The notes under the pieces were generated by a model. That model did not search any database. It was not told the DNA's origin and worked only from the letters and a program-made list of their open reading frames with translations. A DNA stretch of 64,000 bases from Crocinitomicaceae bacterium (GTDB taxonomy: Bacteria > Bacteroidota > Bacteroidia > Flavobacteriales_D > Crocinitomicaceae): positions 62,001-126,000 of the forward strand of contig JAHEMJ010000001.1 in assembly GCA_024643725.1 (NCBI GenBank). The letters run 5' to 3'. A program made the position numbers and the translations under genes. Below are positions 1 to 64,000 of this stretch, one piece after another (position 1 is the first letter of the stretch; the number at the start of each line of letters is the position of its first letter).

Positions 1-397
1 CTGGCAAGTACGTTAAATTGATTAATCCGATTCCAGAAAAGATGAATATTGCACGGAAAATGATCGCACCTAAAATCCCCCAGAATAGCACTTTATGCTG
101 AAGTTTTCCTTCCAGTTTAAAAAACCTAAACACGAGAATAAACACGAACATGTTGTCCACTGAAAGAGCCTCCTCGATCCAATAAGCGGACTGATAATCA
201 GCAAATTTGGCAAATCCGGACTGCCAATAAACCACTAGACTGAAAAGCATCGAAACGGAAACCCAAATAAAGGTCCATTTCAACGCTTCCTTGTTGGTGA
301 TTTCATGACTTTTCTTGTTAACAATACCTAAATCCAGCAGCAACATAAAGACAATGATGACTGCGAATAAACTGATTAAAACGGGATTATTGGTCAT
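1..397 (-). CDS. TerC-family integral membrane protein (partial, 3' end outside window)
   Basis: The first 132 residues of a polytopic membrane protein; the rest lies beyond the left edge. Translation from the ATG at 395-397 begins MTNNPVLISLF and shows hydrophobic segments near residues 5-22, 40-58, 73-95 and 105-125. The motif WIEEALSVDNMFVF, followed by a helix with conserved acidic residues, is the hallmark of the TerC/Alx family (YkoY/Alx group). Members are proposed metal exporters, manganese in several bacteria, at the cytoplasmic membrane. No tellurite-resistance neighbours are seen, so a housekeeping metal-homeostasis role is more likely than resistance. Its promoter is probably the -7 box at 424-431. 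Family assignment is firm; the substrate is inference. Confidence 0.85.
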   Translation of the reverse strand, partial: MTNNPVLISLFAVIIVFMLLLDLGIVNKKSHEITNKEALKWTFIWVSVSMLFSLVVYWQSGFAKFADYQSAYWIEEALSVDNMFVFILVFRFFKLEGKLQHKVLFWGILGAIIFRAIFIFSGIGLINLTYLP

Positions 398-423
398 GAA
401 ACAAAGCTAATTTTTAATGCACA

Positions 424-450
424 CAAAAGTAAGAAAATGATTCGAGTCAA
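424..450 (-). promoter_or_regulatory. Bacteroidota-type promoter for the TerC gene
   Basis: On the minus strand TACTTTTG (424-431) fits the -7 consensus TAnnTTTG. A TTG at 448-450 lies 16 bases upstream, close to the usual -33 spacing. The box ends 26 bases before the start codon. Confidence 0.5.
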
Positions 451-493
451 CACTGAAAATGATCATAGCGATTACAATCAACGCTTGTACGCA

Positions 494-525
494 TAAAAAA
501 AGGCCACATTGACACGTGACCTTTT
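494..525 (-). terminator. Intrinsic terminator after the subtilase gene
   Basis: Read on the minus strand, GGTCAC (516-521) pairs with GTGGCC (502-507), extended by AAAA/TTTT flanks, and is followed by a run of seven T (494-500 region). It lies about 20 bases past the subtilase stop codon at 545. Confidence 0.7.
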
Positions 526-544
526 CCATATGATTGTCGAAATA

Positions 545-2134
545 TTATTTTTTCTTCAATAGGTATTCAACTGCCTCCGCAGCATTTACGAATCCACCTG
601 TGATACAAGTTTCGGACATTTTCGCGGATTTTTTTGTCCCAGGAATAACAATTCCTTTTTTGTAAGTAACGGATGTTAGCATCAACACTTCACGAACTTG
701 AGCAGCCGTCAATTCTGGGAAATATCCACGAATCAACGCAGCAACTCCCGCTGTTGCAGGACAAGCCATGGAAGTACCAGAAGCGTCTTCGTATTTTGCA
801 TCTGGAACGGTGGAGTAAATGTCTACCCCTGGCGCAAAGAAATCAACGGATTTAGCTCCGTAGTTGGAGAAGTCCGCCAAAATTGTTTTTCCTTTTTTAG
901 ACGAGCTACTTGCACCGACATCGATCCAATTGCTTGCCCATTTTCCATCGTTTAAAATACGAGTTGGGTACGAATCCTCCACATCCTTATTCTTCGCATC
1001 ATTTCCTGCTGCGTGAATAAACAACACATCTTTGCTTTCAGCGTAACGAATTGCTGCATCTACAGCTTCTTTGTTTGGTGTATAGTATTTACCGAAGGAC
1101 ATGTTAATCACCGTCGCTCCATTGTCCACCGCATAATAAATGGCATTTGCTACGTCTTTATCGCGTTCGTCACCGTTTGGAACCGCGCGGACAACCATGA
1201 TTCGTGCGCAATTTGCAATTCCATCGATCCCGATGCCATTTCCGCGTGTAGCCGCAATAATTCCTGAAACGTGCGTTCCGTGCATCGCATCTGGACCTTC
1301 GTAACGGTTACATCCATAATATTTTTCTGTCAGATCGTTTGGATGATCTCCAACAACCACGGCACGAATGCTATCTGCATTTACCGTAGACATTTTAATG
1401 CTGCCTTCAACAGACTCCATGGCGTGGTGAATTTCCGATTCCAATGTCTCAGGTGACATCGCAATAAAAATAGCTTTCAACCGTGTTTGGATGCGTTTTT
1501 CCTGCTCTGAAATTGGCGTGTAATCTGCGCTTGTTTTCTTTGAGAACTCACCATTGGAAGCTTTCTTTACATTTTGAACATACGCATCAAAAGCTTTCAT
1601 GGAAGCCAACTGTTGTTGAGAATTTTTCAAATCCTCTTCGTAGCTTTTCTTCAATTTCAAATACGCTTCGTAACGTGTTTTGTCCGCTGAGGATAAACTA
1701 CCAACATTTTTACCTTGGAAGTATGCTGATTCCATGCGATACATTCTAGATAATTCTGTTGCTTCGTTGTTGATATCTTGTGTTGCTCCTCCAAGGAATG
1801 ACCAACCATGTACGTCGTCCACATATCCATTTTTATCGTCGTCGATGCCATTTCCTGGAACTTCATCTTCATTGACCCAAATCACATCTTTTAAATCTGG
1901 ATGATCTGTTTCAACACCACTATCGATCACAGCGACAATCACTTGTTTTGGTTTTTTACCCGCAGCATTCAATAGTTCGTATGCACGTTCTGCACCTACA
2001 CCATAGATTCCATTTTCACTTGGATCCTGTAAGTACCAGTTTAAAGGTGCTTTGTTCGGGGTTTCTTCTTTTTTCTGAGCAACACTTGTAAATACAAGGG
2101 CTGAGCAGAAATAAATTAATATGCTTTTCTTCAT
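545..2134 (-). CDS. S8 family serine peptidase (subtilase), exported
   Basis: A 529-residue subtilisin-like protease with an N-terminal signal peptide (about residues 1-19, ending SVAQ). The catalytic triad is intact: Asp71 in VIDSGVETDHPD, His285 in HGTHVSGIIAA and Ser455 in GTSMACPATAG, with the oxyanion Asn378 in AAGND. The Asp-to-His distance is 214 residues, against about 32 in subtilisin, because of a charged, helix-rich insertion at about 120-270. After Asp comes GIDDDKNGYVDDVHGW, common in Bacteroidota subtilases. There is no T9SS sorting domain or lipobox, so it is probably periplasmic. It is a paralogue of the subtilase at 13023-14399. It is monocistronic, with a terminator at 494-525. 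The substrate is unknown. Confidence 0.92.
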   Translation of the reverse strand: MKKSILIYFCSALVFTSVAQKKEETPNKAPLNWYLQDPSENGIYGVGAERAYELLNAAGKKPKQVIVAVIDSGVETDHPDLKDVIWVNEDEVPGNGIDDDKNGYVDDVHGWSFLGGATQDINNEATELSRMYRMESAYFQGKNVGSLSSADKTRYEAYLKLKKSYEEDLKNSQQQLASMKAFDAYVQNVKKASNGEFSKKTSADYTPISEQEKRIQTRLKAIFIAMSPETLESEIHHAMESVEGSIKMSTVNADSIRAVVVGDHPNDLTEKYYGCNRYEGPDAMHGTHVSGIIAATRGNGIGIDGIANCARIMVVRAVPNGDERDKDVANAIYYAVDNGATVINMSFGKYYTPNKEAVDAAIRYAESKDVLFIHAAGNDAKNKDVEDSYPTRILNDGKWASNWIDVGASSSSKKGKTILADFSNYGAKSVDFFAPGVDIYSTVPDAKYEDASGTSMACPATAGVAALIRGYFPELTAAQVREVLMLTSVTYKKGIVIPGTKKSAKMSETCITGGFVNAAEAVEYLLKKK

Positions 2135-2265
2135 TTCTATTTTTTTGGTTCACGAAAATAAGGAAATATTTTCACTGACGGAAGCCTAGTTGATATGTTA
2201 CCGAATTGTTGAGAAGTTGTTCAGAATCCACCGGGATTTCATAAACCATTTTCCATTCAAAGCGC

Positions 2266-2273
2266 TAATTTTG
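2266..2273 (+). promoter_or_regulatory. -7 promoter box of trxB
   Basis: TAATTTTG matches TAnnTTTG exactly and ends 19 bases before the trxB ATG. No clear TTG is seen at -33. Confidence 0.5.
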
Positions 2274-2292
2274 TGCTTCTAAAACAAGTCAT

Positions 2293-3243
2293 ATGAGTAC
2301 AGTAGAACACCTTGAATGTTTGATTATTGGATCTGGTCCAGCAGGATATACCGCAGCAATTTACGCCGCAAGAGCAGACATGAAACCTGTTATGTATCAA
2401 GGTTTACAGCCAGGTGGACAATTAACCACAACGAATGAAGTGGAGAATTTCCCTGGATATCCACAAGGAATTACGGGTCCAGAAATGATGATGCAATTGG
2501 AAGAGCAAGCGAAGCGATTCAATACTGATATTCGTTCAGGATTTATCACAAAAGTTGATTTCAGTGGTCCAGTGCACAAATGTTGGACAGAAAATGGTAC
2601 AGAGATACATGCGGAAACGGTCATCATTTCCACCGGTGCTTCTGCGAAATACCTCGGACTGGAAAGTGAGCAAAAATACTTGAAGTTAGGTGGTGGTGTT
2701 TCAGCGTGTGCTGTATGCGATGGATTCTTTTACCGCAATCAGGAAACAATCATTGTTGGTGCAGGAGATTCTGCTTGTGAAGAAGCACACTACTTATCTA
2801 AACTTTGTACGAAAGTAACGATGTTGGTTCGTCGCGATGAATTCAGAGCGTCGAAAATCATGGCAGAACGCGTCATGAAAACACCAAATATCGAAATCTT
2901 GTTCAACACGGAAACGATCGAAGTTTTGGGTGATGGACAATTGGTTACTGGAGCACGTGTTCAAAACATCGTAACAAAAGAGGAACGTACAATTCCAGCA
3001 ACTGGATTCTTTGTGGCGATTGGACACCAACCAAACACAGAAATTTTCAAAGATTTCATCGATTTAGATGAAACAGGCTACATCAAATACGCACAACCAG
3101 GTAGCTCTAAAACAAATGTACCAGGTGTATTTGTTGCGGGTGATGCTGCCGACAGAACATACCGTCAAGCAATTACCGCTGCAGGAACAGGTTGTATGGC
3201 TGCATTGGACGCAGAGCGTTATTTAGCGGCAAAGCATTCTTAG
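2293..3243 (+). CDS. trxB: Thioredoxin-disulfide reductase
   Basis: 316 residues, the usual length for a low-molecular-weight thioredoxin reductase. The FAD-binding GSGPAGYTAAIYAAR is at 13-27, the redox-active CAVC (Cys139/Cys142, followed by DGFF) sits in the NADPH domain, GAGDSACEEA binds NADPH, and the C-terminal FAD motif reads VFVAGDAADRTYRQ. It transfers electrons from NADPH through FAD to thioredoxin in the cytoplasm. It stands alone: an exact -7 box (2266-2273) lies upstream and a strong symmetrical terminator (3263-3298) follows. The gene upstream is divergent. No thioredoxin gene is in the window. Confidence 0.97.
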   Translation: MSTVEHLECLIIGSGPAGYTAAIYAARADMKPVMYQGLQPGGQLTTTNEVENFPGYPQGITGPEMMMQLEEQAKRFNTDIRSGFITKVDFSGPVHKCWTENGTEIHAETVIISTGASAKYLGLESEQKYLKLGGGVSACAVCDGFFYRNQETIIVGAGDSACEEAHYLSKLCTKVTMLVRRDEFRASKIMAERVMKTPNIEILFNTETIEVLGDGQLVTGARVQNIVTKEERTIPATGFFVAIGHQPNTEIFKDFIDLDETGYIKYAQPGSSKTNVPGVFVAGDAADRTYRQAITAAGTGCMAALDAERYLAAKHS

Positions 3244-3262
3244 TCTGAAAATGAAGACCTTT

Positions 3263-3298
3263 AAAAAAACCGAGTGAATGTTCACTCGGTTTTTTTTT
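3263..3298. terminator. Bidirectional intrinsic terminator between trxB and the GNAT gene
   Basis: A perfect 10-bp stem, ACCGAGTGAA (3269-3278) with TTCACTCGGT (3281-3290), has an A-run before it and eight T after it, so it can stop transcription on both strands. It lies between convergent genes, ending 4 bases from the stop codon of the minus-strand gene. Confidence 0.93.
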
Positions 3299-3302
3299 GT
3301 GC

Positions 3303-3740
3303 TTATCGGACAGCGTCCTTGTTCAATAATTTTATGAAATGAAATCCCCTCGGAGCGTATCCTTCGTTGTAGAAGAATTTATGTGCATTGAAGTTGTTGG
3401 TGTACGAATCGAGCGACAGCATATTACACTGATGTTCCTTCGCTTTTTTCTCTAAAAAATCGAACATCAACTTCCCTACTCCTTGACTGCGGTATTTTTC
3501 ACGCACAACGATATTATCCAATTCTAGGTATTTTCCTACCCACAATTTGTTGCCAATCCAAAATCCACAAATGGCGATGCAGGAATCCTCCTCAAAAACA
3601 GCTACTTGTCCGTAGCGATGCGGCAACATATCGTCCAACTCATTGGAATATTCTTCTATTGTCAAACTTGGATACAATTCGTTCAAAACAGGTAATTGCG
3701 CCAACATTTCGGTTTTATCCAATAATTCCCTCACTAACAT
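3303..3740 (-). CDS. GNAT family N-acetyltransferase
   Basis: 145 residues with a GNAT fold. The acetyl-CoA pyrophosphate loop is RSQGVGKLMFDFLEKKA (about 91-107), preceded by the beta strand KYLELDNIVVREKY, and the C-terminal strand-loop YNEGYAPRGFHF is typical. It transfers an acetyl group from acetyl-CoA to an amine or protein N-terminus; the acceptor cannot be read from sequence. Its ATG lies 4 bases after the stop of the S9 peptidase gene, so the two are probably cotranscribed. It ends at the bidirectional terminator shared with trxB. Confidence 0.85.
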   Translation of the reverse strand: MLVRELLDKTEMLAQLPVLNELYPSLTIEEYSNELDDMLPHRYGQVAVFEEDSCIAICGFWIGNKLWVGKYLELDNIVVREKYRSQGVGKLMFDFLEKKAKEHQCNMLSLDSYTNNFNAHKFFYNEGYAPRGFHFIKLLNKDAVR

Positions 3741-3744
3741 ATGT

Positions 3745-6096
3745 TTATTTTAAATGCTGTTCAAATAATTCGAAAATTCGACGGTATTCATCGTACCAAG
3801 AATATGCTTCTTTAAATCCATGTGACTCCACTGGGAAAACAGCCAAGTTCCAATCGGTTTTACCTAATTCAATGAAACGTTGACTCAGTCTGACCACATC
3901 TTGAAATTGTACGTTGTCATCAACCATTCCATGCAACATGACAAGCGGATCTTGCAAATTCTCCGCGTAATAAATCGGCGAGCTTTTGCGATACGCTTCC
4001 GGATCAGTTTCTGGATAATTCAAAATATTGCTGGTGTATTCATGGTTGAAATGTGCCCAATCCGTCACTGAACGCAAGGCAGCGCCACACGCAAATTCAT
4101 TCGGCTTCGTTAGCAATCCCATTAGGGTGATAAATCCACCATAGGATCCACCGTAAATTCCAACGCGTTTCGCATCAATGCCATAATTTTTCACCAAAAG
4201 CGCTTTTGCATCGATGAAATCTTCCAAATCTCTTCCTCCCATGTGACGGTAAATCGCCGTGCGGTAATCGCGCCCGTATCCTTCACTTGCTCGGTAATCC
4301 ACATCTAAGACCGTGTATCCCTGTTCGCGCAATAAATGATGAAACATGTATTCACGGTAATAATTGCTCCAATAATGGTGAGCATTTTGTAAGTATCCCG
4401 CTCCATGGACAAACAGCACAGCTGCTCCATTCTTCTTTCCTGCTTCTGGCTCATAAATGCGAGCGAATACATCCACTCCATCGGAACCTTTGAATGAAAT
4501 TACTTCTGGGTCAATCCAACGATAGGATTCAAATGCGTCTGAAGTAGAATGCGTAATTTGCAACAAATCGTTCTTCGTTGGATTGTTTTCTTTCACATAC
4601 AATTCCCAAGGTTTATTGGCGAAAGATTGCCTAACTGCCAAATGCGTTTCATTTGGTGAAAGCAATACGTCATTGAATCCTTTTCCAAGTTGGGCATAAG
4701 GAACTAGTTTTTTTGCTTGAATGTCTAATCTTCCGAAGGAGTGATTTCCTGTTAATCCAGTCTGACAATTGGTGTATTCAATGTAAAGACTTTTTCCATC
4801 CTTAGACAATTGCGCTTGATACACTTCGATTTTATCCATCGGCATTAAACAGGATTTTTTACCAGCTGTTAAATCATACATGTATACTTTCGAATACCCC
4901 GTTTCTTCGGATTGAAAATAGAAGGATTGTCCATCTAAAATCCAATCCATATTGCCGGTTGATTCGTTCCAAGAAGAAATCCCCGGACCACCAATCCAAG
5001 CTTCATCGTGTTGGTGCTCAATTTCTTTCACACTTGCTTTTTCCAAATCAATTAAAACAATCCAACGGTCCTTGTTATCGGCACTGCGCACATCACATAA
5101 GGCAAGCGCATTGGACTGTGCAAATTTTACGGCGTGAATAAAAATGGAACGATCTTTCATATACAATCGACTCGTATCTTTTTCACGCAAATACGCAGGT
5201 TTGAGTCGAATGTCCGTCAAATGTGAAAAGTCCAACCAGAACAAGCTGTCTTTTTTGAAATGATACAAGCCCATTTTCTGATTGGGTTCTTGATCGCTCA
5301 CTTTTTCTCTTGCGAGTTGATGTTTTGTATATCCATCGTTGGTAATAAATTGTTCCACGCTTGTTGCTTTTCCCTCTGCGCCTTCCATAACACGAAAAAG
5401 TGCAAAGCGGATGGAGGGATCTACCTGAATTTCACCCCAATCAGCCGTACCAAGTGCGTGCTCTTTTGGAAATGTAAATCGAACATGTTTCGCTTGATTT
5501 TCATAATAGACATTGCGCGCATTTTTCGCCTGAATGTATTCGAACAGTTCAGTTTGTTGCTGTTCCAAAAAAGTGCTATCCTTTTTACCTTTTTCTGTAG
5601 ATTTCGCAACGAAATTGGTCAATTGTTTCAAGCTTCCCGTTTTTAAATGGAAGGAATACACTTGATTCCCTTGCTGAAACACCACCAAATCTGGATTTGA
5701 CGTCCGCTGAACATTGAAAATCCCGTTGGTTGTTTGCAAGTGGATTCTACTGCTTCCATCTTTTTTATCGATGCTCCAAAGAACACCTTCATCGCTCATC
5801 ACTTGTTGCGAAAAAGCCGCCTGAGTTGGATCGTAGAAAACCGTCTTCACGGCTGCAGAATCTGTCAATGCTTGATACTGCTTACTTTTCAGGTCAAACT
5901 GATAAAGACTTGGTCCAATCTTGTTTTCTGGATTCCAATAAAAGAAAATGGATTGACCATCGATAGACCAGTGGAAGGACTCTGGAGAATTTCCAACAAA
6001 GTCATTGCCCGTCATGATTTGTTTCAAATCCAACTGCCCAAATGCACTTGGCAACATGAACATCATCGACAGGAAATAGAACGTGATTTTTTTCAT
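3745..6096 (-). CDS. S9 family prolyl oligopeptidase (dipeptidyl peptidase IV-like), exported
   Basis: 783 residues: a signal peptide (1-20, ending AFG), a beta-propeller region (about 30-520) and a C-terminal alpha/beta-hydrolase domain. The nucleophile is in GGSYGGF near residue 650, the Asp in MVDDNVQ near 723 and the His in ESHGF near 757, in the order and spacing of DPP4/S9B enzymes. It should cleave dipeptides from peptide N-termini in the periplasm during protein catabolism. A conserved Tyr precedes the hydrolase core (FVHGAGYLQNAHHYW). It forms a two-gene unit with the downstream acetyltransferase. Family certain; exact dipeptide specificity unknown. Confidence 0.92.
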   Translation of the reverse strand: MKKITFYFLSMMFMLPSAFGQLDLKQIMTGNDFVGNSPESFHWSIDGQSIFFYWNPENKIGPSLYQFDLKSKQYQALTDSAAVKTVFYDPTQAAFSQQVMSDEGVLWSIDKKDGSSRIHLQTTNGIFNVQRTSNPDLVVFQQGNQVYSFHLKTGSLKQLTNFVAKSTEKGKKDSTFLEQQQTELFEYIQAKNARNVYYENQAKHVRFTFPKEHALGTADWGEIQVDPSIRFALFRVMEGAEGKATSVEQFITNDGYTKHQLAREKVSDQEPNQKMGLYHFKKDSLFWLDFSHLTDIRLKPAYLREKDTSRLYMKDRSIFIHAVKFAQSNALALCDVRSADNKDRWIVLIDLEKASVKEIEHQHDEAWIGGPGISSWNESTGNMDWILDGQSFYFQSEETGYSKVYMYDLTAGKKSCLMPMDKIEVYQAQLSKDGKSLYIEYTNCQTGLTGNHSFGRLDIQAKKLVPYAQLGKGFNDVLLSPNETHLAVRQSFANKPWELYVKENNPTKNDLLQITHSTSDAFESYRWIDPEVISFKGSDGVDVFARIYEPEAGKKNGAAVLFVHGAGYLQNAHHYWSNYYREYMFHHLLREQGYTVLDVDYRASEGYGRDYRTAIYRHMGGRDLEDFIDAKALLVKNYGIDAKRVGIYGGSYGGFITLMGLLTKPNEFACGAALRSVTDWAHFNHEYTSNILNYPETDPEAYRKSSPIYYAENLQDPLVMLHGMVDDNVQFQDVVRLSQRFIELGKTDWNLAVFPVESHGFKEAYSWYDEYRRIFELFEQHLK

Positions 6097-6197
6097 AGGA
6101 TAAAATTACAATTCTCTTTGTAAAGTGTGCATTTTTACATGAAAAACAAGGAAGTCCAATTGGAAAAATGTAACTTCGTTATTCAAACTAAAAGCGA

Positions 6198-6950
6198 TTG
6201 AAAAGACTACTCTATTTTCTATTAAGTGAACGTCAGTATTTAATGACGCTACATCGAAGTTTTTACTTCATGTATCGATTGGGGTTGCTGAAAAACAAAC
6301 CGGCTTTTAAATACCATTATTTCATTCAGAAAATGATTCAAGATGATTACGTGGTCATCGATATTGGAGCTAACCTCGGTTATTTTGCCAAAACGTTTTC
6401 ACGCTTAGTCCCAAATGGAAAATTAATTGCCATTGAACCGTTGCCACAATTTCACGCCATTCTCGATTACTTTATCGGTAAAAAGGAAAACGTAGAATTA
6501 CACAATGTCGCATTAGGAAAAACATCCGGAAGCATTACCATGGTTTTACCGAAAACAAATGGAATGATGCGTACTGGATTACCGCATGTCATGCGATCCG
6601 AAGGCGAAAATCGCGAACATACCACACAAGAAGTTCAAATGGTGAACACATCTGCTTTTTTCAGTACGTTCGAACGAATTGATTACATCAAATGTGACAT
6701 TGAAGGACATGAATGGGAAGTGTTTAGTCAATTGGAGGACATTTTAAAATCCAAGAGACCGATAGTTCAAATCGAAATCGATGCAAAAAACGTTGAAGCT
6801 ATGCTTCCTTTGTTTCAAAACTGCGGCTATGAACAATTTGGAATCGTTCAAGGTAAATGTATCGCAGAACACGGTAAGCAAGCGGAGCAAGGTGATTTCT
6901 TGTTTATCCCAAGCGAAAAAACGAATCTTGTCACAACATGGAACGCTTAA
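6198..6950 (+). CDS. FkbM family SAM-dependent methyltransferase
   Basis: 250 residues. The SAM-binding glycine-rich motif VVIDIGANLGYFAKTF is near 53-68, the acidic ribose-binding residue follows in LIAIEPLP, and the FkbM signature FFSTFERIDYIKCDIEGHEWEV is near 155-175. It probably O-methylates a sugar or another small acceptor. The reading frame opens with TTG at 6198, giving MKRLLYFLLSERQ; the alternative is ATG at 6243, which would drop a basic N-terminal segment usual in relatives. A partial -7 box (TAACTTCG, 6171-6178) lies upstream. The following lipoprotein gene overlaps its 3' end by 13 bases, implying coupling. Start uncertain, family firm. Confidence 0.85.
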   Translation: MKRLLYFLLSERQYLMTLHRSFYFMYRLGLLKNKPAFKYHYFIQKMIQDDYVVIDIGANLGYFAKTFSRLVPNGKLIAIEPLPQFHAILDYFIGKKENVELHNVALGKTSGSITMVLPKTNGMMRTGLPHVMRSEGENREHTTQEVQMVNTSAFFSTFERIDYIKCDIEGHEWEVFSQLEDILKSKRPIVQIEIDAKNVEAMLPLFQNCGYEQFGIVQGKCIAEHGKQAEQGDFLFIPSEKTNLVTTWNA

Positions 6951-7567
6951 AAATCATTGTTCTATTTTCGCTTGCGCTTTTTCTTTTTGGATGCAATAAA
7001 GGTGCAGGTGAATTTTCAATAACAGGAACCATATCAGACGAAACGTTTGGAACTGGATTGGATCAGGCTTTCGTAAAAATCTATAAAGTCCCAGTTGCCT
7101 CTAATACCGAAGTGTTTGTTGCTTCTCAAACCATTGGCACAGATGGAAAATATCATTTTACCGTTCCAAGAGAACGCATGGAAAAATACATCATTCGTGT
7201 CACGAAGAACCTGTATTTCCCCATTGAAAAAACCATTTACTTTTCAGAGTTGAAATTAAAAACGGATAATGTCTTTCCACTCTCGACTTGGGCAAAATCC
7301 TGGGTTGAATTGAAATTCATCAACAATAACCCGCTACCACAAGATCATTTTCAATACATCAAACAAGATGGATACGGTTCTTGTCCCGAATGTTGCCCAA
7401 TCAGCGCGCAAGATTTGTACGGAGCAGTAGACACTTCCATTTATTGTATCAACAAAGGAAACACGATTTATTCCCTCTTGTATTGGGTATTTAACACATC
7501 GAATCAAGGTTATTTAGAAGCGAACACAACAGCGTTTGACACCACCCAAATCTATTTGAGTTATTAG
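6938..7567 (+). CDS. Lipoprotein with carboxypeptidase-regulatory-like beta-sandwich domain
   Basis: 209 residues. A lipoprotein signal ends at LFLFGC, with Cys about residue 19. Residues about 26-95 (FSITGTISDETFGTGL, GTDGKYHFTVP) look like a CarboxypepD_reg/TonB-type beta-sandwich, common in Bacteroidota surface lipoproteins. The C-terminal half has a Cys-rich turn (SCPECCPI) and no family I recognise. It overlaps the FkbM gene by 13 bases and runs tail-to-tail with the dipeptidase gene, overlapping its stop by 4 bases. Function unknown. Confidence 0.7.
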   Translation: MERLKIIVLFSLALFLFGCNKGAGEFSITGTISDETFGTGLDQAFVKIYKVPVASNTEVFVASQTIGTDGKYHFTVPRERMEKYIIRVTKNLYFPIEKTIYFSELKLKTDNVFPLSTWAKSWVELKFINNNPLPQDHFQYIKQDGYGSCPECCPISAQDLYGAVDTSIYCINKGNTIYSLLYWVFNTSNQGYLEANTTAFDTTQIYLSY

Positions 7568-8331
7568 TGAAGTTCCTTCGGCTCCTCCAGGAGTACTTTG
7601 TACTTTGCCAATCCTTCCGCCCTACTACACGCATTAAAATGCCACCATTCGGTTTGCAGTTGACGGAATCCTTGTGATTGCATCACTTTGCGTAGCAAGT
7701 CGCGATTGGCAACTTGACTAGCCGTCAACTTTCCCTCCGCGAGAAACCGTTTTTCCATCGAGGGATAAGCAAGTGGTCGAATGTCATCGTAACCGGCGCC
7801 CATATCCAAAGGATTACGTTGTTGATCAACAATGGTTAAATCCACAGCCGCACCCATGTTATGTAAACTACGATTTTTTGGATTGGAGACAAATTTCCCT
7901 CGCTCAACGGGAGGCAAAGAATCAAGTGCATCCCACATTTTTTGTTGGACGCTCACTGGACGCAATGCATCATAAATCAGTAAGCGGAATCCCGGTTTAA
8001 TCTCATTGAGATACGCTTGTACTTTGGCTAATCGAAGTGCGACATCTTTTTGCAAGTACGCTTGATGTAAATGCTCATATAATTTCATCCCCATGAAATT
8101 ATCGCTTGTAGCATATTTTAGATCAACCAGAATTGCTCCATTGTACTCCGTTACATCCACTAAGTCAAATTTGGAGAGAACGACAGAGTCTTTTCTTTTT
8201 TGCTGTTCGTTAAGCGACTCCTTTACGCTAGGTAACTTACTTGAAGCAGGAAGGCCATGACTTTTCTCCCCATGACAAGAAATCAAGGCAAAATTGAAAA
8301 GAAAAAAAGCGATGAAAATCCGAACAATCAT
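7564..8331 (-). CDS. D-alanyl-D-alanine dipeptidase, VanX/DdpX-like (peptidase M15D), lipoprotein
   Basis: 255 residues. The zinc-ligand motif SLHNMGAAVDLT (His and Asp of SxHxxGxAxD) and the C-terminal EWWHFN, which supplies the catalytic Glu and third zinc His, are both intact. The N-terminus is a lipoprotein signal with lipobox ALISC, so the enzyme is probably membrane-anchored and periplasmic. VanX relatives hydrolyse D-Ala-D-Ala dipeptide. Without vanH/vanA neighbours, cell-wall recycling or peptide feeding is more likely than vancomycin resistance. Its ATG overlaps the dapA stop (ATGA), so it is translated with dapA and is the last gene of the run starting at 14399. Confidence 0.88.
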   Translation of the reverse strand: MIVRIFIAFFLFNFALISCHGEKSHGLPASSKLPSVKESLNEQQKRKDSVVLSKFDLVDVTEYNGAILVDLKYATSDNFMGMKLYEHLHQAYLQKDVALRLAKVQAYLNEIKPGFRLLIYDALRPVSVQQKMWDALDSLPPVERGKFVSNPKNRSLHNMGAAVDLTIVDQQRNPLDMGAGYDDIRPLAYPSMEKRFLAEGKLTASQVANRDLLRKVMQSQGFRQLQTEWWHFNACSRAEGLAKYKVLLEEPKELH

Positions 8332-9206
8332 CCGAGTAAAACGCGCGTTTCAGTAGTAATGCGCTGACGCAGACCATCTGAAACAGGATGTAACGGCAAA
8401 CGCATCTTCTCGGACATGAGTCCACGCACATTTAAAGCGACTTTGACACCACCTGGATTACCTTCTTCGAAGAACATCTTAGTGATGTTAAACAAATCGT
8501 AATGTTCTTTTCTTGCGGTGTCCAAATCTCCGGACATCGATGCATGCACCATGGCACTGAATTTTTCAGGAAATGCGTTCGCAACCACAGAGATTACTCC
8601 ATCTGCACCCGCTGCAATTAAAGGCATCGTTAAATTGTCATCACCAGAAAGTACACCAAAGTCTGGACGGCGTTGACGAATAATATCCATGATTTGCTCC
8701 ATGTTTCCAGAGGCCTCTTTAACTGCCACCACATTTGGAATCTCACTTAATGCCAAAGTTGTTTCCGGAGTCATATTTGACCCTGTTCTTCCCGGTACAT
8801 TGTATAAAATGATTGGTAATTCGGTGTACGAAGCAAGCAACTTGAAATGCTCAATAATTCCTTTTTGAATTGGCTTATTGTAATATGGAGAAACGGAAAG
8901 GATGCCATCTACTCCTGTCGGAAGTTTGGCGAAAATGGCTTCTAATGCCCGCGTGTTATTCCCACCAACTCCATACACGATTGGAAGTTTCCCTTGATTT
9001 TCATCAATGACGGTTTGAAGTACTTCCATCTTCTCCTCTTGTGTCAATACGGGTGATTCTCCGGTCGTTCCTTGCACCACTAAAAAGTCAGTACCACCTT
9101 CGATTTGCAAGCGAACCAAACGACGTAATCCGTCAAAATCAATTTGTTCATTTTCTAAAAACGGCGTAACGAGTGCCACACCGGCACCTGTAAATGGATT
9201 ATTCAT
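8328..9206 (-). CDS. dapA: 4-hydroxy-tetrahydrodipicolinate synthase
   Basis: I place the start at ATG 9204-9206 (MNNPFTGAGVALVTPF), giving 292 residues, the family norm; a longer frame to 9275 adds 23 residues with no family counterpart that would overlap the upstream gene. The Schiff-base Lys163 lies in VVAVKEASGN and the proton-relay Tyr135 in LYNVPGRTG; TTGESP near 48-52 binds the substrate carboxylate. It condenses pyruvate with aspartate semialdehyde in diaminopimelate and lysine synthesis. The start overlaps the preceding gene by 8 bases and the stop overlaps the VanX-like gene by 4, so these three form a translationally coupled cell-wall group. Confidence 0.95.
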   Translation of the reverse strand: MNNPFTGAGVALVTPFLENEQIDFDGLRRLVRLQIEGGTDFLVVQGTTGESPVLTQEEKMEVLQTVIDENQGKLPIVYGVGGNNTRALEAIFAKLPTGVDGILSVSPYYNKPIQKGIIEHFKLLASYTELPIILYNVPGRTGSNMTPETTLALSEIPNVVAVKEASGNMEQIMDIIRQRRPDFGVLSGDDNLTMPLIAAGADGVISVVANAFPEKFSAMVHASMSGDLDTARKEHYDLFNITKMFFEEGNPGGVKVALNVRGLMSEKMRLPLHPVSDGLRQRITTETRVLLG

Positions 9207-9669
9207 TAGTGGATATTTTTTTAAGTGTATCGATGACAAAATGTAGCATTTCAGAAGGAACCTCCGAGCCAGCATTCAATTGTAAATCAAAGGAAGGATC
9301 AGTATCGTTCACAATGATTTTACGCGAAACGGGCGTTTCTTGTACATATGGGAAAATTTTAGCATCCGTATGTCCAAACCAAATCATTAAATCATAGGCC
9401 CTTTGTAATTCTGACTCCAATTGTACATCCTTCAATTTATTCCAAAAATTAAAGTCCAATGGAGAGTTATAGTAAATTAAAAAGTGAGGTGGCAGTAGGT
9501 TTTTGTCCACGTCCTTCGGGACGCTAACAATGATAATCAATCGGTCGACATTACTCGCATTGAGCATGCTATCCAAAGATTTTCTAAAATCTTTCAATTG
9601 CTCATCGCTTTCGTAATTAAAAGCAACAAGTAAGGATTTTGCTGATTCCCAAATATTCTTTGCGCTCAC
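9199..9669 (-). CDS. Conserved small protein between ligA and dapA (possibly DUF6913 family)
   Basis: 156 residues, no signal peptide or membrane segment, soluble alpha/beta composition. Core strands such as VDRLIIIVSVP and AYDLMIWFGH and the ending SEMLHFVIDTLKKI recall a short protein often found beside dapA in flavobacteria, annotated DUF6913; I hold that link loosely. The start codon is GTG at 9667-9669, directly after the ligA stop, and the next Met is residue 34, so GTG is almost forced. The 3' end overlaps the dapA start. The gene is fixed in the ligA-dapA operon, but its function is unknown. Confidence 0.75.
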   Translation of the reverse strand: MSAKNIWESAKSLLVAFNYESDEQLKDFRKSLDSMLNASNVDRLIIIVSVPKDVDKNLLPPHFLIYYNSPLDFNFWNKLKDVQLESELQRAYDLMIWFGHTDAKIFPYVQETPVSRKIIVNDTDPSFDLQLNAGSEVPSEMLHFVIDTLKKISTNE

Positions 9670-11685
<2,016 letters not shown>

Positions 11686-12555
11686 TTACACTTTTTGTGC
11701 TTTCATCATGCGTGCTTTTCCTTGTAAATCTTCACGGATTTCAATTCCTTGAAAGGACTTCGATTCAGCGTAAGTTTTTACCTGTTCTCCAAAGGCTTCA
11801 TGTAATTCGAAGAAGAGTAATCCACCAGTTGTCAGTTTGAATTCAGCCATATCCAAGATCTTTTTATAAAATACGATTGGATCGGAATCATCTACAAACA
11901 AGGCCATTTCTGGCTCGTGATCCAGAACATGAACGGACATGCTGTTGCGTTCCTCATTGGGAATATATGGCGGATTTGAGATGATGATATCAAATTGAGG
12001 TCCTTCAGGGAAATCTATTTCTTTCCATTCAAGAACATCTCCCTGATAAAAGTCCAATGAAAGTTGCAGTTTGTCTGCATTTTCTTTTGCTAATTCCAAG
12101 GCTTCGTGTGACAAATCCAACGCAGCCACTTTTGCATTAGGAAAAATGGACTTCAATGCGAGCGCGATGCAACCGCTTCCCGTGCATAGGTCTATTATGT
12201 GCGCGGGATGATTAACGGCGTTTCTTACCCAATCCACTAATTCTTCCGTTTCCGGCCTTGGAATCAACGCGCGTTTATCGCAGCAAATCGTTAAGCCAAA
12301 AAAACTGGTTTCTCCAAGTAAATATTGAAAAGGTTCTTGATTGAGTAAGCCTTTCACAAAACTTCGAACAAACAATAAATCGGATTCCGATAGGCGTTCT
12401 TGTGACTTGAGAAGGAGATCCGTTGTTGACCATTGCATGCGTTTACAGATGATTTGTGTCCACATGGACTTCAATTCAGTTGGCGAAAACACAGCAGCAA
12501 GTCGATCGAAAAAGTACTTTTTTGCCGAGTTAAGGGTATTATCCGAGACAAACAT
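11686..12555 (-). CDS. prmC: Peptide chain release factor N5-glutamine methyltransferase
   Basis: 289 residues. The N-terminal helical domain (1-95) recognises release factors. The methyltransferase domain carries the SAM motif HIIDLCTGSGCIALALK and the catalytic NPPYIP in IIISNPPYIPNEE. It methylates the Gln of the GGQ motif in RF1/RF2. The upstream segment PRPETEELVDW is diagnostic for PrmC over other N5-methyltransferases. Its ATG shares one base with the stop of the upstream SnoaL-like gene (TAATG), so the two are coupled; ligA follows after 9 bases. Confidence 0.95.
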   Translation of the reverse strand: MFVSDNTLNSAKKYFFDRLAAVFSPTELKSMWTQIICKRMQWSTTDLLLKSQERLSESDLLFVRSFVKGLLNQEPFQYLLGETSFFGLTICCDKRALIPRPETEELVDWVRNAVNHPAHIIDLCTGSGCIALALKSIFPNAKVAALDLSHEALELAKENADKLQLSLDFYQGDVLEWKEIDFPEGPQFDIIISNPPYIPNEERNSMSVHVLDHEPEMALFVDDSDPIVFYKKILDMAEFKLTTGGLLFFELHEAFGEQVKTYAESKSFQGIEIREDLQGKARMMKAQKV

Positions 12556-13016
12556 TATTCCTTACGCAGCTTAATGAATTCCTTTATTTTCTCATTTTCA
12601 ATCAGAACCGTAAGGTTGTAGTAAGCGATTTTCCATTCTCCATTTACCAATACGCAGATTCCACTTCCTCTACACGATTCCATCCACGTAACAAGGTCTT
12701 CATCGAAATAAGCAACTGTTCCGTTACCTGCGAATTGCCATTGACGGTTACTTGGTTTAAAATCCCACGCTTTTCCCTTGTCAAAATAAGGTTTGCAAAA
12801 AGACTGAAAAGCTTCTTTATTCCAACGTTCACCTGGAGCAGTCCCCAAGAAAACGAAATCGTCACTTGTGACGCTAAAATAATTTTGAAAATCAGCTTTC
12901 GCGGCGCTTTGATGCCAAGCATCAATTTGTTTATTGAGGAGTTCAATGGCTACATTCGCTTGCGCTTGGACGAACTGAATGCATAAAAGAAAACTGAATA
13001 GGATAATGCTTCGCAT
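12555..13016 (-). CDS. Exported SnoaL-like / NTF2-fold protein
   Basis: 153 residues with a signal peptide (1-18, ending VQAQA). The mature part has the NTF2-like pattern: a first helix (LLNKQIDAWHQSAAKADF), a YFSVTSDDFVFLGT strand, then GTVAYFDEDLVTWM and a strand pair ending GEWKIAYYNLTV. Many such proteins (SnoaL_3/DUF4440) have unknown ligands. It sits 6 bases after the subtilase stop and its stop overlaps the prmC start. The periplasmic address is from the signal peptide; the function is unknown. Confidence 0.75.
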   Translation of the reverse strand: MRSIILFSFLLCIQFVQAQANVAIELLNKQIDAWHQSAAKADFQNYFSVTSDDFVFLGTAPGERWNKEAFQSFCKPYFDKGKAWDFKPSNRQWQFAGNGTVAYFDEDLVTWMESCRGSGICVLVNGEWKIAYYNLTVLIENEKIKEFIKLRKE

Positions 13017-13022
13017 GAAGAT

Positions 13023-14399
13023 TTATTTTCTTACTTCCTTCTCGCACAACTTCACCGCTTCCTTTAGGTTAATGATTCCACCTGTAATTGATTTAGACGG
13101 AAAACCAAAATCCTGGTAGCGCGTTGCTGAATCCAACAAAATGTTTTTGATGATCCACATGCTTAAGCTTGGATAATAAGACTTCAACATCGCAGCTGCT
13201 CCTGTAACCATTGGTGCGGCCATAGATGTTCCTTGCAGATTCATATAGGCACTTTGAGGAACAGAATTGTAAATTTCCAATCCGGGAGCAAAAACATCTA
13301 CTGTTTCAGCTCCAAAGTTTGAAAACTCAGCAACCATCGCTTCTCCTTTCATACGTGTTGATGCTCCGATCGTCAACAAGTTTTCAAAAGGTTCATCTTG
13401 AAATTCATAATGAGAGGTTGGGAAATTTGGCTCTTCATCCACGTTTTTAGCGTCGTTTCCTGCTGCATGAATCATGAGTACTCCATTCGAGTCTGCATAC
13501 AACATGGCTTGATACACTTCATATTGATGCGTAGAATAATCCTTTCCGAATGACATATTGATGACTTGAGCGCCATTGTCCACCGCATAGCGAATTGCCA
13601 AAGCAATGTCTTTATCGCGTTCATCACCATTTGGAACGGCTCTTAAGGACATGATTTTCACATTATCCGCAACGCCATCTCCTCCTTTGTTATTTCCACG
13701 AATCGCAGCAATGATCCCAGAAACGTGCGTTCCATGCAAGGCATCTGGACCTTCCACGTCGCTGTTTCCATAATGTGTATCCGTAAAATCATCTGGATTA
13801 TCGCCAATTAAACTACGGTCATCATAGTAGATATTTAAATTGTAATTTAACTGATCCTCAATGTATTTTTTCGTTTCAGCATCAAATTGTCCATTCGCTA
13901 ATGCCTCTTTGTATTGATCTAAATTCTCCAATTCGCTCTCAACGGATGATCTTGCTTCGGCATACATGTAATATTCGGCAGCATCAAATAAAGTTTGAGG
14001 ATCTACTCCATCATATTTATCCTTCAATTGAGCATAAATACGTGTTTTTTCCAAGCGTGCATTTTCTTGGTTTTGTCCGTTTGCATTCCCTAAGAAATTC
14101 CATCCATGTACATCATCCACGTAACCGTTTTTATCGTCATCGATTTTGTTGCCAGGAATTTCCTTTGGATTCACCCAAATTTTCCCTTGTAAATCTTCGT
14201 GTTCAATGTCTACTCCTGAATCGATTACCGCCACGACCACCGTGGAAGATTTTTTCTTTTTCAGCATTTTGTAGGCTTGATCGGTGTACATGCCTTGTCC
14301 TTCACCATTATACCAATTTAAGGTGCCAGGAATGGCTTGAGCAACCAAATGTGGAACTGAAAATCCAAGAACAATAAGGAATGAGGAAAATTTATTCAT
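13023..14399 (-). CDS. S8 family serine peptidase (subtilase), exported, second copy
   Basis: I start at ATG 14397-14399 (MNKFSSFLIVLGFS), giving 458 residues and a normal signal peptide ending LVAQA; an upstream TTG at 14412-14414 lies inside a likely -7 box. The triad is Asp60 (VIDSGVDIEHED), His222 (HGTHVSGIIAA) and Ser392 (GTSMAAPMVTG). It shares with the subtilase at 545-2134 the GNxIDDDKNGYVDDVHGW block, the NGDERDKD segment and a long helical insertion between Asp and His (162 residues apart here). There is no sorting domain, so it is probably periplasmic. It heads the run of genes down to 7564. Confidence 0.92.
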   Translation of the reverse strand: MNKFSSFLIVLGFSVPHLVAQAIPGTLNWYNGEGQGMYTDQAYKMLKKKKSSTVVVAVIDSGVDIEHEDLQGKIWVNPKEIPGNKIDDDKNGYVDDVHGWNFLGNANGQNQENARLEKTRIYAQLKDKYDGVDPQTLFDAAEYYMYAEARSSVESELENLDQYKEALANGQFDAETKKYIEDQLNYNLNIYYDDRSLIGDNPDDFTDTHYGNSDVEGPDALHGTHVSGIIAAIRGNNKGGDGVADNVKIMSLRAVPNGDERDKDIALAIRYAVDNGAQVINMSFGKDYSTHQYEVYQAMLYADSNGVLMIHAAGNDAKNVDEEPNFPTSHYEFQDEPFENLLTIGASTRMKGEAMVAEFSNFGAETVDVFAPGLEIYNSVPQSAYMNLQGTSMAAPMVTGAAAMLKSYYPSLSMWIIKNILLDSATRYQDFGFPSKSITGGIINLKEAVKLCEKEVRK

Positions 14400-14411
14400 G
14401 AGCTTTTTTTT

Positions 14412-14419
14412 CAAATTTA
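14412..14419 (-). promoter_or_regulatory. Probable -7 box of the subtilase-prmC-ligA-dapA run
   Basis: Minus-strand TAAATTTG fits TAnnTTTG and ends 12 bases before the ATG at 14399. No good -33 TTG is visible, so confidence is limited. Confidence 0.35.
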
Positions 14420-14459
14420 AAAATTAAACGGCAATGGCTGTGATTGGTCACAAAAAAAC

Positions 14460-16097
14460 TTACAATTCGTCCAGAGCAAAGACCAATTTACCATTAATAA
14501 ATGTTCGCCAAGCATAGTTTTGAACGAACGCAGCCTGACTTTCCATCGGCTTTTCAAAAATGACGAATGTGGCTTTTTTTCCTTTTTCAAGACTACCCAA
14601 TTTATTTTCTTGAAAGGAAGCAAACGCTGCCCAAATGGTCATGCCTTTCATGACTTCATCGAAACTTAAGGCTTCATTTGGCAAAAATCCATTCATGGGT
14701 TCGTTTTGTCCGTTCTTACGCTGTACTGCCGCGTGAATCGTTAAAAAAGGATTGGTTGATTCCACCGGAAAATCTGTACCAACTGCCAGCATTCCATATT
14801 GTTTCAACAAACTTTTATAGGCATATGCTCCGAGCAAGCGATTTTTCCCCAAGCGTTTTTCTGCCCATCGCTGATCACTTGTTGCATGTGTTGGTTGAAC
14901 TGATGGAAACACTGCATATTCAGCAAACTTGGCAAAATCGATTGGATCAATGACTTGTGCATGTTCCACCCTGAATCGGTGATCTGGATTTCTTTTGAAC
15001 GCATCTTTATAAATAGCTAAAATCAAGGCATTCGCTGAATCACCAATTCCATGTGTATTCATTTGATAACCATGTTTCAAGCAGAAATCGGCCACTTTTT
15101 TCATGTCCCCAACGGAAGTCAACAATAATCCATGGCTATGCGGATCATCCGAATACGGTTTTTTCAAAAGCGCCCCTCTTGATCCAAGGGCACCATCGGC
15201 AAACACTTTGAATGAGCGAATGGATAAATTGCGGAATTGATACCTGCCATTTTTCTCTACAAATGCTCGGTTCTGTGGTGAATTCATCAGCATGGCATAA
15301 ACATCCATTTTGAGTTTTCCGGATTTGACCAAGGACCTAAACATCGCAATGTGCTTAAAATCAATTCCTGCTTCATGAACCCCGGTAATGCCATATTGAT
15401 ATAGTTCCTCTTGAATTTCCAATATCGTTTCTTTCACCTGATTGAGGGAGTAACTGGGCAACACTTTCGTCACGAGATCCATGGCATTGTCCACCAAAAG
15501 GCCTGTTGCTTGACCATTTTCGAACCTTACCTCTCCTCCAGAAACATCATTCGCAGTGATCTGGGCTTTATTCAATACATAATCATTGACGAGGGCAGCG
15601 TGTCCATCGACACGATATAAACACACCGGAATGTCTTTAAAAACTTGTGATAATTTGCTGTTATTCGGCATGGAATCATTTGCCCACAACGATTGATCCC
15701 ATCCACGTCCAATGATGAATTTATTACTCGATTTTGCCGCATATTTTTCACAGCGATAAAGGACTTCATCCATGGACTTCGCTCCCGTTAAATCGACACC
15801 TAATTTCTGATTTGCATACATGAGCATGTGTCCGTGCGCATCTGTTAATCCTGGATAAATATCCTTTCCCAACGCGTCGATTTCTTCATCGTATCGGTAT
15901 TTGTTTAAGATCTGTCGCTCCGGACCAACCTCGATGATTTTTCCGTCGCGAATAGCCATGGCTTCTTGAACAGAGTTCGCATCGTCCATCACGTGGATTT
16001 TAGCATTGTGTATCACCAAATCCACTTTTTGACCTTTCATACAAGAAAGGAGCATTCCCGTCAAAACGAAAAAAGGAAAAATGATTGATTTTAACAT
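14460..16097 (-). CDS. Amidohydrolase family lipoprotein (YtcJ-like, Amidohydro_3)
   Basis: 545 residues with a lipoprotein signal (lipobox MLLSC near residues 15-19), so membrane-anchored outside the cytoplasm. Domain signs in order: composite beta-sandwich start (VIHNAKIHVMDDANSV, MAIRDGKIIEVG), metal-binding DAHGHM near 88-93, a central region with GRGWDQSLW, HGIGDSANA, a VEHAQ His near 390 and the distal Asp in GTDFPVEST. YtcJ-type proteins are zinc amidohydrolases with mostly unknown substrates. It lies 9 bases after the tamL-like gene and is probably cotranscribed with it. Substrate not assignable. Confidence 0.85.
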   Translation of the reverse strand: MLKSIIFPFFVLTGMLLSCMKGQKVDLVIHNAKIHVMDDANSVQEAMAIRDGKIIEVGPERQILNKYRYDEEIDALGKDIYPGLTDAHGHMLMYANQKLGVDLTGAKSMDEVLYRCEKYAAKSSNKFIIGRGWDQSLWANDSMPNNSKLSQVFKDIPVCLYRVDGHAALVNDYVLNKAQITANDVSGGEVRFENGQATGLLVDNAMDLVTKVLPSYSLNQVKETILEIQEELYQYGITGVHEAGIDFKHIAMFRSLVKSGKLKMDVYAMLMNSPQNRAFVEKNGRYQFRNLSIRSFKVFADGALGSRGALLKKPYSDDPHSHGLLLTSVGDMKKVADFCLKHGYQMNTHGIGDSANALILAIYKDAFKRNPDHRFRVEHAQVIDPIDFAKFAEYAVFPSVQPTHATSDQRWAEKRLGKNRLLGAYAYKSLLKQYGMLAVGTDFPVESTNPFLTIHAAVQRKNGQNEPMNGFLPNEALSFDEVMKGMTIWAAFASFQENKLGSLEKGKKATFVIFEKPMESQAAFVQNYAWRTFINGKLVFALDEL

Positions 16098-16106
16098 ATG
16101 TAAAGA

Positions 16107-18854
16107 TTAAAATGGATAGCCGATTCCGAAATTAAGGTAATTCGGCAAGAATGGCTTCGGCATGATTTTTTTGACTTGATCTAAGGTCATATTGAAATGA
16201 TCCATTCCTTCTTGATAATACGTTGCTCTTGTTCCCATCTCTTGGAATACCCACTTCGCTCCTTGTGCAAAAGCAGGATTGTAAATTGGGAAACCGACAT
16301 CCAAACGAATGATAAAAAACTCTAAGTCCATGCGCAGACCGAGTCCAGATGAGATAGCAATCTGAGGGACAAAGGTATTCCAATGAAATTGACTTCCCAT
16401 GCGACTCGCATCCTCACGGTATGTCCAAACGTTCCCGAAATCTGTAAACAATGCACCTTTGAAAGTGGATCCCAAATTGAATCGGTATTCAAAAGAGCCA
16501 GCAAAACGAATATCCGCAATTTGTGTCGCCAAGCGATTCGTGTCCAAGTGATACTTGTACGCACCAGGTCCAAGTGCACGTGCTCGCCATCCACGGTTAT
16601 CATTCGATCCTCCACCAAAGAAACTGTAGTCGTACGGCATCGAAGTTTTGGAGTTTTTATATGGTAATCCAGCACCTGCTGATAATTTCAAATGCAAGGA
16701 TGAACCGGTCAAAATACGCTTACTCATAATCAATTGGTTGTCCAAACGGACAAATTGCGAATAAGGTTGATTGCGCAATAGATACTGTCCATTTAAGGTG
16801 TCTTGGCGTGCCCTAAATTGGTACAATAAATTACCTGCAGCATCAAAAGTGGAGTTGAAATAAACGGATGTGTTCATCCAATTTGCACGTTCCTTTCCGT
16901 CCTTCAAGTCTTTTTCTTTGTTGTTGTATTCGTAAGAAAATTTGAAGTCCTGCCAAATAAATTGATTGTTATAGGTACTATTTAAAAAGACATCATTGAT
17001 TTGATTCAATTGATTCTGAAACGCGTCGCTTTTCTTAATTGAAACGTATTTAATGACGGATGCACCTGGCAATCCCATTTGAAAAACTTGTGTTTTCCCA
17101 ACTAAAAACTTCCACATATAGTTCAACTGAAACACACTTCGGTCGAAGATGCTTCGTTTCTCAATGTTGTATGCTGTCGTTAAAATCGTTCTTGGTTTTT
17201 GACGTTTGCCTAACATCGTAACTGGTGTTGGAAACAATCCAGGTAAATCAAATTTCAAACTTGGACCAAATTCGAAGGTGTTGAAGGTACGTCCCTTCCC
17301 TGCCCCAACGGTCTGTCCAGACTGATCTTGAAAGACCAAGGGTTGAGATTCAAATCCACCTCCAAAGGTAAACACCATTTTACCAGCGCCACGATTGATG
17401 TTCTTATTCGTATAGTTAATGGAAGCATTCGCACCAAGCAAACCTGCTGAAGATGTAAACTTGGGATCGAACCCATAGGTTTGTTTTTTTGCTGGCTCGA
17501 GAAAATAATGAACGTCTAATTTATTTCCTGGTTTCTCAATAATGATCGGTTTTACGGAACTAAAGATACCCAATTGGACAATCGATCGGTAACTACGGTC
17601 AAGGTAATATTCTTTGTATTTATTATCGTGCTCCAAGTAATTTTGCAGCTCCAAAATGGATGGTTTTATCCACGGTTGCTCACCGTTATACGTTACGGTT
17701 ACTTTTCGAAATGGATTCGTGGTTCCCGGTGTTGCTTTTTTATCCGCTAATTGTTTCTTTGTGTACAAAATTTCATCGTACGAAAATGATCTAGTTGTGC
17801 GCAAAAACTGAGGCGCAATTGGATCATACAGTCCGAGTTGTTGATCTTTCATTAATTGTGCAAAACTTGAATCCATGTTTAAGCTATCGGACAAATGGAA
17901 ATAAACATTTGCAATGGTCATTTCAACATATGGAACACGAATCAAACTATCCTTTTTGATTTCAGAAGGAATAAAACGGTCATCAAAATGCACTTGCAAC
18001 CTCACCTTCATGGTTCGTTTATTCGTATCCGCAGTATACGTAATGCTACTCGATGAGAATTTATACACTTGATCATCGCGAAGGTATTTCGCCACTTTTT
18101 CGCGGTATTCATTTAGGTAATCAGAATCGAAAGGTTGATTTAACAAGGGATGTTGACCTGTCAGTTCGATTTGTTTTTTGACATACGCCGCATGTTTATC
18201 GCGCAGTAATTTGGCCCCGGAATACGAAACGGAATCGATGACATATTGTGCCCCTGTTTGAATGATATAACTCGGATAGGCAAATCGTTTCTTTTCGTTC
18301 AAACGTAAATTCCCGCTTACTTGACCATAGTAGTAGCCCTTTTTGCGCAAATAAAATCCAAGTTGCTCAATACTCTTTTGATAGAGAATCGTATCAAAAA
18401 CAATTGGTTTTTGCCCAAATTTGTATTTGACCTTCTCTTTCCAAAGGACTTTTGTAAAATTGGCTTCTCGGTATTCTTTTACGATGTATGTGGAGTCCCC
18501 ACGCAAATATGCTTTGCGATTGCGTTTCTCGTTTACTTTTTGAACTTTTTCCTTTTTGCGATTTTGTTTCTCCAGAAATGACTTGTACTTCAACTCGCGT
18601 TTATTCGCCACTTTCGATGAATCAATGGCGTTAAATATCCGCAATTTTACATTGACGTAGAAATTTCGTTGATTGGGTTGTTGACGAACAATTAATCCCA
18701 ACTCGTATTTATCGATATTCGGATTGTCCTTGACTTGAATGGTGTTCGAGCGCAACAGATACCTCCCTGATGGAACGTTACGGGTTAAATCACATGCTGA
18801 TAAAACAAACAGCAGGATGACCGTAATATTTATTAATTTCGCTTGAAGTTTCAT
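16107..18854 (-). CDS. tamL: TamL-like translocation and assembly outer-membrane lipoprotein (BamA/Omp85 superfamily)
   Basis: From ATG 18854 the protein has 915 residues; a longer frame from TTG 18875 would start upstream of a -7 box. It begins with a lipoprotein signal (ILLFVLSACDLT), which is characteristic of the Bacteroidota TamL rather than BamA. POTRA-like regions follow (about 30-400), with a highly charged segment near 85-150, then a C-terminal 16-strand barrel region with the Omp85 motif GPGAYKYH and a terminal strand ending in Phe (FGIGYPF). It should insert outer-membrane proteins, usually with the inner-membrane partner TamB, which is not in this window. A TrmH-type gene is divergent upstream. 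Confidence 0.85.
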   Translation of the reverse strand: MKLQAKLINITVILLFVLSACDLTRNVPSGRYLLRSNTIQVKDNPNIDKYELGLIVRQQPNQRNFYVNVKLRIFNAIDSSKVANKRELKYKSFLEKQNRKKEKVQKVNEKRNRKAYLRGDSTYIVKEYREANFTKVLWKEKVKYKFGQKPIVFDTILYQKSIEQLGFYLRKKGYYYGQVSGNLRLNEKKRFAYPSYIIQTGAQYVIDSVSYSGAKLLRDKHAAYVKKQIELTGQHPLLNQPFDSDYLNEYREKVAKYLRDDQVYKFSSSSITYTADTNKRTMKVRLQVHFDDRFIPSEIKKDSLIRVPYVEMTIANVYFHLSDSLNMDSSFAQLMKDQQLGLYDPIAPQFLRTTRSFSYDEILYTKKQLADKKATPGTTNPFRKVTVTYNGEQPWIKPSILELQNYLEHDNKYKEYYLDRSYRSIVQLGIFSSVKPIIIEKPGNKLDVHYFLEPAKKQTYGFDPKFTSSAGLLGANASINYTNKNINRGAGKMVFTFGGGFESQPLVFQDQSGQTVGAGKGRTFNTFEFGPSLKFDLPGLFPTPVTMLGKRQKPRTILTTAYNIEKRSIFDRSVFQLNYMWKFLVGKTQVFQMGLPGASVIKYVSIKKSDAFQNQLNQINDVFLNSTYNNQFIWQDFKFSYEYNNKEKDLKDGKERANWMNTSVYFNSTFDAAGNLLYQFRARQDTLNGQYLLRNQPYSQFVRLDNQLIMSKRILTGSSLHLKLSAGAGLPYKNSKTSMPYDYSFFGGGSNDNRGWRARALGPGAYKYHLDTNRLATQIADIRFAGSFEYRFNLGSTFKGALFTDFGNVWTYREDASRMGSQFHWNTFVPQIAISSGLGLRMDLEFFIIRLDVGFPIYNPAFAQGAKWVFQEMGTRATYYQEGMDHFNMTLDQVKKIMPKPFLPNYLNFGIGYPF

Positions 18855-18863
18855 GCCTGAGTG

Positions 18864-18871
18864 CAAAAATA
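18864..18871 (-). promoter_or_regulatory. -7 box of the tamL-like gene
   Basis: Minus-strand TATTTTTG ends only 9 bases before the ATG at 18854, implying a transcript with an extremely short leader. It also argues against the longer start at 18875. No clear -33 element. Confidence 0.4.
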
Positions 18872-18883
18872 ACAATAATCAAG

Positions 18884-19621
18884 TTGGAAAAAATTTCAAT
18901 ACAAAAGATAAAATGGATTAAGCGTTTGCACTTGAAAAAATACCGTGCAGAAGAAAAGCTAATTTTAGTCGAAGGAATGAAACTAGTCTTGGAGCTTTCT
19001 CAGCAATTTCCTGATTTAGTGCATTCCTTTTATGTGGACAAAAACGAAGAAATCGAATTAGATCCATCTTTCACTTGTTTTTCCTGCAGCACAAGTGAAT
19101 TAGAGCGCATTTCGCAATTCAATACAGCTCCGACAATGATTGGTGTTTTTAAAGAACCTAGTCTACCTGAGTTCGACTCTACCAAACGAATACTGGTACT
19201 GGAGAGCATTCAGGATCCCGGGAATCTCGGCACCATTATTCGAACGGCTGATTGGTTCGGATTACAACAAATTGTTTGTTCCAAAGACACCGTGCATTGT
19301 TACAATTCCAAAGTCATTCAAGCTTCAATGGGAAGTGCCTTTCGCATTCCAGTTTTTTATGAAAACCTCGATGAATTTCTACCAAAATGGAAGTTACCTA
19401 TTCATGGAGCGCTTTTAAATGGCGTTCACATGAATGAAATTGATCCAAGTGAAATAAAAATTTTAGTCATGGGTAATGAAGGGAAAGGAATTTCAGAAAT
19501 GCTCCAACGGCATATCAGCCAAGCAGTTACTATCCCAGGTTATGGTCAAGCTGAGTCCTTAAATGTCTCCATTGCCACCGGAATTTTACTTCATCATTGG
19601 AGTCAATCAAAAAAGGATTGA
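18884..19621 (+). CDS. TrmH/SpoU family RNA 2'-O-methyltransferase
   Basis: 245 residues. The N-terminal RNA-binding region (IKRLHLKKYRAEEKLILVEG) precedes the knotted SPOUT domain with its three motifs: SIQDPGNLGTIIRTADWFG, LVMGNEGKGIS and SLNVSIATGILLH. It should methylate a ribose in rRNA or tRNA using SAM. The conserved N-terminal segment requires a start before the first ATG (residue 32), so the TTG at 18884 is the best start. It diverges from the tamL-like gene with a 29-base gap. The next gene has its own promoter overlapping this stop codon. Confidence 0.92.
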   Translation: MEKISIQKIKWIKRLHLKKYRAEEKLILVEGMKLVLELSQQFPDLVHSFYVDKNEEIELDPSFTCFSCSTSELERISQFNTAPTMIGVFKEPSLPEFDSTKRILVLESIQDPGNLGTIIRTADWFGLQQIVCSKDTVHCYNSKVIQASMGSAFRIPVFYENLDEFLPKWKLPIHGALLNGVHMNEIDPSEIKILVMGNEGKGISEMLQRHISQAVTIPGYGQAESLNVSIATGILLHHWSQSKKD

Positions 19622-19650
19622 TCTAATTCAAAGAAAAGGCTGTATTTTTG
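19618..19650 (+). promoter_or_regulatory. Promoter of the DEAD-box helicase gene
   Basis: TTG (19618-19620) and TATTTTTG (19643-19650) are separated by 22 bases, within the range seen in flavobacteria. The -33 overlaps the end of the methyltransferase gene. The box ends 18 bases before ATG 19669. Confidence 0.55.
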
Positions 19651-19668
19651 CAAATCCCAACTGCGAAA

Positions 19669-21177
19669 ATGATTGATTTCGACTTATACGAAGCAAAGAA
19701 GCTTTACCCTTTTCAAGAACAAACCGTTAACCAGGTTCTAGATGAACTTCGGAAAAATGGCGCGAATTTTAATTTGCTCTACCAACTTCCAACTGGAGGT
19801 GGAAAAACGGTGATTTTCTCTGAAATTGCGCGTCGATTCATCGAGCAATGGAACAAAAAGGTGTTGATTCTCACCCATCGCATCGAACTTTCGGTTCAAA
19901 CTTCACAACAGTTATCCGCCATCAAAGTCGCAAACAAGGTCATCAATTCAGAGGTGAAATTGCTAGACGATCAAGGAGATTACCAGTGTTTTATCGCGAT
20001 GGTAGAAACCTTGAATAATCGCTTGAATGAAAACGATAATTTCATTGAGGACATCGGATTAGTCATTGTTGATGAGGCGCATTACAACTCCTTCAGAAAA
20101 ATCTTCCAATTTTATGAAGACGCGAACATACTAGGTGTCACAGCGACTCCGCTTAGTTCGAACCGAAATTTACCATTGAAGGATAATTACAATAAATTAC
20201 TCGTTGGTGAATCCATTTCCAATTTAATTGAAGGTGGATATTTATCCAACGCGGAAACATATCAATACGATGTCAATCTGCACGGATTGAAGATCGGTAC
20301 CAATGGTGACTTTACCGTGAGTAGTTCGGATTTATTATACAGCAACTACTTCATGCAAGAAAAATTGATTTTCGCTTATGAAGAAGTGAGTCTCGGAAAG
20401 AAAACCTTGATTTTCAATGCTGGAATCGAAACATCTCGACGCGTAGAAGAATCGTTCAAAAAATTAAAATACAACATTCGTCACTTGGACTCTACCTTTA
20501 GCGACAAGGATCGAAAAGATGTCATTCAATGGTTTAAAGTCACACCAGGAGCCATTCTAACCTCGGTTGGAATCCTCACAACTGGTTTCGATGAACCAAC
20601 GGTTGAATCCATTATCATTAATCGAGCAACGCGCTCTTTGACATTATATCACCAAATGATTGGACGCGGATCCAGAAAATTGCCAAACAAAAGTGATTTT
20701 CAAATCATCGATTTGGGAAATAATGTACGTCGCTTCGGTTACTGGCAAGATTACATCAACTGGCAAGATGCCTTTAAATTCCCGGATCGCTTTTTGGAAT
20801 CACGTATTTCAGAGTTGGAGGACATGGAGTTTGAAGTGGAATTTGAATTTCCAAAAGGATTCGATAAATACATGCCTTCTGCCATTTTAGAGGAATTCAA
20901 CATCAAAGAATGTTATTACGAATGTCTGGAACGTGGAGAGAAAGGAAAAGTAGCCATTGACCTATCCATTGAAAATCACTTTAAAGCCATTGAAACGGCA
21001 GCAAGTAATTTAGATCATGCCCTTGATTTAATGAATGTTATTCAAGATCATATCGAGCATAGATTGAAGCATTACACCAAGTGTATTTCTAAAAGTACCG
21101 ATAACTATTTCAAGTATTTGTTAGAAACCTATAACCGTCAATTGGCACAAAAAATCCGTTTGAATATTGAAGATTGA
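19669..21177 (+). CDS. DEAD/DEAH-box helicase, superfamily 2 (RadD/YejH-like)
   Basis: From ATG 19669 the protein has 502 residues; an in-frame TTG at 19648 is inside the -7 box and cannot be the start. Motif I is LPTGGGKTVIF, motif Ia LTHRIEL, motif II VIVDEAHYN, motif III GVTATPLS, and motif VI region HQMIGRGSRKLPNK, so both RecA-like domains are complete. The compact SF2 layout with a Q-tip like YPFQEQTVNQVLDEL resembles RadD/YejH repair helicases. The C-terminal 110 residues are unique and helical. It is not next to nuclease or defence genes. Activity as a nucleic-acid-dependent ATPase is secure; the process is inferred. Confidence 0.85.
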   Translation: MIDFDLYEAKKLYPFQEQTVNQVLDELRKNGANFNLLYQLPTGGGKTVIFSEIARRFIEQWNKKVLILTHRIELSVQTSQQLSAIKVANKVINSEVKLLDDQGDYQCFIAMVETLNNRLNENDNFIEDIGLVIVDEAHYNSFRKIFQFYEDANILGVTATPLSSNRNLPLKDNYNKLLVGESISNLIEGGYLSNAETYQYDVNLHGLKIGTNGDFTVSSSDLLYSNYFMQEKLIFAYEEVSLGKKTLIFNAGIETSRRVEESFKKLKYNIRHLDSTFSDKDRKDVIQWFKVTPGAILTSVGILTTGFDEPTVESIIINRATRSLTLYHQMIGRGSRKLPNKSDFQIIDLGNNVRRFGYWQDYINWQDAFKFPDRFLESRISELEDMEFEVEFEFPKGFDKYMPSAILEEFNIKECYYECLERGEKGKVAIDLSIENHFKAIETAASNLDHALDLMNVIQDHIEHRLKHYTKCISKSTDNYFKYLLETYNRQLAQKIRLNIED

Positions 21178-21197
21178 TGCTTTTTCTGTAATTTTAA

Positions 21198-22646
21198 ATG
21201 CACATGAAAAATATCATTCTTATTCTCTTCTGTTTTCTTCAGAGCATTTCTTTTGCACAAGGAACAAAAATCAAAACGTATCTGGATACCAAACAGTTCT
21301 ACGCTCCGAACATTGGTAACTACATTGAAATTTACATGCAGTTTGTTTCTTATTCTGTTGTTTTTAAAAACGAAGGAAGGGGATTGCGTGCAAAAGTGCT
21401 GATTTCGGTGGATATTAGTGACAGTACTCAAACTGTGTTCAGCGATCGATACGTACTAGAGTCCCCAGAAGCGATTGACAGTGTACAAGATGATTTTTAT
21501 GAAGTCATTCGAGTGCAATTAAATCCCGGTAAATACTCCATGAAATTAAACATGTTGGATGTTTACAAGGAATCTTCTGAAATTTCCGGGATCATCCCCA
21601 TTCAAGTTGAAGACTTGTCAAAAAACATAAAAATGTCCGATGTCCTAGTGGCCGAATACGCTTATCCAACAGAAGACCAAAGCAATTTCACGAAATCGGG
21701 ATACCACATCATCCCGATGCTTTCAAGTTTCTACGCTACGGATTCAAAGAACATTCCGTTGTATTTAGAATTGTATGGAACTGAAACCATTCAGGATAGT
21801 TCGTATCATTTCTCCTATCGCATCATCAATACACAAGACGCAACCGAAATCCCTGGATTTACCAAATCTTCTACTTTAACGAAGTCAAACGTTGTTCCGG
21901 TTTTCGAATCCGTTAATATAGAAGAATTAAGCTCTGGCAGCTATCAAATTGAGTTTCGCGTCAGCACCACTAAAAATGAAATTCTTGCGGTTCAAACGTA
22001 CGACTTCGAACGAAGCAATGAAAATAACTCCATGTTTTCCATGGAAAATTTAATGTTAGACCCAGCCTTTCAAAAATCCATACCAAACGACAGTGTTTTT
22101 TACTACCTAGAATGCTTAATACCGATTTCAAAACCTGCGGAAATTAAAAATATCATTGAAACTCTGAAAGAAAAAGACGAAAAAAACGCACGGAAACACA
22201 TCCAAGGGTATTGGACCTTAACGACCCCAACAAATCCGTACGAATCTTGGCTGAAGTATAAAACGCAAGTGGATTTTGTTCAAAAGATTTATGGGAATAA
22301 TTTTCAAGAAGGATTTGAAACAGACAGAGGGAGAGTCTACCTTAAGTATGGCGCACCGAATCAAATAAACGCAAGAGAATCATCTCCATCTGAATACCCT
22401 TATGAAATTTGGACGTACAACAAAATTGGTATTTACAGTAACAAGCGCTTCATTTTCTACAATCCAGATTTGGTCAATAATGCTTACCGCTTATTGCATT
22501 CGGACATGATTGGTGAATTAAAAAATCCAGCTTGGCCTCAAATCTTGGCGAAAAGAAACACCTACAATGGTAATGTGGATAATCCAAACCAAAATAATGT
22601 GAAACATTGGGGAGGTGATAGCAACGATTTGTTCCGTCAATATTAA
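21198..22646 (+). CDS. Exported GWxTD domain-containing protein
   Basis: 482 residues with a signal peptide (MHMKNIILILFCFLQS, ending ISFAQ); the ATG at 21204 is an alternative start. Residues about 20-300 are beta-rich and resemble the extracellular sandwich region found before GWxTD domains. The C-terminal domain includes RGRVYLKYGAPNQ, EIWTYN and KRFIFYNPD, which match the GWxTD domain of Bacteroidota, whose role is unknown. It is followed after 3 bases by a glycosyltransferase gene and then GH92 in the same orientation, suggesting one surface-glycan unit. A weak promoter-like TAATTTTA precedes it. Confidence 0.85.
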   Translation: MHMKNIILILFCFLQSISFAQGTKIKTYLDTKQFYAPNIGNYIEIYMQFVSYSVVFKNEGRGLRAKVLISVDISDSTQTVFSDRYVLESPEAIDSVQDDFYEVIRVQLNPGKYSMKLNMLDVYKESSEISGIIPIQVEDLSKNIKMSDVLVAEYAYPTEDQSNFTKSGYHIIPMLSSFYATDSKNIPLYLELYGTETIQDSSYHFSYRIINTQDATEIPGFTKSSTLTKSNVVPVFESVNIEELSSGSYQIEFRVSTTKNEILAVQTYDFERSNENNSMFSMENLMLDPAFQKSIPNDSVFYYLECLIPISKPAEIKNIIETLKEKDEKNARKHIQGYWTLTTPTNPYESWLKYKTQVDFVQKIYGNNFQEGFETDRGRVYLKYGAPNQINARESSPSEYPYEIWTYNKIGIYSNKRFIFYNPDLVNNAYRLLHSDMIGELKNPAWPQILAKRNTYNGNVDNPNQNNVKHWGGDSNDLFRQY

Positions 22647-22649
22647 GAA

Positions 22650-23675
22650 ATGAATACAAGACTAGCGGTTGTTATTCTCAATTTTAATGGTCAACAGCAC
22701 CTTGAGCGTTACTTACCTAGTGTCGTCAAACATTCAGCTCCTTACCAAGTGATAGTTGCCGATAATGGTAGTACCGATCACTCCGTTTCCTTTCTCTCAG
22801 CGCACTACCCTTCCGTTCAACTACTCGAATTAAAACATAATTTTGGCTTTGCGGGTGGATACAACGTCGCACTCGAACAAATCAAAGACAGTTTTGACTA
22901 CTATTTTATTTTAAACAGCGACGTTGAAGTGACAGAAAACTGGATTAATCCCTTGCTTGCGTTTCTGGAGGAGAATCCTTCCGTTGCAGCTTGTCAACCC
23001 AAAATTAAATCGTGGAATAATAAAAGTCAATTCGAACACGCTGGAGCAGCTGGCGGTTTCATTGACAGCAATTACTTCCCCTTTTGTCGTGGACGCATCT
23101 TTGATCGTCTCGAGTTGGATGAAACGCAATATGACTTTAACCTACCAATTACATGGACATCTGGTGCTGCCATGCTCATTCGTGCCAATTTATTTCACGA
23201 AGTCCGTGGATTCGATTCAGATTTCTTTGCACACATGGAAGAAATAGACCTTTGTCTACGTTTAGGAAATAAAGGACATCAATTTTTCTGCATTCCAGAA
23301 AGTACCGTTTATCATTTGGGCGGCGGGACCTTGGACTATCAATCACCCAAAAAAGTCTATTTGAATTTCAGAAATAGCCTGTTCATGATCATGAAAAATC
23401 ATGCCGGCCCTCTCCTACCGATGTTGTTTTATCGCATGTGTTTGGATGGCATTGCCGGAATAAAATTCTTGATTTCTGGACAACTTAAAAATACGTGGAT
23501 GGTCTTTTTATCACACATGAATTTATATGTGCAATTTGGAAGATTCTATAAAAAACGTCGACAAATCCGCGTACGGAAAAGAAACTTTATCCGCTATAAC
23601 GGTCAAATCATTTGGGATTACTACTTCCTGAAAAACACCATTTTTACCGCACTTAACAAACGAAAATTCAATTAA
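22650..23675 (+). CDS. Glycosyltransferase family 2 (rhamnosyltransferase-like)
   Basis: 341 residues. GT-A signatures: LAVVILNFNGQQHLERYLPSV at the start, VIVADNGSTDHS for the nucleotide, FILNSDVEV as the DxD-like metal site, and the acceptor region HMEEIDLCLRLGNKGH followed by VYHLGGGTL. These patterns occur in WcaE/rhamnosyltransferase-type GT2 enzymes. A hydrophobic C-terminal stretch (FMIMKNHAGPLLPMLFYRMC) suggests membrane contact. It starts 3 bases after the GWxTD gene, and its stop overlaps the GH92 start by one base (TAATG). The sugar donor is not predictable. Confidence 0.9.
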   Translation: MNTRLAVVILNFNGQQHLERYLPSVVKHSAPYQVIVADNGSTDHSVSFLSAHYPSVQLLELKHNFGFAGGYNVALEQIKDSFDYYFILNSDVEVTENWINPLLAFLEENPSVAACQPKIKSWNNKSQFEHAGAAGGFIDSNYFPFCRGRIFDRLELDETQYDFNLPITWTSGAAMLIRANLFHEVRGFDSDFFAHMEEIDLCLRLGNKGHQFFCIPESTVYHLGGGTLDYQSPKKVYLNFRNSLFMIMKNHAGPLLPMLFYRMCLDGIAGIKFLISGQLKNTWMVFLSHMNLYVQFGRFYKKRRQIRVRKRNFIRYNGQIIWDYYFLKNTIFTALNKRKFN

Positions 23676-26600
23676 TGAAAACGAGTTTATTCACCACATT
23701 TAGCTTTCTAACGGCGATTTCTTTTGCTCAAGTTAAAGAACTTCAAACGAACAGTGACAAAGCAAAAGGTATGATTGGCAAACCTGCGGACACCTTCAAT
23801 CCATATGTGTATGTGATGCCAACCATAGGTACAGGTGGACATGGACACACCTTCCCAGGAGTGACAACGCCATTTGGCATGATGCAATTGAGTCCAGATA
23901 CGCGTTTCGATGGTTGGGATGGCTGCGGTGGATATCATTACTCCGATTCCATTATTTATGGATTCAGTCACACGCATTTGAGCGGGACAGGTGTTCCTGA
24001 TTACGCCGATTTATTAATTGTCCCTCAATCCGGAAAAAAAGCCAAATTAGTCGGTAAATATGTGGATCCAAAAAATGGCTATGGATCTCGCTTCTCTCAC
24101 AACGAAGAAAAAGCACGTGCAGGATACTATGAAGTATACTTAAAGGATGAGGATATTAAAGTCCGCTTAACAACAAGTGACCGATCTGGCATTCATGAAT
24201 ATACTTTTCAAAACAAAAAAGGAAAGAAATTCATTTTGTTAGATTTAGATTACCGTGACAAAGTCTTGGATGCTGGATTTGAAATCGTAAATGATTCAAC
24301 CATATCTGGTAGACGCGTTTCGGAGGCTTGGGCAAATCAACAACATTTCTATTTTCAATTGGAAACCTCCATTCCATTTATTTCTGCGAAACCAGTAAAA
24401 ATTGCAGGAACGAACAAACTGTTATTGGAATTCCCAAAGAACACAAACATACTATATGTCAAAGTGGGCATGTCTCATGTCGACCAAAAAGGAGCAGCCC
24501 ATAATTTGCAATTGGAAATTCCTCGTTTCGATTTCATGCAAGTTTATTCTCGAAATGTCGAAAAATGGAACAATGAACTCAGTAAAATCAAAATTGAATC
24601 CTTGAATTTTGAAGACGCCATCATATTCTATACAAGTTTGTATCATTCCATGGTCGCGCCAAATTTAATGAGCGACATAGATGGAAGGTACCGTGGACGC
24701 GATCAAAAAATCCATCAATTGGTCAAAGACAATCAGTACACCGTATTTTCACTTTGGGACACCTACCGAGGAAATCATCCACTTTTCACCTTGATTCAAC
24801 AAGAACGAACCACACAGTTTATCCGAACCTTTTTACGTCAATTCGACGAAGGTGGAGATTTGCCCGTTTGGGAATTGGCTGCTTGTGAAACTGAATGCAT
24901 GATTGGATACCACAGCGTGAGCGTGATGTCGGATGCTTACATGAAAGGCATCGATGGGACAAGCAAAAAAGGCGCTTTAGCGTACGACGCCAAAAAAGCA
25001 CTATCGGACATGCACTTTACAGCAAACATTAACGAGCTAGGCAAACAAACGTATGCGAGCAAAGGATATTTGAGTTCAAGTGATGAACCAGAATCCGTTT
25101 CAAAAACGCTGGAATATGCCTACGATGATTTTTGCATCGCAGAAATGGCACAAGCTTTAGGAAATACTGAAATGGAGAAAAACTACCGCAAACGTAGTTT
25201 TTCCTTCATCAATTTATTCGATCCAAATACCAAATTCATGCGAGCGCGACGTGGTGCTCAGTGGTACGGACCGTTTGATCCTTCTGAAGTGAACTTCAAT
25301 TATACCGAAGCAAACAGCTGGCAGTATTCTTTGTATGCGCCGCAAGAAATTGAAGTCTTGACGAACTTACTAGGTGGACGTGATTCATTGGAAGCTTGGT
25401 TGGATCGTTTGTTTACGACTGAAATGAAATTATCTGGACGTGAACAAGCGGACATCACCGGCTTAATTGGACAATATGCACATGGAAACGAACCATCGCA
25501 TCACATGGCTTATTTGTACAACTTTACTAATGCACCTTATAAAACTCAGTTCTATGTCGACCGCATTTTGAAGGAAATGTATCACGCCAAACCAGATGGA
25601 TTATCAGGAAACGAAGATTGCGGACAAATGAGCGCTTGGTATGTACTAAGTTCATTGGGACTTTATCCAATTGCGCCAGGAAATACCATGTATCAAATTG
25701 GACGTCCTCTTTTCGCAAAGGCTACCATTAAAGTGGATAATCAAACCAATGCGCAAATTGACATTATCTGCAACAATCAGAGTGCAGCGAATTGCTACGT
25801 AGCAGCCGTGCGATGGAATGGCAAATTGCTTCCTGACTTTCAAATCGACCACAAGACTTTAATGTCTGGAGGTAAATTGGAATTTGATATGACAGACAAA
25901 AAGCCGGCAAAATCGAATTACCCTCAACTGTATGACGCAGCAATTCCATCGGATGTCGTACCAGCACCATTTGTAAAAACAGAACAACGCATTTTTGATC
26001 AAGAATTGTATTTGGAATTAGGTCACGTTGTTTTGAGTCCTTCAGATTCCTATGAACTGAAATACCGTTTGAATAATGGCCCTTGGAATACTTATGTTCA
26101 ACCCATTAAAATCAAAGAAACGACAAACATCGATTTACAATTACTGCGTAAAAATGCAGCTGGAATCAGAGCAGAAAGTCCGATTGTATCCAGTCAATTT
26201 ATTCGTAAAAATCCAAATGTCAGTTTGAAACTTGACACGAAATACTCCAATCAGTATGCGGCGTCAGGTGAAAATGCGCTGATCGACGGACTCATGGGAG
26301 GTAGCGAGTTTAGAACAGGTGATTGGCAAGGATTTTACGGGAAGGATGTCGTGGCAACCGTAACGTTCAAAGAACCGATGGCCATTCACGAATTTGGAGC
26401 TTCTTGTATCCGCGATCAAAAAGCGTGGATTTTCCTTCCTAAAGAAATTCGTTTTGAAGTTTCTTACGACGGAATCACTTATCAAAATCCACAAGTCATT
26501 TCGATACCGCAAGCTACGCAAAGAGATAAGAATCCATTCAATTGTATGTTTACTACACTGATTGAAACAGATAAGGTCCGAAAAATCAAGAGCATTCGCT

Positions 26601-26692
26601 ACACGATTGTCAACCCAGGGAATTGTCCAGAATGGCATTTAGGTGTAGGTAATCCAACTTGGATGTTTATTGACGAATTGATTTTCAATTAG
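23675..26692 (+). CDS. GH92 family alpha-mannosidase, exported
   Basis: 1005 residues. The signal peptide ends ISFAQ. The GH92 N-domain appears at once (NPYVYVMPTIGTGGHGHTF, GYHYSD, FSHTHLSGTG). The catalytic (alpha/alpha)6 domain contains SLWDTYRGNHPLF, the general-acid/base region GNEPSHHMAYLYN and GNEDCGQMSAWY with the metal-binding residues. After about 760 come a chitobiase-like Ig module and a discoidin/F5/8C-like carbohydrate-binding region (LIDGLMGGSEFRTGDW). GH92 enzymes are calcium-dependent exo-alpha-mannosidases, mostly alpha-1,2 or alpha-1,3, acting on N-glycan or mannan chains in the periplasm. It is translationally coupled to the GT2 gene. Linkage specificity is not resolved. 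Confidence 0.93.
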   Translation: MKTSLFTTFSFLTAISFAQVKELQTNSDKAKGMIGKPADTFNPYVYVMPTIGTGGHGHTFPGVTTPFGMMQLSPDTRFDGWDGCGGYHYSDSIIYGFSHTHLSGTGVPDYADLLIVPQSGKKAKLVGKYVDPKNGYGSRFSHNEEKARAGYYEVYLKDEDIKVRLTTSDRSGIHEYTFQNKKGKKFILLDLDYRDKVLDAGFEIVNDSTISGRRVSEAWANQQHFYFQLETSIPFISAKPVKIAGTNKLLLEFPKNTNILYVKVGMSHVDQKGAAHNLQLEIPRFDFMQVYSRNVEKWNNELSKIKIESLNFEDAIIFYTSLYHSMVAPNLMSDIDGRYRGRDQKIHQLVKDNQYTVFSLWDTYRGNHPLFTLIQQERTTQFIRTFLRQFDEGGDLPVWELAACETECMIGYHSVSVMSDAYMKGIDGTSKKGALAYDAKKALSDMHFTANINELGKQTYASKGYLSSSDEPESVSKTLEYAYDDFCIAEMAQALGNTEMEKNYRKRSFSFINLFDPNTKFMRARRGAQWYGPFDPSEVNFNYTEANSWQYSLYAPQEIEVLTNLLGGRDSLEAWLDRLFTTEMKLSGREQADITGLIGQYAHGNEPSHHMAYLYNFTNAPYKTQFYVDRILKEMYHAKPDGLSGNEDCGQMSAWYVLSSLGLYPIAPGNTMYQIGRPLFAKATIKVDNQTNAQIDIICNNQSAANCYVAAVRWNGKLLPDFQIDHKTLMSGGKLEFDMTDKKPAKSNYPQLYDAAIPSDVVPAPFVKTEQRIFDQELYLELGHVVLSPSDSYELKYRLNNGPWNTYVQPIKIKETTNIDLQLLRKNAAGIRAESPIVSSQFIRKNPNVSLKLDTKYSNQYAASGENALIDGLMGGSEFRTGDWQGFYGKDVVATVTFKEPMAIHEFGASCIRDQKAWIFLPKEIRFEVSYDGITYQNPQVISIPQATQRDKNPFNCMFTTLIETDKVRKIKSIRYTIVNPGNCPEWHLGVGNPTWMFIDELIFN

Positions 26693-27573
26693 GACTTAAA
26701 CAGCTTCAAGATCCTAGGTAAATTGTTTCGTTTCAAAATGGAATAGGATTTGTTCGTCGCACCAAATTTTCGATAGAACTGCGCAATGGCTTCGTTATTC
26801 GAACCGACAAAGTCTAATGTTTCGTGTGTGGCTTGTATCACAGAAATCACCTGATCCAGCAAAGCATACATCGCACCGTTCTTCTTGCCTTCTGAAGTGG
26901 CCGTTCCTTTTAAAAAGAAACACGTTCCTTTGTAAGAAAGGAAAACACCAGCCGCAAGAATTTCATTGTGTTCCTTTATCGCAAAAATGGAAAGATGTCC
27001 TTGTTTTTTTGTCGCCTCTAATAAATCGGATAAACGTTTCCACACTGCGTCCGTAAATCCACTCAACTCCTCCCCTTTTTGTTTTTTGAAGAAGGACACA
27101 AAATCGCTAGGCGAATCGATTTTTTCCACGCGGTAAGCAACAGGTATTTTTTTTAGCATTCGTTTCGCGTTAGACGAATACCCATTTCTAATTTCCTCCA
27201 AGGTAGGATTTAAATCTAACAGCTGATAGTGTCCTTGTCCATAAAAGGATGCATTTTGCGGAGTTGAGAAATTCAAATGTAGGTAACGCGCCGAAGAAGA
27301 AAGAAATTCAAGTATCTCGTTCATTGACTCTTCAGAATTACTAGCAAAATTCAAGGCGCGAATGAAAAACGGTTGTAAACGATAAGAAAAACCGAATTTG
27401 CTTGCAACAGGAACTGGTCCTAAGTAATTTCCTGCATCATCGCACAACATTTCCCAATTAGGATGTAATATATCCCAAACCCATGACAAAGAAAAAAAAT
27501 CTAATTGCGCATCAGAAGCAACCATTTGATTCCATTTTCGTTTGTCTATATGTTGCGAGGCAAGAAGTTTCAA
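26689..27573 (-). CDS. FemAB-like / GNAT N-acyltransferase
   Basis: 294 residues with two GNAT-like halves: residues 10-130 (DFFSLSWVWDIL, QPFFIRALNF) and 150-285 (SFFKKQKGEELSGF, HLSIFAIKEHNEILAAGVFLSY, LDFVGSNNEAIAQFYRKFGA). The tail motif with SNNEAIAQFYRKFGA is typical of FemAB/GNAT acyltransferases of Bacteroidota that probably acylate cell-envelope compounds. The start codon is TTG at 27571-27573; no ATG lies between the upstream stop and residue 17, and the conserved core begins at about residue 10. It overlaps the GH92 gene tail-to-tail by 4 bases. Substrate unknown. Confidence 0.75.
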   Translation of the reverse strand: MKLLASQHIDKRKWNQMVASDAQLDFFSLSWVWDILHPNWEMLCDDAGNYLGPVPVASKFGFSYRLQPFFIRALNFASNSEESMNEILEFLSSSARYLHLNFSTPQNASFYGQGHYQLLDLNPTLEEIRNGYSSNAKRMLKKIPVAYRVEKIDSPSDFVSFFKKQKGEELSGFTDAVWKRLSDLLEATKKQGHLSIFAIKEHNEILAAGVFLSYKGTCFFLKGTATSEGKKNGAMYALLDQVISVIQATHETLDFVGSNNEAIAQFYRKFGATNKSYSILKRNNLPRILKLFKS

Positions 27574-27706
27574 AGTTGAATTTTCAACGAAATTAACGGA
27601 ATAAATTCAGTTTTAGTCTCTTCGAAGAATAAAGAATATGGAACTTGTTCTTTTTTCATTAACTTCGTTACACAAATTTGGATTGAATAAAAATAAAACG
27701 ATACAC

Positions 27707-28042
27707 ATGAAAGCACTTAAAATTTTAGGTTTTACTTTTTTCTTAGGTTTGACATCTTTTGCACAACAGGTTCAAACACCTGAACAACACGCACAGGCTT
27801 TAACGCAAAGTCAAACAACCATGTTAAAATTGACAACTGCTCAACAAGAACAAGTGTATACGATCCACTTAGGAATCGCACAAAAAAATCAAGGAATTCT
27901 GATGTCCAATTATTCAGAAGACCAAAAGAAAGCGATCATTAAATCGAATGAAGAAGCAAGACTTGCCATGTTAAAGAACATTTTAACAGCTGAACAATTT
28001 GCTAAATTGGAACAAGCGGCAACAGAGCAACGCAACCATTAA
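27707..28042 (+). CDS. Small exported helical protein, Spy/CpxP-like pattern
   Basis: 111 residues from the ATG at 27707 (MKALKILGFTFFLGLTSFAQ), which gives a clean signal peptide; the longer frame from 27638 adds 23 residues with no signal features. The mature part is helical, with two LTxxQ-type repeats (LTTAQQEQVYTIH and LTAEQFAKLEQAA) separated by about 50 residues, the layout of Spy/CpxP periplasmic chaperones and of small Bacteroidota DUF4890-type proteins. A role in envelope stress or metal binding is inference. It is monocistronic and ends in a strong terminator. Confidence 0.75.
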   Translation: MKALKILGFTFFLGLTSFAQQVQTPEQHAQALTQSQTTMLKLTTAQQEQVYTIHLGIAQKNQGILMSNYSEDQKKAIIKSNEEARLAMLKNILTAEQFAKLEQAATEQRNH

Positions 28043-28060
28043 GCGAAATTATCTTTCGGA

Positions 28061-28091
28061 AAGCCCTGACTTAATCGTCAGGGCTTTTTTT
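28061..28091 (+). terminator. Intrinsic terminator after the small exported protein
   Basis: A perfect 10-bp stem AAGCCCTGAC (28061-28070) / GTCAGGGCTT (28077-28086), a 6-base loop, and a T-run (28085-28091) start 18 bases past the stop codon. Confidence 0.93.
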
Positions 28092-28169
28092 GTGATTTTT
28101 TTTCGCTAGCTTCCGGATGACGGCATAGTTATTGACAGCGCCTTGGTTATTACTTCATCATTCCATTCT

Positions 28170-28198
28170 TTTGACCGAACGATGAAATATTAATTTTG
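28170..28198 (+). promoter_or_regulatory. Promoter of the GH3 gene
   Basis: TTTG (28170-28173), a 17-base spacer and TAATTTTG (28191-28198) match both Bacteroidota promoter elements. The -7 box ends 18 bases before the ATG. This is one of the best promoters in the window. Confidence 0.7.
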
Positions 28199-28216
28199 TC
28201 TGTATAGAACTCAATT

Positions 28217-29356
28217 ATGAAAAAAATTATCACTCCCCTATTCCTTGCCGGACTCCTATTTCAAGGATGTGCGCAATCGAACGCAACGAGCAAGCAAACC
28301 AAGCCCGTGCAACCCAAAAGCGAAATCACCTTTGAACTGGCGGATTTCCTAAAGGAAAATACACTTTTAGACAAAGAAGTTGAGCGCGTTTTCAAACAAA
28401 TGGATGACACCGCGATTGTTGCGCAGCTGATTATGCCTGCAGTTGGACGTCTAGGTCAAACAAAAGCAACAATCGACCAACATATCAAAGACAGAGTCAT
28501 AGGTGGAGTTCTGATGTTAAATGGGACAAAAGAAGAATTTTCAAGTTGGATTAAAGATTTTGAAACCAACAATAGCAAATACGGAAACTTGCCGTTTTTA
28601 TATAGTGCGGATGCCGAACCAAGTCTAGTAAACCGTAAAATCATTGGATCAACACCCGTAAAGAAAGCGAATGAACTGAAAAATGTTGATGAAGTGATTG
28701 CGTGTGCAAAGACCATTTCAGCTGATTTGAATGCAATTGGGATCAATTACAATTTCTCTCCCGTGGTAGATATGTCTCCCAATACAACGGTTGGATTCAG
28801 AAGTTTTGGAGCTGTACCCGCAAACATTATTCCTTGGTCTGATGCCTTCATTCAAGAAACGCAAAAAAACAACATCATTGCGACTGCTAAACACTTTCCT
28901 GGACATGGATTGGTAACAGGAGACACGCACAAAGCTCTTCAAGTGATTGACGGTGAAATGAAAGAAATCTGCAATTATCCAACATTAATTGCGAATGGTG
29001 TTCTATCGATTATGGTTGCACACATCGCCGTACAGAACAACGCGAAATACGACACAAAAGGTTTACCATCAACCTGTTCAGAGAAAATCGTTACGAACTT
29101 ATTGAAAGACAGCCTTGGATTTAAAGGATTAATTGTGACCGATGCGATGAACATGGGAGGCGTGGTAAACGTTCCTCAAGCTGCCTACAAAGCCATTCAT
29201 GCTGGATGTGACATCGTTCTCATGCCACTTGACGCAAAGAAAGCGCACGCAGAATTATTAGCTGCTTATCGAACGGACAAAGAATTCAAAAAGCGCGTGG
29301 ATGAATCTGCGAAAAAAGTGCTTCGCATGAAAATCGCCATGGGACTTTTGAAATAA
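28217..29356 (+). CDS. GH3 family beta-N-acetylhexosaminidase-like lipoprotein (NagZ type)
   Basis: 379 residues. The lipoprotein signal ends LLFQGC (Cys18). A single TIM-barrel GH3 domain follows: SADAEPSLVNR, NFSPVVDMSP, the NagZ-type loop KHFPGHGLVTGDTHKAL at 225-241 with the Asp236/His238 dyad, and the nucleophile Asp309 in GLIVTDAMNMGG. There is no second (alpha/beta) GH3 domain and no beta-lactamase fusion, unlike many Bacteroidota GH3 proteins. Lipid anchoring suggests it acts outside the cytoplasm on N-acetylglucosaminides such as peptidoglycan fragments. Its terminator lies inside the opposing rimM gene. Confidence 0.9.
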   Translation: MKKIITPLFLAGLLFQGCAQSNATSKQTKPVQPKSEITFELADFLKENTLLDKEVERVFKQMDDTAIVAQLIMPAVGRLGQTKATIDQHIKDRVIGGVLMLNGTKEEFSSWIKDFETNNSKYGNLPFLYSADAEPSLVNRKIIGSTPVKKANELKNVDEVIACAKTISADLNAIGINYNFSPVVDMSPNTTVGFRSFGAVPANIIPWSDAFIQETQKNNIIATAKHFPGHGLVTGDTHKALQVIDGEMKEICNYPTLIANGVLSIMVAHIAVQNNAKYDTKGLPSTCSEKIVTNLLKDSLGFKGLIVTDAMNMGGVVNVPQAAYKAIHAGCDIVLMPLDAKKAHAELLAAYRTDKEFKKRVDESAKKVLRMKIAMGLLK

Positions 29357-29357
29357 A

Positions 29358-29885
29358 TTAAGAGAGATACAAATCGATCAATCCTTCAGGAGCTTTTACA
29401 TAAAGCTCCTTTTTTTTGCGTTGAACTTTTTGAACAAGTCCTTCAAAAATTGGAATGAGTACTTCTACTCCATCCTTGCTTAGCTGCAACAATGGATTAG
29501 CTGCCATATCAATGACATTTTCAACCACACCCACATTTCCATGCACTTCATCGATTACCGTGTAACCAATGATCTCGTGATCATAGAAAGAGGTTTGATC
29601 TAATTCTTGTAAAAAAGCTTCTGGTAAATACACCGGCTTTTTCAAAATACGCTGAGCATCCTGCTCACTATTAATCCCCTGAAATTTAACGGCGACAAAT
29701 CCCTTGGTCTTCATCTTTAAATTCTCCACAAAAAAGGGAATTAAACTTCCGTCGATTTCAACGAAAACTGCGTCCAACGTAGCATAATCCGATGGATTAG
29801 AAACGTCTAAAAACAGCGAAACTTCACCTTTAAATCCGTGAAGTTTCGCTATTATTCCTAAATAAAAACAATCTTTTTTTTGCAT
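29358..29885 (-). CDS. rimM: Ribosome maturation factor
   Basis: 175 residues. The N-terminal RimM beta-barrel starts FYLGIIAKLHGFKGEVSLFLD, and the C-terminal PRC-barrel has DHEIIGYTVIDEVHGNVGVV, NPLLQL and the VLIPIFEGLVQKV segment. It binds uS19 and assists 30S head assembly in the cytoplasm. It starts 5 bases after the rpsP stop, the usual rpsP-rimM order. Its 3' end doubles as the terminator of the opposing GH3 gene, and the two stop codons are only 1 base apart. Confidence 0.95.
   Translation of the reverse strand: MQKKDCFYLGIIAKLHGFKGEVSLFLDVSNPSDYATLDAVFVEIDGSLIPFFVENLKMKTKGFVAVKFQGINSEQDAQRILKKPVYLPEAFLQELDQTSFYDHEIIGYTVIDEVHGNVGVVENVIDMAANPLLQLSKDGVEVLIPIFEGLVQKVQRKKKELYVKAPEGLIDLYLS
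29388..29417 (+). terminator. GH3 terminator inside the rimM coding sequence
   Basis: AGGAGCTTT (29388-29396) pairs perfectly with AAAGCTCCT (29402-29410) over a 5-base loop, and seven T follow (29411-29417). It lies 32 bases past the GH3 stop, antisense to the last codons of rimM, where the T-run reads as lysines on the other strand. Confidence 0.85.
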
Positions 29886-29890
29886 ACAGC

Positions 29891-30565
29891 TTATTCAGCC
29901 GCAGACTCTTCAGAAGCCTCAGGTGCTGCTTCTTCTGTTGATTCAGCTACTGGAGCTTCTTCAACTGCTGGCGTTTCTTCAACAACCTCTTCAACTGCTG
30001 GAGCTTCTTCCGCTGCTGCCTCTGCTACTGGAGCTTCTTCAACAACTTCTTCTGTTGCTACTTCCACAGCCTCTTCAGCTACTTCTTCAGCAACTTCTTC
30101 AACTACTGGAGCGTTTTTCGCTGCAACTTCCGCTGCTTTAGCGATTTTCGCTGCTTCCTCTGCTTGTTGACGAGCAATTTTCTCTTTCTCAGCGTTTTTC
30201 GCTAATCCAGATACTTTGTTTTGAACTTTTGCGTCTTTATCAGCCAACCAAAGAGCAAATTTCTCTTCCACTTGTTCTGCTGTTAAAGCACCTTTTTTTA
30301 CACCGTTTAATAAGTGATTTTTGTACAATACACCTTTGTAAGATAAAATCGCACGAGCCGTATCTGACATCTCAGCACCAGTTTGAACCCAATTCAAAGT
30401 AGCTTCGAAATTGATATCAATCACCGCTGGATTTGCAGTTGGATTATACGTCCCTAATTTTTCGATGAATTTACCATCTCTTTTTGCACGACTATCTGCT
30501 GCAACCAAATGAAAAAATGGTTTACCTTTTTTACCGTGTCTTTGTAATCTAATTCTTGTTGCCAT
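29891..30565 (-). CDS. rpsP: 30S ribosomal protein bS16 with long acidic Ala/Glu/Val tail
   Basis: 224 residues, against about 80-90 for the bare S16 domain. The core is at 1-90 ([48 protein letters not shown]). A basic helical stretch follows (about 110-150, [18 protein letters not shown]), then about 75 residues almost only E, A, V, P and T (blocks like VEEVAEE and EEAPAVEE). Bacteroidota bS16 often carries a shorter extension; this one is long and repetitive. The tail is probably solvent-exposed and disordered. The gene heads the rpsP-rimM operon from the promoter at 30618-30625. Confidence 0.95.
29894..30130 (-). repeat. Imperfect tandem repeat encoding the acidic rpsP tail
   Basis: On the plus strand, blocks such as GCTGGAGCTTCTTC, CAACTTCTTC and ACTGGAGC recur every 15-50 bases. 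The repeat stays in frame with rpsP and encodes E/A/V/P-rich units. It opens long leucine- or serine-rich frames on the other strand that are not genes. Confidence 0.7.
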
Positions 30566-30617
30566 AATTTTACAATTTGAGGTACGAAACCTACGTTTAT
30601 AAATGAATTTGTGGGTG

Positions 30618-30625
30618 CAAAGATA
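30618..30625 (-). promoter_or_regulatory. -7 box of the rpsP-rimM operon
   Basis: Minus-strand TATCTTTG, followed by CACCC, is a textbook Bacteroidota -7 box. It ends 52 bases before the rpsP ATG, leaving a leader of about 45 bases. The -33 region has only a TTAAG/TTAG-like match. Confidence 0.6.
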
Positions 30626-30664
30626 CGAAGGATTTTCGAATTCCCTAACTTAAAGCGAATAATT

Positions 30665-32056
30665 CTATTTCCCTTTGGCTTTGATGACTATGATCACGGT
30701 GTAAAACATGATTTTAATGTCCAAAGCGAGGCTGCGATTCTTTAGATAAATCAAGTCGAATTTCATGCGCTGAAGCATTTGATCTACGTTTTCGGCATAC
30801 CCATATTTTACTTGTCCCCAAGATGTAATTCCTGGTCTAACTTTCGTCAATTGGGTATATTGTGGTTCTACTTGAACGATTTGATCTATGTAGTATTGAC
30901 GCTCCGGACGAGGACCAACTAAGGACATTTGTCCCAATAGCACATTGAAAAACTGCGGGAATTCATCCAGTCTTGTTTTGCGCATAAAGCGTCCAATTGG
31001 CGTAATGCGTGGATCCCCTTCAGATGATAACTGAGGTCCTTGTTGTTCCGAGTTTACGTACATGGTACGAAACTTAATGATTCGAAAAGATTTACCGTTC
31101 ATACCTACCCGATCCTGCAGAAATAGAATGGGTCCCGGTGATGACATCTTTACCGCTAATGCTGAAAATAAATAGAAAGGAATGAGGCAAATAACTGCAA
31201 TGAAGGAAATGACAATATCCATTAACCGTTTAACCGCCTGTTGCCAGAAAGGCATCGCATCTGGAATGATCTCAATCAATAAGGCTCCATAAATGTTTGT
31301 CATTTCAACCGACCCAGCCAAAATTGCGTACATATCGGGCAGTAATTTTATTCGAATTCGACCATTGTCAACCCGAGAAATAATATCTTTCAAGCGATTG
31401 TGATCCGAGCTCTCCACTGCTAAAATGACTTCCTCGACTTCATGATGCAGCAGTATGTCATCTAAATTCGTTGCATGACCGAGATAAGGAATACTGTCCG
31501 TTAACAAGGTGTCCTTTCCATTCACATTGACATATCCGATGAATGAATTAACGTTTTGCTGTTGTTGAATTAACTCTTGATAAATTTCTACCGCCTTTTC
31601 ATTTCCACCAATTATCAAGGTTTTAAATCCATGTCCATTGCTTCGAATGAATTGAATCAACAAGGTATTGAAAACTAAACGTGGAATAACCGCAATAAAA
31701 AAATGAATTCCGAATAAAAATAAAATGGAGCGATAGTAATTTTGATATGACTTGACATCATCATCAATCAACAGGGTGAAAAATAAAACGATGGTACCAA
31801 AGAAAGCTGCAACCAATGTGAGATTCAACATCTTTAGTCGGAACATGCGACGAATGTCGTGATAGGTGCCCTGAATAAAATAAAATGACACCCAGAATAA
31901 AGGAATAAAAGCCAACCCAAGAAAGAACTTGGAGTCTGCAAGAAACGCCTGTCCTTCTATTTGAGTTTTCCTAAAATAAAAGAAAAGTCCCCAAGCTAAT
32001 CCTGCAAAACAGTAATCAATGACGATTAAACAAGAAGCCCAAAAACGATCTTTCAT
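30665..32056 (-). CDS. Exopolysaccharide polyprenyl-phosphate sugar phosphotransferase (WcaJ-like)
   Basis: 463 residues. The N-terminus has four or five membrane helices (about 8-125), a CoA-binding-like Rossmann region follows (TLIIGGNEKAVEIYQEL, then SIPYLGHATNLDDILL), then a re-entrant hydrophobic helix and the bacterial sugar transferase domain: KRLMDIVISFIAVICLIP, SSPGPILFLQDRVGMNGK, FRIIKFRTMY, LDEFPQFFNVLLG and SLVGPRPER. It transfers a hexose-1-phosphate to undecaprenyl phosphate, the first step of a surface polysaccharide. It directly follows the lipoprotein gene (TAA then ATG). The polymer made is not determined by the neighbours. Confidence 0.92.
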   Translation of the reverse strand: MKDRFWASCLIVIDYCFAGLAWGLFFYFRKTQIEGQAFLADSKFFLGLAFIPLFWVSFYFIQGTYHDIRRMFRLKMLNLTLVAAFFGTIVLFFTLLIDDDVKSYQNYYRSILFLFGIHFFIAVIPRLVFNTLLIQFIRSNGHGFKTLIIGGNEKAVEIYQELIQQQQNVNSFIGYVNVNGKDTLLTDSIPYLGHATNLDDILLHHEVEEVILAVESSDHNRLKDIISRVDNGRIRIKLLPDMYAILAGSVEMTNIYGALLIEIIPDAMPFWQQAVKRLMDIVISFIAVICLIPFYLFSALAVKMSSPGPILFLQDRVGMNGKSFRIIKFRTMYVNSEQQGPQLSSEGDPRITPIGRFMRKTRLDEFPQFFNVLLGQMSLVGPRPERQYYIDQIVQVEPQYTQLTKVRPGITSWGQVKYGYAENVDQMLQRMKFDLIYLKNRSLALDIKIMFYTVIIVIKAKGK

Positions 32057-32920
32057 TTACTTATAGACGATTTTTATATTATCAATGCAAATGAAACTTT
32101 CCGTCATGTCCGATTCCAATTTCGCTTTAAACGCCTGGACGAAATGGGCATCATTCACAGAATTCCCAATTAACTCAGTCAATTCAATGTACATCTTTTT
32201 CCATTTTACCGTTGCCGCGGGTTGCTTATTAAAACCTGCATTATCTTGGTATTTATTGGACAAGGAACTTACGGCCAAAAATCCTTGCAAGAAAGAATTG
32301 GTGTTGTAATAATCGATTTCAATAAAACAGGCCTTATTCTTTGGGATGGCTAATTGATCTGTTGTGTACGCCAACCATACAGAATCATTGGCATTCAGGA
32401 TAACTTTACCGTACGTGGAGCCATTGAAAGGCATGATGGCTTCGCTCGTTGTAAATAAATTGGCAACACTCGAATTGGGATCCTCTTGCAATTTGATGGT
32501 GGCATCCTCAAAATCTTCAATCCAAAAATTAATGTTGTCCTTATAACTAGTAACTGGATTCAAGGTAAGTGTTTGATTTTTCACAAACTGAGCATTGACC
32601 TCGTAAGAATTCATAAATGGATATATCATCTTATTCGCTGATATTCCATTATTTCGAACAGCGGGAAATATTTTAATGTTCACATTTCCTTCTTTCAGTA
32701 CTGGAATTTTAAAAGGAACTTGAAAACAACCCAGCATTTGATCATCGATGTAGACCCATACATCCCGAAAATCTTGTGTTAATTGTCCTTCTGCTCCGGA
32801 TAAAGCTGGATTAGAAACGAGCGTCATGCTATTCACTTCTAGCCAAGCGGGATCAGGATTGTTTTTTATACATCCAACCAAAAGAAACAGAAAAGTGACG
32901 TAACCTAAAATTCTCATCAT
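32057..32920 (-). CDS. Uncharacterised lipoprotein
   Basis: 287 residues. A lipoprotein signal (FLFLLVGC, Cys17) starts the protein; a second Met is next to the first. The mature region is beta-rich: a first module (about 25-125, VWVYIDDQMLGCFQVPFKIPVL) and a jelly-roll-like second module (NFWIEDFEDATIKL to ICIDNIKIVYK) that resembles carbohydrate-binding sandwiches. It lies 24 bases after the Gfo/Idh gene and immediately before the sugar transferase, so it may belong to surface-glycan assembly. No specific family recognised. Confidence 0.65.
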   Translation of the reverse strand: MMRILGYVTFLFLLVGCIKNNPDPAWLEVNSMTLVSNPALSGAEGQLTQDFRDVWVYIDDQMLGCFQVPFKIPVLKEGNVNIKIFPAVRNNGISANKMIYPFMNSYEVNAQFVKNQTLTLNPVTSYKDNINFWIEDFEDATIKLQEDPNSSVANLFTTSEAIMPFNGSTYGKVILNANDSVWLAYTTDQLAIPKNKACFIEIDYYNTNSFLQGFLAVSSLSNKYQDNAGFNKQPAATVKWKKMYIELTELIGNSVNDAHFVQAFKAKLESDMTESFICIDNIKIVYK

Positions 32921-32944
32921 GTGTGTAACGAAAAAAAAATGAAT

Positions 32945-33892
32945 TTATTTTACAAATTGATTTGACTCCGAAATTCGATCCAAAATATAGGAAGCGACCT
33001 CCATTGCATGATGCGCTTCTTCCAATCCAACAATCGCTTTTTCTTCGGTTGAAATGGATTGAGCGAAAGCTTTCAATTCCAGCTGGATCGCATTTAAATC
33101 CCCCGTTGGAATGGGTTCATACTTCAAGGTTTTGAAACCCGTCGTTTCATTCAATTGAACGTGTGATTTTTCTGCTGTTTTGGCTAGAAAATCAACTGTA
33201 ATGGAATGGTCCGACATAAAAAAACGCGTTTTTCGAAGACGATGCTTGGCAATTCGAGATGACGTTAAATTGGCAACACACCCATTTTCAAACTCCAAAC
33301 GAACCGAAGCAATATCTGTCGTTGAACTCAGTACTTCCATTCCCGATGCGGAAATGCGTTTTACACGTGAATTAACAACTTTCAACGCTATGTCAATATC
33401 GTGAATCATGAGATCCAATACAACAGAAACATCCGATCCACGTTCTTGAAAAGGAGCTAGACGATGGGATTCAATAAACATGGGCATATCGATCTGTCCT
33501 TTTGCCGCAATAAACGCTGGATTAAATCGCTCCACGTGTCCGACCTGAACAACCACCCCCGCCTCTAGTCCATAGGTTAACAAAGACTTAGATTCCTCCA
33601 CGGTTTGACAAACCGGTTTTTCAATAAAAAGGTGCTTTCTTTTTTTTAATGCTTGAACGGCCATAGAAAAGTGAGCGGCAGTTGGACAAGCCAATAAAAT
33701 AGCCTCTGACGCTGCGAGCAGATCCTCGTATGAAGCATAGGCTTGTAAAGAAAATTGTTGTGCCACTTCGCTTTGAATCGAAGGATCCGTATCGAAGAAT
33801 CCAACCAGTTCAAATTCATCCTTTAACAACAATAAGTTTTGAAGGTGAATTTTTCCTAGATGTCCTGTACCAACAACGCCAATTTTCAACAT
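32945..33892 (-). CDS. Gfo/Idh/MocA family oxidoreductase
   Basis: 315 residues. The NAD(P)-binding Rossmann motif GVVGTGHLGKIHLQN is at the N-terminus, followed by the family signature LFIEKPVCQT (Lys/Pro) near 92-101, and the C-terminal alpha/beta domain carries the catalytic-type segment DLMIHDIDIALKV. Such enzymes oxidise or reduce sugar rings, often for nucleotide-sugar synthesis. The following lipoprotein and polyprenyl sugar transferase genes fit a glycan role. It starts 19 bases after the rplT terminator, so it has a separate promoter that I could not locate with confidence. Confidence 0.9.
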   Translation of the reverse strand: MLKIGVVGTGHLGKIHLQNLLLLKDEFELVGFFDTDPSIQSEVAQQFSLQAYASYEDLLAASEAILLACPTAAHFSMAVQALKKRKHLFIEKPVCQTVEESKSLLTYGLEAGVVVQVGHVERFNPAFIAAKGQIDMPMFIESHRLAPFQERGSDVSVVLDLMIHDIDIALKVVNSRVKRISASGMEVLSSTTDIASVRLEFENGCVANLTSSRIAKHRLRKTRFFMSDHSITVDFLAKTAEKSHVQLNETTGFKTLKYEPIPTGDLNAIQLELKAFAQSISTEEKAIVGLEEAHHAMEVASYILDRISESNQFVK

Positions 33893-33910
33893 AATCGAAC
33901 CGCACTAATT

Positions 33911-33945
33911 AAAAAAAAGCCATTAATCAAAAGACTAATGGCTTT
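33911..33945 (-). terminator. Intrinsic terminator of the thrS-infC-rpmI-rplT operon
   Basis: On the minus strand AAAGCCATTA (33936-33945) pairs perfectly with TAATGGCTTT (33916-33925) over a 10-base loop, followed by T-run 33911-33918. It is 20 bases past the rplT stop. Confidence 0.92.
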
Positions 33946-33964
33946 AAGCTGACATAGAATAATT

Positions 33965-34312
33965 TTATTTTTTTACAGAATCCACAACGGCTTTAAAAGC
34001 CTCTGGGTGGTTCATTGCTAAATCTGCAAGTACTTTACGATTTAACTCAATACCACTTTTGTGTACTGCTCCCATAAATTGAGAATAACTCATACCGTGA
34101 AGGCGTGCACCTGCGTTGATACGTGTAATCCATAATGAACGGAAATTTCTTTTCTTTTGTTTACGACCTGAGTAAGCATAAAGCAAACCTTTTTCAATAG
34201 CATTTTTCGCTACGGTCCAAACATTTTTTCTTCTTCCAAAGTAACCTTTGGCTAGTTTCATCAAGTTTTTTCTTCTTGCTCTTGATGCAACGTGATTGAC
34301 TGATCTTGGCAT
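33965..34312 (-). CDS. rplT: 50S ribosomal protein bL20
   Basis: 115 residues, the full family length. The basic N-terminal helix ([24 protein letters not shown]) and the conserved [17 protein letters not shown] and [20 protein letters not shown] identify bL20. It binds 23S rRNA domain II and is needed for early 50S assembly. It is last in the thrS-infC-rpmI-rplT order and is followed by a strong terminator. An unusually long 89-base spacer separates it from rpmI. Confidence 0.97.
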
Positions 34313-34401
34313 AATTTTTAAGTTTTTTGATAAAGAGTGCTTCGACTTCGAAGGCTTAGTTACTCGTTACCGGGTTAAACAATTTACAAACCAACAAAGG
34401 A
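34313..34401 (-). other. rpmI-rplT spacer, possible regulatory leader
   Basis: An 89-base spacer inside the operon. On the minus strand it contains CTTCG-AAGT-CGAAG, a 5-bp hairpin, flanked by GAGT/ACTC that can pair outside it. There is no T-run, so it is not a classic terminator. It may bind L20 or set the rplT translation level; this is inference. Confidence 0.35.
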
Positions 34402-34599
34402 CTATTTCATGCACAATTGCAATTTCACATTCGATAAATCGGCACTGTGTACCAATCCAGCGTGTGTCAAATTACGCTTACGTTTCGTAGCCTTCTTTGT
34501 TAAAATGTGGCTTTTAAAAGCGTGTTTACGCTTGATTTTTCCACTACCAGTGATGGTGAATCTCTTCTTAGCACTGGATTTTGTTTTCATTTTAGGCAT
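34402..34599 (-). CDS. rpmI: 50S ribosomal protein bL35
   Basis: 65 residues, highly basic. [20 protein letters not shown] is the bL35 signature, followed by [17 protein letters not shown]. It lies between infC (39-base gap) and rplT (89-base gap) in the conserved initiation factor/ribosomal operon. Cytoplasmic, part of the 50S subunit. Confidence 0.96.
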
Positions 34600-34638
34600 T
34601 TCTACTTTTTTAAAAGTTAAACATCTATATCAGCTTCC

Positions 34639-35184
34639 TTATTTCTTTTTCGAGTTGATCATTAAGATCATCTTTTTACCTTCTAATTTTGGTAGTTGTT
34701 CAATCACACCACAATCAGCAAGTTCTTGTGCAAACTTCAAAAGAAGTATTTCTCCACGGTCTTTAAAGACAATGGTACGACCTCTAAAGAATACATATGC
34801 TTTTACTTTGCTCCCCTCCTCCAAAAACTTCTTAGCATGTGCTAATTTGAAATTGAAATCGTGGTCATCTGTATTCGGTCCAAAGCGAATTTCTTTCACG
34901 ACAATTTTGCTTTGTTTTGCTTTTAATTCTTTTTGCTTACGCTTCTGGTTGTACAAGAACTTTTTATAGTCCATGATTTTACAAACCGGTGGCTTCGCAT
35001 TTGGAGAAATCTCAACCAAATCTAATTCTTCTTCCTCAGCTAAAGCAATTGCTTTAGAAACGGACATTACTTGAGGCTCTTCACCTTCAATGACTAATCG
35101 AATTTCCGCAGCAACAATTTTATCGTTAATTCTGTGTTGCGCTTCTTCTTCTCTTTTTACAAATGGTCTCGAATTTCTTCTCAT
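34639..35184 (-). CDS. infC: Translation initiation factor IF-3
   Basis: 181 residues. The N-domain has [14 protein letters not shown], the linker is lysine-rich ([17 protein letters not shown]) and the C-domain has [20 protein letters not shown]. It keeps 30S free of 50S and proofreads the start codon. The start is an ordinary ATG at 35182-35184, not the rare AUU used for autoregulation in enterobacteria, so that control does not apply in the same way here. It follows thrS by 16 bases. Confidence 0.97.
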
Positions 35185-35200
35185 TCAATAATTTAAATAC

Positions 35201-37135
35201 TTATGACAATTCCTCGGCGATTGCTTCTTGCACCATTGCAACAAACGCCTCTTGGGTAATTGAACCGTGATCTCCAGCGCCTCTTTGTCTTACTGATACT
35301 TGATTTGACTCAAATTCTTTCTCTCCGACAATTAACATAAATGGCACTTTTGCCAACTCTGCATCACGTATTTTCTTACCAATTTTTTCATTTCGGTCGT
35401 CAACAAGTCCGCGAATATCGTAATTATTTAGGAATTCTAAAACTTTTTCTGCGTACTCGTTGTATTTATCTGAAATTGGCAGGACAATAAACTGCTCTGT
35501 TGACAGCCAAAGTGGGAAGTCACCAGCACAGTGTTCCAACAATACCGCCACGAAACGTTCCATCGACCCGAAAGGCGCTCGGTGAATCATCACTGGACGA
35601 TGTTTTTGGTTATCCGCTCCAACATACTCTAAGTCAAATCGCTCAGGTAAATTGTAATCGACTTGAATTGTTCCAAGTTGCCATTCGCGGCCTAAAGCAT
35701 CTTGCACCATGAAATCCAATTTAGGACCATAAAATGCAGCTTCACCATATTCAACCACTGTTGGTAGTTCTTTTTCTGCAGCAGCTTCAATAATCGCTTG
35801 TTCCGCTTTCACCCAATTCTCTTCCGCACCAATGTACTTTTCACGGTTCACTTGGTCTCTTAACGAGATTTGCGCTTTAAAATTGTGGAAATTCAATGTT
35901 TTCAATACGTATAGAACGATATCAATCACATTTTTAAATTCTTCCTTCACTTGTTCCTGTGTACAGAAGATGTGAGCATCATCCTGCGTAAACCCACGGA
36001 CACGTGTCAAACCATGTAATTCTCCGGACTGCTCATAGCGATAAACCGTACCAAACTCTGCAAATCGCGCAGGTAAATCCTTGTAAGATCTCGGTTTAGA
36101 TCTAAATATCTCGCAGTGATGCGGACAGTTCATCGGTTTTAAATAAAACTCTTCATTTGGATCTGGTGTGCGAATCGGTTGAAATGAATCCGCTCCATAC
36201 TTTTCGTAATGTCCAGATGTCACATAAAGTTCTTTGTTACCAATATGCGGTGTAATCACCTGCTGATATCCAGCTTTGCGCTGTGCTTTTTTCAAGAAAT
36301 TCTCCAAGCGCTCACGCAAGGCAGCACCTTTCGGTAACCACATTGGAAGACCTTGTCCAACTTTCTGAGAAAAAGTAAACAACTCTAATTCTTTTCCTAA
36401 TTTTCGGTGATCACGACGTTTCGCCTCCTCCAATTTCTCCAAGTGCTCCGTTAATTCAGCTTGTTTTGGAAAGGTAACACCATAAATACGTGTTAACTGT
36501 TTATTCTTCTCATCCCCTCTCCAATATGCACCAGCGATTGCCGTTAATTTCACCGCCTTGATGAATCCGGTGTCTGGAATATGAGGTCCACGGCATAAAT
36601 CCGTGAAATTTCCTTGTGTGTAGAAAGTGATGGTTCCATCTTCTAATTCGGACAACAATTCCAACTTATATGGATCTTGTTTTTCCGTGAAATAGGCAAT
36701 TGCCTCTGCTTTGGAGATTTCCTGACGAACAAATGGATTCTTTGCTTTCGCTAATTCCTTCATTTTTTGTTCAATCTTCTCTAGATCCTTTTCAGAAATG
36801 CTGTAATCCATGAAATCAACATCGTAATAGAATCCACTATTTACAGGAGGACCAATAGCCAATTTAATTCCTGGATAATAGAACTCCAATGCTTCTGCCA
36901 TTAAGTGAGCAGATGAATGCCACATGGTTGATTTTCCATCCGTGTCGTTCCAGGTCAATAATTGCAATTCACAATTTTCATTGATTGGAAGGACCGCATC
37001 CTTCACTTGTCCATTGACACGTGCCGCTAAAACGTTACGCGCCAATCCTTCGGAAATGGACGTTGCAATTTGCAACGCGGAAGTTCCCTTCGCATATTCC
37101 CTGATTGTTCCATCCGGAAAAGTAACCTGAATCAT
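35201..37135 (-). CDS. thrS: Threonine-tRNA ligase
   Basis: 644 residues, complete. In order: TGS domain (1-62, [19 protein letters not shown]), editing domain with [11 protein letters not shown] and a distal Cys/His site ([14 protein letters not shown]), and class II catalytic core with motif 2 [14 protein letters not shown], the zinc ligand Cys in [10 protein letters not shown], and motif 3 near [13 protein letters not shown]. The C-terminal anticodon domain is present. It charges tRNA-Thr. It leads the thrS-infC-rpmI-rplT operon from the -7 box at 37160-37167; no T-box-like leader fits the 24 bases between box and start. Confidence 0.97.
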
Positions 37136-37159
37136 CTGTTCTTATTGTATTTGAAGGTG

Positions 37160-37167
37160 CAAAGATA
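37160..37167 (-). promoter_or_regulatory. -7 box of the thrS operon
   Basis: Minus-strand TATCTTTG, followed by CACCTTC, ends 24 bases before the thrS ATG. It is nearly identical in context to the rpsP box (TATCTTTGCACC). No TTG at the -33 spacing. Confidence 0.6.
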
Positions 37168-37194
37168 ATAATATCCAAGTGAAAAAGGAAGGAA

Positions 37195-38010
37195 TTATCC
37201 CTTCGTGTTTGAATCGGATAAATGCACCAATATTTGCTGAATGTCTTTCTGCAATGTTCGAAAGGATGCACCCATACCTTCAGAATCCAATTGCACATCT
37301 GGAATCTCCTTGGAAATGTAGGAAACAAAACGCCAAACTTCGAGGATATCAGAAACATTAACGGTATACGGCTCATACGTTGGATTGGACGAAACCATTA
37401 AAAATTGCTGCGCCTCTTTCAATTGATTGAACACGTATTTGAACACAATTCCATCGTTATTTGTCACCACCACACACGGTGTGTTCGATGGTAAACTCAA
37501 CCAATCCTGAACAAATTCTCCAACAACATAAGATCCATGAGAAACTGGAGGCATCGAATCTCCTGAAATTGGAAACGCTCTATATTTTCTGTCTTTGGAT
37601 AGAAATGGTAACTTCAACGTTGGCAATTCGCGCATGTACTCTGGATCAGCATAACCAGCAACGTATCCAGCCCTCACCTTCTCCGGAATCAATTCCACTT
37701 CTTCTTCATTATCGGCATTCACAACGGTCGTTAGAATACGTAAATTAGAACCTTTCGCACCGTTCTTCCAATGGTTTTCCATGGAACTCCAATCCGATTC
37801 ACCATAAGTTGAAAAATCCTTTGCAATTAACTCATCCAAGGTTACTTTGTGGAATTGCGACATGGAAAGTAACATGTCCAAACTAGGCTGTGCTACCTCA
37901 TTTTCATAACCACTATAAGTAGAGCGATTCAAACCAAGTGCTTGCGCAAGTTCTTCCTGGGATTTTCCAGAACGCTTTCTGAGAATTTTTAAATTGGCCG
38001 CAATAAACAT
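37195..38010 (-). CDS. XRE-family regulator with S24 (LexA-like) self-cleavage domain
   Basis: 271 residues. Residues 5-62 form a helix-turn-helix domain (LKILRKRSGKSQEELAQALG, STYSGYENE). The C-terminal half is an S24 peptidase fold: a candidate Ala114-Gly115 cleavage site in KVRAGYVAGY, Ser152 in ISGDSM and Lys191 in GIVFKYVFN. The spacings (38 and 39 residues) are close to LexA. It may be a repressor that cleaves itself on RecA activation or another signal. The last 40 residues are an extra helical tail. It has its own good promoter and sits just upstream of thrS. A LexA-like regulon is inference. Confidence 0.85.
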   Translation of the reverse strand: MFIAANLKILRKRSGKSQEELAQALGLNRSTYSGYENEVAQPSLDMLLSMSQFHKVTLDELIAKDFSTYGESDWSSMENHWKNGAKGSNLRILTTVVNADNEEEVELIPEKVRAGYVAGYADPEYMRELPTLKLPFLSKDRKYRAFPISGDSMPPVSHGSYVVGEFVQDWLSLPSNTPCVVVTNNDGIVFKYVFNQLKEAQQFLMVSSNPTYEPYTVNVSDILEVWRFVSYISKEIPDVQLDSEGMGASFRTLQKDIQQILVHLSDSNTKG

Positions 38011-38030
38011 TTTCTTGTCTTTTTAGACTA

Positions 38031-38063
38031 CAAAAATAACAAATTACGAATAACTCATCAAAA
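38031..38063 (-). promoter_or_regulatory. Promoter of the S24-type regulator
   Basis: On the minus strand TTTTG (38059-38063) and TATTTTTG (38031-38038) are 20 bases apart. The box ends 20 bases before the ATG. The surrounding A/T-rich region could hold an operator, but I see no clear dyad. Confidence 0.6.
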
Positions 38064-38080
38064 TTTTGATTAATATTTCA

Positions 38081-38854
38081 TCATTGAGAAACGAAGCGGT
38101 AACTGATGTAGCCACTCACCGTTCCAGATCCTGCGTTAAATCGGGACATACCCGCGTATTTCAGGGCTTGCTCCATCATACAGGCCGAAGCATTTGAGCT
38201 TCGATTTTGATCAACGGACTTCGAGATCACACGTCCTGCATTGTTCACCGAAATATTTACGACAACGGTTCCGGCTGAATTGTAGCCGCATGTATAGCCT
38301 GGATTGCGCACATACCATTTTTTATTTTCGAAGGCTGTTCGTCCAGGAAGAGAGAAATCAACCATCACACTTCCCGCGAATTGATTTTGACTCCCGCTTT
38401 GATTCGTTGAACTTACGTTGCGATTCGCTGAGTTTGGCGCTGAATTTTTCAATCGCTCCGCTGATTCTGTTCGGATTCGTTCACGTTCTTTTGCACCACC
38501 AAATTCTTCGTATAAACTGCGTTCAAAATCACGTGCTGACTGCTCCGGATTACCTGAACGGGTAGAACTTGCCGCATCTTGAGACCAGTCCTGCTGTGAA
38601 CGCTGTCGCGTATCGGATGCGTCGCGCACAACGTTTCTCACTTCCCCACCAGCAGACATCATCGGATCTTGTTGTAAAGTCAATTCCACTTCCTCTGGAA
38701 CCTCTTCAATGGATACAGAGAATTCATCTGCTTCAATGGCTGTTTCTTTCCGAACGGTGGTCAATTCCAAATAGACGAAAATCCCAACATAGATGGTCAT
38801 AATGGCCATCAAAATCTTAAAAAATTGTTCGGGATTTCGGAGCATTCTTTTCAT
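38081..38854 (-). CDS. TonB-like envelope protein
   Basis: 257 residues. One membrane helix at about 14-32 (ILMAIMTIYVGIFVYLEL) anchors it in the inner membrane. A long, polar, low-complexity periplasmic linker follows (about 40-160, Ser/Gln/Arg-rich rather than the Pro/Lys-rich linker of classical TonB). The C-terminal 90 residues (GTVVVNISVNNAGRVISKSVD, ALKYAGMSRF) match a TonB-C-like fold, with two Cys that could form a disulfide. No ExbB/ExbD genes are nearby. Its ATG overlaps the WG-repeat gene stop (ATGA). A role in linking the two membranes is inference. Confidence 0.7.
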   Translation of the reverse strand: MKRMLRNPEQFFKILMAIMTIYVGIFVYLELTTVRKETAIEADEFSVSIEEVPEEVELTLQQDPMMSAGGEVRNVVRDASDTRQRSQQDWSQDAASSTRSGNPEQSARDFERSLYEEFGGAKERERIRTESAERLKNSAPNSANRNVSSTNQSGSQNQFAGSVMVDFSLPGRTAFENKKWYVRNPGYTCGYNSAGTVVVNISVNNAGRVISKSVDQNRSSNASACMMEQALKYAGMSRFNAGSGTVSGYISYRFVSQ

Positions 38855-40836
38855 TCCACCAAACTTATGAATGAATGTGTCATTGGGAAATAGTAACTTA
38901 GTTTATCTCCTTCTTGTAAAACGAAACTTTCATGATCGAAGCGTTGAATGCGATCGTATTGAATGGCCAAAACTTCTTTTCCATCGCGTGTAAATATCCC
39001 ATGTTTCTCTTCAATACTTAAATAGAAATACTGTTGCTCAAAGGGTTTGATATTTGAAAAGGTAACAGGTAACACCATTTTACCTCCTTCATTCACCAAG
39101 CCAAAAAATCCTTCGCGCTCAACTAAGTAGCCCATCTCTGGAAAATACCGAATAAAGTCATATTCAAAAGGAAGAATGACTTTCCCTTTCACATCCAGCA
39201 AGGCCCAATTTCCTTTGTCTTTGACTGGCCAAAATCCGGTGTAGGGTCCACTTGCTTCGTAAACCGGTTTTTGAACCAACTTACCAGTGACATCCATCAA
39301 TCCATATTTTTCTTTTTTTCGGTATACCGCATAGCCATGATGAAACTTGGCCACATTCAAGGCATCAGAAAACCATTCAACATTGGAAGGCAACATGAGT
39401 TTACCCGTCGAGTCAATGTAATTTAATTGTCCATTCACTTTCACCACTGCCCTATTTGATGACGAATCTAAATCTCCAATAAATTCATATTCTGGATGCA
39501 CCTTAGACATTTTATGAGAAAAAGTGAGCTCCATTGGAGAATCAATGTACTCAACTTGTTCAAAATTCAAATCATACATGGTTATCTTTCCATCCTTTTC
39601 CGTATCGTAAAAACTTCCTGTAAAACTGATATCATTAAACTCAAGAGGAAAAACCAATTTACCAATTCTATCAATCACTCCATATTTGTCACCCTTGCGG
39701 ACAATTGCACGGTTATTCACAAACTCAAGAATTTCATCGTATTGAAAATCTACCACCACTTGATTTTTCTTATCAATGATACCAAATTTGTCATCCTTCG
39801 AAACAACCGCTAATCCTTCTTGAAAAGGACCCACTTCGTTATACATCGCTGGAATGATTAATTTTCCTTGGCCGTTCATGAATCCATAACGACTTTCCTT
39901 GATGACCGGGTACAACTTCATTTGAAACAAATCGATGTCCACCGCTAATTCTTGCATAAATGGATAATCGGGATAATCTCTCTGAAAATCATGGTATTTT
40001 TCTTCTGAATAATCCTTCAAATAAATTTTATAGACATTACGCCAAGCTTCATTGACAAATGGATTGCTTTGATAGGTCCGAACAAAAGAAGCATATTCTT
40101 CCAGGGAATGCTGTGCGGTTGCCAAGGAATAAATTTCCTTTGCCGCTTCCATATGATGGGTATTTTCTGGACAATCCTGATAAAAAGACACGAAAGAAGT
40201 CAACAAACCATCTTTGGTGTATTCTTGAAATTGTAAATCGTAAAATAAGTGTTGTGCTTCTTGTACAAAGGAAGATTCCGGAAGGGAATCGATGTAGGAT
40301 TTTAAAGCACTTGACACTCCTTTTTCCTTTGCTCGCTCAAAGGCCAATTGATCCCGTAAGTATACAGCTGTGTTTTTCGAGGGGAAAGTTGGATGTTTTT
40401 CAATGAACTGATTCCATGCTGAAACAGAGGGTTTTAATTGTATTTCATTAAAAATCAACTGACTGACATAGTCTCTTTGTGCAAAAATGGCATTGACATC
40501 CAAATTAAAATCGCTTTTCCACTTCAAGACTTGTTTTTCAGGAACATTGGACCAAAGTGATTCTGATTGCAACACAAAACGATAGGAACTATCTAAATTT
40601 CTAAAATCGTTTGTTGCGTATAATTTCGATAGTCCATAATAAGCAATCGCCGTACTTTTTTTCAATCCTTTTCGAAAGTACTCGTTCGCTAAACCATAAT
40701 TTTTATCCGACAAAGCTTCCATTCCTTTTTTGATGGATTTTTGCCCAAAGCCATTCAACGAAAAAACCAGAAAAAAAAGTAAAACGCTTTGCTTTAGCAA
40801 ATGACGGAACGAAATCATATTCTTTTGTCTATGCAT
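38851..40836 (-). CDS. Exported WG-repeat protein with helical N-terminal region
   Basis: 661 residues. The signal peptide is in the first 30 residues (SVLLFFLVFSLNGFG); the Met at residue 7 (ATG at 40818) is a plausible alternative start, avoiding the 8-base overlap with nadE. Residues about 35-300 look like TPR-type helical repeats. From about 310 to the end lie WG repeats of about 40 residues, each with strands like YGFMNGQGKLIIPAMYNEV, FGIIDKKNQVVVDF and YGLMDVTGKLVQ. Such beta-propeller-like repeats bind unknown ligands. It is coupled to the TonB-like gene. Function unknown, probably envelope. Confidence 0.85.
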   Translation of the reverse strand: MHRQKNMISFRHLLKQSVLLFFLVFSLNGFGQKSIKKGMEALSDKNYGLANEYFRKGLKKSTAIAYYGLSKLYATNDFRNLDSSYRFVLQSESLWSNVPEKQVLKWKSDFNLDVNAIFAQRDYVSQLIFNEIQLKPSVSAWNQFIEKHPTFPSKNTAVYLRDQLAFERAKEKGVSSALKSYIDSLPESSFVQEAQHLFYDLQFQEYTKDGLLTSFVSFYQDCPENTHHMEAAKEIYSLATAQHSLEEYASFVRTYQSNPFVNEAWRNVYKIYLKDYSEEKYHDFQRDYPDYPFMQELAVDIDLFQMKLYPVIKESRYGFMNGQGKLIIPAMYNEVGPFQEGLAVVSKDDKFGIIDKKNQVVVDFQYDEILEFVNNRAIVRKGDKYGVIDRIGKLVFPLEFNDISFTGSFYDTEKDGKITMYDLNFEQVEYIDSPMELTFSHKMSKVHPEYEFIGDLDSSSNRAVVKVNGQLNYIDSTGKLMLPSNVEWFSDALNVAKFHHGYAVYRKKEKYGLMDVTGKLVQKPVYEASGPYTGFWPVKDKGNWALLDVKGKVILPFEYDFIRYFPEMGYLVEREGFFGLVNEGGKMVLPVTFSNIKPFEQQYFYLSIEEKHGIFTRDGKEVLAIQYDRIQRFDHESFVLQEGDKLSYYFPMTHSFISLVE

Positions 40837-41602
40837 TTTTCAATTCTGAAGGAATGAGGCAAACGGGTATCGGCTCCATTTTATGTTTATTTGCGGAATG
40901 GAATCCTCTGTAAATACGCAGTACTTCATGTTCTCTAACAGTAAGATTCGCTTCATCACCTGTAAAATCCATGGCCCATTCTAATTCTGGATACGTAGCG
41001 CCAATTTGATCTTCGTCACTTCGTCCATCTTCCCAAAGTCCATCGGTTGGAGCAGCGGTTAAAATAGATTGAACAACTTGAACAGACTCTGCCAATTGAA
41101 AGACCTGCGTTTTGGTCAAATCAGCGATTGGACTCACATCCACACCGCCATCTCCATATTTGGTGAAAAATCCAACACCAAAGTCCTCCACTCGATTCCC
41201 TGTCCCAGCGACCAAACAACGATTTGCTTGTCCAATTGCGTACAAAGTTGTCATACGCAAACGAGCACGTGAGTTCGCCATCGCTAACGGCTGATTCGTT
41301 GTTTCAAATGGCATTAAAGACTCAAAATTATTGAATAGATCCGTCAATGGGATTTCAAATGAGCTCACATTCTGGAAGCGTTGAGAAAGATCTTGGATGT
41401 GTTCCTGTGCTCGGTTGTATTCTGCGGATGTTTGCCGAATCGGCATATTCAACAAAATGACTTTTGCGCCAGTCAACGCACACAAAGTTGATGTCAACGC
41501 AGAATCAATCCCACCTGAAACACCAATGATGAATCCATCAACTTTCGCTTTTTCCTGGTACGCTTTTAACCAAGAAACAATATGTTCGACAATTGGATTC
41601 AA
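40829..41602 (-). CDS. nadE: NH3-dependent NAD+ synthetase
   Basis: 257 residues, single-domain form without a glutaminase. The ATP pyrophosphatase P-loop is GVSGGIDSALTS near 27-38; other conserved parts are NSRARLRMTTLY, LVAGTGNRVEDFGVGFFTKYGDGG and GLWEDGRSDEDQIG. It amidates nicotinic acid adenine dinucleotide with ammonia. The start codon is TTG at 41600-41602: an in-frame TAA, the stop of the upstream gene, directly precedes it and no other start lies before the P-loop, so TTG is forced. It sits between an outer-membrane barrel gene and the WG-repeat gene, back to back with gldB as in other flavobacteria. Confidence 0.95.
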   Translation of the reverse strand: MNPIVEHIVSWLKAYQEKAKVDGFIIGVSGGIDSALTSTLCALTGAKVILLNMPIRQTSAEYNRAQEHIQDLSQRFQNVSSFEIPLTDLFNNFESLMPFETTNQPLAMANSRARLRMTTLYAIGQANRCLVAGTGNRVEDFGVGFFTKYGDGGVDVSPIADLTKTQVFQLAESVQVVQSILTAAPTDGLWEDGRSDEDQIGATYPELEWAMDFTGDEANLTVREHEVLRIYRGFHSANKHKMEPIPVCLIPSELKNA

Positions 41603-42430
41603 TTAGAAAAGAATTGAAAATTTCAACACCACTTGATTTTGCGTTGATTTATTGGAGAAATAGACTTTGTTTAAATTTTGATCTAGAATGAACAATGATT
41701 TTTTATCATCTGATCGATCTAAGAAAAGCGGCACGAATCCATAATAATAACCGAGTTCAGCTTTCAATACCGTTGTTCCAGCAAAATTCCATTCCGCTCC
41801 ACCGGAGAAACCAATGTTTGAATTGAAGATGAACAGTTCCCCTTTTGAACTCATATCCACATTGTCTTTATTTACCCATTGTGCCAAGGGATCATTTAAA
41901 TTATCCAGAGTAAATCCAGAATCATTGATTTTGTTTGACACCAAAAAGCGATTTCGCAATCCAAAATTGGCGAAGTAGCGAAAATCACCGATGAATTCCG
42001 TTCTAAAATTCAGGTAAATAGGCAAGCTAATGTAAATTGGATTGTACGTGCGTTCGCTCAATAAAAAGAATTTATCTGTTGTGGCCACCGTTTCTTTCTG
42101 TGTTTTAATGACTTTGTCCGTGTAGCGATAAAAAACATTTGAATTCTCTTTTTTGTACTTCAAGTTTTCGATATCGAATTCAAGACCGAAGGTATAAGCT
42201 AGGTTTTTAGACTCTTTAAATGCTTTCGTGAAATTGGTTCCCATCGTAAAGGTTGATCCAACGCCATTTGCAGAAAGATAATTGGTTCCCATTTTCAACA
42301 TACTGATTCCAACACCTCCAACTAATCCAGCTTGCAAAGACTTATCTCCAACCGTTTGAGCCTGTCCACCAAGCGTGAAAAATGCCGTAAAAATAACGCA
42401 ACTTGTTCGTTTGATTAAGCGTGATCTCAT
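41603..42430 (-). CDS. Outer membrane beta-barrel protein (porin-like, PorT type)
   Basis: 275 residues with a signal peptide ending GGQAQ. The mature part has alternating amphipathic strands (AYTFGLEFDIENLKY, YNPIYISLPIYLNFRT, YFANFGLRNRFLV, SGGAEWNFAGTTVLKAELGYYYG) and ends in an aromatic C-terminal strand (VVLKFSILF), as in outer-membrane barrels of about 8-10 strands. It matches the outer membrane beta-barrel/PorT group loosely; a T9SS role is possible but not shown. Its stop abuts the nadE TTG start. Its -7 box faces that of gldB. Confidence 0.75.
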   Translation of the reverse strand: MRSRLIKRTSCVIFTAFFTLGGQAQTVGDKSLQAGLVGGVGISMLKMGTNYLSANGVGSTFTMGTNFTKAFKESKNLAYTFGLEFDIENLKYKKENSNVFYRYTDKVIKTQKETVATTDKFFLLSERTYNPIYISLPIYLNFRTEFIGDFRYFANFGLRNRFLVSNKINDSGFTLDNLNDPLAQWVNKDNVDMSSKGELFIFNSNIGFSGGAEWNFAGTTVLKAELGYYYGFVPLFLDRSDDKKSLFILDQNLNKVYFSNKSTQNQVVLKFSILF

Positions 42431-42467
42431 TTGATTCTGTTTTAAGTGTTAATTTTGAACAAAAATA
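42430..42467. promoter_or_regulatory. Face-to-face promoters of gldB (+) and the outer-membrane barrel gene (-)
   Basis: For gldB: TTTG (42430-42433), 16 bases, TAATTTTG (42450-42457). For the minus gene: TATTTTTG at 42460-42467 (plus-strand CAAAAATA). The two -7 boxes are 2 bases apart and point towards each other, so each transcript would cross the other box. Confidence 0.6.
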
Positions 42468-42476
42468 AGAATTATC

Positions 42477-43490
42477 GTGAAACACTTCCGTTTGTTATTT
42501 GTGCTTTTTTCACTTGGGATTTTCCTACTCTCTGCTTGTTCTTCCAACTCCTACGAGGTGGACCTAGATGAAGTTCCATTAAAGGTGAATTTTATTAATT
42601 TAGACTCACTTTCTTTGCACGCCAACTGGACAAAACGCGATCAACTTTTCATGGATTTAAAAAAGAAAGACGAAGAACTATTCAACTTTGCTTTTTCTTA
42701 TGCCTTGGAGATTCCACTTGCATCGGATACAGGATTTAGAAATGGCATCGATCGCTTTTACGCGAATCCCTACATCGCATCCCTTGAGAAAGCGTTGCAA
42801 ACGAAAACATCATGGCGTCAAGCATCCAGCACAGAAATTTTGAACGGATTCAAACGGTTATCCTTTTTCCTTCCATCTTGGAAACAACCCAAACAAGTTT
42901 ATTTCATTAACAGTCGCTTTGCAGCAAGTGCATTTTGCACGGACAAATCGCTGGCCATCGGACAAGAACGTTACTTAGGAGCGAAAGACCGACTCATTCA
43001 ACAATTGCCCTCTTCTCAATTTTACGGTTGGATCAAAGAAGCAATGGAACCAACATTTGTCTCGTCGGATGCTTTACTCGTTTGGATTAGCACGCATGGA
43101 CTAGAAGAAACAACGGAAAACTATGCTTCTGAAATGATTCGTTGGGGAAAAATGTTGTTCCTCACGCACATTTGCTTACCAGATCAACCCGAATCTAACA
43201 TTGTGCGTTACTCCAAAAAAGACTATGAATGGGCAAATGCGAGCACCAAATCTTTCTGGCAATATTTAGTGGATGAAGAAATGCTGTTTAAAACGGATGA
43301 AGAAACGAGAATGAACCTCTTGCACGAAGGTCCATTTACCATTGGTCTTCCGCAAGAAAGTCCAGATCGAATGGGCCGATTCATGGGTTACACCATCGTC
43401 AAACAGTACATGGAAAACAACGACGTCAGTCCAAAAGAGCTGATGAAAACCCCTTACAATAAAATCCTTCAAAAATATCAAGCGAATTAA
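42477..43490 (+). CDS. gldB: Gliding motility lipoprotein GldB
   Basis: 337 residues. It starts at GTG (42477) as MKHFRLLFVLFSLGIFLL with lipobox LLSAC. The mature domain has the GldB pattern: LDEVPLKVNFINLDS, LPSWKQPKQVYFINSRF, AIGQERYLGAKDRLI and, near the end, MGRFMGYTIVKQYMEN. GldB is an essential lipoprotein for gliding and T9SS function in Flavobacterium, though not all carriers glide. The gldC gene follows after 2 bases, and nadE lies on the other side, the usual flavobacterial neighbourhood. It opens a plus-strand run reaching asnB. Confidence 0.93.
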   Translation: MKHFRLLFVLFSLGIFLLSACSSNSYEVDLDEVPLKVNFINLDSLSLHANWTKRDQLFMDLKKKDEELFNFAFSYALEIPLASDTGFRNGIDRFYANPYIASLEKALQTKTSWRQASSTEILNGFKRLSFFLPSWKQPKQVYFINSRFAASAFCTDKSLAIGQERYLGAKDRLIQQLPSSQFYGWIKEAMEPTFVSSDALLVWISTHGLEETTENYASEMIRWGKMLFLTHICLPDQPESNIVRYSKKDYEWANASTKSFWQYLVDEEMLFKTDEETRMNLLHEGPFTIGLPQESPDRMGRFMGYTIVKQYMENNDVSPKELMKTPYNKILQKYQAN

Positions 43491-43492
43491 TT

Positions 43493-43840
43493 ATGAGCGA
43501 TCAAATCACAAAGAAATCAGACATCGTCTTAACGGTTGGACTTGACTCCAATCAAATTCCAACGGCGATTAAATGGAGTGCTCCAGATACCAATGTTTCG
43601 GACGCAGCCGCTTCCGCTTTTCTTTTATCCATTTGGGATCCAAAAGAAAAAAATACCATGAAAATAGATTTGTGGACAAAGGATATGAGTATTGAGGAAA
43701 TGAAGCAATTTTTCCATCAGACCTTATTGACCATGGCGGATACTTTTGAAAAAGCCACAGGTGAGCATTTGATTAGCGAGGATTTAAGAGATTACTGCTA
43801 TCATTTTGCCACAAAAATGGAAATCCTTCCAGAGGAATGA
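43493..43840 (+). CDS. gldC: Gliding motility protein GldC
   Basis: 115 residues, no signal peptide. Family pattern: SDIVLTVGLDSNQIPTAIKW, AFLLSIWDPKEKNTMKIDLW and a C-terminal helical part (YCYHFATKMEILP). It is a small cytoplasmic partner in gliding/T9SS; its loss in Flavobacterium johnsoniae impairs but does not abolish motility. It follows gldB by 2 bases, and its stop overlaps the next ATG (ATGA). Confidence 0.92.
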   Translation: MSDQITKKSDIVLTVGLDSNQIPTAIKWSAPDTNVSDAAASAFLLSIWDPKEKNTMKIDLWTKDMSIEEMKQFFHQTLLTMADTFEKATGEHLISEDLRDYCYHFATKMEILPEE

Positions 43841-44628
43841 AATTTATCTTAGAAAAAATGCACACGAAGCACGAGGAGGTCATTCATTATTACCTTCCAA
43901 CTGCTCCTGAATGGACTTTCATGAACCAATTTATTGGCCAGGATATCCAATTGCATTGGACGGGTAACATTTTTTGCCGATCTTGTAGTAAGTCCACTAA
44001 AAAATCCTTTGGAGAAGGATTCTGTTTTTCGTGTTTCTCAAATGCACCTGAAGCGAGTCCATGCATTTTGCATCCAGAATTATGTGAAGCACATTTAGGC
44101 AAAGGACGCGACATCGAATACGAATTAAAACACCATAATCAACCGCATTATGTTTATTTGGCTGCTACGGACATCGTGAAAGTTGGTGTAACTCGAAACA
44201 CACAAGTTCCAACACGGTGGATTGACCAAGGAGCAAATGCTGCCATTATTTTGGCTGAAGTCCCAAACCGATATTTAGCGGGAGTGATTGAAGTCGCCCT
44301 GAAGGATTTCTATGCGGATAAAACAAATTGGCAAAACATGCTTCGCAATATCCAAGATGAATCCATCGATTTGGTGGATGAAAAATGGCAAGTATGCGAA
44401 GAATTACCATCGGACTTAGCGCAATATTGGCTCGAAAACGATGAAATTCTTACTTTTAACTATCCAGTGGAAAAGTATCCCAGTAAAATTCAGTCGACCA
44501 ACTTTGACAAAGAACCAATGATTCAAGGGAAATTAAGCGGCATACGTGGACAATATTTAATCCTGGATGAACAACGTGTCATCAATTTGAGACGACATAC
44601 TGGATACGAAATTGAATTTACAGCCTAA
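43837..44628 (+). CDS. DUF2797 domain-containing protein
   Basis: 263 residues. The N-terminal part has a Cys4 zinc-ribbon-like site (CRSC near residue 47 and CFSC near 64), plus a further Cys-rich CILHPELCEAH; a central domain reads YVYLAATDIVKVGVTR and RWIDQGANAAIILAE, similar to GIY-YIG-like strands. DUF2797 proteins are found next to gldC in many flavobacteria; function unknown. The ATG overlaps the gldC stop and the TAA shares a base with the gtrA start, so it is translationally coupled on both sides. Confidence 0.85.
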   Translation: MKFILEKMHTKHEEVIHYYLPTAPEWTFMNQFIGQDIQLHWTGNIFCRSCSKSTKKSFGEGFCFSCFSNAPEASPCILHPELCEAHLGKGRDIEYELKHHNQPHYVYLAATDIVKVGVTRNTQVPTRWIDQGANAAIILAEVPNRYLAGVIEVALKDFYADKTNWQNMLRNIQDESIDLVDEKWQVCEELPSDLAQYWLENDEILTFNYPVEKYPSKIQSTNFDKEPMIQGKLSGIRGQYLILDEQRVINLRRHTGYEIEFTA

Positions 44629-45113
44629 TGGTTCGCATCATACACCACATACTCGATTTCTTTTATCCACTTGTTCGACGAATAATGGACAAGACAACTT
44701 ATTACTATGCCGCTTGTGGCAGTGGAAACCTTGTGTTGAGTTGGATTCTATTCTTTCTGTTTTTCAACGTGCTTTTTCAAAAGCAAGATTTCACGTTTGA
44801 CAATCTTCCTTTTGGAATGGGTGTTAAAACCATTTCTGCACTGACGTTGAGCTCCATTATCTGTGCGTGCATTTCCTTTCTCATTGGATTCTTGCTCATG
44901 CGCTATGTGGTTTTTACCGAAAGTCAGTTAAAAGGTCGTGCCCAATTTTTTCGCTATGGACTAAGCGCTGTGATTACTTCCACCACCAACTGGGGATTAT
45001 TGAAAGTCCTAGTACTCGGAATGGGCATTTTTCCTTCCATCGCAAATATCCTCGCATCTTGTGTTGTCGTTACGATTAGTTATTTACTGCAACGAAAATT
45101 CAGTTTCAAATAA
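44628..45113 (+). CDS. GtrA family membrane protein
   Basis: 161 residues with four membrane helices (about 30-48, 65-92, 103-122, 133-152). The pattern FRYGLSAVITSTTNWGLLKVL and the ending YLLQRKFSFK are typical of GtrA proteins, which help flip or transfer polyprenyl-linked sugars across the inner membrane. It begins within the stop codon of the DUF2797 gene and is followed after 6 bases by asnB. Substrate not known. Confidence 0.88.
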   Translation: MVRIIHHILDFFYPLVRRIMDKTTYYYAACGSGNLVLSWILFFLFFNVLFQKQDFTFDNLPFGMGVKTISALTLSSIICACISFLIGFLLMRYVVFTESQLKGRAQFFRYGLSAVITSTTNWGLLKVLVLGMGIFPSIANILASCVVVTISYLLQRKFSFK

Positions 45114-45119
45114 GTTCTC

Positions 45120-47162
45120 ATGTGCGGAATAAGCGGAATCGTTCAGCTTCAACAGCATTCTAGTGATCTCGCCGAGGTCCTGCAAAACATGAATGACCGC
45201 TTGCAGCATCGCGGTCCTGATGACGAAGGATTTACCTTGTTTTCAAACGGAGTAGCAACTTGCTTGGGCGGAAAAGACACTCCCAAAGAAAGCTACGTTT
45301 CTACCCTATCCTACGCACCAAAATCAGCCATTTCGGACGTACGAAATGTAAATTTCCAACTGGGATTTGGTCACCGACGATTAGCCATAATTGATTTGAG
45401 CGCAGGTGGACACCAACCCATGTGTTTAGCCAATGACTCAAAGCTTTGGATTACACTGAACGGTGAAATCTACAATTACCTGGAATTGCGAGCAGAACTC
45501 ATTCAACTTGGACATCGTTTTCAAACCGAATCGGATACTGAGGTCGTTCTTGCATCCTACAAACAATGGGGGAAAGACTGTTTGAGCCGCTTCAATGGCA
45601 TGTGGTCCTTTGTCATTTTCGATCAGCAAAAAAACATATTATTCGGTTCCCGTGACCGTTTCGGGGTGAAGCCCATGTACTATGTGCACAACGACCAGCA
45701 TTTCGCTTTCGCCTCCGAACTGAAGTCCTTATTGGAAGTCCCAAGTTATCGTGCATCGGTGAACACCAATGCGATTTTGCCTTTTTTACTTTATGGACAT
45801 GTAGAGTTAGATTGCGAAGGATTTTTCAAGGATTTGTTTGAACTTAGCCCAAGTCATTTCTTTGAATTTGATCTCGCTAGCAAGCATCTAAACATTGAGC
45901 GATACTACGAATTAGGCATTCAGAAAAAGAATCCCACATTTAACCAAACGCATTTTGACCAAGCGAAGAAAAACATACAACTCGGGATTGAAAAAGCGAT
46001 CGAATTACGTTTCCGAAGTGATGTCCCAATCGGATTTTGCTTAAGCGGAGGATTGGATAGCTCAACCATTGTTTGCACAGCTTCTGAACTGGCCAAAAAA
46101 CATGAGATCGCTTCGCTAAAACACGGAATTCACACCTTTACCGCCAGCAATGATTCCCCGATGGATGAGTCCGAATGGGCAAAACAAGTTGTTGATCAAA
46201 CCCATGCAACCTGGCACAACACCATTGTGGATTCTCGCACACTTGTACAGGACATTCAATCCCTCATTTATTACCAAGATATTCCGCTTGCCACCACCAG
46301 CACATACGCACAAAGTCGCGTGATGAAAGCAGCAAAAGAAGCGGAAATGACCATCCTCATCGACGGACAAGGAGGTGATGAGTTATTCGCTGGTTATCAG
46401 TCTTTTTACTATTCCTACTTCCATCAATTGATAAAGTCTTTTAGTTGGCTGTCACTCTGGAAAGAAGGCCGTTCTCTAGCGAATAGTCCAAGTTCATTGA
46501 AAGCACTTTTGATGGCAAAAATGAAAAGTCACCTCACGTTTTTTCCTTCCGGAATTCAACGGCTGTTCAGTCTGAGATTGAAACCTGAAACGAGCTACCT
46601 GAATCCTGATTTTCTAAAAAATCAACAATCCCAATTGAACCTTGTTGGAGATTTTAAATCCGATTCACTGAACGACCGACTGAAAGCATATTGCACGGAA
46701 CACTATTTAAAAGGCTTATTGCGATGGGAGGACCGCTGCTCCATGCAGTATTCCATTGAATCCCGAACACCTTTTTCGGATGACATCGATTTGATTGAAT
46801 TGGCTTTCCAAATGCCTGCAAATTATAAGATTCGTCACGGATGGAGTAAATACATCTTGCGTGAATCCATCAGAGGACTCGTTCCAGAATCCATTCGTTT
46901 GCGCAAGGATAAAAAAGGGTTCTCCATTCCTCAAAATCAATGGTTGATGGAACAGGAATCCGCCTTTTTCACGCTCTTTCAAGAATTGAAAGCGTTGGAT
47001 ACACATGAATTTGTATTGAAATCGAAAATCGAGGAAGACTGGAAATTCATTTTCTCCGATGTAAGACACGCAAAGCGACAAGACCTTATCTTCCGCTATG
47101 TCTGCTATTTAATCTGGTTAAAACAGTTTATTTCTCCGTCAGAGGAAGTTTCTTTAGCGTAA
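45120..47162 (+). CDS. asnB: Asparagine synthase (glutamine-hydrolysing) family protein
   Basis: 680 residues. The N-terminal Ntn glutaminase starts at Cys2 (MCGISGIVQL) and includes LNGEIYNYLELRAEL and SRDRFGVKPMYY. The C-terminal synthetase domain has the PPi loop CLSGGLDSSTI and the conserved GQGGDELFAGY. It may make asparagine or amidate a surface-sugar precursor; proteins of this length (over 600) are common in polysaccharide clusters. It lies 6 bases after gtrA. It is convergent with, and overlaps by 35 bases, the minus-strand methyltransferase gene. Confidence 0.92.
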   Translation: MCGISGIVQLQQHSSDLAEVLQNMNDRLQHRGPDDEGFTLFSNGVATCLGGKDTPKESYVSTLSYAPKSAISDVRNVNFQLGFGHRRLAIIDLSAGGHQPMCLANDSKLWITLNGEIYNYLELRAELIQLGHRFQTESDTEVVLASYKQWGKDCLSRFNGMWSFVIFDQQKNILFGSRDRFGVKPMYYVHNDQHFAFASELKSLLEVPSYRASVNTNAILPFLLYGHVELDCEGFFKDLFELSPSHFFEFDLASKHLNIERYYELGIQKKNPTFNQTHFDQAKKNIQLGIEKAIELRFRSDVPIGFCLSGGLDSSTIVCTASELAKKHEIASLKHGIHTFTASNDSPMDESEWAKQVVDQTHATWHNTIVDSRTLVQDIQSLIYYQDIPLATTSTYAQSRVMKAAKEAEMTILIDGQGGDELFAGYQSFYYSYFHQLIKSFSWLSLWKEGRSLANSPSSLKALLMAKMKSHLTFFPSGIQRLFSLRLKPETSYLNPDFLKNQQSQLNLVGDFKSDSLNDRLKAYCTEHYLKGLLRWEDRCSMQYSIESRTPFSDDIDLIELAFQMPANYKIRHGWSKYILRESIRGLVPESIRLRKDKKGFSIPQNQWLMEQESAFFTLFQELKALDTHEFVLKSKIEEDWKFIFSDVRHAKRQDLIFRYVCYLIWLKQFISPSEEVSLA

Positions 47163-47940
47163 GTTCAAAAGAAGTTCTTGGCAATCGATTGATTTGAATG
47201 GATTCTGATGGTACATCGAACGGCAAATACACCGCACACAAGCTATTTTCAACCAAGTACACTTTAGCATGCATCTCTGTTGGTAGTCCTTCATAAATCC
47301 CACGCAAGACTTCATAACGTGGATATTCTGTATCTACTTTCGCGTCGTGCCACACGATGATAGACTTTTCATTTTTCAAAAAGGAGCGCAGTTTGGTTGT
47401 ATCACGTCGAACAGCCTCTGTTGAATGATCTCCATCGATGAAAATCAAATCGTAGGTTTGATGAAGCGTTTCAAAATCGAAGGATTGCGAATCACCGAAA
47501 ACATGCTGAATATTTACTTTATCTTTCGAGAAAAAACGATGTGATGCTACGTAATCCTTTGGGAGACCTAAGGAAAGTAATTGCTCATCCCCAAGATTAA
47601 ATGTTGTGACGCGATCCACATATGATGAAACATTCGCAGCACTCTCCCCTCTCCACGTGCCAATTTCCAAATAATCCTTCACGTCATATTTGCGACAAAG
47701 CAATTGCAAGAGCGCGAAGTCCGTTGCCAACGATGAGCCAGATAAAAAGGCATACGGCGTAATTTTCACCTCATCGGAATCCATTAAATCTACCAAGCGA
47801 ATTTGTCGAAAGGACAAGTTCGGGTAAGCTTTTTCGAAGGACTCTTTCGCTACCATTTCATCTTTTAGGACATTATTCAACAAATAAGGTTTTTGAATAA
47901 TTAACTGAACGGCTTTAATAAACTTCGATATTTTGTTCAT
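47128..47940 (-). CDS. Class I SAM-dependent methyltransferase
   Basis: 270 residues. The SAM motif is YLEIGTWRGESAANVSSYV near 90-108, and the metal/SAM motif DLIFIDGDHSTEAVRRD is near 170-186, followed by IIVWHDAKVD. This is the Methyltransf_24/CmcI-like type often found in sugar O-methylation. It begins 3 bases after the flippase stop. Its last 35 bases overlap the end of asnB on the other strand. Acceptor unknown. Confidence 0.85.
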   Translation of the reverse strand: MNKISKFIKAVQLIIQKPYLLNNVLKDEMVAKESFEKAYPNLSFRQIRLVDLMDSDEVKITPYAFLSGSSLATDFALLQLLCRKYDVKDYLEIGTWRGESAANVSSYVDRVTTFNLGDEQLLSLGLPKDYVASHRFFSKDKVNIQHVFGDSQSFDFETLHQTYDLIFIDGDHSTEAVRRDTTKLRSFLKNEKSIIVWHDAKVDTEYPRYEVLRGIYEGLPTEMHAKVYLVENSLCAVYLPFDVPSESIQINRLPRTSFELTLKKLPLTEK

Positions 47941-47943
47941 GTC

Positions 47944-49218
47944 CTAATTGCTTTTTGACCAATGCGATTTCAACATTCCCCAAGACTCACTTAAATCTTG
48001 AACGGATGGAAAGATGACAAATTTACCACCATCTCGGTAAAAATACACGATGACGATGAAAGAAGTTACGAAATAGGAACTACTCGCAGCCATGGCTGCA
48101 CCGAAAATTTTATACGATGGAATGAAATAATAAGCTGTAGCAAATGTTACAATGAGTCCTACGCCGGAAGCGACTGCATTGACCAAATAGCGTCCATGTC
48201 CAGAAAAATAATGTCCAATAATCAATGCGTAATTAAACACCCAGATTCCTGGGGCTAAAAGCAGCATCAACTGATTTAACTGATGAAATTCTTTTCCAAA
48301 CAACCAGGTAAAGAAAGCGTCGGGAATCATCAAGAGAACGACTAGTGCTAAAAAAGCGGTCAAGAGTCCGTACTTGGTTAATTGCTCCGTAATGCGCTTC
48401 GTATAAGATACATCCGTTGAATTAGCAATTCGGGCATATTGCCATAGGGAAATACTCGTTGAAATCATCCAGACGGACTCAATCACGGAAACGGCATTGG
48501 AATAAATACCTACTTCGGCATCCCCACAGTAGCGTTCCAAAAAGAAATAACTCAAGCGAAAACTCAACAATTGAAAAACGTGCGCCAATTGATTTTGAAA
48601 TCCATAAAACAACAGGGACTTAAAGGCTTCCATTAATCCTGCACTTGAAATCGATTCCTCCGGATGCCACTCATTTCGAACGAACAAGATGCTCGTCAGA
48701 AACGTACATCCATATGCCACAAATAAAGCCAAAACATAGGCTTCCGGTGTGAGATTCCAAGCGAAGAAAAATTGTAAAAACAAGGTCAACAACGTCAATC
48801 CAGGGACAAGGAAACTCAAGAGATTGAACTGTTTCAATTTCTCCTTTCCTAAAAGAATGGAACTATGAATGGAAACAAAGGAGGAAATCCCGCTTAATAC
48901 AACCACCAATAAAATGTACCTCTCATGTACCAACGGCACAAAGATTAGTACGAAGTACGTCATGACACTGACGAGAATGGTCCATAAGTAAGAAGCCAAA
49001 AATAAATTCTTACGATTTAACCGACTCGCCAAATAGACGATCGATGCGCCTCCCACCATGTTGTCAAAAATGGTAATGATGGCCACCATGGCAAGAACAA
49101 TGCTTTGCTCTCCTTTTCCGGCTGCACCAACATAGCGCGAAACCAAAATGGCAATCAACAGATTGAAAATGGCAGATATCAAGCGAACCCCAAAGTTTCC
49201 AAGTATTTTACTGACCAT
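47944..49218 (-). CDS. Polysaccharide flippase (Wzx/MVF-MOP family)
   Basis: 424 residues with about 12 hydrophobic helices, beginning MVSKILGNFGVRLISAIFNLLIAILVSRYVG, the usual MOP-flippase start, with YSNAVSVIESVWM and GAAMAASSSYFV in the middle and end. It should move a lipid-linked glycan unit across the inner membrane. Its start overlaps the glycosyltransferase stop by 11 bases, and the methyltransferase follows after 3 bases, so all three form one unit. Confidence 0.87.
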   Translation of the reverse strand: MVSKILGNFGVRLISAIFNLLIAILVSRYVGAAGKGEQSIVLAMVAIITIFDNMVGGASIVYLASRLNRKNLFLASYLWTILVSVMTYFVLIFVPLVHERYILLVVVLSGISSFVSIHSSILLGKEKLKQFNLLSFLVPGLTLLTLFLQFFFAWNLTPEAYVLALFVAYGCTFLTSILFVRNEWHPEESISSAGLMEAFKSLLFYGFQNQLAHVFQLLSFRLSYFFLERYCGDAEVGIYSNAVSVIESVWMISTSISLWQYARIANSTDVSYTKRITEQLTKYGLLTAFLALVVLLMIPDAFFTWLFGKEFHQLNQLMLLLAPGIWVFNYALIIGHYFSGHGRYLVNAVASGVGLIVTFATAYYFIPSYKIFGAAMAASSSYFVTSFIVIVYFYRDGGKFVIFPSVQDLSESWGMLKSHWSKSN

Positions 49219-50371
49219 AAGTGGATCGAACAGATTGATAAACGTTGGACAGCTTCACCCCTATGGATTGGTAACTAAATAACTGAACAGCTTCTTTGTG
49301 CATGGCTTCGGGACGATAGTCCTCCAAACGTAAAATCACCTGATTTATTGCCTCCACAAGTGCCGATTGATTTTCGGAAGGAACCAACATTCCATTTTCA
49401 TTGTGCACAATTTCCTTTATTCCTCCGACATTGGTGGAGACGATTGGGACGCCACATGAAATCGCTTCGATCAATACGCATGGTAAATTTTCAAATCGAC
49501 TGCTCAAGACAAACACATCGGCTTGCTGCAATATCCGAGCGACTCCTTGCGCTGTCTGCATTCCATGAAATGTGACATGCGATTGAATTCCTAAATCCGC
49601 AATGAATCCTTGAAAGATGGAGAAATCCCCATCACTCACTATATCCAAATGTATGTTTGGATGAAACTTATGCACCTCCGAAAAGGCACGAAATAACAAT
49701 GCTGGATTCTTTTGTACCTCATCCAAAGAAGAAACGTGCACCAATCGCAGCAATTCTCGGTTGGATTTCGCTGTTGGGACAAATAAATCGGTATCGATGA
49801 CATTGTACACCACGTTCATATCAGTTTGAATACCCTTTTGTTTCATGGAGGTCGCTAAATCCTCGCTCACAGGAAGAATGAGCGTTGCTTTTTTCGCTGC
49901 CCATCTCGTCAATGACATCTGCAAGCCACTCGGTTTTGGATTCGCATCACTGGAGTAACAGGTCCAATGTTCGGAAACAATGTATGGAATTCGATGTTTC
50001 CAACTTAATAATCGCGCGACAATTCCGATGGGATACACAACATTCGCATGAATTAAATCCGGCTGAAATCCTTCGCGTTTTAGTTGATTCAACATCCGAA
50101 AGTACGTCAAAATCATGCGGAGATAGTTCCAAATCATGCCAACGATGGGCAAGTTGGATTTCTTCAAATAAACAATGTAGACAGGAAATGGATGTTGTTC
50201 AAAGACCGTTTCGGATGACTGATGTAAGGAATCATCCAAACAAACATAGATTAACCGAACATGATTTTCCAAGGATGCCGCAATCGCATGTTGATGAACA
50301 AAATTTCCATGCGTGGGTTTGATCCGATTCGGATACCAACTTGACAGGAATAAAATGTTCCTTTTATGCAT
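49208..50371 (-). CDS. Glycosyltransferase family 4
   Basis: 387 residues, GT-B fold. N-terminal motif FLSSWYPNRIKPTHGNFVHQ, a helix SEHWTCYSSD, and the C-terminal nucleotide-sugar site VFVLSSRFENLPCVLIEAIS (the EX7E motif) with GVPIVSTNVGGIKEIV. It adds a sugar from a nucleotide donor with retention of configuration. It lies 15 bases after the cysteine desulfurase gene. Donor and acceptor are not predictable. Confidence 0.9.
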   Translation of the reverse strand: MHKRNILFLSSWYPNRIKPTHGNFVHQHAIAASLENHVRLIYVCLDDSLHQSSETVFEQHPFPVYIVYLKKSNLPIVGMIWNYLRMILTYFRMLNQLKREGFQPDLIHANVVYPIGIVARLLSWKHRIPYIVSEHWTCYSSDANPKPSGLQMSLTRWAAKKATLILPVSEDLATSMKQKGIQTDMNVVYNVIDTDLFVPTAKSNRELLRLVHVSSLDEVQKNPALLFRAFSEVHKFHPNIHLDIVSDGDFSIFQGFIADLGIQSHVTFHGMQTAQGVARILQQADVFVLSSRFENLPCVLIEAISCGVPIVSTNVGGIKEIVHNENGMLVPSENQSALVEAINQVILRLEDYRPEAMHKEAVQLFSYQSIGVKLSNVYQSVRSTYGQ

Positions 50372-50386
50372 GCATTTTTGCGATTA

Positions 50387-51526
50387 CTAGCTTAAGTTTT
50401 TTTGATAGACCAAACGCAATTGTTCTAACGCGTAATCTATTTCTTCTTTTGTGGTGTAGCGAGAGAAGGAAAAACGCGCATTTGGACGACTCATGTCCGC
50501 ATGAATACCTTCCAATACGTGTGAGCCTTTTGTCGCTCCGGAAGTACACGCACTTCCACCACTTACTGCTACGCCTTTTAAATCGAGCGTAAACAACAAC
50601 ATGCTTGTTTTTTCCGTCGCTGGTAGGCAGACATTTAAAACCGTGTACAATGCCTTATCGTAGTCAGTTTCTCCATGAAAGAAGACGGTTGGGAAACTTT
50701 TTTTCAACTCCTCCATCATGTAGGACTTCAGTCCAAACACGTGTTGTTGGTGCGCTTCGACATCCTCGTATGCTAAATCCATGGCTTTTGCCAATCCAAC
50801 TATCCCAGCCATATTTTCTGTTCCTCCGCGCAGTCCTCTTTCTTGAGCGCCACCGTGTATAAACGAAGAAACTTTGGTTTTCTTGTTTACATACAAAAAT
50901 CCAACGCCTTTTGGCCCATGAAACTTGTGCGCTGCACAGGTGATAAAATCGATATCTAATTCAGACAAATCAAAACGGAAATGCCCCATGGTTTGTACCG
51001 TATCCGAATGGAAATAAGCACCGTATTGACGACATATTTTTGCGATTTCTGAAATTGGAATCATGGTCGCTATTTCATTATTGGCATGCATTAAAGAAAC
51101 CAATGTCAGTTTTCCGTCCTTCAGCAACGATGCTAATTGTGACAAATCAATGTTTCCTTTCGCATCTAGGTCCAATAAAACCAATTCTACTTTTTCATGA
51201 TTCGAAATCGACTCTGCGGTGTGTCCAACAGCGTGATGCTCAATAGACGTTGTGATGATGCGCTTCACTCCTAGTTCCGTTACAGACGCATGAATGGCCA
51301 TGTTATCCGCTTCCGTCCCACCCGATGTGAAAATAATTTCCGAAGGAGCGCAATTTAAATGTTTCGCAATTGTGCGTCGAGAAGTTTCCAAAAGTGCTTT
51401 GGCATTTCTTCCAAAAGAATGCGTTGAAGAAGGATTTCCAAATGTTTCTCTTAACACAGGGATCATGGCATCAACCACCTCTGGCGCGACCGGTGTTGTC
51501 GCCGCATTATCTAAATACACACGCAT
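50387..51526 (-). CDS. Cysteine desulfurase (NifS/IscS-like)
   Basis: 379 residues, PLP-dependent class V aminotransferase. It starts MRVYLDNAATTPVAPEV; the PLP Lys is in ITCAAHKFHGPKGVGFL, and the catalytic Cys is in GGSACTSGATKGSHVLEG. It takes sulfur from L-cysteine for iron-sulfur clusters and thiolation. No iscU, sufB or scaffold genes are adjacent; it is followed by glycan genes instead. Its own promoter (51540-51567) is good. Confidence 0.93.
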   Translation of the reverse strand: MRVYLDNAATTPVAPEVVDAMIPVLRETFGNPSSTHSFGRNAKALLETSRRTIAKHLNCAPSEIIFTSGGTEADNMAIHASVTELGVKRIITTSIEHHAVGHTAESISNHEKVELVLLDLDAKGNIDLSQLASLLKDGKLTLVSLMHANNEIATMIPISEIAKICRQYGAYFHSDTVQTMGHFRFDLSELDIDFITCAAHKFHGPKGVGFLYVNKKTKVSSFIHGGAQERGLRGGTENMAGIVGLAKAMDLAYEDVEAHQQHVFGLKSYMMEELKKSFPTVFFHGETDYDKALYTVLNVCLPATEKTSMLLFTLDLKGVAVSGGSACTSGATKGSHVLEGIHADMSRPNARFSFSRYTTKEEIDYALEQLRLVYQKNLS

Positions 51527-51539
51527 ACTGAAGTTTTGG

Positions 51540-51567
51540 CGAAGATAAGAATTTTATGGCACTTCAA
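51540..51567 (-). promoter_or_regulatory. Promoter of the cysteine desulfurase gene
   Basis: On the minus strand TTG (51565-51567), a 17-base spacer and TATCTTCG (51540-51547), one base off the -7 consensus, lie 13 bases before the ATG. It may drive the whole run down to 47128. Confidence 0.5.
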
Positions 51568-51619
51568 TAATTCACAATGGACCAATGTACAAAGAAGAAA
51601 TAAATGTTAATTTTAAAAC

Positions 51620-51940
51620 ATGAATGATGACCTGTTATATTTCTGGATTACCGGAACGATCTTTGGATTAGTCATGCTGTTGGTGAAATCTCCACCGGTA
51701 TGGAAGTACTTCCACTCCATTATTTTTCTCGGGTACTTCGTCAACGCGTATTGGGAAATGAATGGACCGAATCACAGCGGGTATATGGATTTATTCATTA
51801 TCCTATTTACAATCGTTCACATCATTCTATTCCTCATTGGAAAACTGATTTTTGGATTTTTTCGTCGTCAGAATGAACGGTCGGAGTCGCTCGCTCAAAT
51901 GTTTCAAAGACAGTCGGAAGAAAACAAAGACGGGGAATAA
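51620..51940 (+). CDS. Small membrane protein of unknown function
   Basis: 106 residues with three membrane helices (about 7-23, 28-45, 58-83) and a charged C-terminal tail (FFRRQNERSESLAQMFQRQSEE), probably in the inner membrane. No family recognised. It diverges from the cysteine desulfurase gene and converges with the lipoprotein gene after a 1-base gap. Codon use and length look normal for the region. Confidence 0.6.
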   Translation: MNDDLLYFWITGTIFGLVMLLVKSPPVWKYFHSIIFLGYFVNAYWEMNGPNHSGYMDLFIILFTIVHIILFLIGKLIFGFFRRQNERSESLAQMFQRQSEENKDGE

Positions 51941-51941
51941 C

Positions 51942-52580
51942 TTAGTCCAGCTTCACCAATTCAAGTGCATTCACCTTCAGTGTATTCTTTTCGAACACAA
52001 AAGGCATCAGTGTATCACAAAGCGGATACGAATAGGTAACCCCAACAAACGGTTTTCCTTTTCGAATCATGAATTGCAGTTGGTCCATATTTGGAGCTGT
52101 GCACAAATGTAGTTTACGTTCGGCTAATTGTTCTACAATGTGCTTTTTAAAATCTGCATGCGCGGCAAATTTCACCTCGTAAATGGAATCGTTTTTTAGA
52201 AAATACGTTTGAATCTCTTTCAGTTGAAAGGATTTATTTCCCATTGGACACTTCACACGAACTTCCTTTTGAAAACAAAGTAGTGATTTACTGAAATGTT
52301 TGACGCGATACTCAACATTCAAGTTTTCCTGTTCTGTGCAATACACTCCAATCGTGTCATGCATCACCAAATGATGCATCAATGATTGAAATTTACTCGA
52401 AACAAAGTATGGATGACGCAAATGGATACTTGTCAATTGAACATCTCTTTCCTTGTATGGAAGTTGGGCTTCAGAAAATGCATCAGAAACAAGGTTTAAC
52501 CTTCCCTTTTCAGCCGTGGTATCTGTATTACATGAAGTCGATGCAAGAAACAGCAAGAAAAACGAAACGATTAATTTCAT
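51942..52580 (-). CDS. Uncharacterised lipoprotein
   Basis: I start at ATG 52578-52580 (MKLIVSFFLLFLASTSC), which gives a proper lipoprotein signal, 212 residues; a longer frame to 52637 would overlap rimO and place a basic segment before the signal. The mature part has several conserved-looking aromatic strands and six or more Cys (for example YCTEQENLNVEY, CFQKEVRVKCPMGNKSF). Family unknown. It lies 7 bases after rimO and is probably cotranscribed with it. Confidence 0.7.
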   Translation of the reverse strand: MKLIVSFFLLFLASTSCNTDTTAEKGRLNLVSDAFSEAQLPYKERDVQLTSIHLRHPYFVSSKFQSLMHHLVMHDTIGVYCTEQENLNVEYRVKHFSKSLLCFQKEVRVKCPMGNKSFQLKEIQTYFLKNDSIYEVKFAAHADFKKHIVEQLAERKLHLCTAPNMDQLQFMIRKGKPFVGVTYSYPLCDTLMPFVFEKNTLKVNALELVKLD

Positions 52581-52587
52581 GTATACT

Positions 52588-53910
52588 TTATTTTTGCGAA
52601 GAAACGACTTGACCATACAAATCGTAATGATCTGCACTGGTTATTAGAATACGCTCAAAATCTCCTAATCGAACAAATGCTTCTGATTTTTTTATCAATA
52701 CTTCATTATCCACCTCTGGCGAATCAAACTCTGTACGTCCAATAAAATAGTCCCCTTCAACGCGGTCAAAAAGCACTTTATATTCGTTACCTATCTTTTG
52801 TTGATTCAGCTCGTAACTGATTCCAGATTGTAACTCCATGAATTCATCCGCACGTTTCTTCTTCGTTTTGGCGGAAACATCATCGGTAAAATTATAGGCA
52901 TGTGTATTTTCCTCGTGGGAATAGGTGAAAATGCCTAAACGATCGAAACGACTGCGTTCCACAAATTCGTACATTTCTTTGAAGTCTGCCGCTGTTTCTC
53001 CTGGATATCCAGCGATCAACGTTGTACGCAATGCAATTCCCGGTACTTTTTGACGAATGGTCTGAATCAATTCCTCCGTCTTTTCGCGCGTAATTCCACG
53101 GCGCATAGCTTGTAGGATTTTAGTAGAGCCGTGTTGCAACGGCATATCCAAATACTTACAAACATTGTCGCGCTCGTTCATCACATCGAGCACATCCATC
53201 GGGAATCCGGATGGATAAGCATAATGCAAACGAATCCATTCAATCCCTTCTACATCGGACAGACGTTTGATTAAATCAGAAAGTGCCCGTTTTTTGTACA
53301 AGTCTAATCCATAATAGGTTAAGTCTTGTGCGATGAGCATTAACTCCTTCACTCCTTTTGCTGCCAATCCTTTCGCTTGAAGGACTAAATCCTCCATGGG
53401 CGTTGAAAGGTGATTTCCACGCATGATTGGAATGGCACAGAACGAACAAGGACGATCACATCCTTCTGCAATTTTAAAATAAGCGTAATGATTTGGTGTC
53501 GTCAGTAGACGTTCGCCTACCAATTCATGTTTATAGTCCGCCTTCAAGGTTTTCAATAAACGCGGCAAGTCTCTGGTACCGAAGTACGCATCGACTTCAG
53601 GAATTTCTCGTTCCAAATCATCTTTGTAGCGTTCGGACAGACATCCCGTTACGTATACTTTATCCACCAGTCCTTCTGCCTTTGCTTCCGCATAGCGAAT
53701 TATCGTGTCAATGGACTCTTGTTTCGCGTTGTCAATGAAACCACACGTGTTAATAATGACAATTTCTGCATCATCTTCCATTGACTCATGTTCAACGTCA
53801 AAATGATTGGCTTTCAATTGGGCCATCATGACTTCGGAATCGTAGGTGTTTTTCGAACATCCCAGCGTTACGACGTTGACTTTGTTCTTTTTTAGTGTTT
53901 TTGTTTTCAT
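52588..53910 (-). CDS. rimO: Ribosomal protein uS12 methylthiotransferase
   Basis: From ATG 53908-53910 (MKTKTLKKNKVNVVTLGCSKN), 440 residues; a longer frame to 53979 begins upstream of the -7 box. The N-terminal UPF0004 domain has Cys in LGCSKNTYDSE, INTCGF and TGCLSERYK (a 4Fe-4S site). The radical SAM domain has CDRPCSFC (CxxxCxxC), and a TRAM domain ends the protein (EYKVLFDRVEGDYFIGRTEFD). It adds a methylthio group to an Asp of S12. The lipoprotein gene follows by 7 bases. Confidence 0.95.
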   Translation of the reverse strand: MKTKTLKKNKVNVVTLGCSKNTYDSEVMMAQLKANHFDVEHESMEDDAEIVIINTCGFIDNAKQESIDTIIRYAEAKAEGLVDKVYVTGCLSERYKDDLEREIPEVDAYFGTRDLPRLLKTLKADYKHELVGERLLTTPNHYAYFKIAEGCDRPCSFCAIPIMRGNHLSTPMEDLVLQAKGLAAKGVKELMLIAQDLTYYGLDLYKKRALSDLIKRLSDVEGIEWIRLHYAYPSGFPMDVLDVMNERDNVCKYLDMPLQHGSTKILQAMRRGITREKTEELIQTIRQKVPGIALRTTLIAGYPGETAADFKEMYEFVERSRFDRLGIFTYSHEENTHAYNFTDDVSAKTKKKRADEFMELQSGISYELNQQKIGNEYKVLFDRVEGDYFIGRTEFDSPEVDNEVLIKKSEAFVRLGDFERILITSADHYDLYGQVVSSQK

Positions 53911-53918
53911 TGCGTGCA

Positions 53919-53926
53919 CAAAAATA
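53919..53926 (-). promoter_or_regulatory. -7 box of rimO
   Basis: Minus-strand TATTTTTG ends 8 bases before the rimO ATG, which implies an almost leaderless mRNA. No clear -33 TTG. Confidence 0.45.
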
Positions 53927-53948
53927 GGACTCTTTAGCGAAATGGTAT

Positions 53949-53956
53949 TATTTTTG
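53949..53956 (+). promoter_or_regulatory. -7 box of the lipoprotein-TlyA unit
   Basis: Plus-strand TATTTTTG ends 29 bases before the ATG at 53986. It lies 22 bases from the divergent rimO box. No strong -33. Confidence 0.45.
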
Positions 53957-53985
53957 ACCCCTCGCAAACTAAAAAACACGAGATT

Positions 53986-54435
53986 ATGCGTTATTTACTT
54001 CCTCTAATCCTTTTTTTAGCGGCATGTGCTAGTTTAAAAAAAACCAAAACGCCTGTTATGAACGAACCAGATGCTCCGAAAGCGTATATTCGTCAAACCG
54101 AAACGTTTGACATGGGTGGCGATTTATTTCAAATACAACAAGCCAACATCGTAGGGAATAAACTGTTCGTTGTAGTAAAAGCACATCCGATTTTAACAGT
54201 GAATGATTTCGCATTGAGTGGCAGTGCGAATATTTCAAAATCACTTCCGCCGATACGATCCATTCGATTGGCAGTCACGAAAATCCCCGTTAAAAAAGGA
54301 GATAGTTCAGTCGCGATGTTTGAACAAACATTGGTCTTTGATATCCGAGATTTAGCTTATAAACAAGAGTCAGGTTCAGAAATTTACCTGCAATTCGAAG
54401 GAGCGAAAGAACGCTACTTATATACCTACAAATAA
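53986..54435 (+). CDS. Small lipoprotein of unknown function
   Basis: 149 residues. Signal MRYLLPLILFLAAC gives Cys15 as the lipid anchor. The mature part is beta-rich (AYIRQTETFDMGGDLFQIQQANI, KLFVVVKAHPIL, LVFDIRDLAYKQ). No family recognised. It precedes the TlyA-like gene by 2 bases on the same strand, so it is in the same unit. It is divergent from rimO. Confidence 0.7.
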   Translation: MRYLLPLILFLAACASLKKTKTPVMNEPDAPKAYIRQTETFDMGGDLFQIQQANIVGNKLFVVVKAHPILTVNDFALSGSANISKSLPPIRSIRLAVTKIPVKKGDSSVAMFEQTLVFDIRDLAYKQESGSEIYLQFEGAKERYLYTYK

Positions 54436-54437
54436 AC

Positions 54438-55172
54438 ATGGAAGAAGAACGCATTGACAAAATCATCATGGAGCGAAAAATGGTTTCTTCACGCGTTAGA
54501 GCGGAGGAATTAATTTCCAAATTTGGTGTCATGGTCAACGGGAAGTTAATTTCCAAGCCTGGCAAAAAAGTTCCGGTGGATGCAGAAATTCAATTAATAT
54601 CCGAGGAGATTCCATGGGTTTCAAAAGGAGCCTTGAAATTAGTCGCAGCCATTGAAGAATGGAAATTTGATTGTACGAATAAAGTTTTCATCGATTTGGG
54701 AGCAAGTACAGGTGGATTCACTGAAGTTCTGTTGTCGAAAGGTGCTTCGAAAGTATTTGGCGTGGATGTGGGCTCCAATCAGCTGCATGAGAAACTAAAA
54801 ACGGATGACCGTGTCATCAACCTAGAAAAGACACATGCGCGCGATTTAAGCGAGAAACAAATACCAGAAAAGGTTGATGGACTTGTTGTCGATGTCTCTT
54901 TTATTAGCTTGGAAAAAGTCATTCCATTCGTGATTGGATTTTTGAAACCAAATGCAGATGTTGTGTTATTGATAAAACCACAATTTGAGTTAGGAAGAGC
55001 CTTTCTTTCCAAAGGAGGAATTGTCAAGGATGTCCGACAGTACCCACTGCTCCTCGATTCGATGAAAGAAATGTGTTCAAGAAATCAATTAGAATGGCAA
55101 GCTTACATTGACTCACCCATTCTCGGTGGCGATGGAAATAAAGAATTTTTGGGTTACTTTAAACGGAAATGA
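54438..55172 (+). CDS. TlyA family rRNA 2'-O-methyltransferase
   Basis: 244 residues. An S4 RNA-binding domain (1-60, RIDKIIMERKMVSSRVRAEEL) precedes an FtsJ-like methyltransferase domain: SAM motif FIDLGASTGGFTEVLLSKGA, GVDVGSNQL, the catalytic-type LVVDVSFISLEKV, and LLIKPQFELGR with its Lys. TlyA enzymes methylate ribose in 16S and 23S rRNA; some homologues are called haemolysins. It is coupled to the small lipoprotein gene and followed by a small gene after 18 bases. Confidence 0.92.
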   Translation: MEEERIDKIIMERKMVSSRVRAEELISKFGVMVNGKLISKPGKKVPVDAEIQLISEEIPWVSKGALKLVAAIEEWKFDCTNKVFIDLGASTGGFTEVLLSKGASKVFGVDVGSNQLHEKLKTDDRVINLEKTHARDLSEKQIPEKVDGLVVDVSFISLEKVIPFVIGFLKPNADVVLLIKPQFELGRAFLSKGGIVKDVRQYPLLLDSMKEMCSRNQLEWQAYIDSPILGGDGNKEFLGYFKRK

Positions 55173-55190
55173 TTTTCTTTGTGACGAAAT

Positions 55191-55556
55191 ATGACAATCG
55201 ACGAATTATACAAAGCATTTAACGACATCGAGTTTCAAGCAACGCGCATACTAAAAGCGCCAAGTCTTGACCGAGAACACCTGCATCGATTCAACTTGCG
55301 TGCAGAAGAAATTCGCAAACAACTTGTTAGCATGCGTTTGCAGGGCAACATTCATGAAACCATGTCCGAATTGAAAATGATCGACGAGGATTTCTTGCCG
55401 AAATTATCTTTTGGTCGAAAAGTGTGGAATATCGTTTTATTTGGACAACACAAAAAACGTTTTCAAGCGAAAGGACAATTGCGTTATTTCACCATGGAAG
55501 TGTCCAAAAGAAAACAACTTTTTGCTTACGCAAAAGGTGAGTTGAATGTGGATTGA
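55191..55556 (+). CDS. Small conserved cytoplasmic protein of unknown function
   Basis: 121 residues, rich in charged helix (MTIDELYKAFNDIEFQATRI, MSELKMIDEDFLPKLSFGRK), no signal peptide or membrane segment. No family recognised. It follows the TlyA-like gene by 18 bases and converges on the alpha-amylase gene with no gap (stop codons adjacent). It may be a nucleic-acid or protein binder, but this is a guess. Confidence 0.6.
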   Translation: MTIDELYKAFNDIEFQATRILKAPSLDREHLHRFNLRAEEIRKQLVSMRLQGNIHETMSELKMIDEDFLPKLSFGRKVWNIVLFGQHKKRFQAKGQLRYFTMEVSKRKQLFAYAKGELNVD

Positions 55557-57902
55557 TTATTTCACTATCATTTCAGTCACCATGTTATTATCCGAAATCA
55601 ATCGGACAACATAAGATCCTTTAGATAGTTCTGCTAAATTAATTTTCACAGTCGATTCATTTTGGTCTAGCTCAATTCTCTTCAAAATTCTACCTTCCAA
55701 ATTCAGTATTTCAACATGATTAAATCCATGGTTTGAACCTGTGAATACGACCTCAATTTGATCTTCAAATGGATTCGGAGCAATAACGATTTGAGCCTGA
55801 TCAAGCGTGGCGATTCCAGCATTAGGATCCGTCATACTGCAAGCACATTTATTTTTCACGACATTCGTTTGAACCACCGCAGGAGCTAAATAAATTGCCT
55901 TTACCCAACATTTCTGTCCTGCTTGCGTACTTGATGCATTTCGAATGCGCAAGGTGTACCATCCGTCATACGTTGCAACATGAGAAAAATTCATATTCCC
56001 AGCTTGCTGCATGGAATCAATTTCTTGACAATCCTTATCCAAAAGTATCAGTCTAATGGGCAACGTTGCTAAGGAAGGATACAATTCGACATTAATCGTC
56101 GTTCCTGATTTCACGTAAATTCTTCCTACTGTTCGACAGTCCAAACTTGCGTTTGGCAATGCGCCTCCTTGTTGTAACGAAGATGTGTGACTATCGCCTA
56201 AATCGTCAGACATTTCCCATTCCTGAGTGGTGTATTTTTCAGGACGCACATAATTTGTATCGATTCCTTGTGGTGCCCAAACGCAATATCCTCTTCTACC
56301 AAGATTAGCCGTACCATCACAAGGTGGAATGCTAATATCTACCTTTCCACCTCCATAAACTGTTCGTGTTGCCGTGCCATTCGCACCTGAATAGTCGATT
56401 AAAACAGTTCCATCCGACCAACTTGTCTGCACCCCCACTAAATTTTGCCAATTCGTCCATTGATCTGTTACTCCAATCAACGCTTTTGCTTCTCGTTCAA
56501 TCACTAAAGCGTCAGCGGCTTGCCAACGAACAAGGTAATTCCCTTGTTTAAAATGCAAATTTTGATGGCACCAAATGAGGTTTTGAATATCACTATCCAC
56601 TGGCAGATTCGCTGTGGATGTTGGCAAATGAGAAAATCGATTTCCATTGTATCCTAGAGAAAAAAGATCTTCAAAAAAAAGTTGAGGAGCACCATCAATA
56701 GACATAACAATGGCGTGTGCAACAGAACTCCTTCCGTCATTTGGCTCAATATGCGGACTCAATTCTGATCCGGAATTCCATCCTGTATAATTTCCTTGTG
56801 CGTTCAGGGTTGGACGAAAAGTATCGTGATTATTCACAAAAGGGACCGTTCTTGCACGATTCATTTGTTGTTGACTTGGAATCGTTGCCAAATCAAAGTT
56901 CCCATTACCGCTGACCATTGAAGCGAGTGCAAATCTCAAGTTAAAATCGAAGGTTCCTGCTCGATTTTGAACAGCATCACACCAGGAATCGAGTTGAGCT
57001 GTACTTCCCACCCACTCACCTACAGCAAACATATCTGCTCCTCCGCTTGCATAAAGGGCATTGTATTGTAAATTCCATAGAAAGTCTTCGGAAGCGTAAG
57101 CAGGAAAATGCTTCACTGCATCTAGTCGAACGCCATCCCACCCAACTTGTTTCTTGTACCAAATTAACCAATTACGCATATTGGAACGCATGTAATCGGT
57201 AGATTGAGTTGGATTAAACGTTGCATTACTGGATAATCCAAAGGCATTGCTTTCGTAGGACGCATCAGGACCCCAATACGGAGAATTAATGTCATTCGTA
57301 CAACAAGCATTCGCGTTATTTGGATAAAAATTTTGCCAATTCTTTGGGAATCTTCCTTCACGGGCAAGGTAATTCAAAGCGGTTTCTGCACTGGCAGGTG
57401 TTTTGAAGCAACTATATCTGAAATTTTTGTATTTGTTTGTTTGACCATCATCCATCGCAGAAGGATCTTGTCCACCTGCCCCATTCGAACTTCCCGCATT
57501 CGTGACATGATTCAATACAATGTCTTGAATCACATCGATTCCATTGGCATGCATGACAGCGACCATACGAAGGAGTTCATCTTTATCTCCCATACGTGTT
57601 TTTGTCGCATTTTTTTGAAATTTATCCCCTAAGTCGTAATGATCAAACGGAGAATATCCAACACTATTCGTTCCATTGTTTTTAATTGTTGGTGGAATCC
57701 AAATAGCATCCACACCGAGCTCTTTCAGACGAGGAGCCAATTCAGTTAAATAATTAGCCCATCCATTTGCATAATTGGAATTCCAATAGTCCCACCAAAA
57801 AGATTGCAACACAACTTGGCGAGAAGTTGGATTAACTTGTCCAATAAAACCATTCAGCTTCGCAAAGCAGAAAAAAAAGAATACAACTAATTTTATTTTC
57901 AT
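55557..57902 (-). CDS. Secreted alpha-amylase (GH13) with T9SS sorting domain
   Basis: 781 residues. Signal peptide 1-21; the GH13 barrel has FWWDYWNSNYANGWANYL, DVIQDIVLNH, the nucleophile Asp in WDGVRLDAVKHF, Glu in FAVGEWVG and the third acid in FVNNHDTFRP. A beta-rich middle region (about 500-690) follows, and the C-terminal 75 residues (IAPNPFEDQIEVVF to GSYVVRLIS) are a type A T9SS sorting domain, so the enzyme is exported through T9SS and anchored or released at the cell surface. It cleaves internal alpha-1,4 links of starch or glycogen. Last gene of the maltose operon (11 bases after GH65). Confidence 0.95.
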   Translation of the reverse strand: MKIKLVVFFFFCFAKLNGFIGQVNPTSRQVVLQSFWWDYWNSNYANGWANYLTELAPRLKELGVDAIWIPPTIKNNGTNSVGYSPFDHYDLGDKFQKNATKTRMGDKDELLRMVAVMHANGIDVIQDIVLNHVTNAGSSNGAGGQDPSAMDDGQTNKYKNFRYSCFKTPASAETALNYLAREGRFPKNWQNFYPNNANACCTNDINSPYWGPDASYESNAFGLSSNATFNPTQSTDYMRSNMRNWLIWYKKQVGWDGVRLDAVKHFPAYASEDFLWNLQYNALYASGGADMFAVGEWVGSTAQLDSWCDAVQNRAGTFDFNLRFALASMVSGNGNFDLATIPSQQQMNRARTVPFVNNHDTFRPTLNAQGNYTGWNSGSELSPHIEPNDGRSSVAHAIVMSIDGAPQLFFEDLFSLGYNGNRFSHLPTSTANLPVDSDIQNLIWCHQNLHFKQGNYLVRWQAADALVIEREAKALIGVTDQWTNWQNLVGVQTSWSDGTVLIDYSGANGTATRTVYGGGKVDISIPPCDGTANLGRRGYCVWAPQGIDTNYVRPEKYTTQEWEMSDDLGDSHTSSLQQGGALPNASLDCRTVGRIYVKSGTTINVELYPSLATLPIRLILLDKDCQEIDSMQQAGNMNFSHVATYDGWYTLRIRNASSTQAGQKCWVKAIYLAPAVVQTNVVKNKCACSMTDPNAGIATLDQAQIVIAPNPFEDQIEVVFTGSNHGFNHVEILNLEGRILKRIELDQNESTVKINLAELSKGSYVVRLISDNNMVTEMIVK

Positions 57903-57913
57903 GCGCTAAGTAT

Positions 57914-60193
57914 TTACACGTTAGCTACATACTCTTCCCCAGCATTTATTTGAATCATTTCCTTCTTCACAGAGCAGGCAACTTGTTTATCACCAATATT
58001 TTTAATGCTCACTTTCGATTTATCAATTGACACTTCCAAAGGAACCGTTTGATACAAAATTCTAAAAGTGTACGAATCCCAAGCTTCTGGAATGGTTGGA
58101 TTTATTTCCAATCCGCTTTCATGTACACGAACACCTGCTAATCCTTCCACCACGGACATCCACGTACCTGCCATACTTGTGATGTGCAAGCCTTCGTCCG
58201 CTTCGTGGTTGTAATCGTCTAAGTCCAAACGCGAGGTGCGTAAATACAACTCATACGCCTTCGCTAAATTCCCAATCTTAGCAGCTAAAATTACATGGAC
58301 ACATGGAGACAACGAAGATTCGTGAACAGTTTTTGGTTCGTAGAAATCAAAATTCGCACGAATGGTTTCTACATCAAAATGATCTTCGAATAAGTACAAA
58401 CCTTGCAATACATCGGCCTGTTTAATGAAAATTGATCGCAGAATGCGATCCCAAGACCAGTGTTGATTAATTGGACGCTCATTTAATGGTAAATCTGAAA
58501 CCGATAATTGTTCCTTATCCATGAAACCATCTTGCTGAAGGAAAATAGTTGTCCCTTCCAACACCGGGAAGTAAACATTCTCAACAATGTGACGAAAAGC
58601 ACCAATCTCTTTTTCGGACATTAGTTTATTGTTCGTCCCGCCAATTTCCGCATTGATGGTTAAACAGTAATCGATACACCAACGTGCGATGTAATTTGTA
58701 TACCAGTTGTTATTGACATTGTTTTCGTATTCATTTGGACCAGTCACACCCAACATCACATAAGCCTTTTTACTTTCTGACCAATTGAAGCGTTGCGCCC
58801 AAAAACGTGCGATTCCAAGTAAAACAGGAAAACCGTATTTTTTCAAGTAATCACGATCTCCGGTGTGACGGACATAATTGTAAATCCCGAAAGCAATTGC
58901 ACCATTTCGGTGGATTTCTTCGAAGGTAATTTCCCACTCGTTGTGACATTCCTCACCGTTCATGGTTACCATTGGATACAAAGCAGCTCCATCCTTGAAA
59001 CCTAATTTCTCCGCATTTTCAATGGCTTTATTCAAATGATTGTAGCGATAAACCAATAATTGTTGCGCTATCTTCGGATCAGCCGTTTTTAAATAGAATG
59101 GCAAGCAGTATGCCTCAGTATCCCAATACGTTGCACCTCCGTATTTCTCACCGGTAAATCCTTTTGGACCGATGTTCAACTTGGCATTTTTACCGGTGTA
59201 GGTTTGATACAAATGGAAAATATTAAAACGAATTCCTTGTTGAGCCGCAATATCACCTTTGATAACGATATCCGCATTTTCCCAAATTTTCAACCAAGCT
59301 TGTTCATGTTCTTGACGTAATTTATCAAATCCACCTGTGTATGCATCACGAACGCGAGAAATTGCTTTTGCTGCTAATTCAAATTCGGAGTGATTCATGG
59401 TGGACGTAATCGCTACGTATTTCTTTAAGGTATAAGGCGTGCCTTTTTCCAAATAGTGTTCGAAATTGTTTTCAACGTAAAATTCTCGTTCGGCAATGTT
59501 TGGATGAATGGTCAATAATTCGGAATCCTTCCAGAATGAAAAACGCATCGCTGTCGCAACGGAGAAGTTTGTCTTCTTCGTTCGTCCACAAATAATTCCT
59601 TTTTGCGCATCAACTTTCTTACTGTCTTCAATCCAGAAAAACTCATCGTAATTCGCATCATGGTTACTCACTTTTCCATCTAGATACGGAGTGAATTTTA
59701 CGTTACCACTAAAATTCAATGGAGTAACGGTGTAGGAAATGGCCGCAATTTCTTCCTTAGCCATGGAACAGAAACGAATGGATTGTACTTCTAATTCTTT
59801 TCCATTCGATAATTTCACTTTAAAATGACGACTGAGGATTCCATGTTGCATATCCAATTCACGGTGAAAGGACTTCACTTCACAGGTATTCAAATCCAAG
59901 GGAATTCCATCCACTTCGATGTTGATTCCAATCCAATTGCACGAGTTTAACACTTTGGCAAAATACTCTGGGTAACCATTTTTCCACCAACCTACACGCG
60001 TTTTGTCTGGATAATAAACTCCTCCAACATAACTTCCCTGCAGGCTATCGCCCGTGAATTGTTCTTCAAAATTAGCACGTTGTCCAAAAGACCCGTTTCC
60101 AATACTAAAAATACTCTCCGCTTGTTTTTGTTTGCTTGGATCAAACTTATTTTCAATAATTTTCCAAGCATCAATTTCAAACAAATTACGCAT
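57914..60193 (-). CDS. GH65 family disaccharide phosphorylase (probable maltose phosphorylase)
   Basis: 759 residues, family length. The N-terminal beta-sandwich begins WKIIENKFDPSKQ and contains IGNGSFGQRANFEE. The catalytic (alpha/alpha)6 barrel has GGATYWDTEAYCLPFYL and NGEECHNEWEITFEEIHRNG near 415-430, which carries the general-acid Glu. No signal peptide, so it acts in the cytoplasm. It should split maltose with phosphate into glucose and beta-glucose-1-phosphate; trehalose or kojibiose is possible, but the amylase neighbours favour maltose. Its start overlaps the pgmB stop by 8 bases. Confidence 0.93.
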   Translation of the reverse strand: MRNLFEIDAWKIIENKFDPSKQKQAESIFSIGNGSFGQRANFEEQFTGDSLQGSYVGGVYYPDKTRVGWWKNGYPEYFAKVLNSCNWIGINIEVDGIPLDLNTCEVKSFHRELDMQHGILSRHFKVKLSNGKELEVQSIRFCSMAKEEIAAISYTVTPLNFSGNVKFTPYLDGKVSNHDANYDEFFWIEDSKKVDAQKGIICGRTKKTNFSVATAMRFSFWKDSELLTIHPNIAEREFYVENNFEHYLEKGTPYTLKKYVAITSTMNHSEFELAAKAISRVRDAYTGGFDKLRQEHEQAWLKIWENADIVIKGDIAAQQGIRFNIFHLYQTYTGKNAKLNIGPKGFTGEKYGGATYWDTEAYCLPFYLKTADPKIAQQLLVYRYNHLNKAIENAEKLGFKDGAALYPMVTMNGEECHNEWEITFEEIHRNGAIAFGIYNYVRHTGDRDYLKKYGFPVLLGIARFWAQRFNWSESKKAYVMLGVTGPNEYENNVNNNWYTNYIARWCIDYCLTINAEIGGTNNKLMSEKEIGAFRHIVENVYFPVLEGTTIFLQQDGFMDKEQLSVSDLPLNERPINQHWSWDRILRSIFIKQADVLQGLYLFEDHFDVETIRANFDFYEPKTVHESSLSPCVHVILAAKIGNLAKAYELYLRTSRLDLDDYNHEADEGLHITSMAGTWMSVVEGLAGVRVHESGLEINPTIPEAWDSYTFRILYQTVPLEVSIDKSKVSIKNIGDKQVACSVKKEMIQINAGEEYVANV

Positions 60194-60824
60194 ACGCCTC
60201 TAAACTAAATTCTGTTAAATCATTCAAATATGTGTCCGCTAAATCAGCGATGTTTGGATTACCGACCGCAAATGCATGGAATCCACCTGCTTTGGCAGCT
60301 GTTATTCCACTTGCTGCATCTTCAAAAACGATGCATTCGTTCGGCAACAATCCAAGTGCTTTTGCACCATTTAAAAATACCTCCGGATGAGGTTTTGGGA
60401 ATTCCACCCCATTTCCGTCGATGACGACATCGAAAAGGTGATCAATTTTCAACAACGTTAAAATGAAGTTGGCATTTTTACTCGATGAGCCAATGGCCAA
60501 TTTGATCCCTTTTGCTTTGGCTTCGGTCAACAAATCGAGTACTCCGGGAAGTAAATCTGTTTGATTTAATTCCTGAATGGAATCGACATAAAAATCATTT
60601 TTACTTTTTAACAACGCATCAAATTCTTCACTTGAAATCGTCTTTGATCCAAGTTCAAGAATTTTCTTTAATGAATCTGCTCGACTCACGCCTTTTAAAA
60701 GTTCGTTGTGTTCTTCTTCAAAGTCAATTCCTAACGAATGAGCTGTGCGTTGCCAAGCGATGAAATGATTGTGTTCTGTGGTTACAATCACACCATCTAA
60801 GTCAAATATCAGTCCTTTTATCAT
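60186..60824 (-). CDS. pgmB: Beta-phosphoglucomutase
   Basis: 212 residues, HAD superfamily. The nucleophile/acid pair is in IFDLDGVIVTTE (Asp8 and Asp10), the cap has ADSLKKILELGSKTI, the Lys motif is SSSKNANFIL with KPHPEVFLNG, and the metal-binding acids are FEDAASGITAAKAGG. It turns beta-glucose-1-phosphate into glucose-6-phosphate. It is coupled to GH65 (8-base overlap) and follows the transporter by 1 base, completing the maltose route. Confidence 0.95.
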   Translation of the reverse strand: MIKGLIFDLDGVIVTTEHNHFIAWQRTAHSLGIDFEEEHNELLKGVSRADSLKKILELGSKTISSEEFDALLKSKNDFYVDSIQELNQTDLLPGVLDLLTEAKAKGIKLAIGSSSKNANFILTLLKIDHLFDVVIDGNGVEFPKPHPEVFLNGAKALGLLPNECIVFEDAASGITAAKAGGFHAFAVGNPNIADLADTYLNDLTEFSLEAYA

Positions 60825-60825
60825 T

Positions 60826-62142
60826 TTAAGCTATCTTTTCCTCTTTGATTCGCAAGGTTAAAATCCCTGCTAAAATCAACAAACATCCCCCAATTGTAAC
60901 TGCTGCAATGCGCGAACCATCCAATACATTTTCCATCACTTTTCCGAAGAATAGTGAAGCGATAATTTCCGGTAAGACAATAAAGAAATTAAAGATGCCC
61001 ATGTAAACTCCAATTTTGTTTTCTGGTAAACAATCAGCCAACATAGAATAAGGCATCGATAATATGCTACTCCAAGCTATTCCAACTAGGCCCATCACAA
61101 TGAACAGACCAAAACTGGATGCTTCACCATGTATCAGATTGATGGAAATTAAGCCCATTCCGCCAATCAATAAACAGATAAAATGGGTCCATTTTTTACC
61201 AAACTTACTCGCTAATACAGGCAAAGCTAAAGCGAATAACAAGGTGACAACGTTCTCAATGGAATAGGTTAATCCGGCGAAATTTTGTCCATCTGAATAG
61301 GCTTTCGAACCTGCTTCCCCTCCAAAAATGTCGTTAGCCACTGTTGGTGTGTAATAAAACCACATTAAGAACAAGCCAGGCCACGTAACAAATTGGATCA
61401 AAGCCAACTGTTTCATGCGTTTTGGCATATTTGTGATGGCGTACGTAATTTCTTTGATTCCCGCCGACAACCCTTTCTTTTCCGCTTTTTTCGCCGCTAG
61501 TTCCTCTTCGGATGGTGGATATTCTTTCGTCGTAAATACGGTATACAGTACTGCACCTAAAAAGGCGATTCCCCCAAGATAAAAAGACCACTTTACATTA
61601 TTCGCTACATGTCCATGTGCAGCAGTTGAACTCACATTAAACCAATGCGTAAAAATCCACGGCAAAGCGCTCGCAATGGTTGCCCCGACACCAATGAAAA
61701 AACTCTGCATCGAGAATCCAACGGTACGTTGATTTTCTGGAAGTTTGTCCGCAACAAATGCACGAAAAGGTTCCATACTAATGTTGATGGAAGAATCCAA
61801 CACCCACAAAAGTCCAGCCGCCATCCACAACGCAGAAGCATTTGGCATAATGAACAAACACAAGGAACTCAAGATGGCACCGATTAAAAAATACGGTCTT
61901 CTTCTTCCAAAGGTTGGATGCCAAGTTCGATCACTTAAATAACCGATTATTGGCTGGACAAGTAGTCCAGTTAATGGCGCTGCTAACCACAATGCTGGAA
62001 TGTCTTCTGGTTTCGCTCCTAAGTTCTCATAGATAGAACTCATATTGGCCATTTGGAGTCCCCAACCGAATTGGATCCCCATAAATCCGAAACTCATGTT
62101 CCAGATTTGCCAAAATGATAAGTTTGGTTTCGTACTAGTCAT
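60826..62142 (-). CDS. MFS sugar transporter (SLC45-like, probable maltose importer)
   Basis: 438 residues, 12 membrane helices. The loop between helices 2 and 3 reads SDRTWHPTFGRRRPYFLIG, and the start has FGFMGIQFGWGLQMANMSSIY, both as in SLC45/sucrose- and maltose-type symporters. It should import an alpha-glucoside with protons across the inner membrane. It lies 22 bases after the amylase gene and 1 base before pgmB. Maltose as substrate is inferred from the operon. Confidence 0.9.
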   Translation of the reverse strand: MTSTKPNLSFWQIWNMSFGFMGIQFGWGLQMANMSSIYENLGAKPEDIPALWLAAPLTGLLVQPIIGYLSDRTWHPTFGRRRPYFLIGAILSSLCLFIMPNASALWMAAGLLWVLDSSINISMEPFRAFVADKLPENQRTVGFSMQSFFIGVGATIASALPWIFTHWFNVSSTAAHGHVANNVKWSFYLGGIAFLGAVLYTVFTTKEYPPSEEELAAKKAEKKGLSAGIKEITYAITNMPKRMKQLALIQFVTWPGLFLMWFYYTPTVANDIFGGEAGSKAYSDGQNFAGLTYSIENVVTLLFALALPVLASKFGKKWTHFICLLIGGMGLISINLIHGEASSFGLFIVMGLVGIAWSSILSMPYSMLADCLPENKIGVYMGIFNFFIVLPEIIASLFFGKVMENVLDGSRIAAVTIGGCLLILAGILTLRIKEEKIA

Positions 62143-62164
62143 GGTTTAAGTTTTAGTAGCGTCC

Positions 62165-63487
62165 TTACTTGTAGTAAACTTGGTATCCCCATGGACCCAA
62201 AGCAACTTTATTGGAATTCAAAAGTGTTTTCTTCTTACCTGAAAACAAATCTGTGTATTCACCCGAAATCTTCTCAGAACTAAAGGTAAATTCAGACTTT
62301 TTATTGGAAAGATTCAACACGGTAATTACTTGATGTCCATTCGATTCTCTCACAAAAACAAGTTGTTCTTTTGGATTCGTTGTCTGAATAACACGCGCTT
62401 GATTGTGTCCATCATTTACCCAAAGCGCCTCATTTGTCTGGTGCAATGTCAACAACTTCGTATAAAAAGGAACCATGTCCATTTTTTTCCATTCAATGCT
62501 ATCTTTATCGAAGAATTTCAATCGTCGATCCAAGGAAGTTTCTTGTCCATTGTATACCAATGGCATTCCTTCCATGGTTGCCGCTAATACCGCAAAGGCA
62601 AATCGTGCATCACCCATGCGTTCCATTTCCGTTCCGTTCCAAGAATTTTCATCGTGATTCGAGGTAAACTGCATGCGGTAAGCGTTACCTGGGTATTTGT
62701 TTTGTTCCAAATACGCGCGAATCGCTGTCGCATCTTTTTTACCTTTCGCCACATCGTTCATGATGTGATGAAAGTCCCAAGCATACGTCATTTCGAACGC
62801 ATCGTGCAGTGGAATTTCCTCCGCTTCAGCTAACATGAAAATAGGTTTTACGCTTTGTAACTCCGTTCTGGCTTCCATCCAGAAGTCTAATGGAACCCAT
62901 CCAGCTACATCACAACGGAATCCGTCGATATTTGCTTCCGTCAACCAATATTTCATGGATTTAATCATCTCAATTCTCATGGCAGGATTATCGTAATTCA
63001 AATCTGCTACATCCCACCAATCTGTACCGATGGTTGGTTGCACATTCCCAGTTGAATCTAAGGTATACCAATCAAGGTGACCTTCATCCAACCAAACATT
63101 ATCAGGAGAAGAATGATTTGCTACCCAATCAATAATCACATACATTCCGAGTTCATGTGCTTTATTTACAAGATTTTTGAAATCATCTAAATTTCCAAAC
63201 TCACGGTTTACACCTTTATAATCTTGAACCGCGTAGTAACTTCCTAAAGAACCTTTTCGGTTTTTCACACCAATCGGATGGATTGGCATCAACCAAATAA
63301 TATCCACTCCCATTGCTTTTAAGCGTGGAAGTTGCTTGGTCACCTGCGCAAAATTTCCATCCTTGGAAAATTGACGTACATTGATTTCATAGATGGTTGC
63401 ATTTTGCGCCCAATCCGGTGTATTTCGTTGTGCATTAGAAGAAAAGGCTACGAAAGCGATTGCCGAGAAAAGTATCGATTTTAACAT
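62165..63487 (-). CDS. Exported alpha-amylase family enzyme (GH13)
   Basis: 440 residues. Signal peptide 1-19 (ending SSNAQ). GH13 motifs: YVIIDWVANHSS, the nucleophile Asp in DGFRCDVAGWV, Glu in FMLAEAEE and the third Asp in FTSNHDENSW; the C-terminal beta-sandwich is short. It lacks a T9SS domain, so it is probably periplasmic, and may trim maltodextrins to maltose before import. The start overlaps the kinase stop by 7 bases. This differs from the 781-residue secreted amylase, and together they give surface and periplasmic steps. Confidence 0.94.
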   Translation of the reverse strand: MLKSILFSAIAFVAFSSNAQRNTPDWAQNATIYEINVRQFSKDGNFAQVTKQLPRLKAMGVDIIWLMPIHPIGVKNRKGSLGSYYAVQDYKGVNREFGNLDDFKNLVNKAHELGMYVIIDWVANHSSPDNVWLDEGHLDWYTLDSTGNVQPTIGTDWWDVADLNYDNPAMRIEMIKSMKYWLTEANIDGFRCDVAGWVPLDFWMEARTELQSVKPIFMLAEAEEIPLHDAFEMTYAWDFHHIMNDVAKGKKDATAIRAYLEQNKYPGNAYRMQFTSNHDENSWNGTEMERMGDARFAFAVLAATMEGMPLVYNGQETSLDRRLKFFDKDSIEWKKMDMVPFYTKLLTLHQTNEALWVNDGHNQARVIQTTNPKEQLVFVRESNGHQVITVLNLSNKKSEFTFSSEKISGEYTDLFSGKKKTLLNSNKVALGPWGYQVYYK

Positions 63488-64000
63488 GTTTTCACAGTTT
63501 GATGGTTAAGTATATAGTTTAGGTGGTAATTCACGAGTCCTGTAACAGGTTTCTGAATAATGGATGTAATAGTCACATCTAATTCACTTGCCGCTTTGTT
63601 TAATTCTGTTTCGAAAATTTTGGATAAAGACCCAACGAAATGCACTTCTGTATTCTGGTAATTATCGTAACAACAAACGTGCACTTCCATGAACTTTTTA
63701 AATCCTTGATACATCATCTCGCTGAAGAATGACTCATCTTTATGCTTCGCAATAAAAGGCATAAAGGAAGCAATGTACACATTTGCATTGGGCTCACGGT
63801 AGACATGATTGACAATTTGATCTTTGTCCAACTTATAAGTCGCCACAAAATCCGCTTCAACATGCGCCGGAAGTTTGTGGTATAAAAAGTTACTCAACAA
63901 TTGTTTCCCAAAATAACTTCCACTACCCTCGTCCCCGAGAATATAGCCCAAAGCTGGAACAACTTCCGTCAATTCCTTGCCGTCGAACAAACATGAATTT
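63481..64000 (-). CDS. BadF/BadG-type sugar kinase, N-acetylglucosamine kinase family (partial, 5' end outside window)
   Basis: The C-terminal 172 codons of an ASKHA-fold kinase; the frame stays open to the right edge. Just before the TTG at 63988 the frame reads NSC, and PALGYILGDEGSGSYFG follows, a family landmark with the nucleotide-sugar site, and VHFVGSLSKIFETEL gives the second phosphate motif. Family members phosphorylate N-acetylglucosamine, glucosamine or glucose. It overlaps the amylase start by 7 bases, so it belongs to the maltose operon. Glucose is a possible substrate, released by GH65. Confidence 0.85.
   Translation of the reverse strand, partial: NSCLFDGKELTEVVPALGYILGDEGSGSYFGKQLLSNFLYHKLPAHVEADFVATYKLDKDQIVNHVYREPNANVYIASFMPFIAKHKDESFFSEMMYQGFKKFMEVHVCCYDNYQNTEVHFVGSLSKIFETELNKAASELDVTITSIIQKPVTGLVNYHLNYILNHQTVKTC

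Follow-up and report, generated by a model that had tools for sequence, protein, structure and literature searches.

Bidirectional promoters have been described in Escherichia coli and Salmonella by Warman and colleagues; they are recognised by detection of both RNAs and by mapped divergent starts 7-25 bp apart. They are short symmetric sequences at which the polymerase binds either way, one bound complex excluding the other, and from which opposite-strand transcripts begin a few bases apart; the available parts of the reports give common start spacings of 18, 10 and 23 bp in E. coli and of 18 bp in Salmonella (PMC12825309, PMC10268837). As far as the available text of the E. coli study goes, all five tested bidirectional promoters had a basal activity too low for polymerase competition, and one direction could be repressed when the other was strongly activated (PMC12825309).

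Promoters of Bacteroidota sigma-A (sigma-ABfr) carry a -7 element, TAnnTTTG, and usually occur alone or as two back to back. In Bacteroides fragilis promoters, TTTG is described at about -33. For Flavobacterium psychrophilum, the accessible part of the source places the -7 box at -12 to -5 and gives a median leader of 24 nt (PMC9723704), and the corresponding part of a study of F. johnsoniae reports no identified -33 element (PMC7366714). These parts of PMC9723704 and PMC7366714 hold no discussion of divergent or bidirectional promoters, and a literature search limited to open-licence papers returned no description of face-to-face or bidirectional -7 promoters in Bacteroidota.

In the window (the whole 64-kb stretch of DNA analysed), a 46-bp gap separates a gene for an outer-membrane barrel protein from the divergent gldB and holds, at 42450-42467, TAATTTTG on the plus strand, AA, and TATTTTTG on the minus strand. 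Read along the plus strand, this block is TAATTTTG-AA-CAAAAATA, CAAAAATA being TATTTTTG on the minus strand, and it is almost mirror-symmetric. Both coding strands thus present TAnnTTTG, a match to the Bacteroidota sigma-A -7 element, and the claim of the sequence-only reading that two -7 boxes face each other 2 bases apart in an almost palindromic setting is confirmed. The block is very probably a compact bidirectional sigma-A promoter. Its sequence, enrichment, spacing preference and conservation are established directly; start sites, sigma-A use and expression behaviour are what we infer from them. The features are as follows.

40829 to 41602, minus strand: nadE, NAD synthase, directly after the barrel gene (TIGR00552)
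41603 to 42430, minus strand: outer-membrane beta-barrel protein gene (PF13568)
42450 to 42457, plus strand: predicted -7 box TAATTTTG of the gldB-gldC promoter, 19 nt from box end to the gldB GTG, within the genome's peak of box positions
42455, minus strand: predicted +1 (A) of the barrel transcript, placed five bases past the box end and inside the plus box, 25-nt leader
42458 to 42459, no strand: AA, the 2-bp spacer separating the facing boxes
42460 to 42467, minus strand: predicted -7 box TATTTTTG of the barrel-nadE promoter, 29 nt from box end to the barrel ATG
42462, plus strand: predicted +1 (A) of the gldB transcript, placed five bases past the box end and inside the minus box, 15-nt leader
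42477 to 43490, plus strand: gldB, gliding motility lipoprotein, GTG start (PF25594, TIGR03514)
43493 to 43840, plus strand: gldC (TIGR03515)

The names that had been given to the four genes from the letters alone (gldB, gldC, barrel, nadE) hold against these family matches. The end of the barrel gene abuts the beginning of nadE at 41602-41603, where nadE is listed with a TTG start; the junction suggests either coupled translation or a true nadE start elsewhere. Ten named relatives, with gldB 74-86% identical, are labelled as Crocinitomicaceae (five), Flavobacteriales (four) and Polynucleobacter (one, probably a mislabel).

TAnnTTTG is a real promoter signal in this genome. In a 464-kb sample (the 64-kb window and a further 400 kb, with 429 usable genes), the motif ends 0-59 bp upstream of the predicted start in 113 cases. 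In the same zone the reversed motif occurs 12 times and TAnnTTTG on the opposite strand 38 times; the distance from box to start peaks at 10-19 bp. Both boxes of the block, at 19 nt from gldB and 29 nt from the barrel gene, fall within the 0-59 bp range, and AT and TT, the bases at their free positions, rank as the two most frequent pairs among 101 sampled boxes (18 and 19 occurrences). Past the box, A is enriched at the fifth base (0.55, background 0.34, in the 101 boxes), and remains so in the 97 boxes that have no facing partner (0.53). Upstream, no -33 element stands out: TTG occurs at any single position 15-40 bp before the box in at most 6 of 101 boxes. A TTTG at 42430-42433, which would leave a 16-bp spacer, was considered as a -33 element and discounted, since no TTG position stands out before the genome's boxes. 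As F. johnsoniae likewise has no identified -33 element, a TTTG at -33 was not treated as defining for this lineage. Nearer to the box, TTG begins 3 bases before it in 11 of the 101 boxes and at a distance of 4 bases in 8 (the reversed GTT in 2 and 1). The base just before TAnnTTTG is preferentially G or T in the 101 boxes, a possible extension of the -7 element.

The predicted starts at A42462 and A42455 follow from the position of the F. psychrophilum box together with the A peak five bases past the box seen here. With two TAnnTTTG elements facing each other at 2 bp, sigma-A polymerase would bind either way, one orientation giving gldB-gldC RNA from about A42462 and the other barrel-nadE RNA from about A42455. 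The two starts would be separated by 7 bp, each falling within the A/T-rich segment of the box opposite, and the transcripts would diverge and share no overlap. At gaps of 1-3, the AAA of the opposing box would supply the A five bases past the box. That each start lies in or past the opposing box had been proposed from the sequence by itself, and the predicted positions agree with it.

A block of this kind might also be a chance meeting of two common 8-mers in AT-rich intergenic DNA. Taken singly, the boxes are indeed unremarkable: each 8-mer of the block is seen 11 times where about 9 are expected in the window, and TAnnTTTG 61 times where 65 are expected, and since single boxes occur at chance frequency there, their mere presence says little. 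The facing pair behaves otherwise. The pattern TAnnTTTG-NN-CAAAnnTA occurs once in the window and never in 100 shuffles of it; in the organism's own 2.71-Mb genome it occurs five times, against none for the reversed pattern that served as control. Across 86 genomes of the genus, gap-2 pairs number 237 against 62 reversed controls. Orthologues are counted repeatedly in these figures, the gldB locus accounting for at least 53 of the 237. These pair statistics, together with conservation beyond that of shuffled sequence, make a chance origin almost inconceivable.

The enrichment depends on spacing. In the same 86 genomes, real and reversed counts are 163 and 105 at gap 1, 159 and 66 at gap 3, 171 and 128 at gap 4, and 1963 and 1338 for gaps 4-20 pooled. 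In the genome under study, gaps 0-20 pooled give 24 pairs, not above the 27 of the control, so the pair signal is restricted to close spacing. In 34 genomes of the same class but outside the order, gap-2 pairs count 92 against 58 controls. In the phylum's other classes, they fall below the control (39 against 82 in 111 genomes), and the facing gap-2 arrangement may be avoided there.

A model in which the opposing box serves as start region was tried as an account of the preferred spacing and explains little. Scored by a position matrix built from other promoters, the opposing box does best at gap 3 (2.46 bits), second best at gap 13 (2.03 bits) and equally at gaps 2 and 4 (1.41 bits each). Enrichment is highest at gap 2, a rise that gap 4 does not share, so the model accounts poorly for the spacing.

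Of the five gap-2 pairs in the genome, four occupy intergenic gaps whose flanking genes diverge and the fifth falls within a coding frame; at one of the four (L054), the minus-strand gene is about 250 bp off. The exact 18-mer of the block has a second copy in the same genome (L002 1501-1518, corresponding to C7:190155-190172). It sits between divergent anmK-like and acyl-CoA dehydrogenase-like genes (named by eye), a pair unrelated to gldB and the barrel gene. Among the matches listed, some relatives, e.g., G014, G077 and G078, likewise carry the 18-mer at a second place.

Conservation at the gldB locus was followed through the 86 genomes, 79 of which have a gldB match; 77 loci were examined, leaving out G005, in which the gene is split over contigs, and G073, whose match starts within the gene at the edge of a contig. 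All 77 loci have facing boxes that carry no more than one mismatch and are separated by a gap of 0-6 (60 shuffled sets: mean 2.1, largest 7), and both boxes are exact with a gap of 0-4 at 68 of them (60 shuffled sets: mean 0.08, largest 2), although related genomes among the 77 are not independent. The sequence-only reading had named conservation among relatives as a check, and the block passes it at every readable locus of the genus. The loci form 22 groups whose flanks are less than 70% identical to one another, and gldB identity among the genus matches goes down to 27% over the matched part, which argues for more than mere recent descent. A barrel homologue stands divergent from gldB at 75 of the 77 loci; the remaining two are cut by contig ends and give no hit. 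The gap is 2 at 53 loci, 1 at 10, 0 at five, 3 at four, 4 at three and 5 at two. Farther out, 23 order-level genomes have a gldB match; the facing block is absent from all 12 of their loci examined, five of which show a weak divergent barrel hit (E below 0.001).

The two boxes are not kept equally well: exact copies number 75 of 77 on the barrel side and 70 of 77 on the gldB side. All seven inexact gldB boxes have A in place of G as their last base, at a gap of 0 or 1 and opposite an exact barrel box; the two inexact barrel boxes belong to other loci. The A-ending boxes (in relatives L020, L024, L029, L031, L119, L125 and L131) look like the product of a 1-bp deletion that removed the G. This asymmetry, and the spread of the seven A-ending boxes over several sub-groups with differing flanks, could mean that the barrel-side box alone is important, the gldB-side box being weak and gldB partly served from elsewhere. 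Such an arrangement is unlikely: the gldB box is still exact at 70 of 77 loci, the distance from its end to the first open start is 15-31 nt (median 19) over the 77, and only 8 of 77 have a further exact plus box between 80 bp upstream and 90 bp downstream of the block start.

The near-dyad could instead be an operator, on which a dimeric regulator would control both genes. Elsewhere in the genus, perfect or near-perfect palindromes occur among the gap-2 sites called tandem, as with TACTTTTGCCCAAAAGTA (L063, L075) before a gene that we take to be YebC-like, and in 42 unique sites among the matches listed the first free position mirrors more often than in shuffled sites (18 against 12.4, p 0.036). 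In the same 42 sites, the second free position does not (18 against 16.5, p 0.34), nor do both together (7 against 4.7, p 0.17). At the 77 gldB loci the gap ranges from 0 to 5 while the boxes are kept, unlike a rigid dimer site, for which half-site spacing would be fixed; each half, taken alone, is a promoter box of the kind and at the distance ordinary for this genome, and gap-2 sites precede diverse genes. The flexible gap and the mostly negative mirror test disfavour the operator, which is quite unlikely. The shared regulator that had been put forward for the two genes goes without support on the same grounds, the gap being variable and the free positions showing no clear mirror symmetry. 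The Bacteroidetes SOS repressor motifs given in the available part of PMC8565304, CTAA-N5-TTAG and GGA-N5-TCC, were compared with the block and do not fit it. Four sites called tandem (L063, L075, L069 and L078) carry palindromic or near-palindromic facing blocks at which the opposing box would drive antisense transcription.

If the block is a two-way promoter, polymerase binding there should be exclusive at any instant; with boxes 2 bp apart, the size of the polymerase supports the earlier proposal that an enzyme bound at one box would block the other. From this the same proposal went on to a special case of the two-way promoter, a switch under which gldBC and barrel-nadE would exclude each other. 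The geometry does admit one polymerase at a time, and in the E. coli study, as far as its available text goes, one direction can be repressed when the other is strongly activated (PMC12825309). That text also describes exclusive binding as not necessarily coupling the two outputs at basal activity, with competition at none of the five promoters tested (PMC12825309), and no -33 element stands out among the 101 boxes of the genome sample. The switch is highly improbable, mutual exclusivity of the two outputs is unsupported, and a facing block is by itself no demonstration of regulatory switching. By analogy with E. coli, the gldB-gldC and barrel-nadE outputs are probably independent at ordinary promoter strength, not switched.

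The facing arrangement is a minority solution, which occurs in compact divergent gaps and is not confined to them. The 464-kb sample contains 56 divergent gaps, 21 of them with exact boxes in both directions. Two of the 21, short ones of 46 and 73 bp, have boxes facing at gap 2. In three more the boxes face at wider gaps (8, 20 and 22), one of these three having a back-to-back pair as well, and the remaining 16 have their boxes solely back to back. A survey of context, made with a home-made gene caller on 34 of the genus's 237 gap-2 sites, classed 15 as divergent, 11 as tandem, 6 as coding and 2 as lying at a contig edge. Judged from the proteins, 8 of the 15 divergent sites are the gldB locus; L053, classed as coding in the survey, appears divergent when inspected.

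Other compact geometries occur. Back-to-back boxes 3 bp apart (CAAAnnTA-N3-TAnnTTTG) are one, present in short divergent gaps of the same genome at C7 about 268280-268330 and 321004-321076. A facing block at gap 4, TAAATTTGGGTGCAAAGATA, recurs in the genus, exact in at least 8 genomes (e.g., G007:C22:371729, G014:C10:153692 and G035:C6:125298), and may mark another conserved interlocked promoter.

Counted against the two-way promoter are the minority status of the facing arrangement, the seven inexact gldB boxes and two inexact barrel boxes, the absence of the block from the 12 outgroup loci examined and the poor spacing model. The two-way promoter, for its part, explains how a divergent pair copes with a 46-bp gap. 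A further reading goes beyond it: the genus, whose labelled relatives lie in or near Crocinitomicaceae, would have a promoter class of its own, interlocked and face to face, with each -7 box doubling as the other's initiation region, so that neither could change alone. At gldB and the barrel gene, gliding and a barrel/NAD operon would then be locked in a heritable competitive balance that limits noise or anticorrelates outputs under strong activation. This reading is doubtful at best, its odds lowered because the start-region model explains little of the spacing.

As a two-way promoter, the block brings an idea tied so far, in the work compared, to the E. coli-type -10 element together with the Bacteroidota -7 element and a favoured spacing of its own. 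The genus is deeply diverged and has kept one instance throughout, which offers a testable pair for the question of how interlocked promoters evolve.

Compared with the usual sigma-ABfr -7 promoters, the block has the same TAnnTTTG, a short predicted leader and no clear -33 element; it differs in that two promoters are interlocked within 18 bp. Like back-to-back divergent promoters, it would serve two divergent genes from a single intergenic region. In the back-to-back layout, each box lies on its own gene's side (16 of the 21 sampled gaps), whereas here the boxes have swapped sides, so that both promoters fit the 46-bp gap.

The E. coli -10 hexamer lies at -12 to -7. By arithmetic on this position, E. 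coli promoter pairs of the 10-bp start class would also face each other, across a gap of about 3 bp. The commonest E. coli class, in which one overlapping -10 sequence is shared and the starts are 18 bp apart, differs from the block. With the bidirectional promoters of Warman and colleagues the block shares the short symmetric sequence, a polymerase that would bind either way and exclusively, and opposite-strand starts predicted to lie a few bases apart; its membership in that group is supported by sequence. Set against the E. coli promoters, it is built from TAnnTTTG, with a 2-bp gap favoured among close facing pairs and starts predicted 7 bp apart. Compared with E. coli and Salmonella alike, both directions here serve conserved coding genes, and a single instance is conserved over the whole genus.
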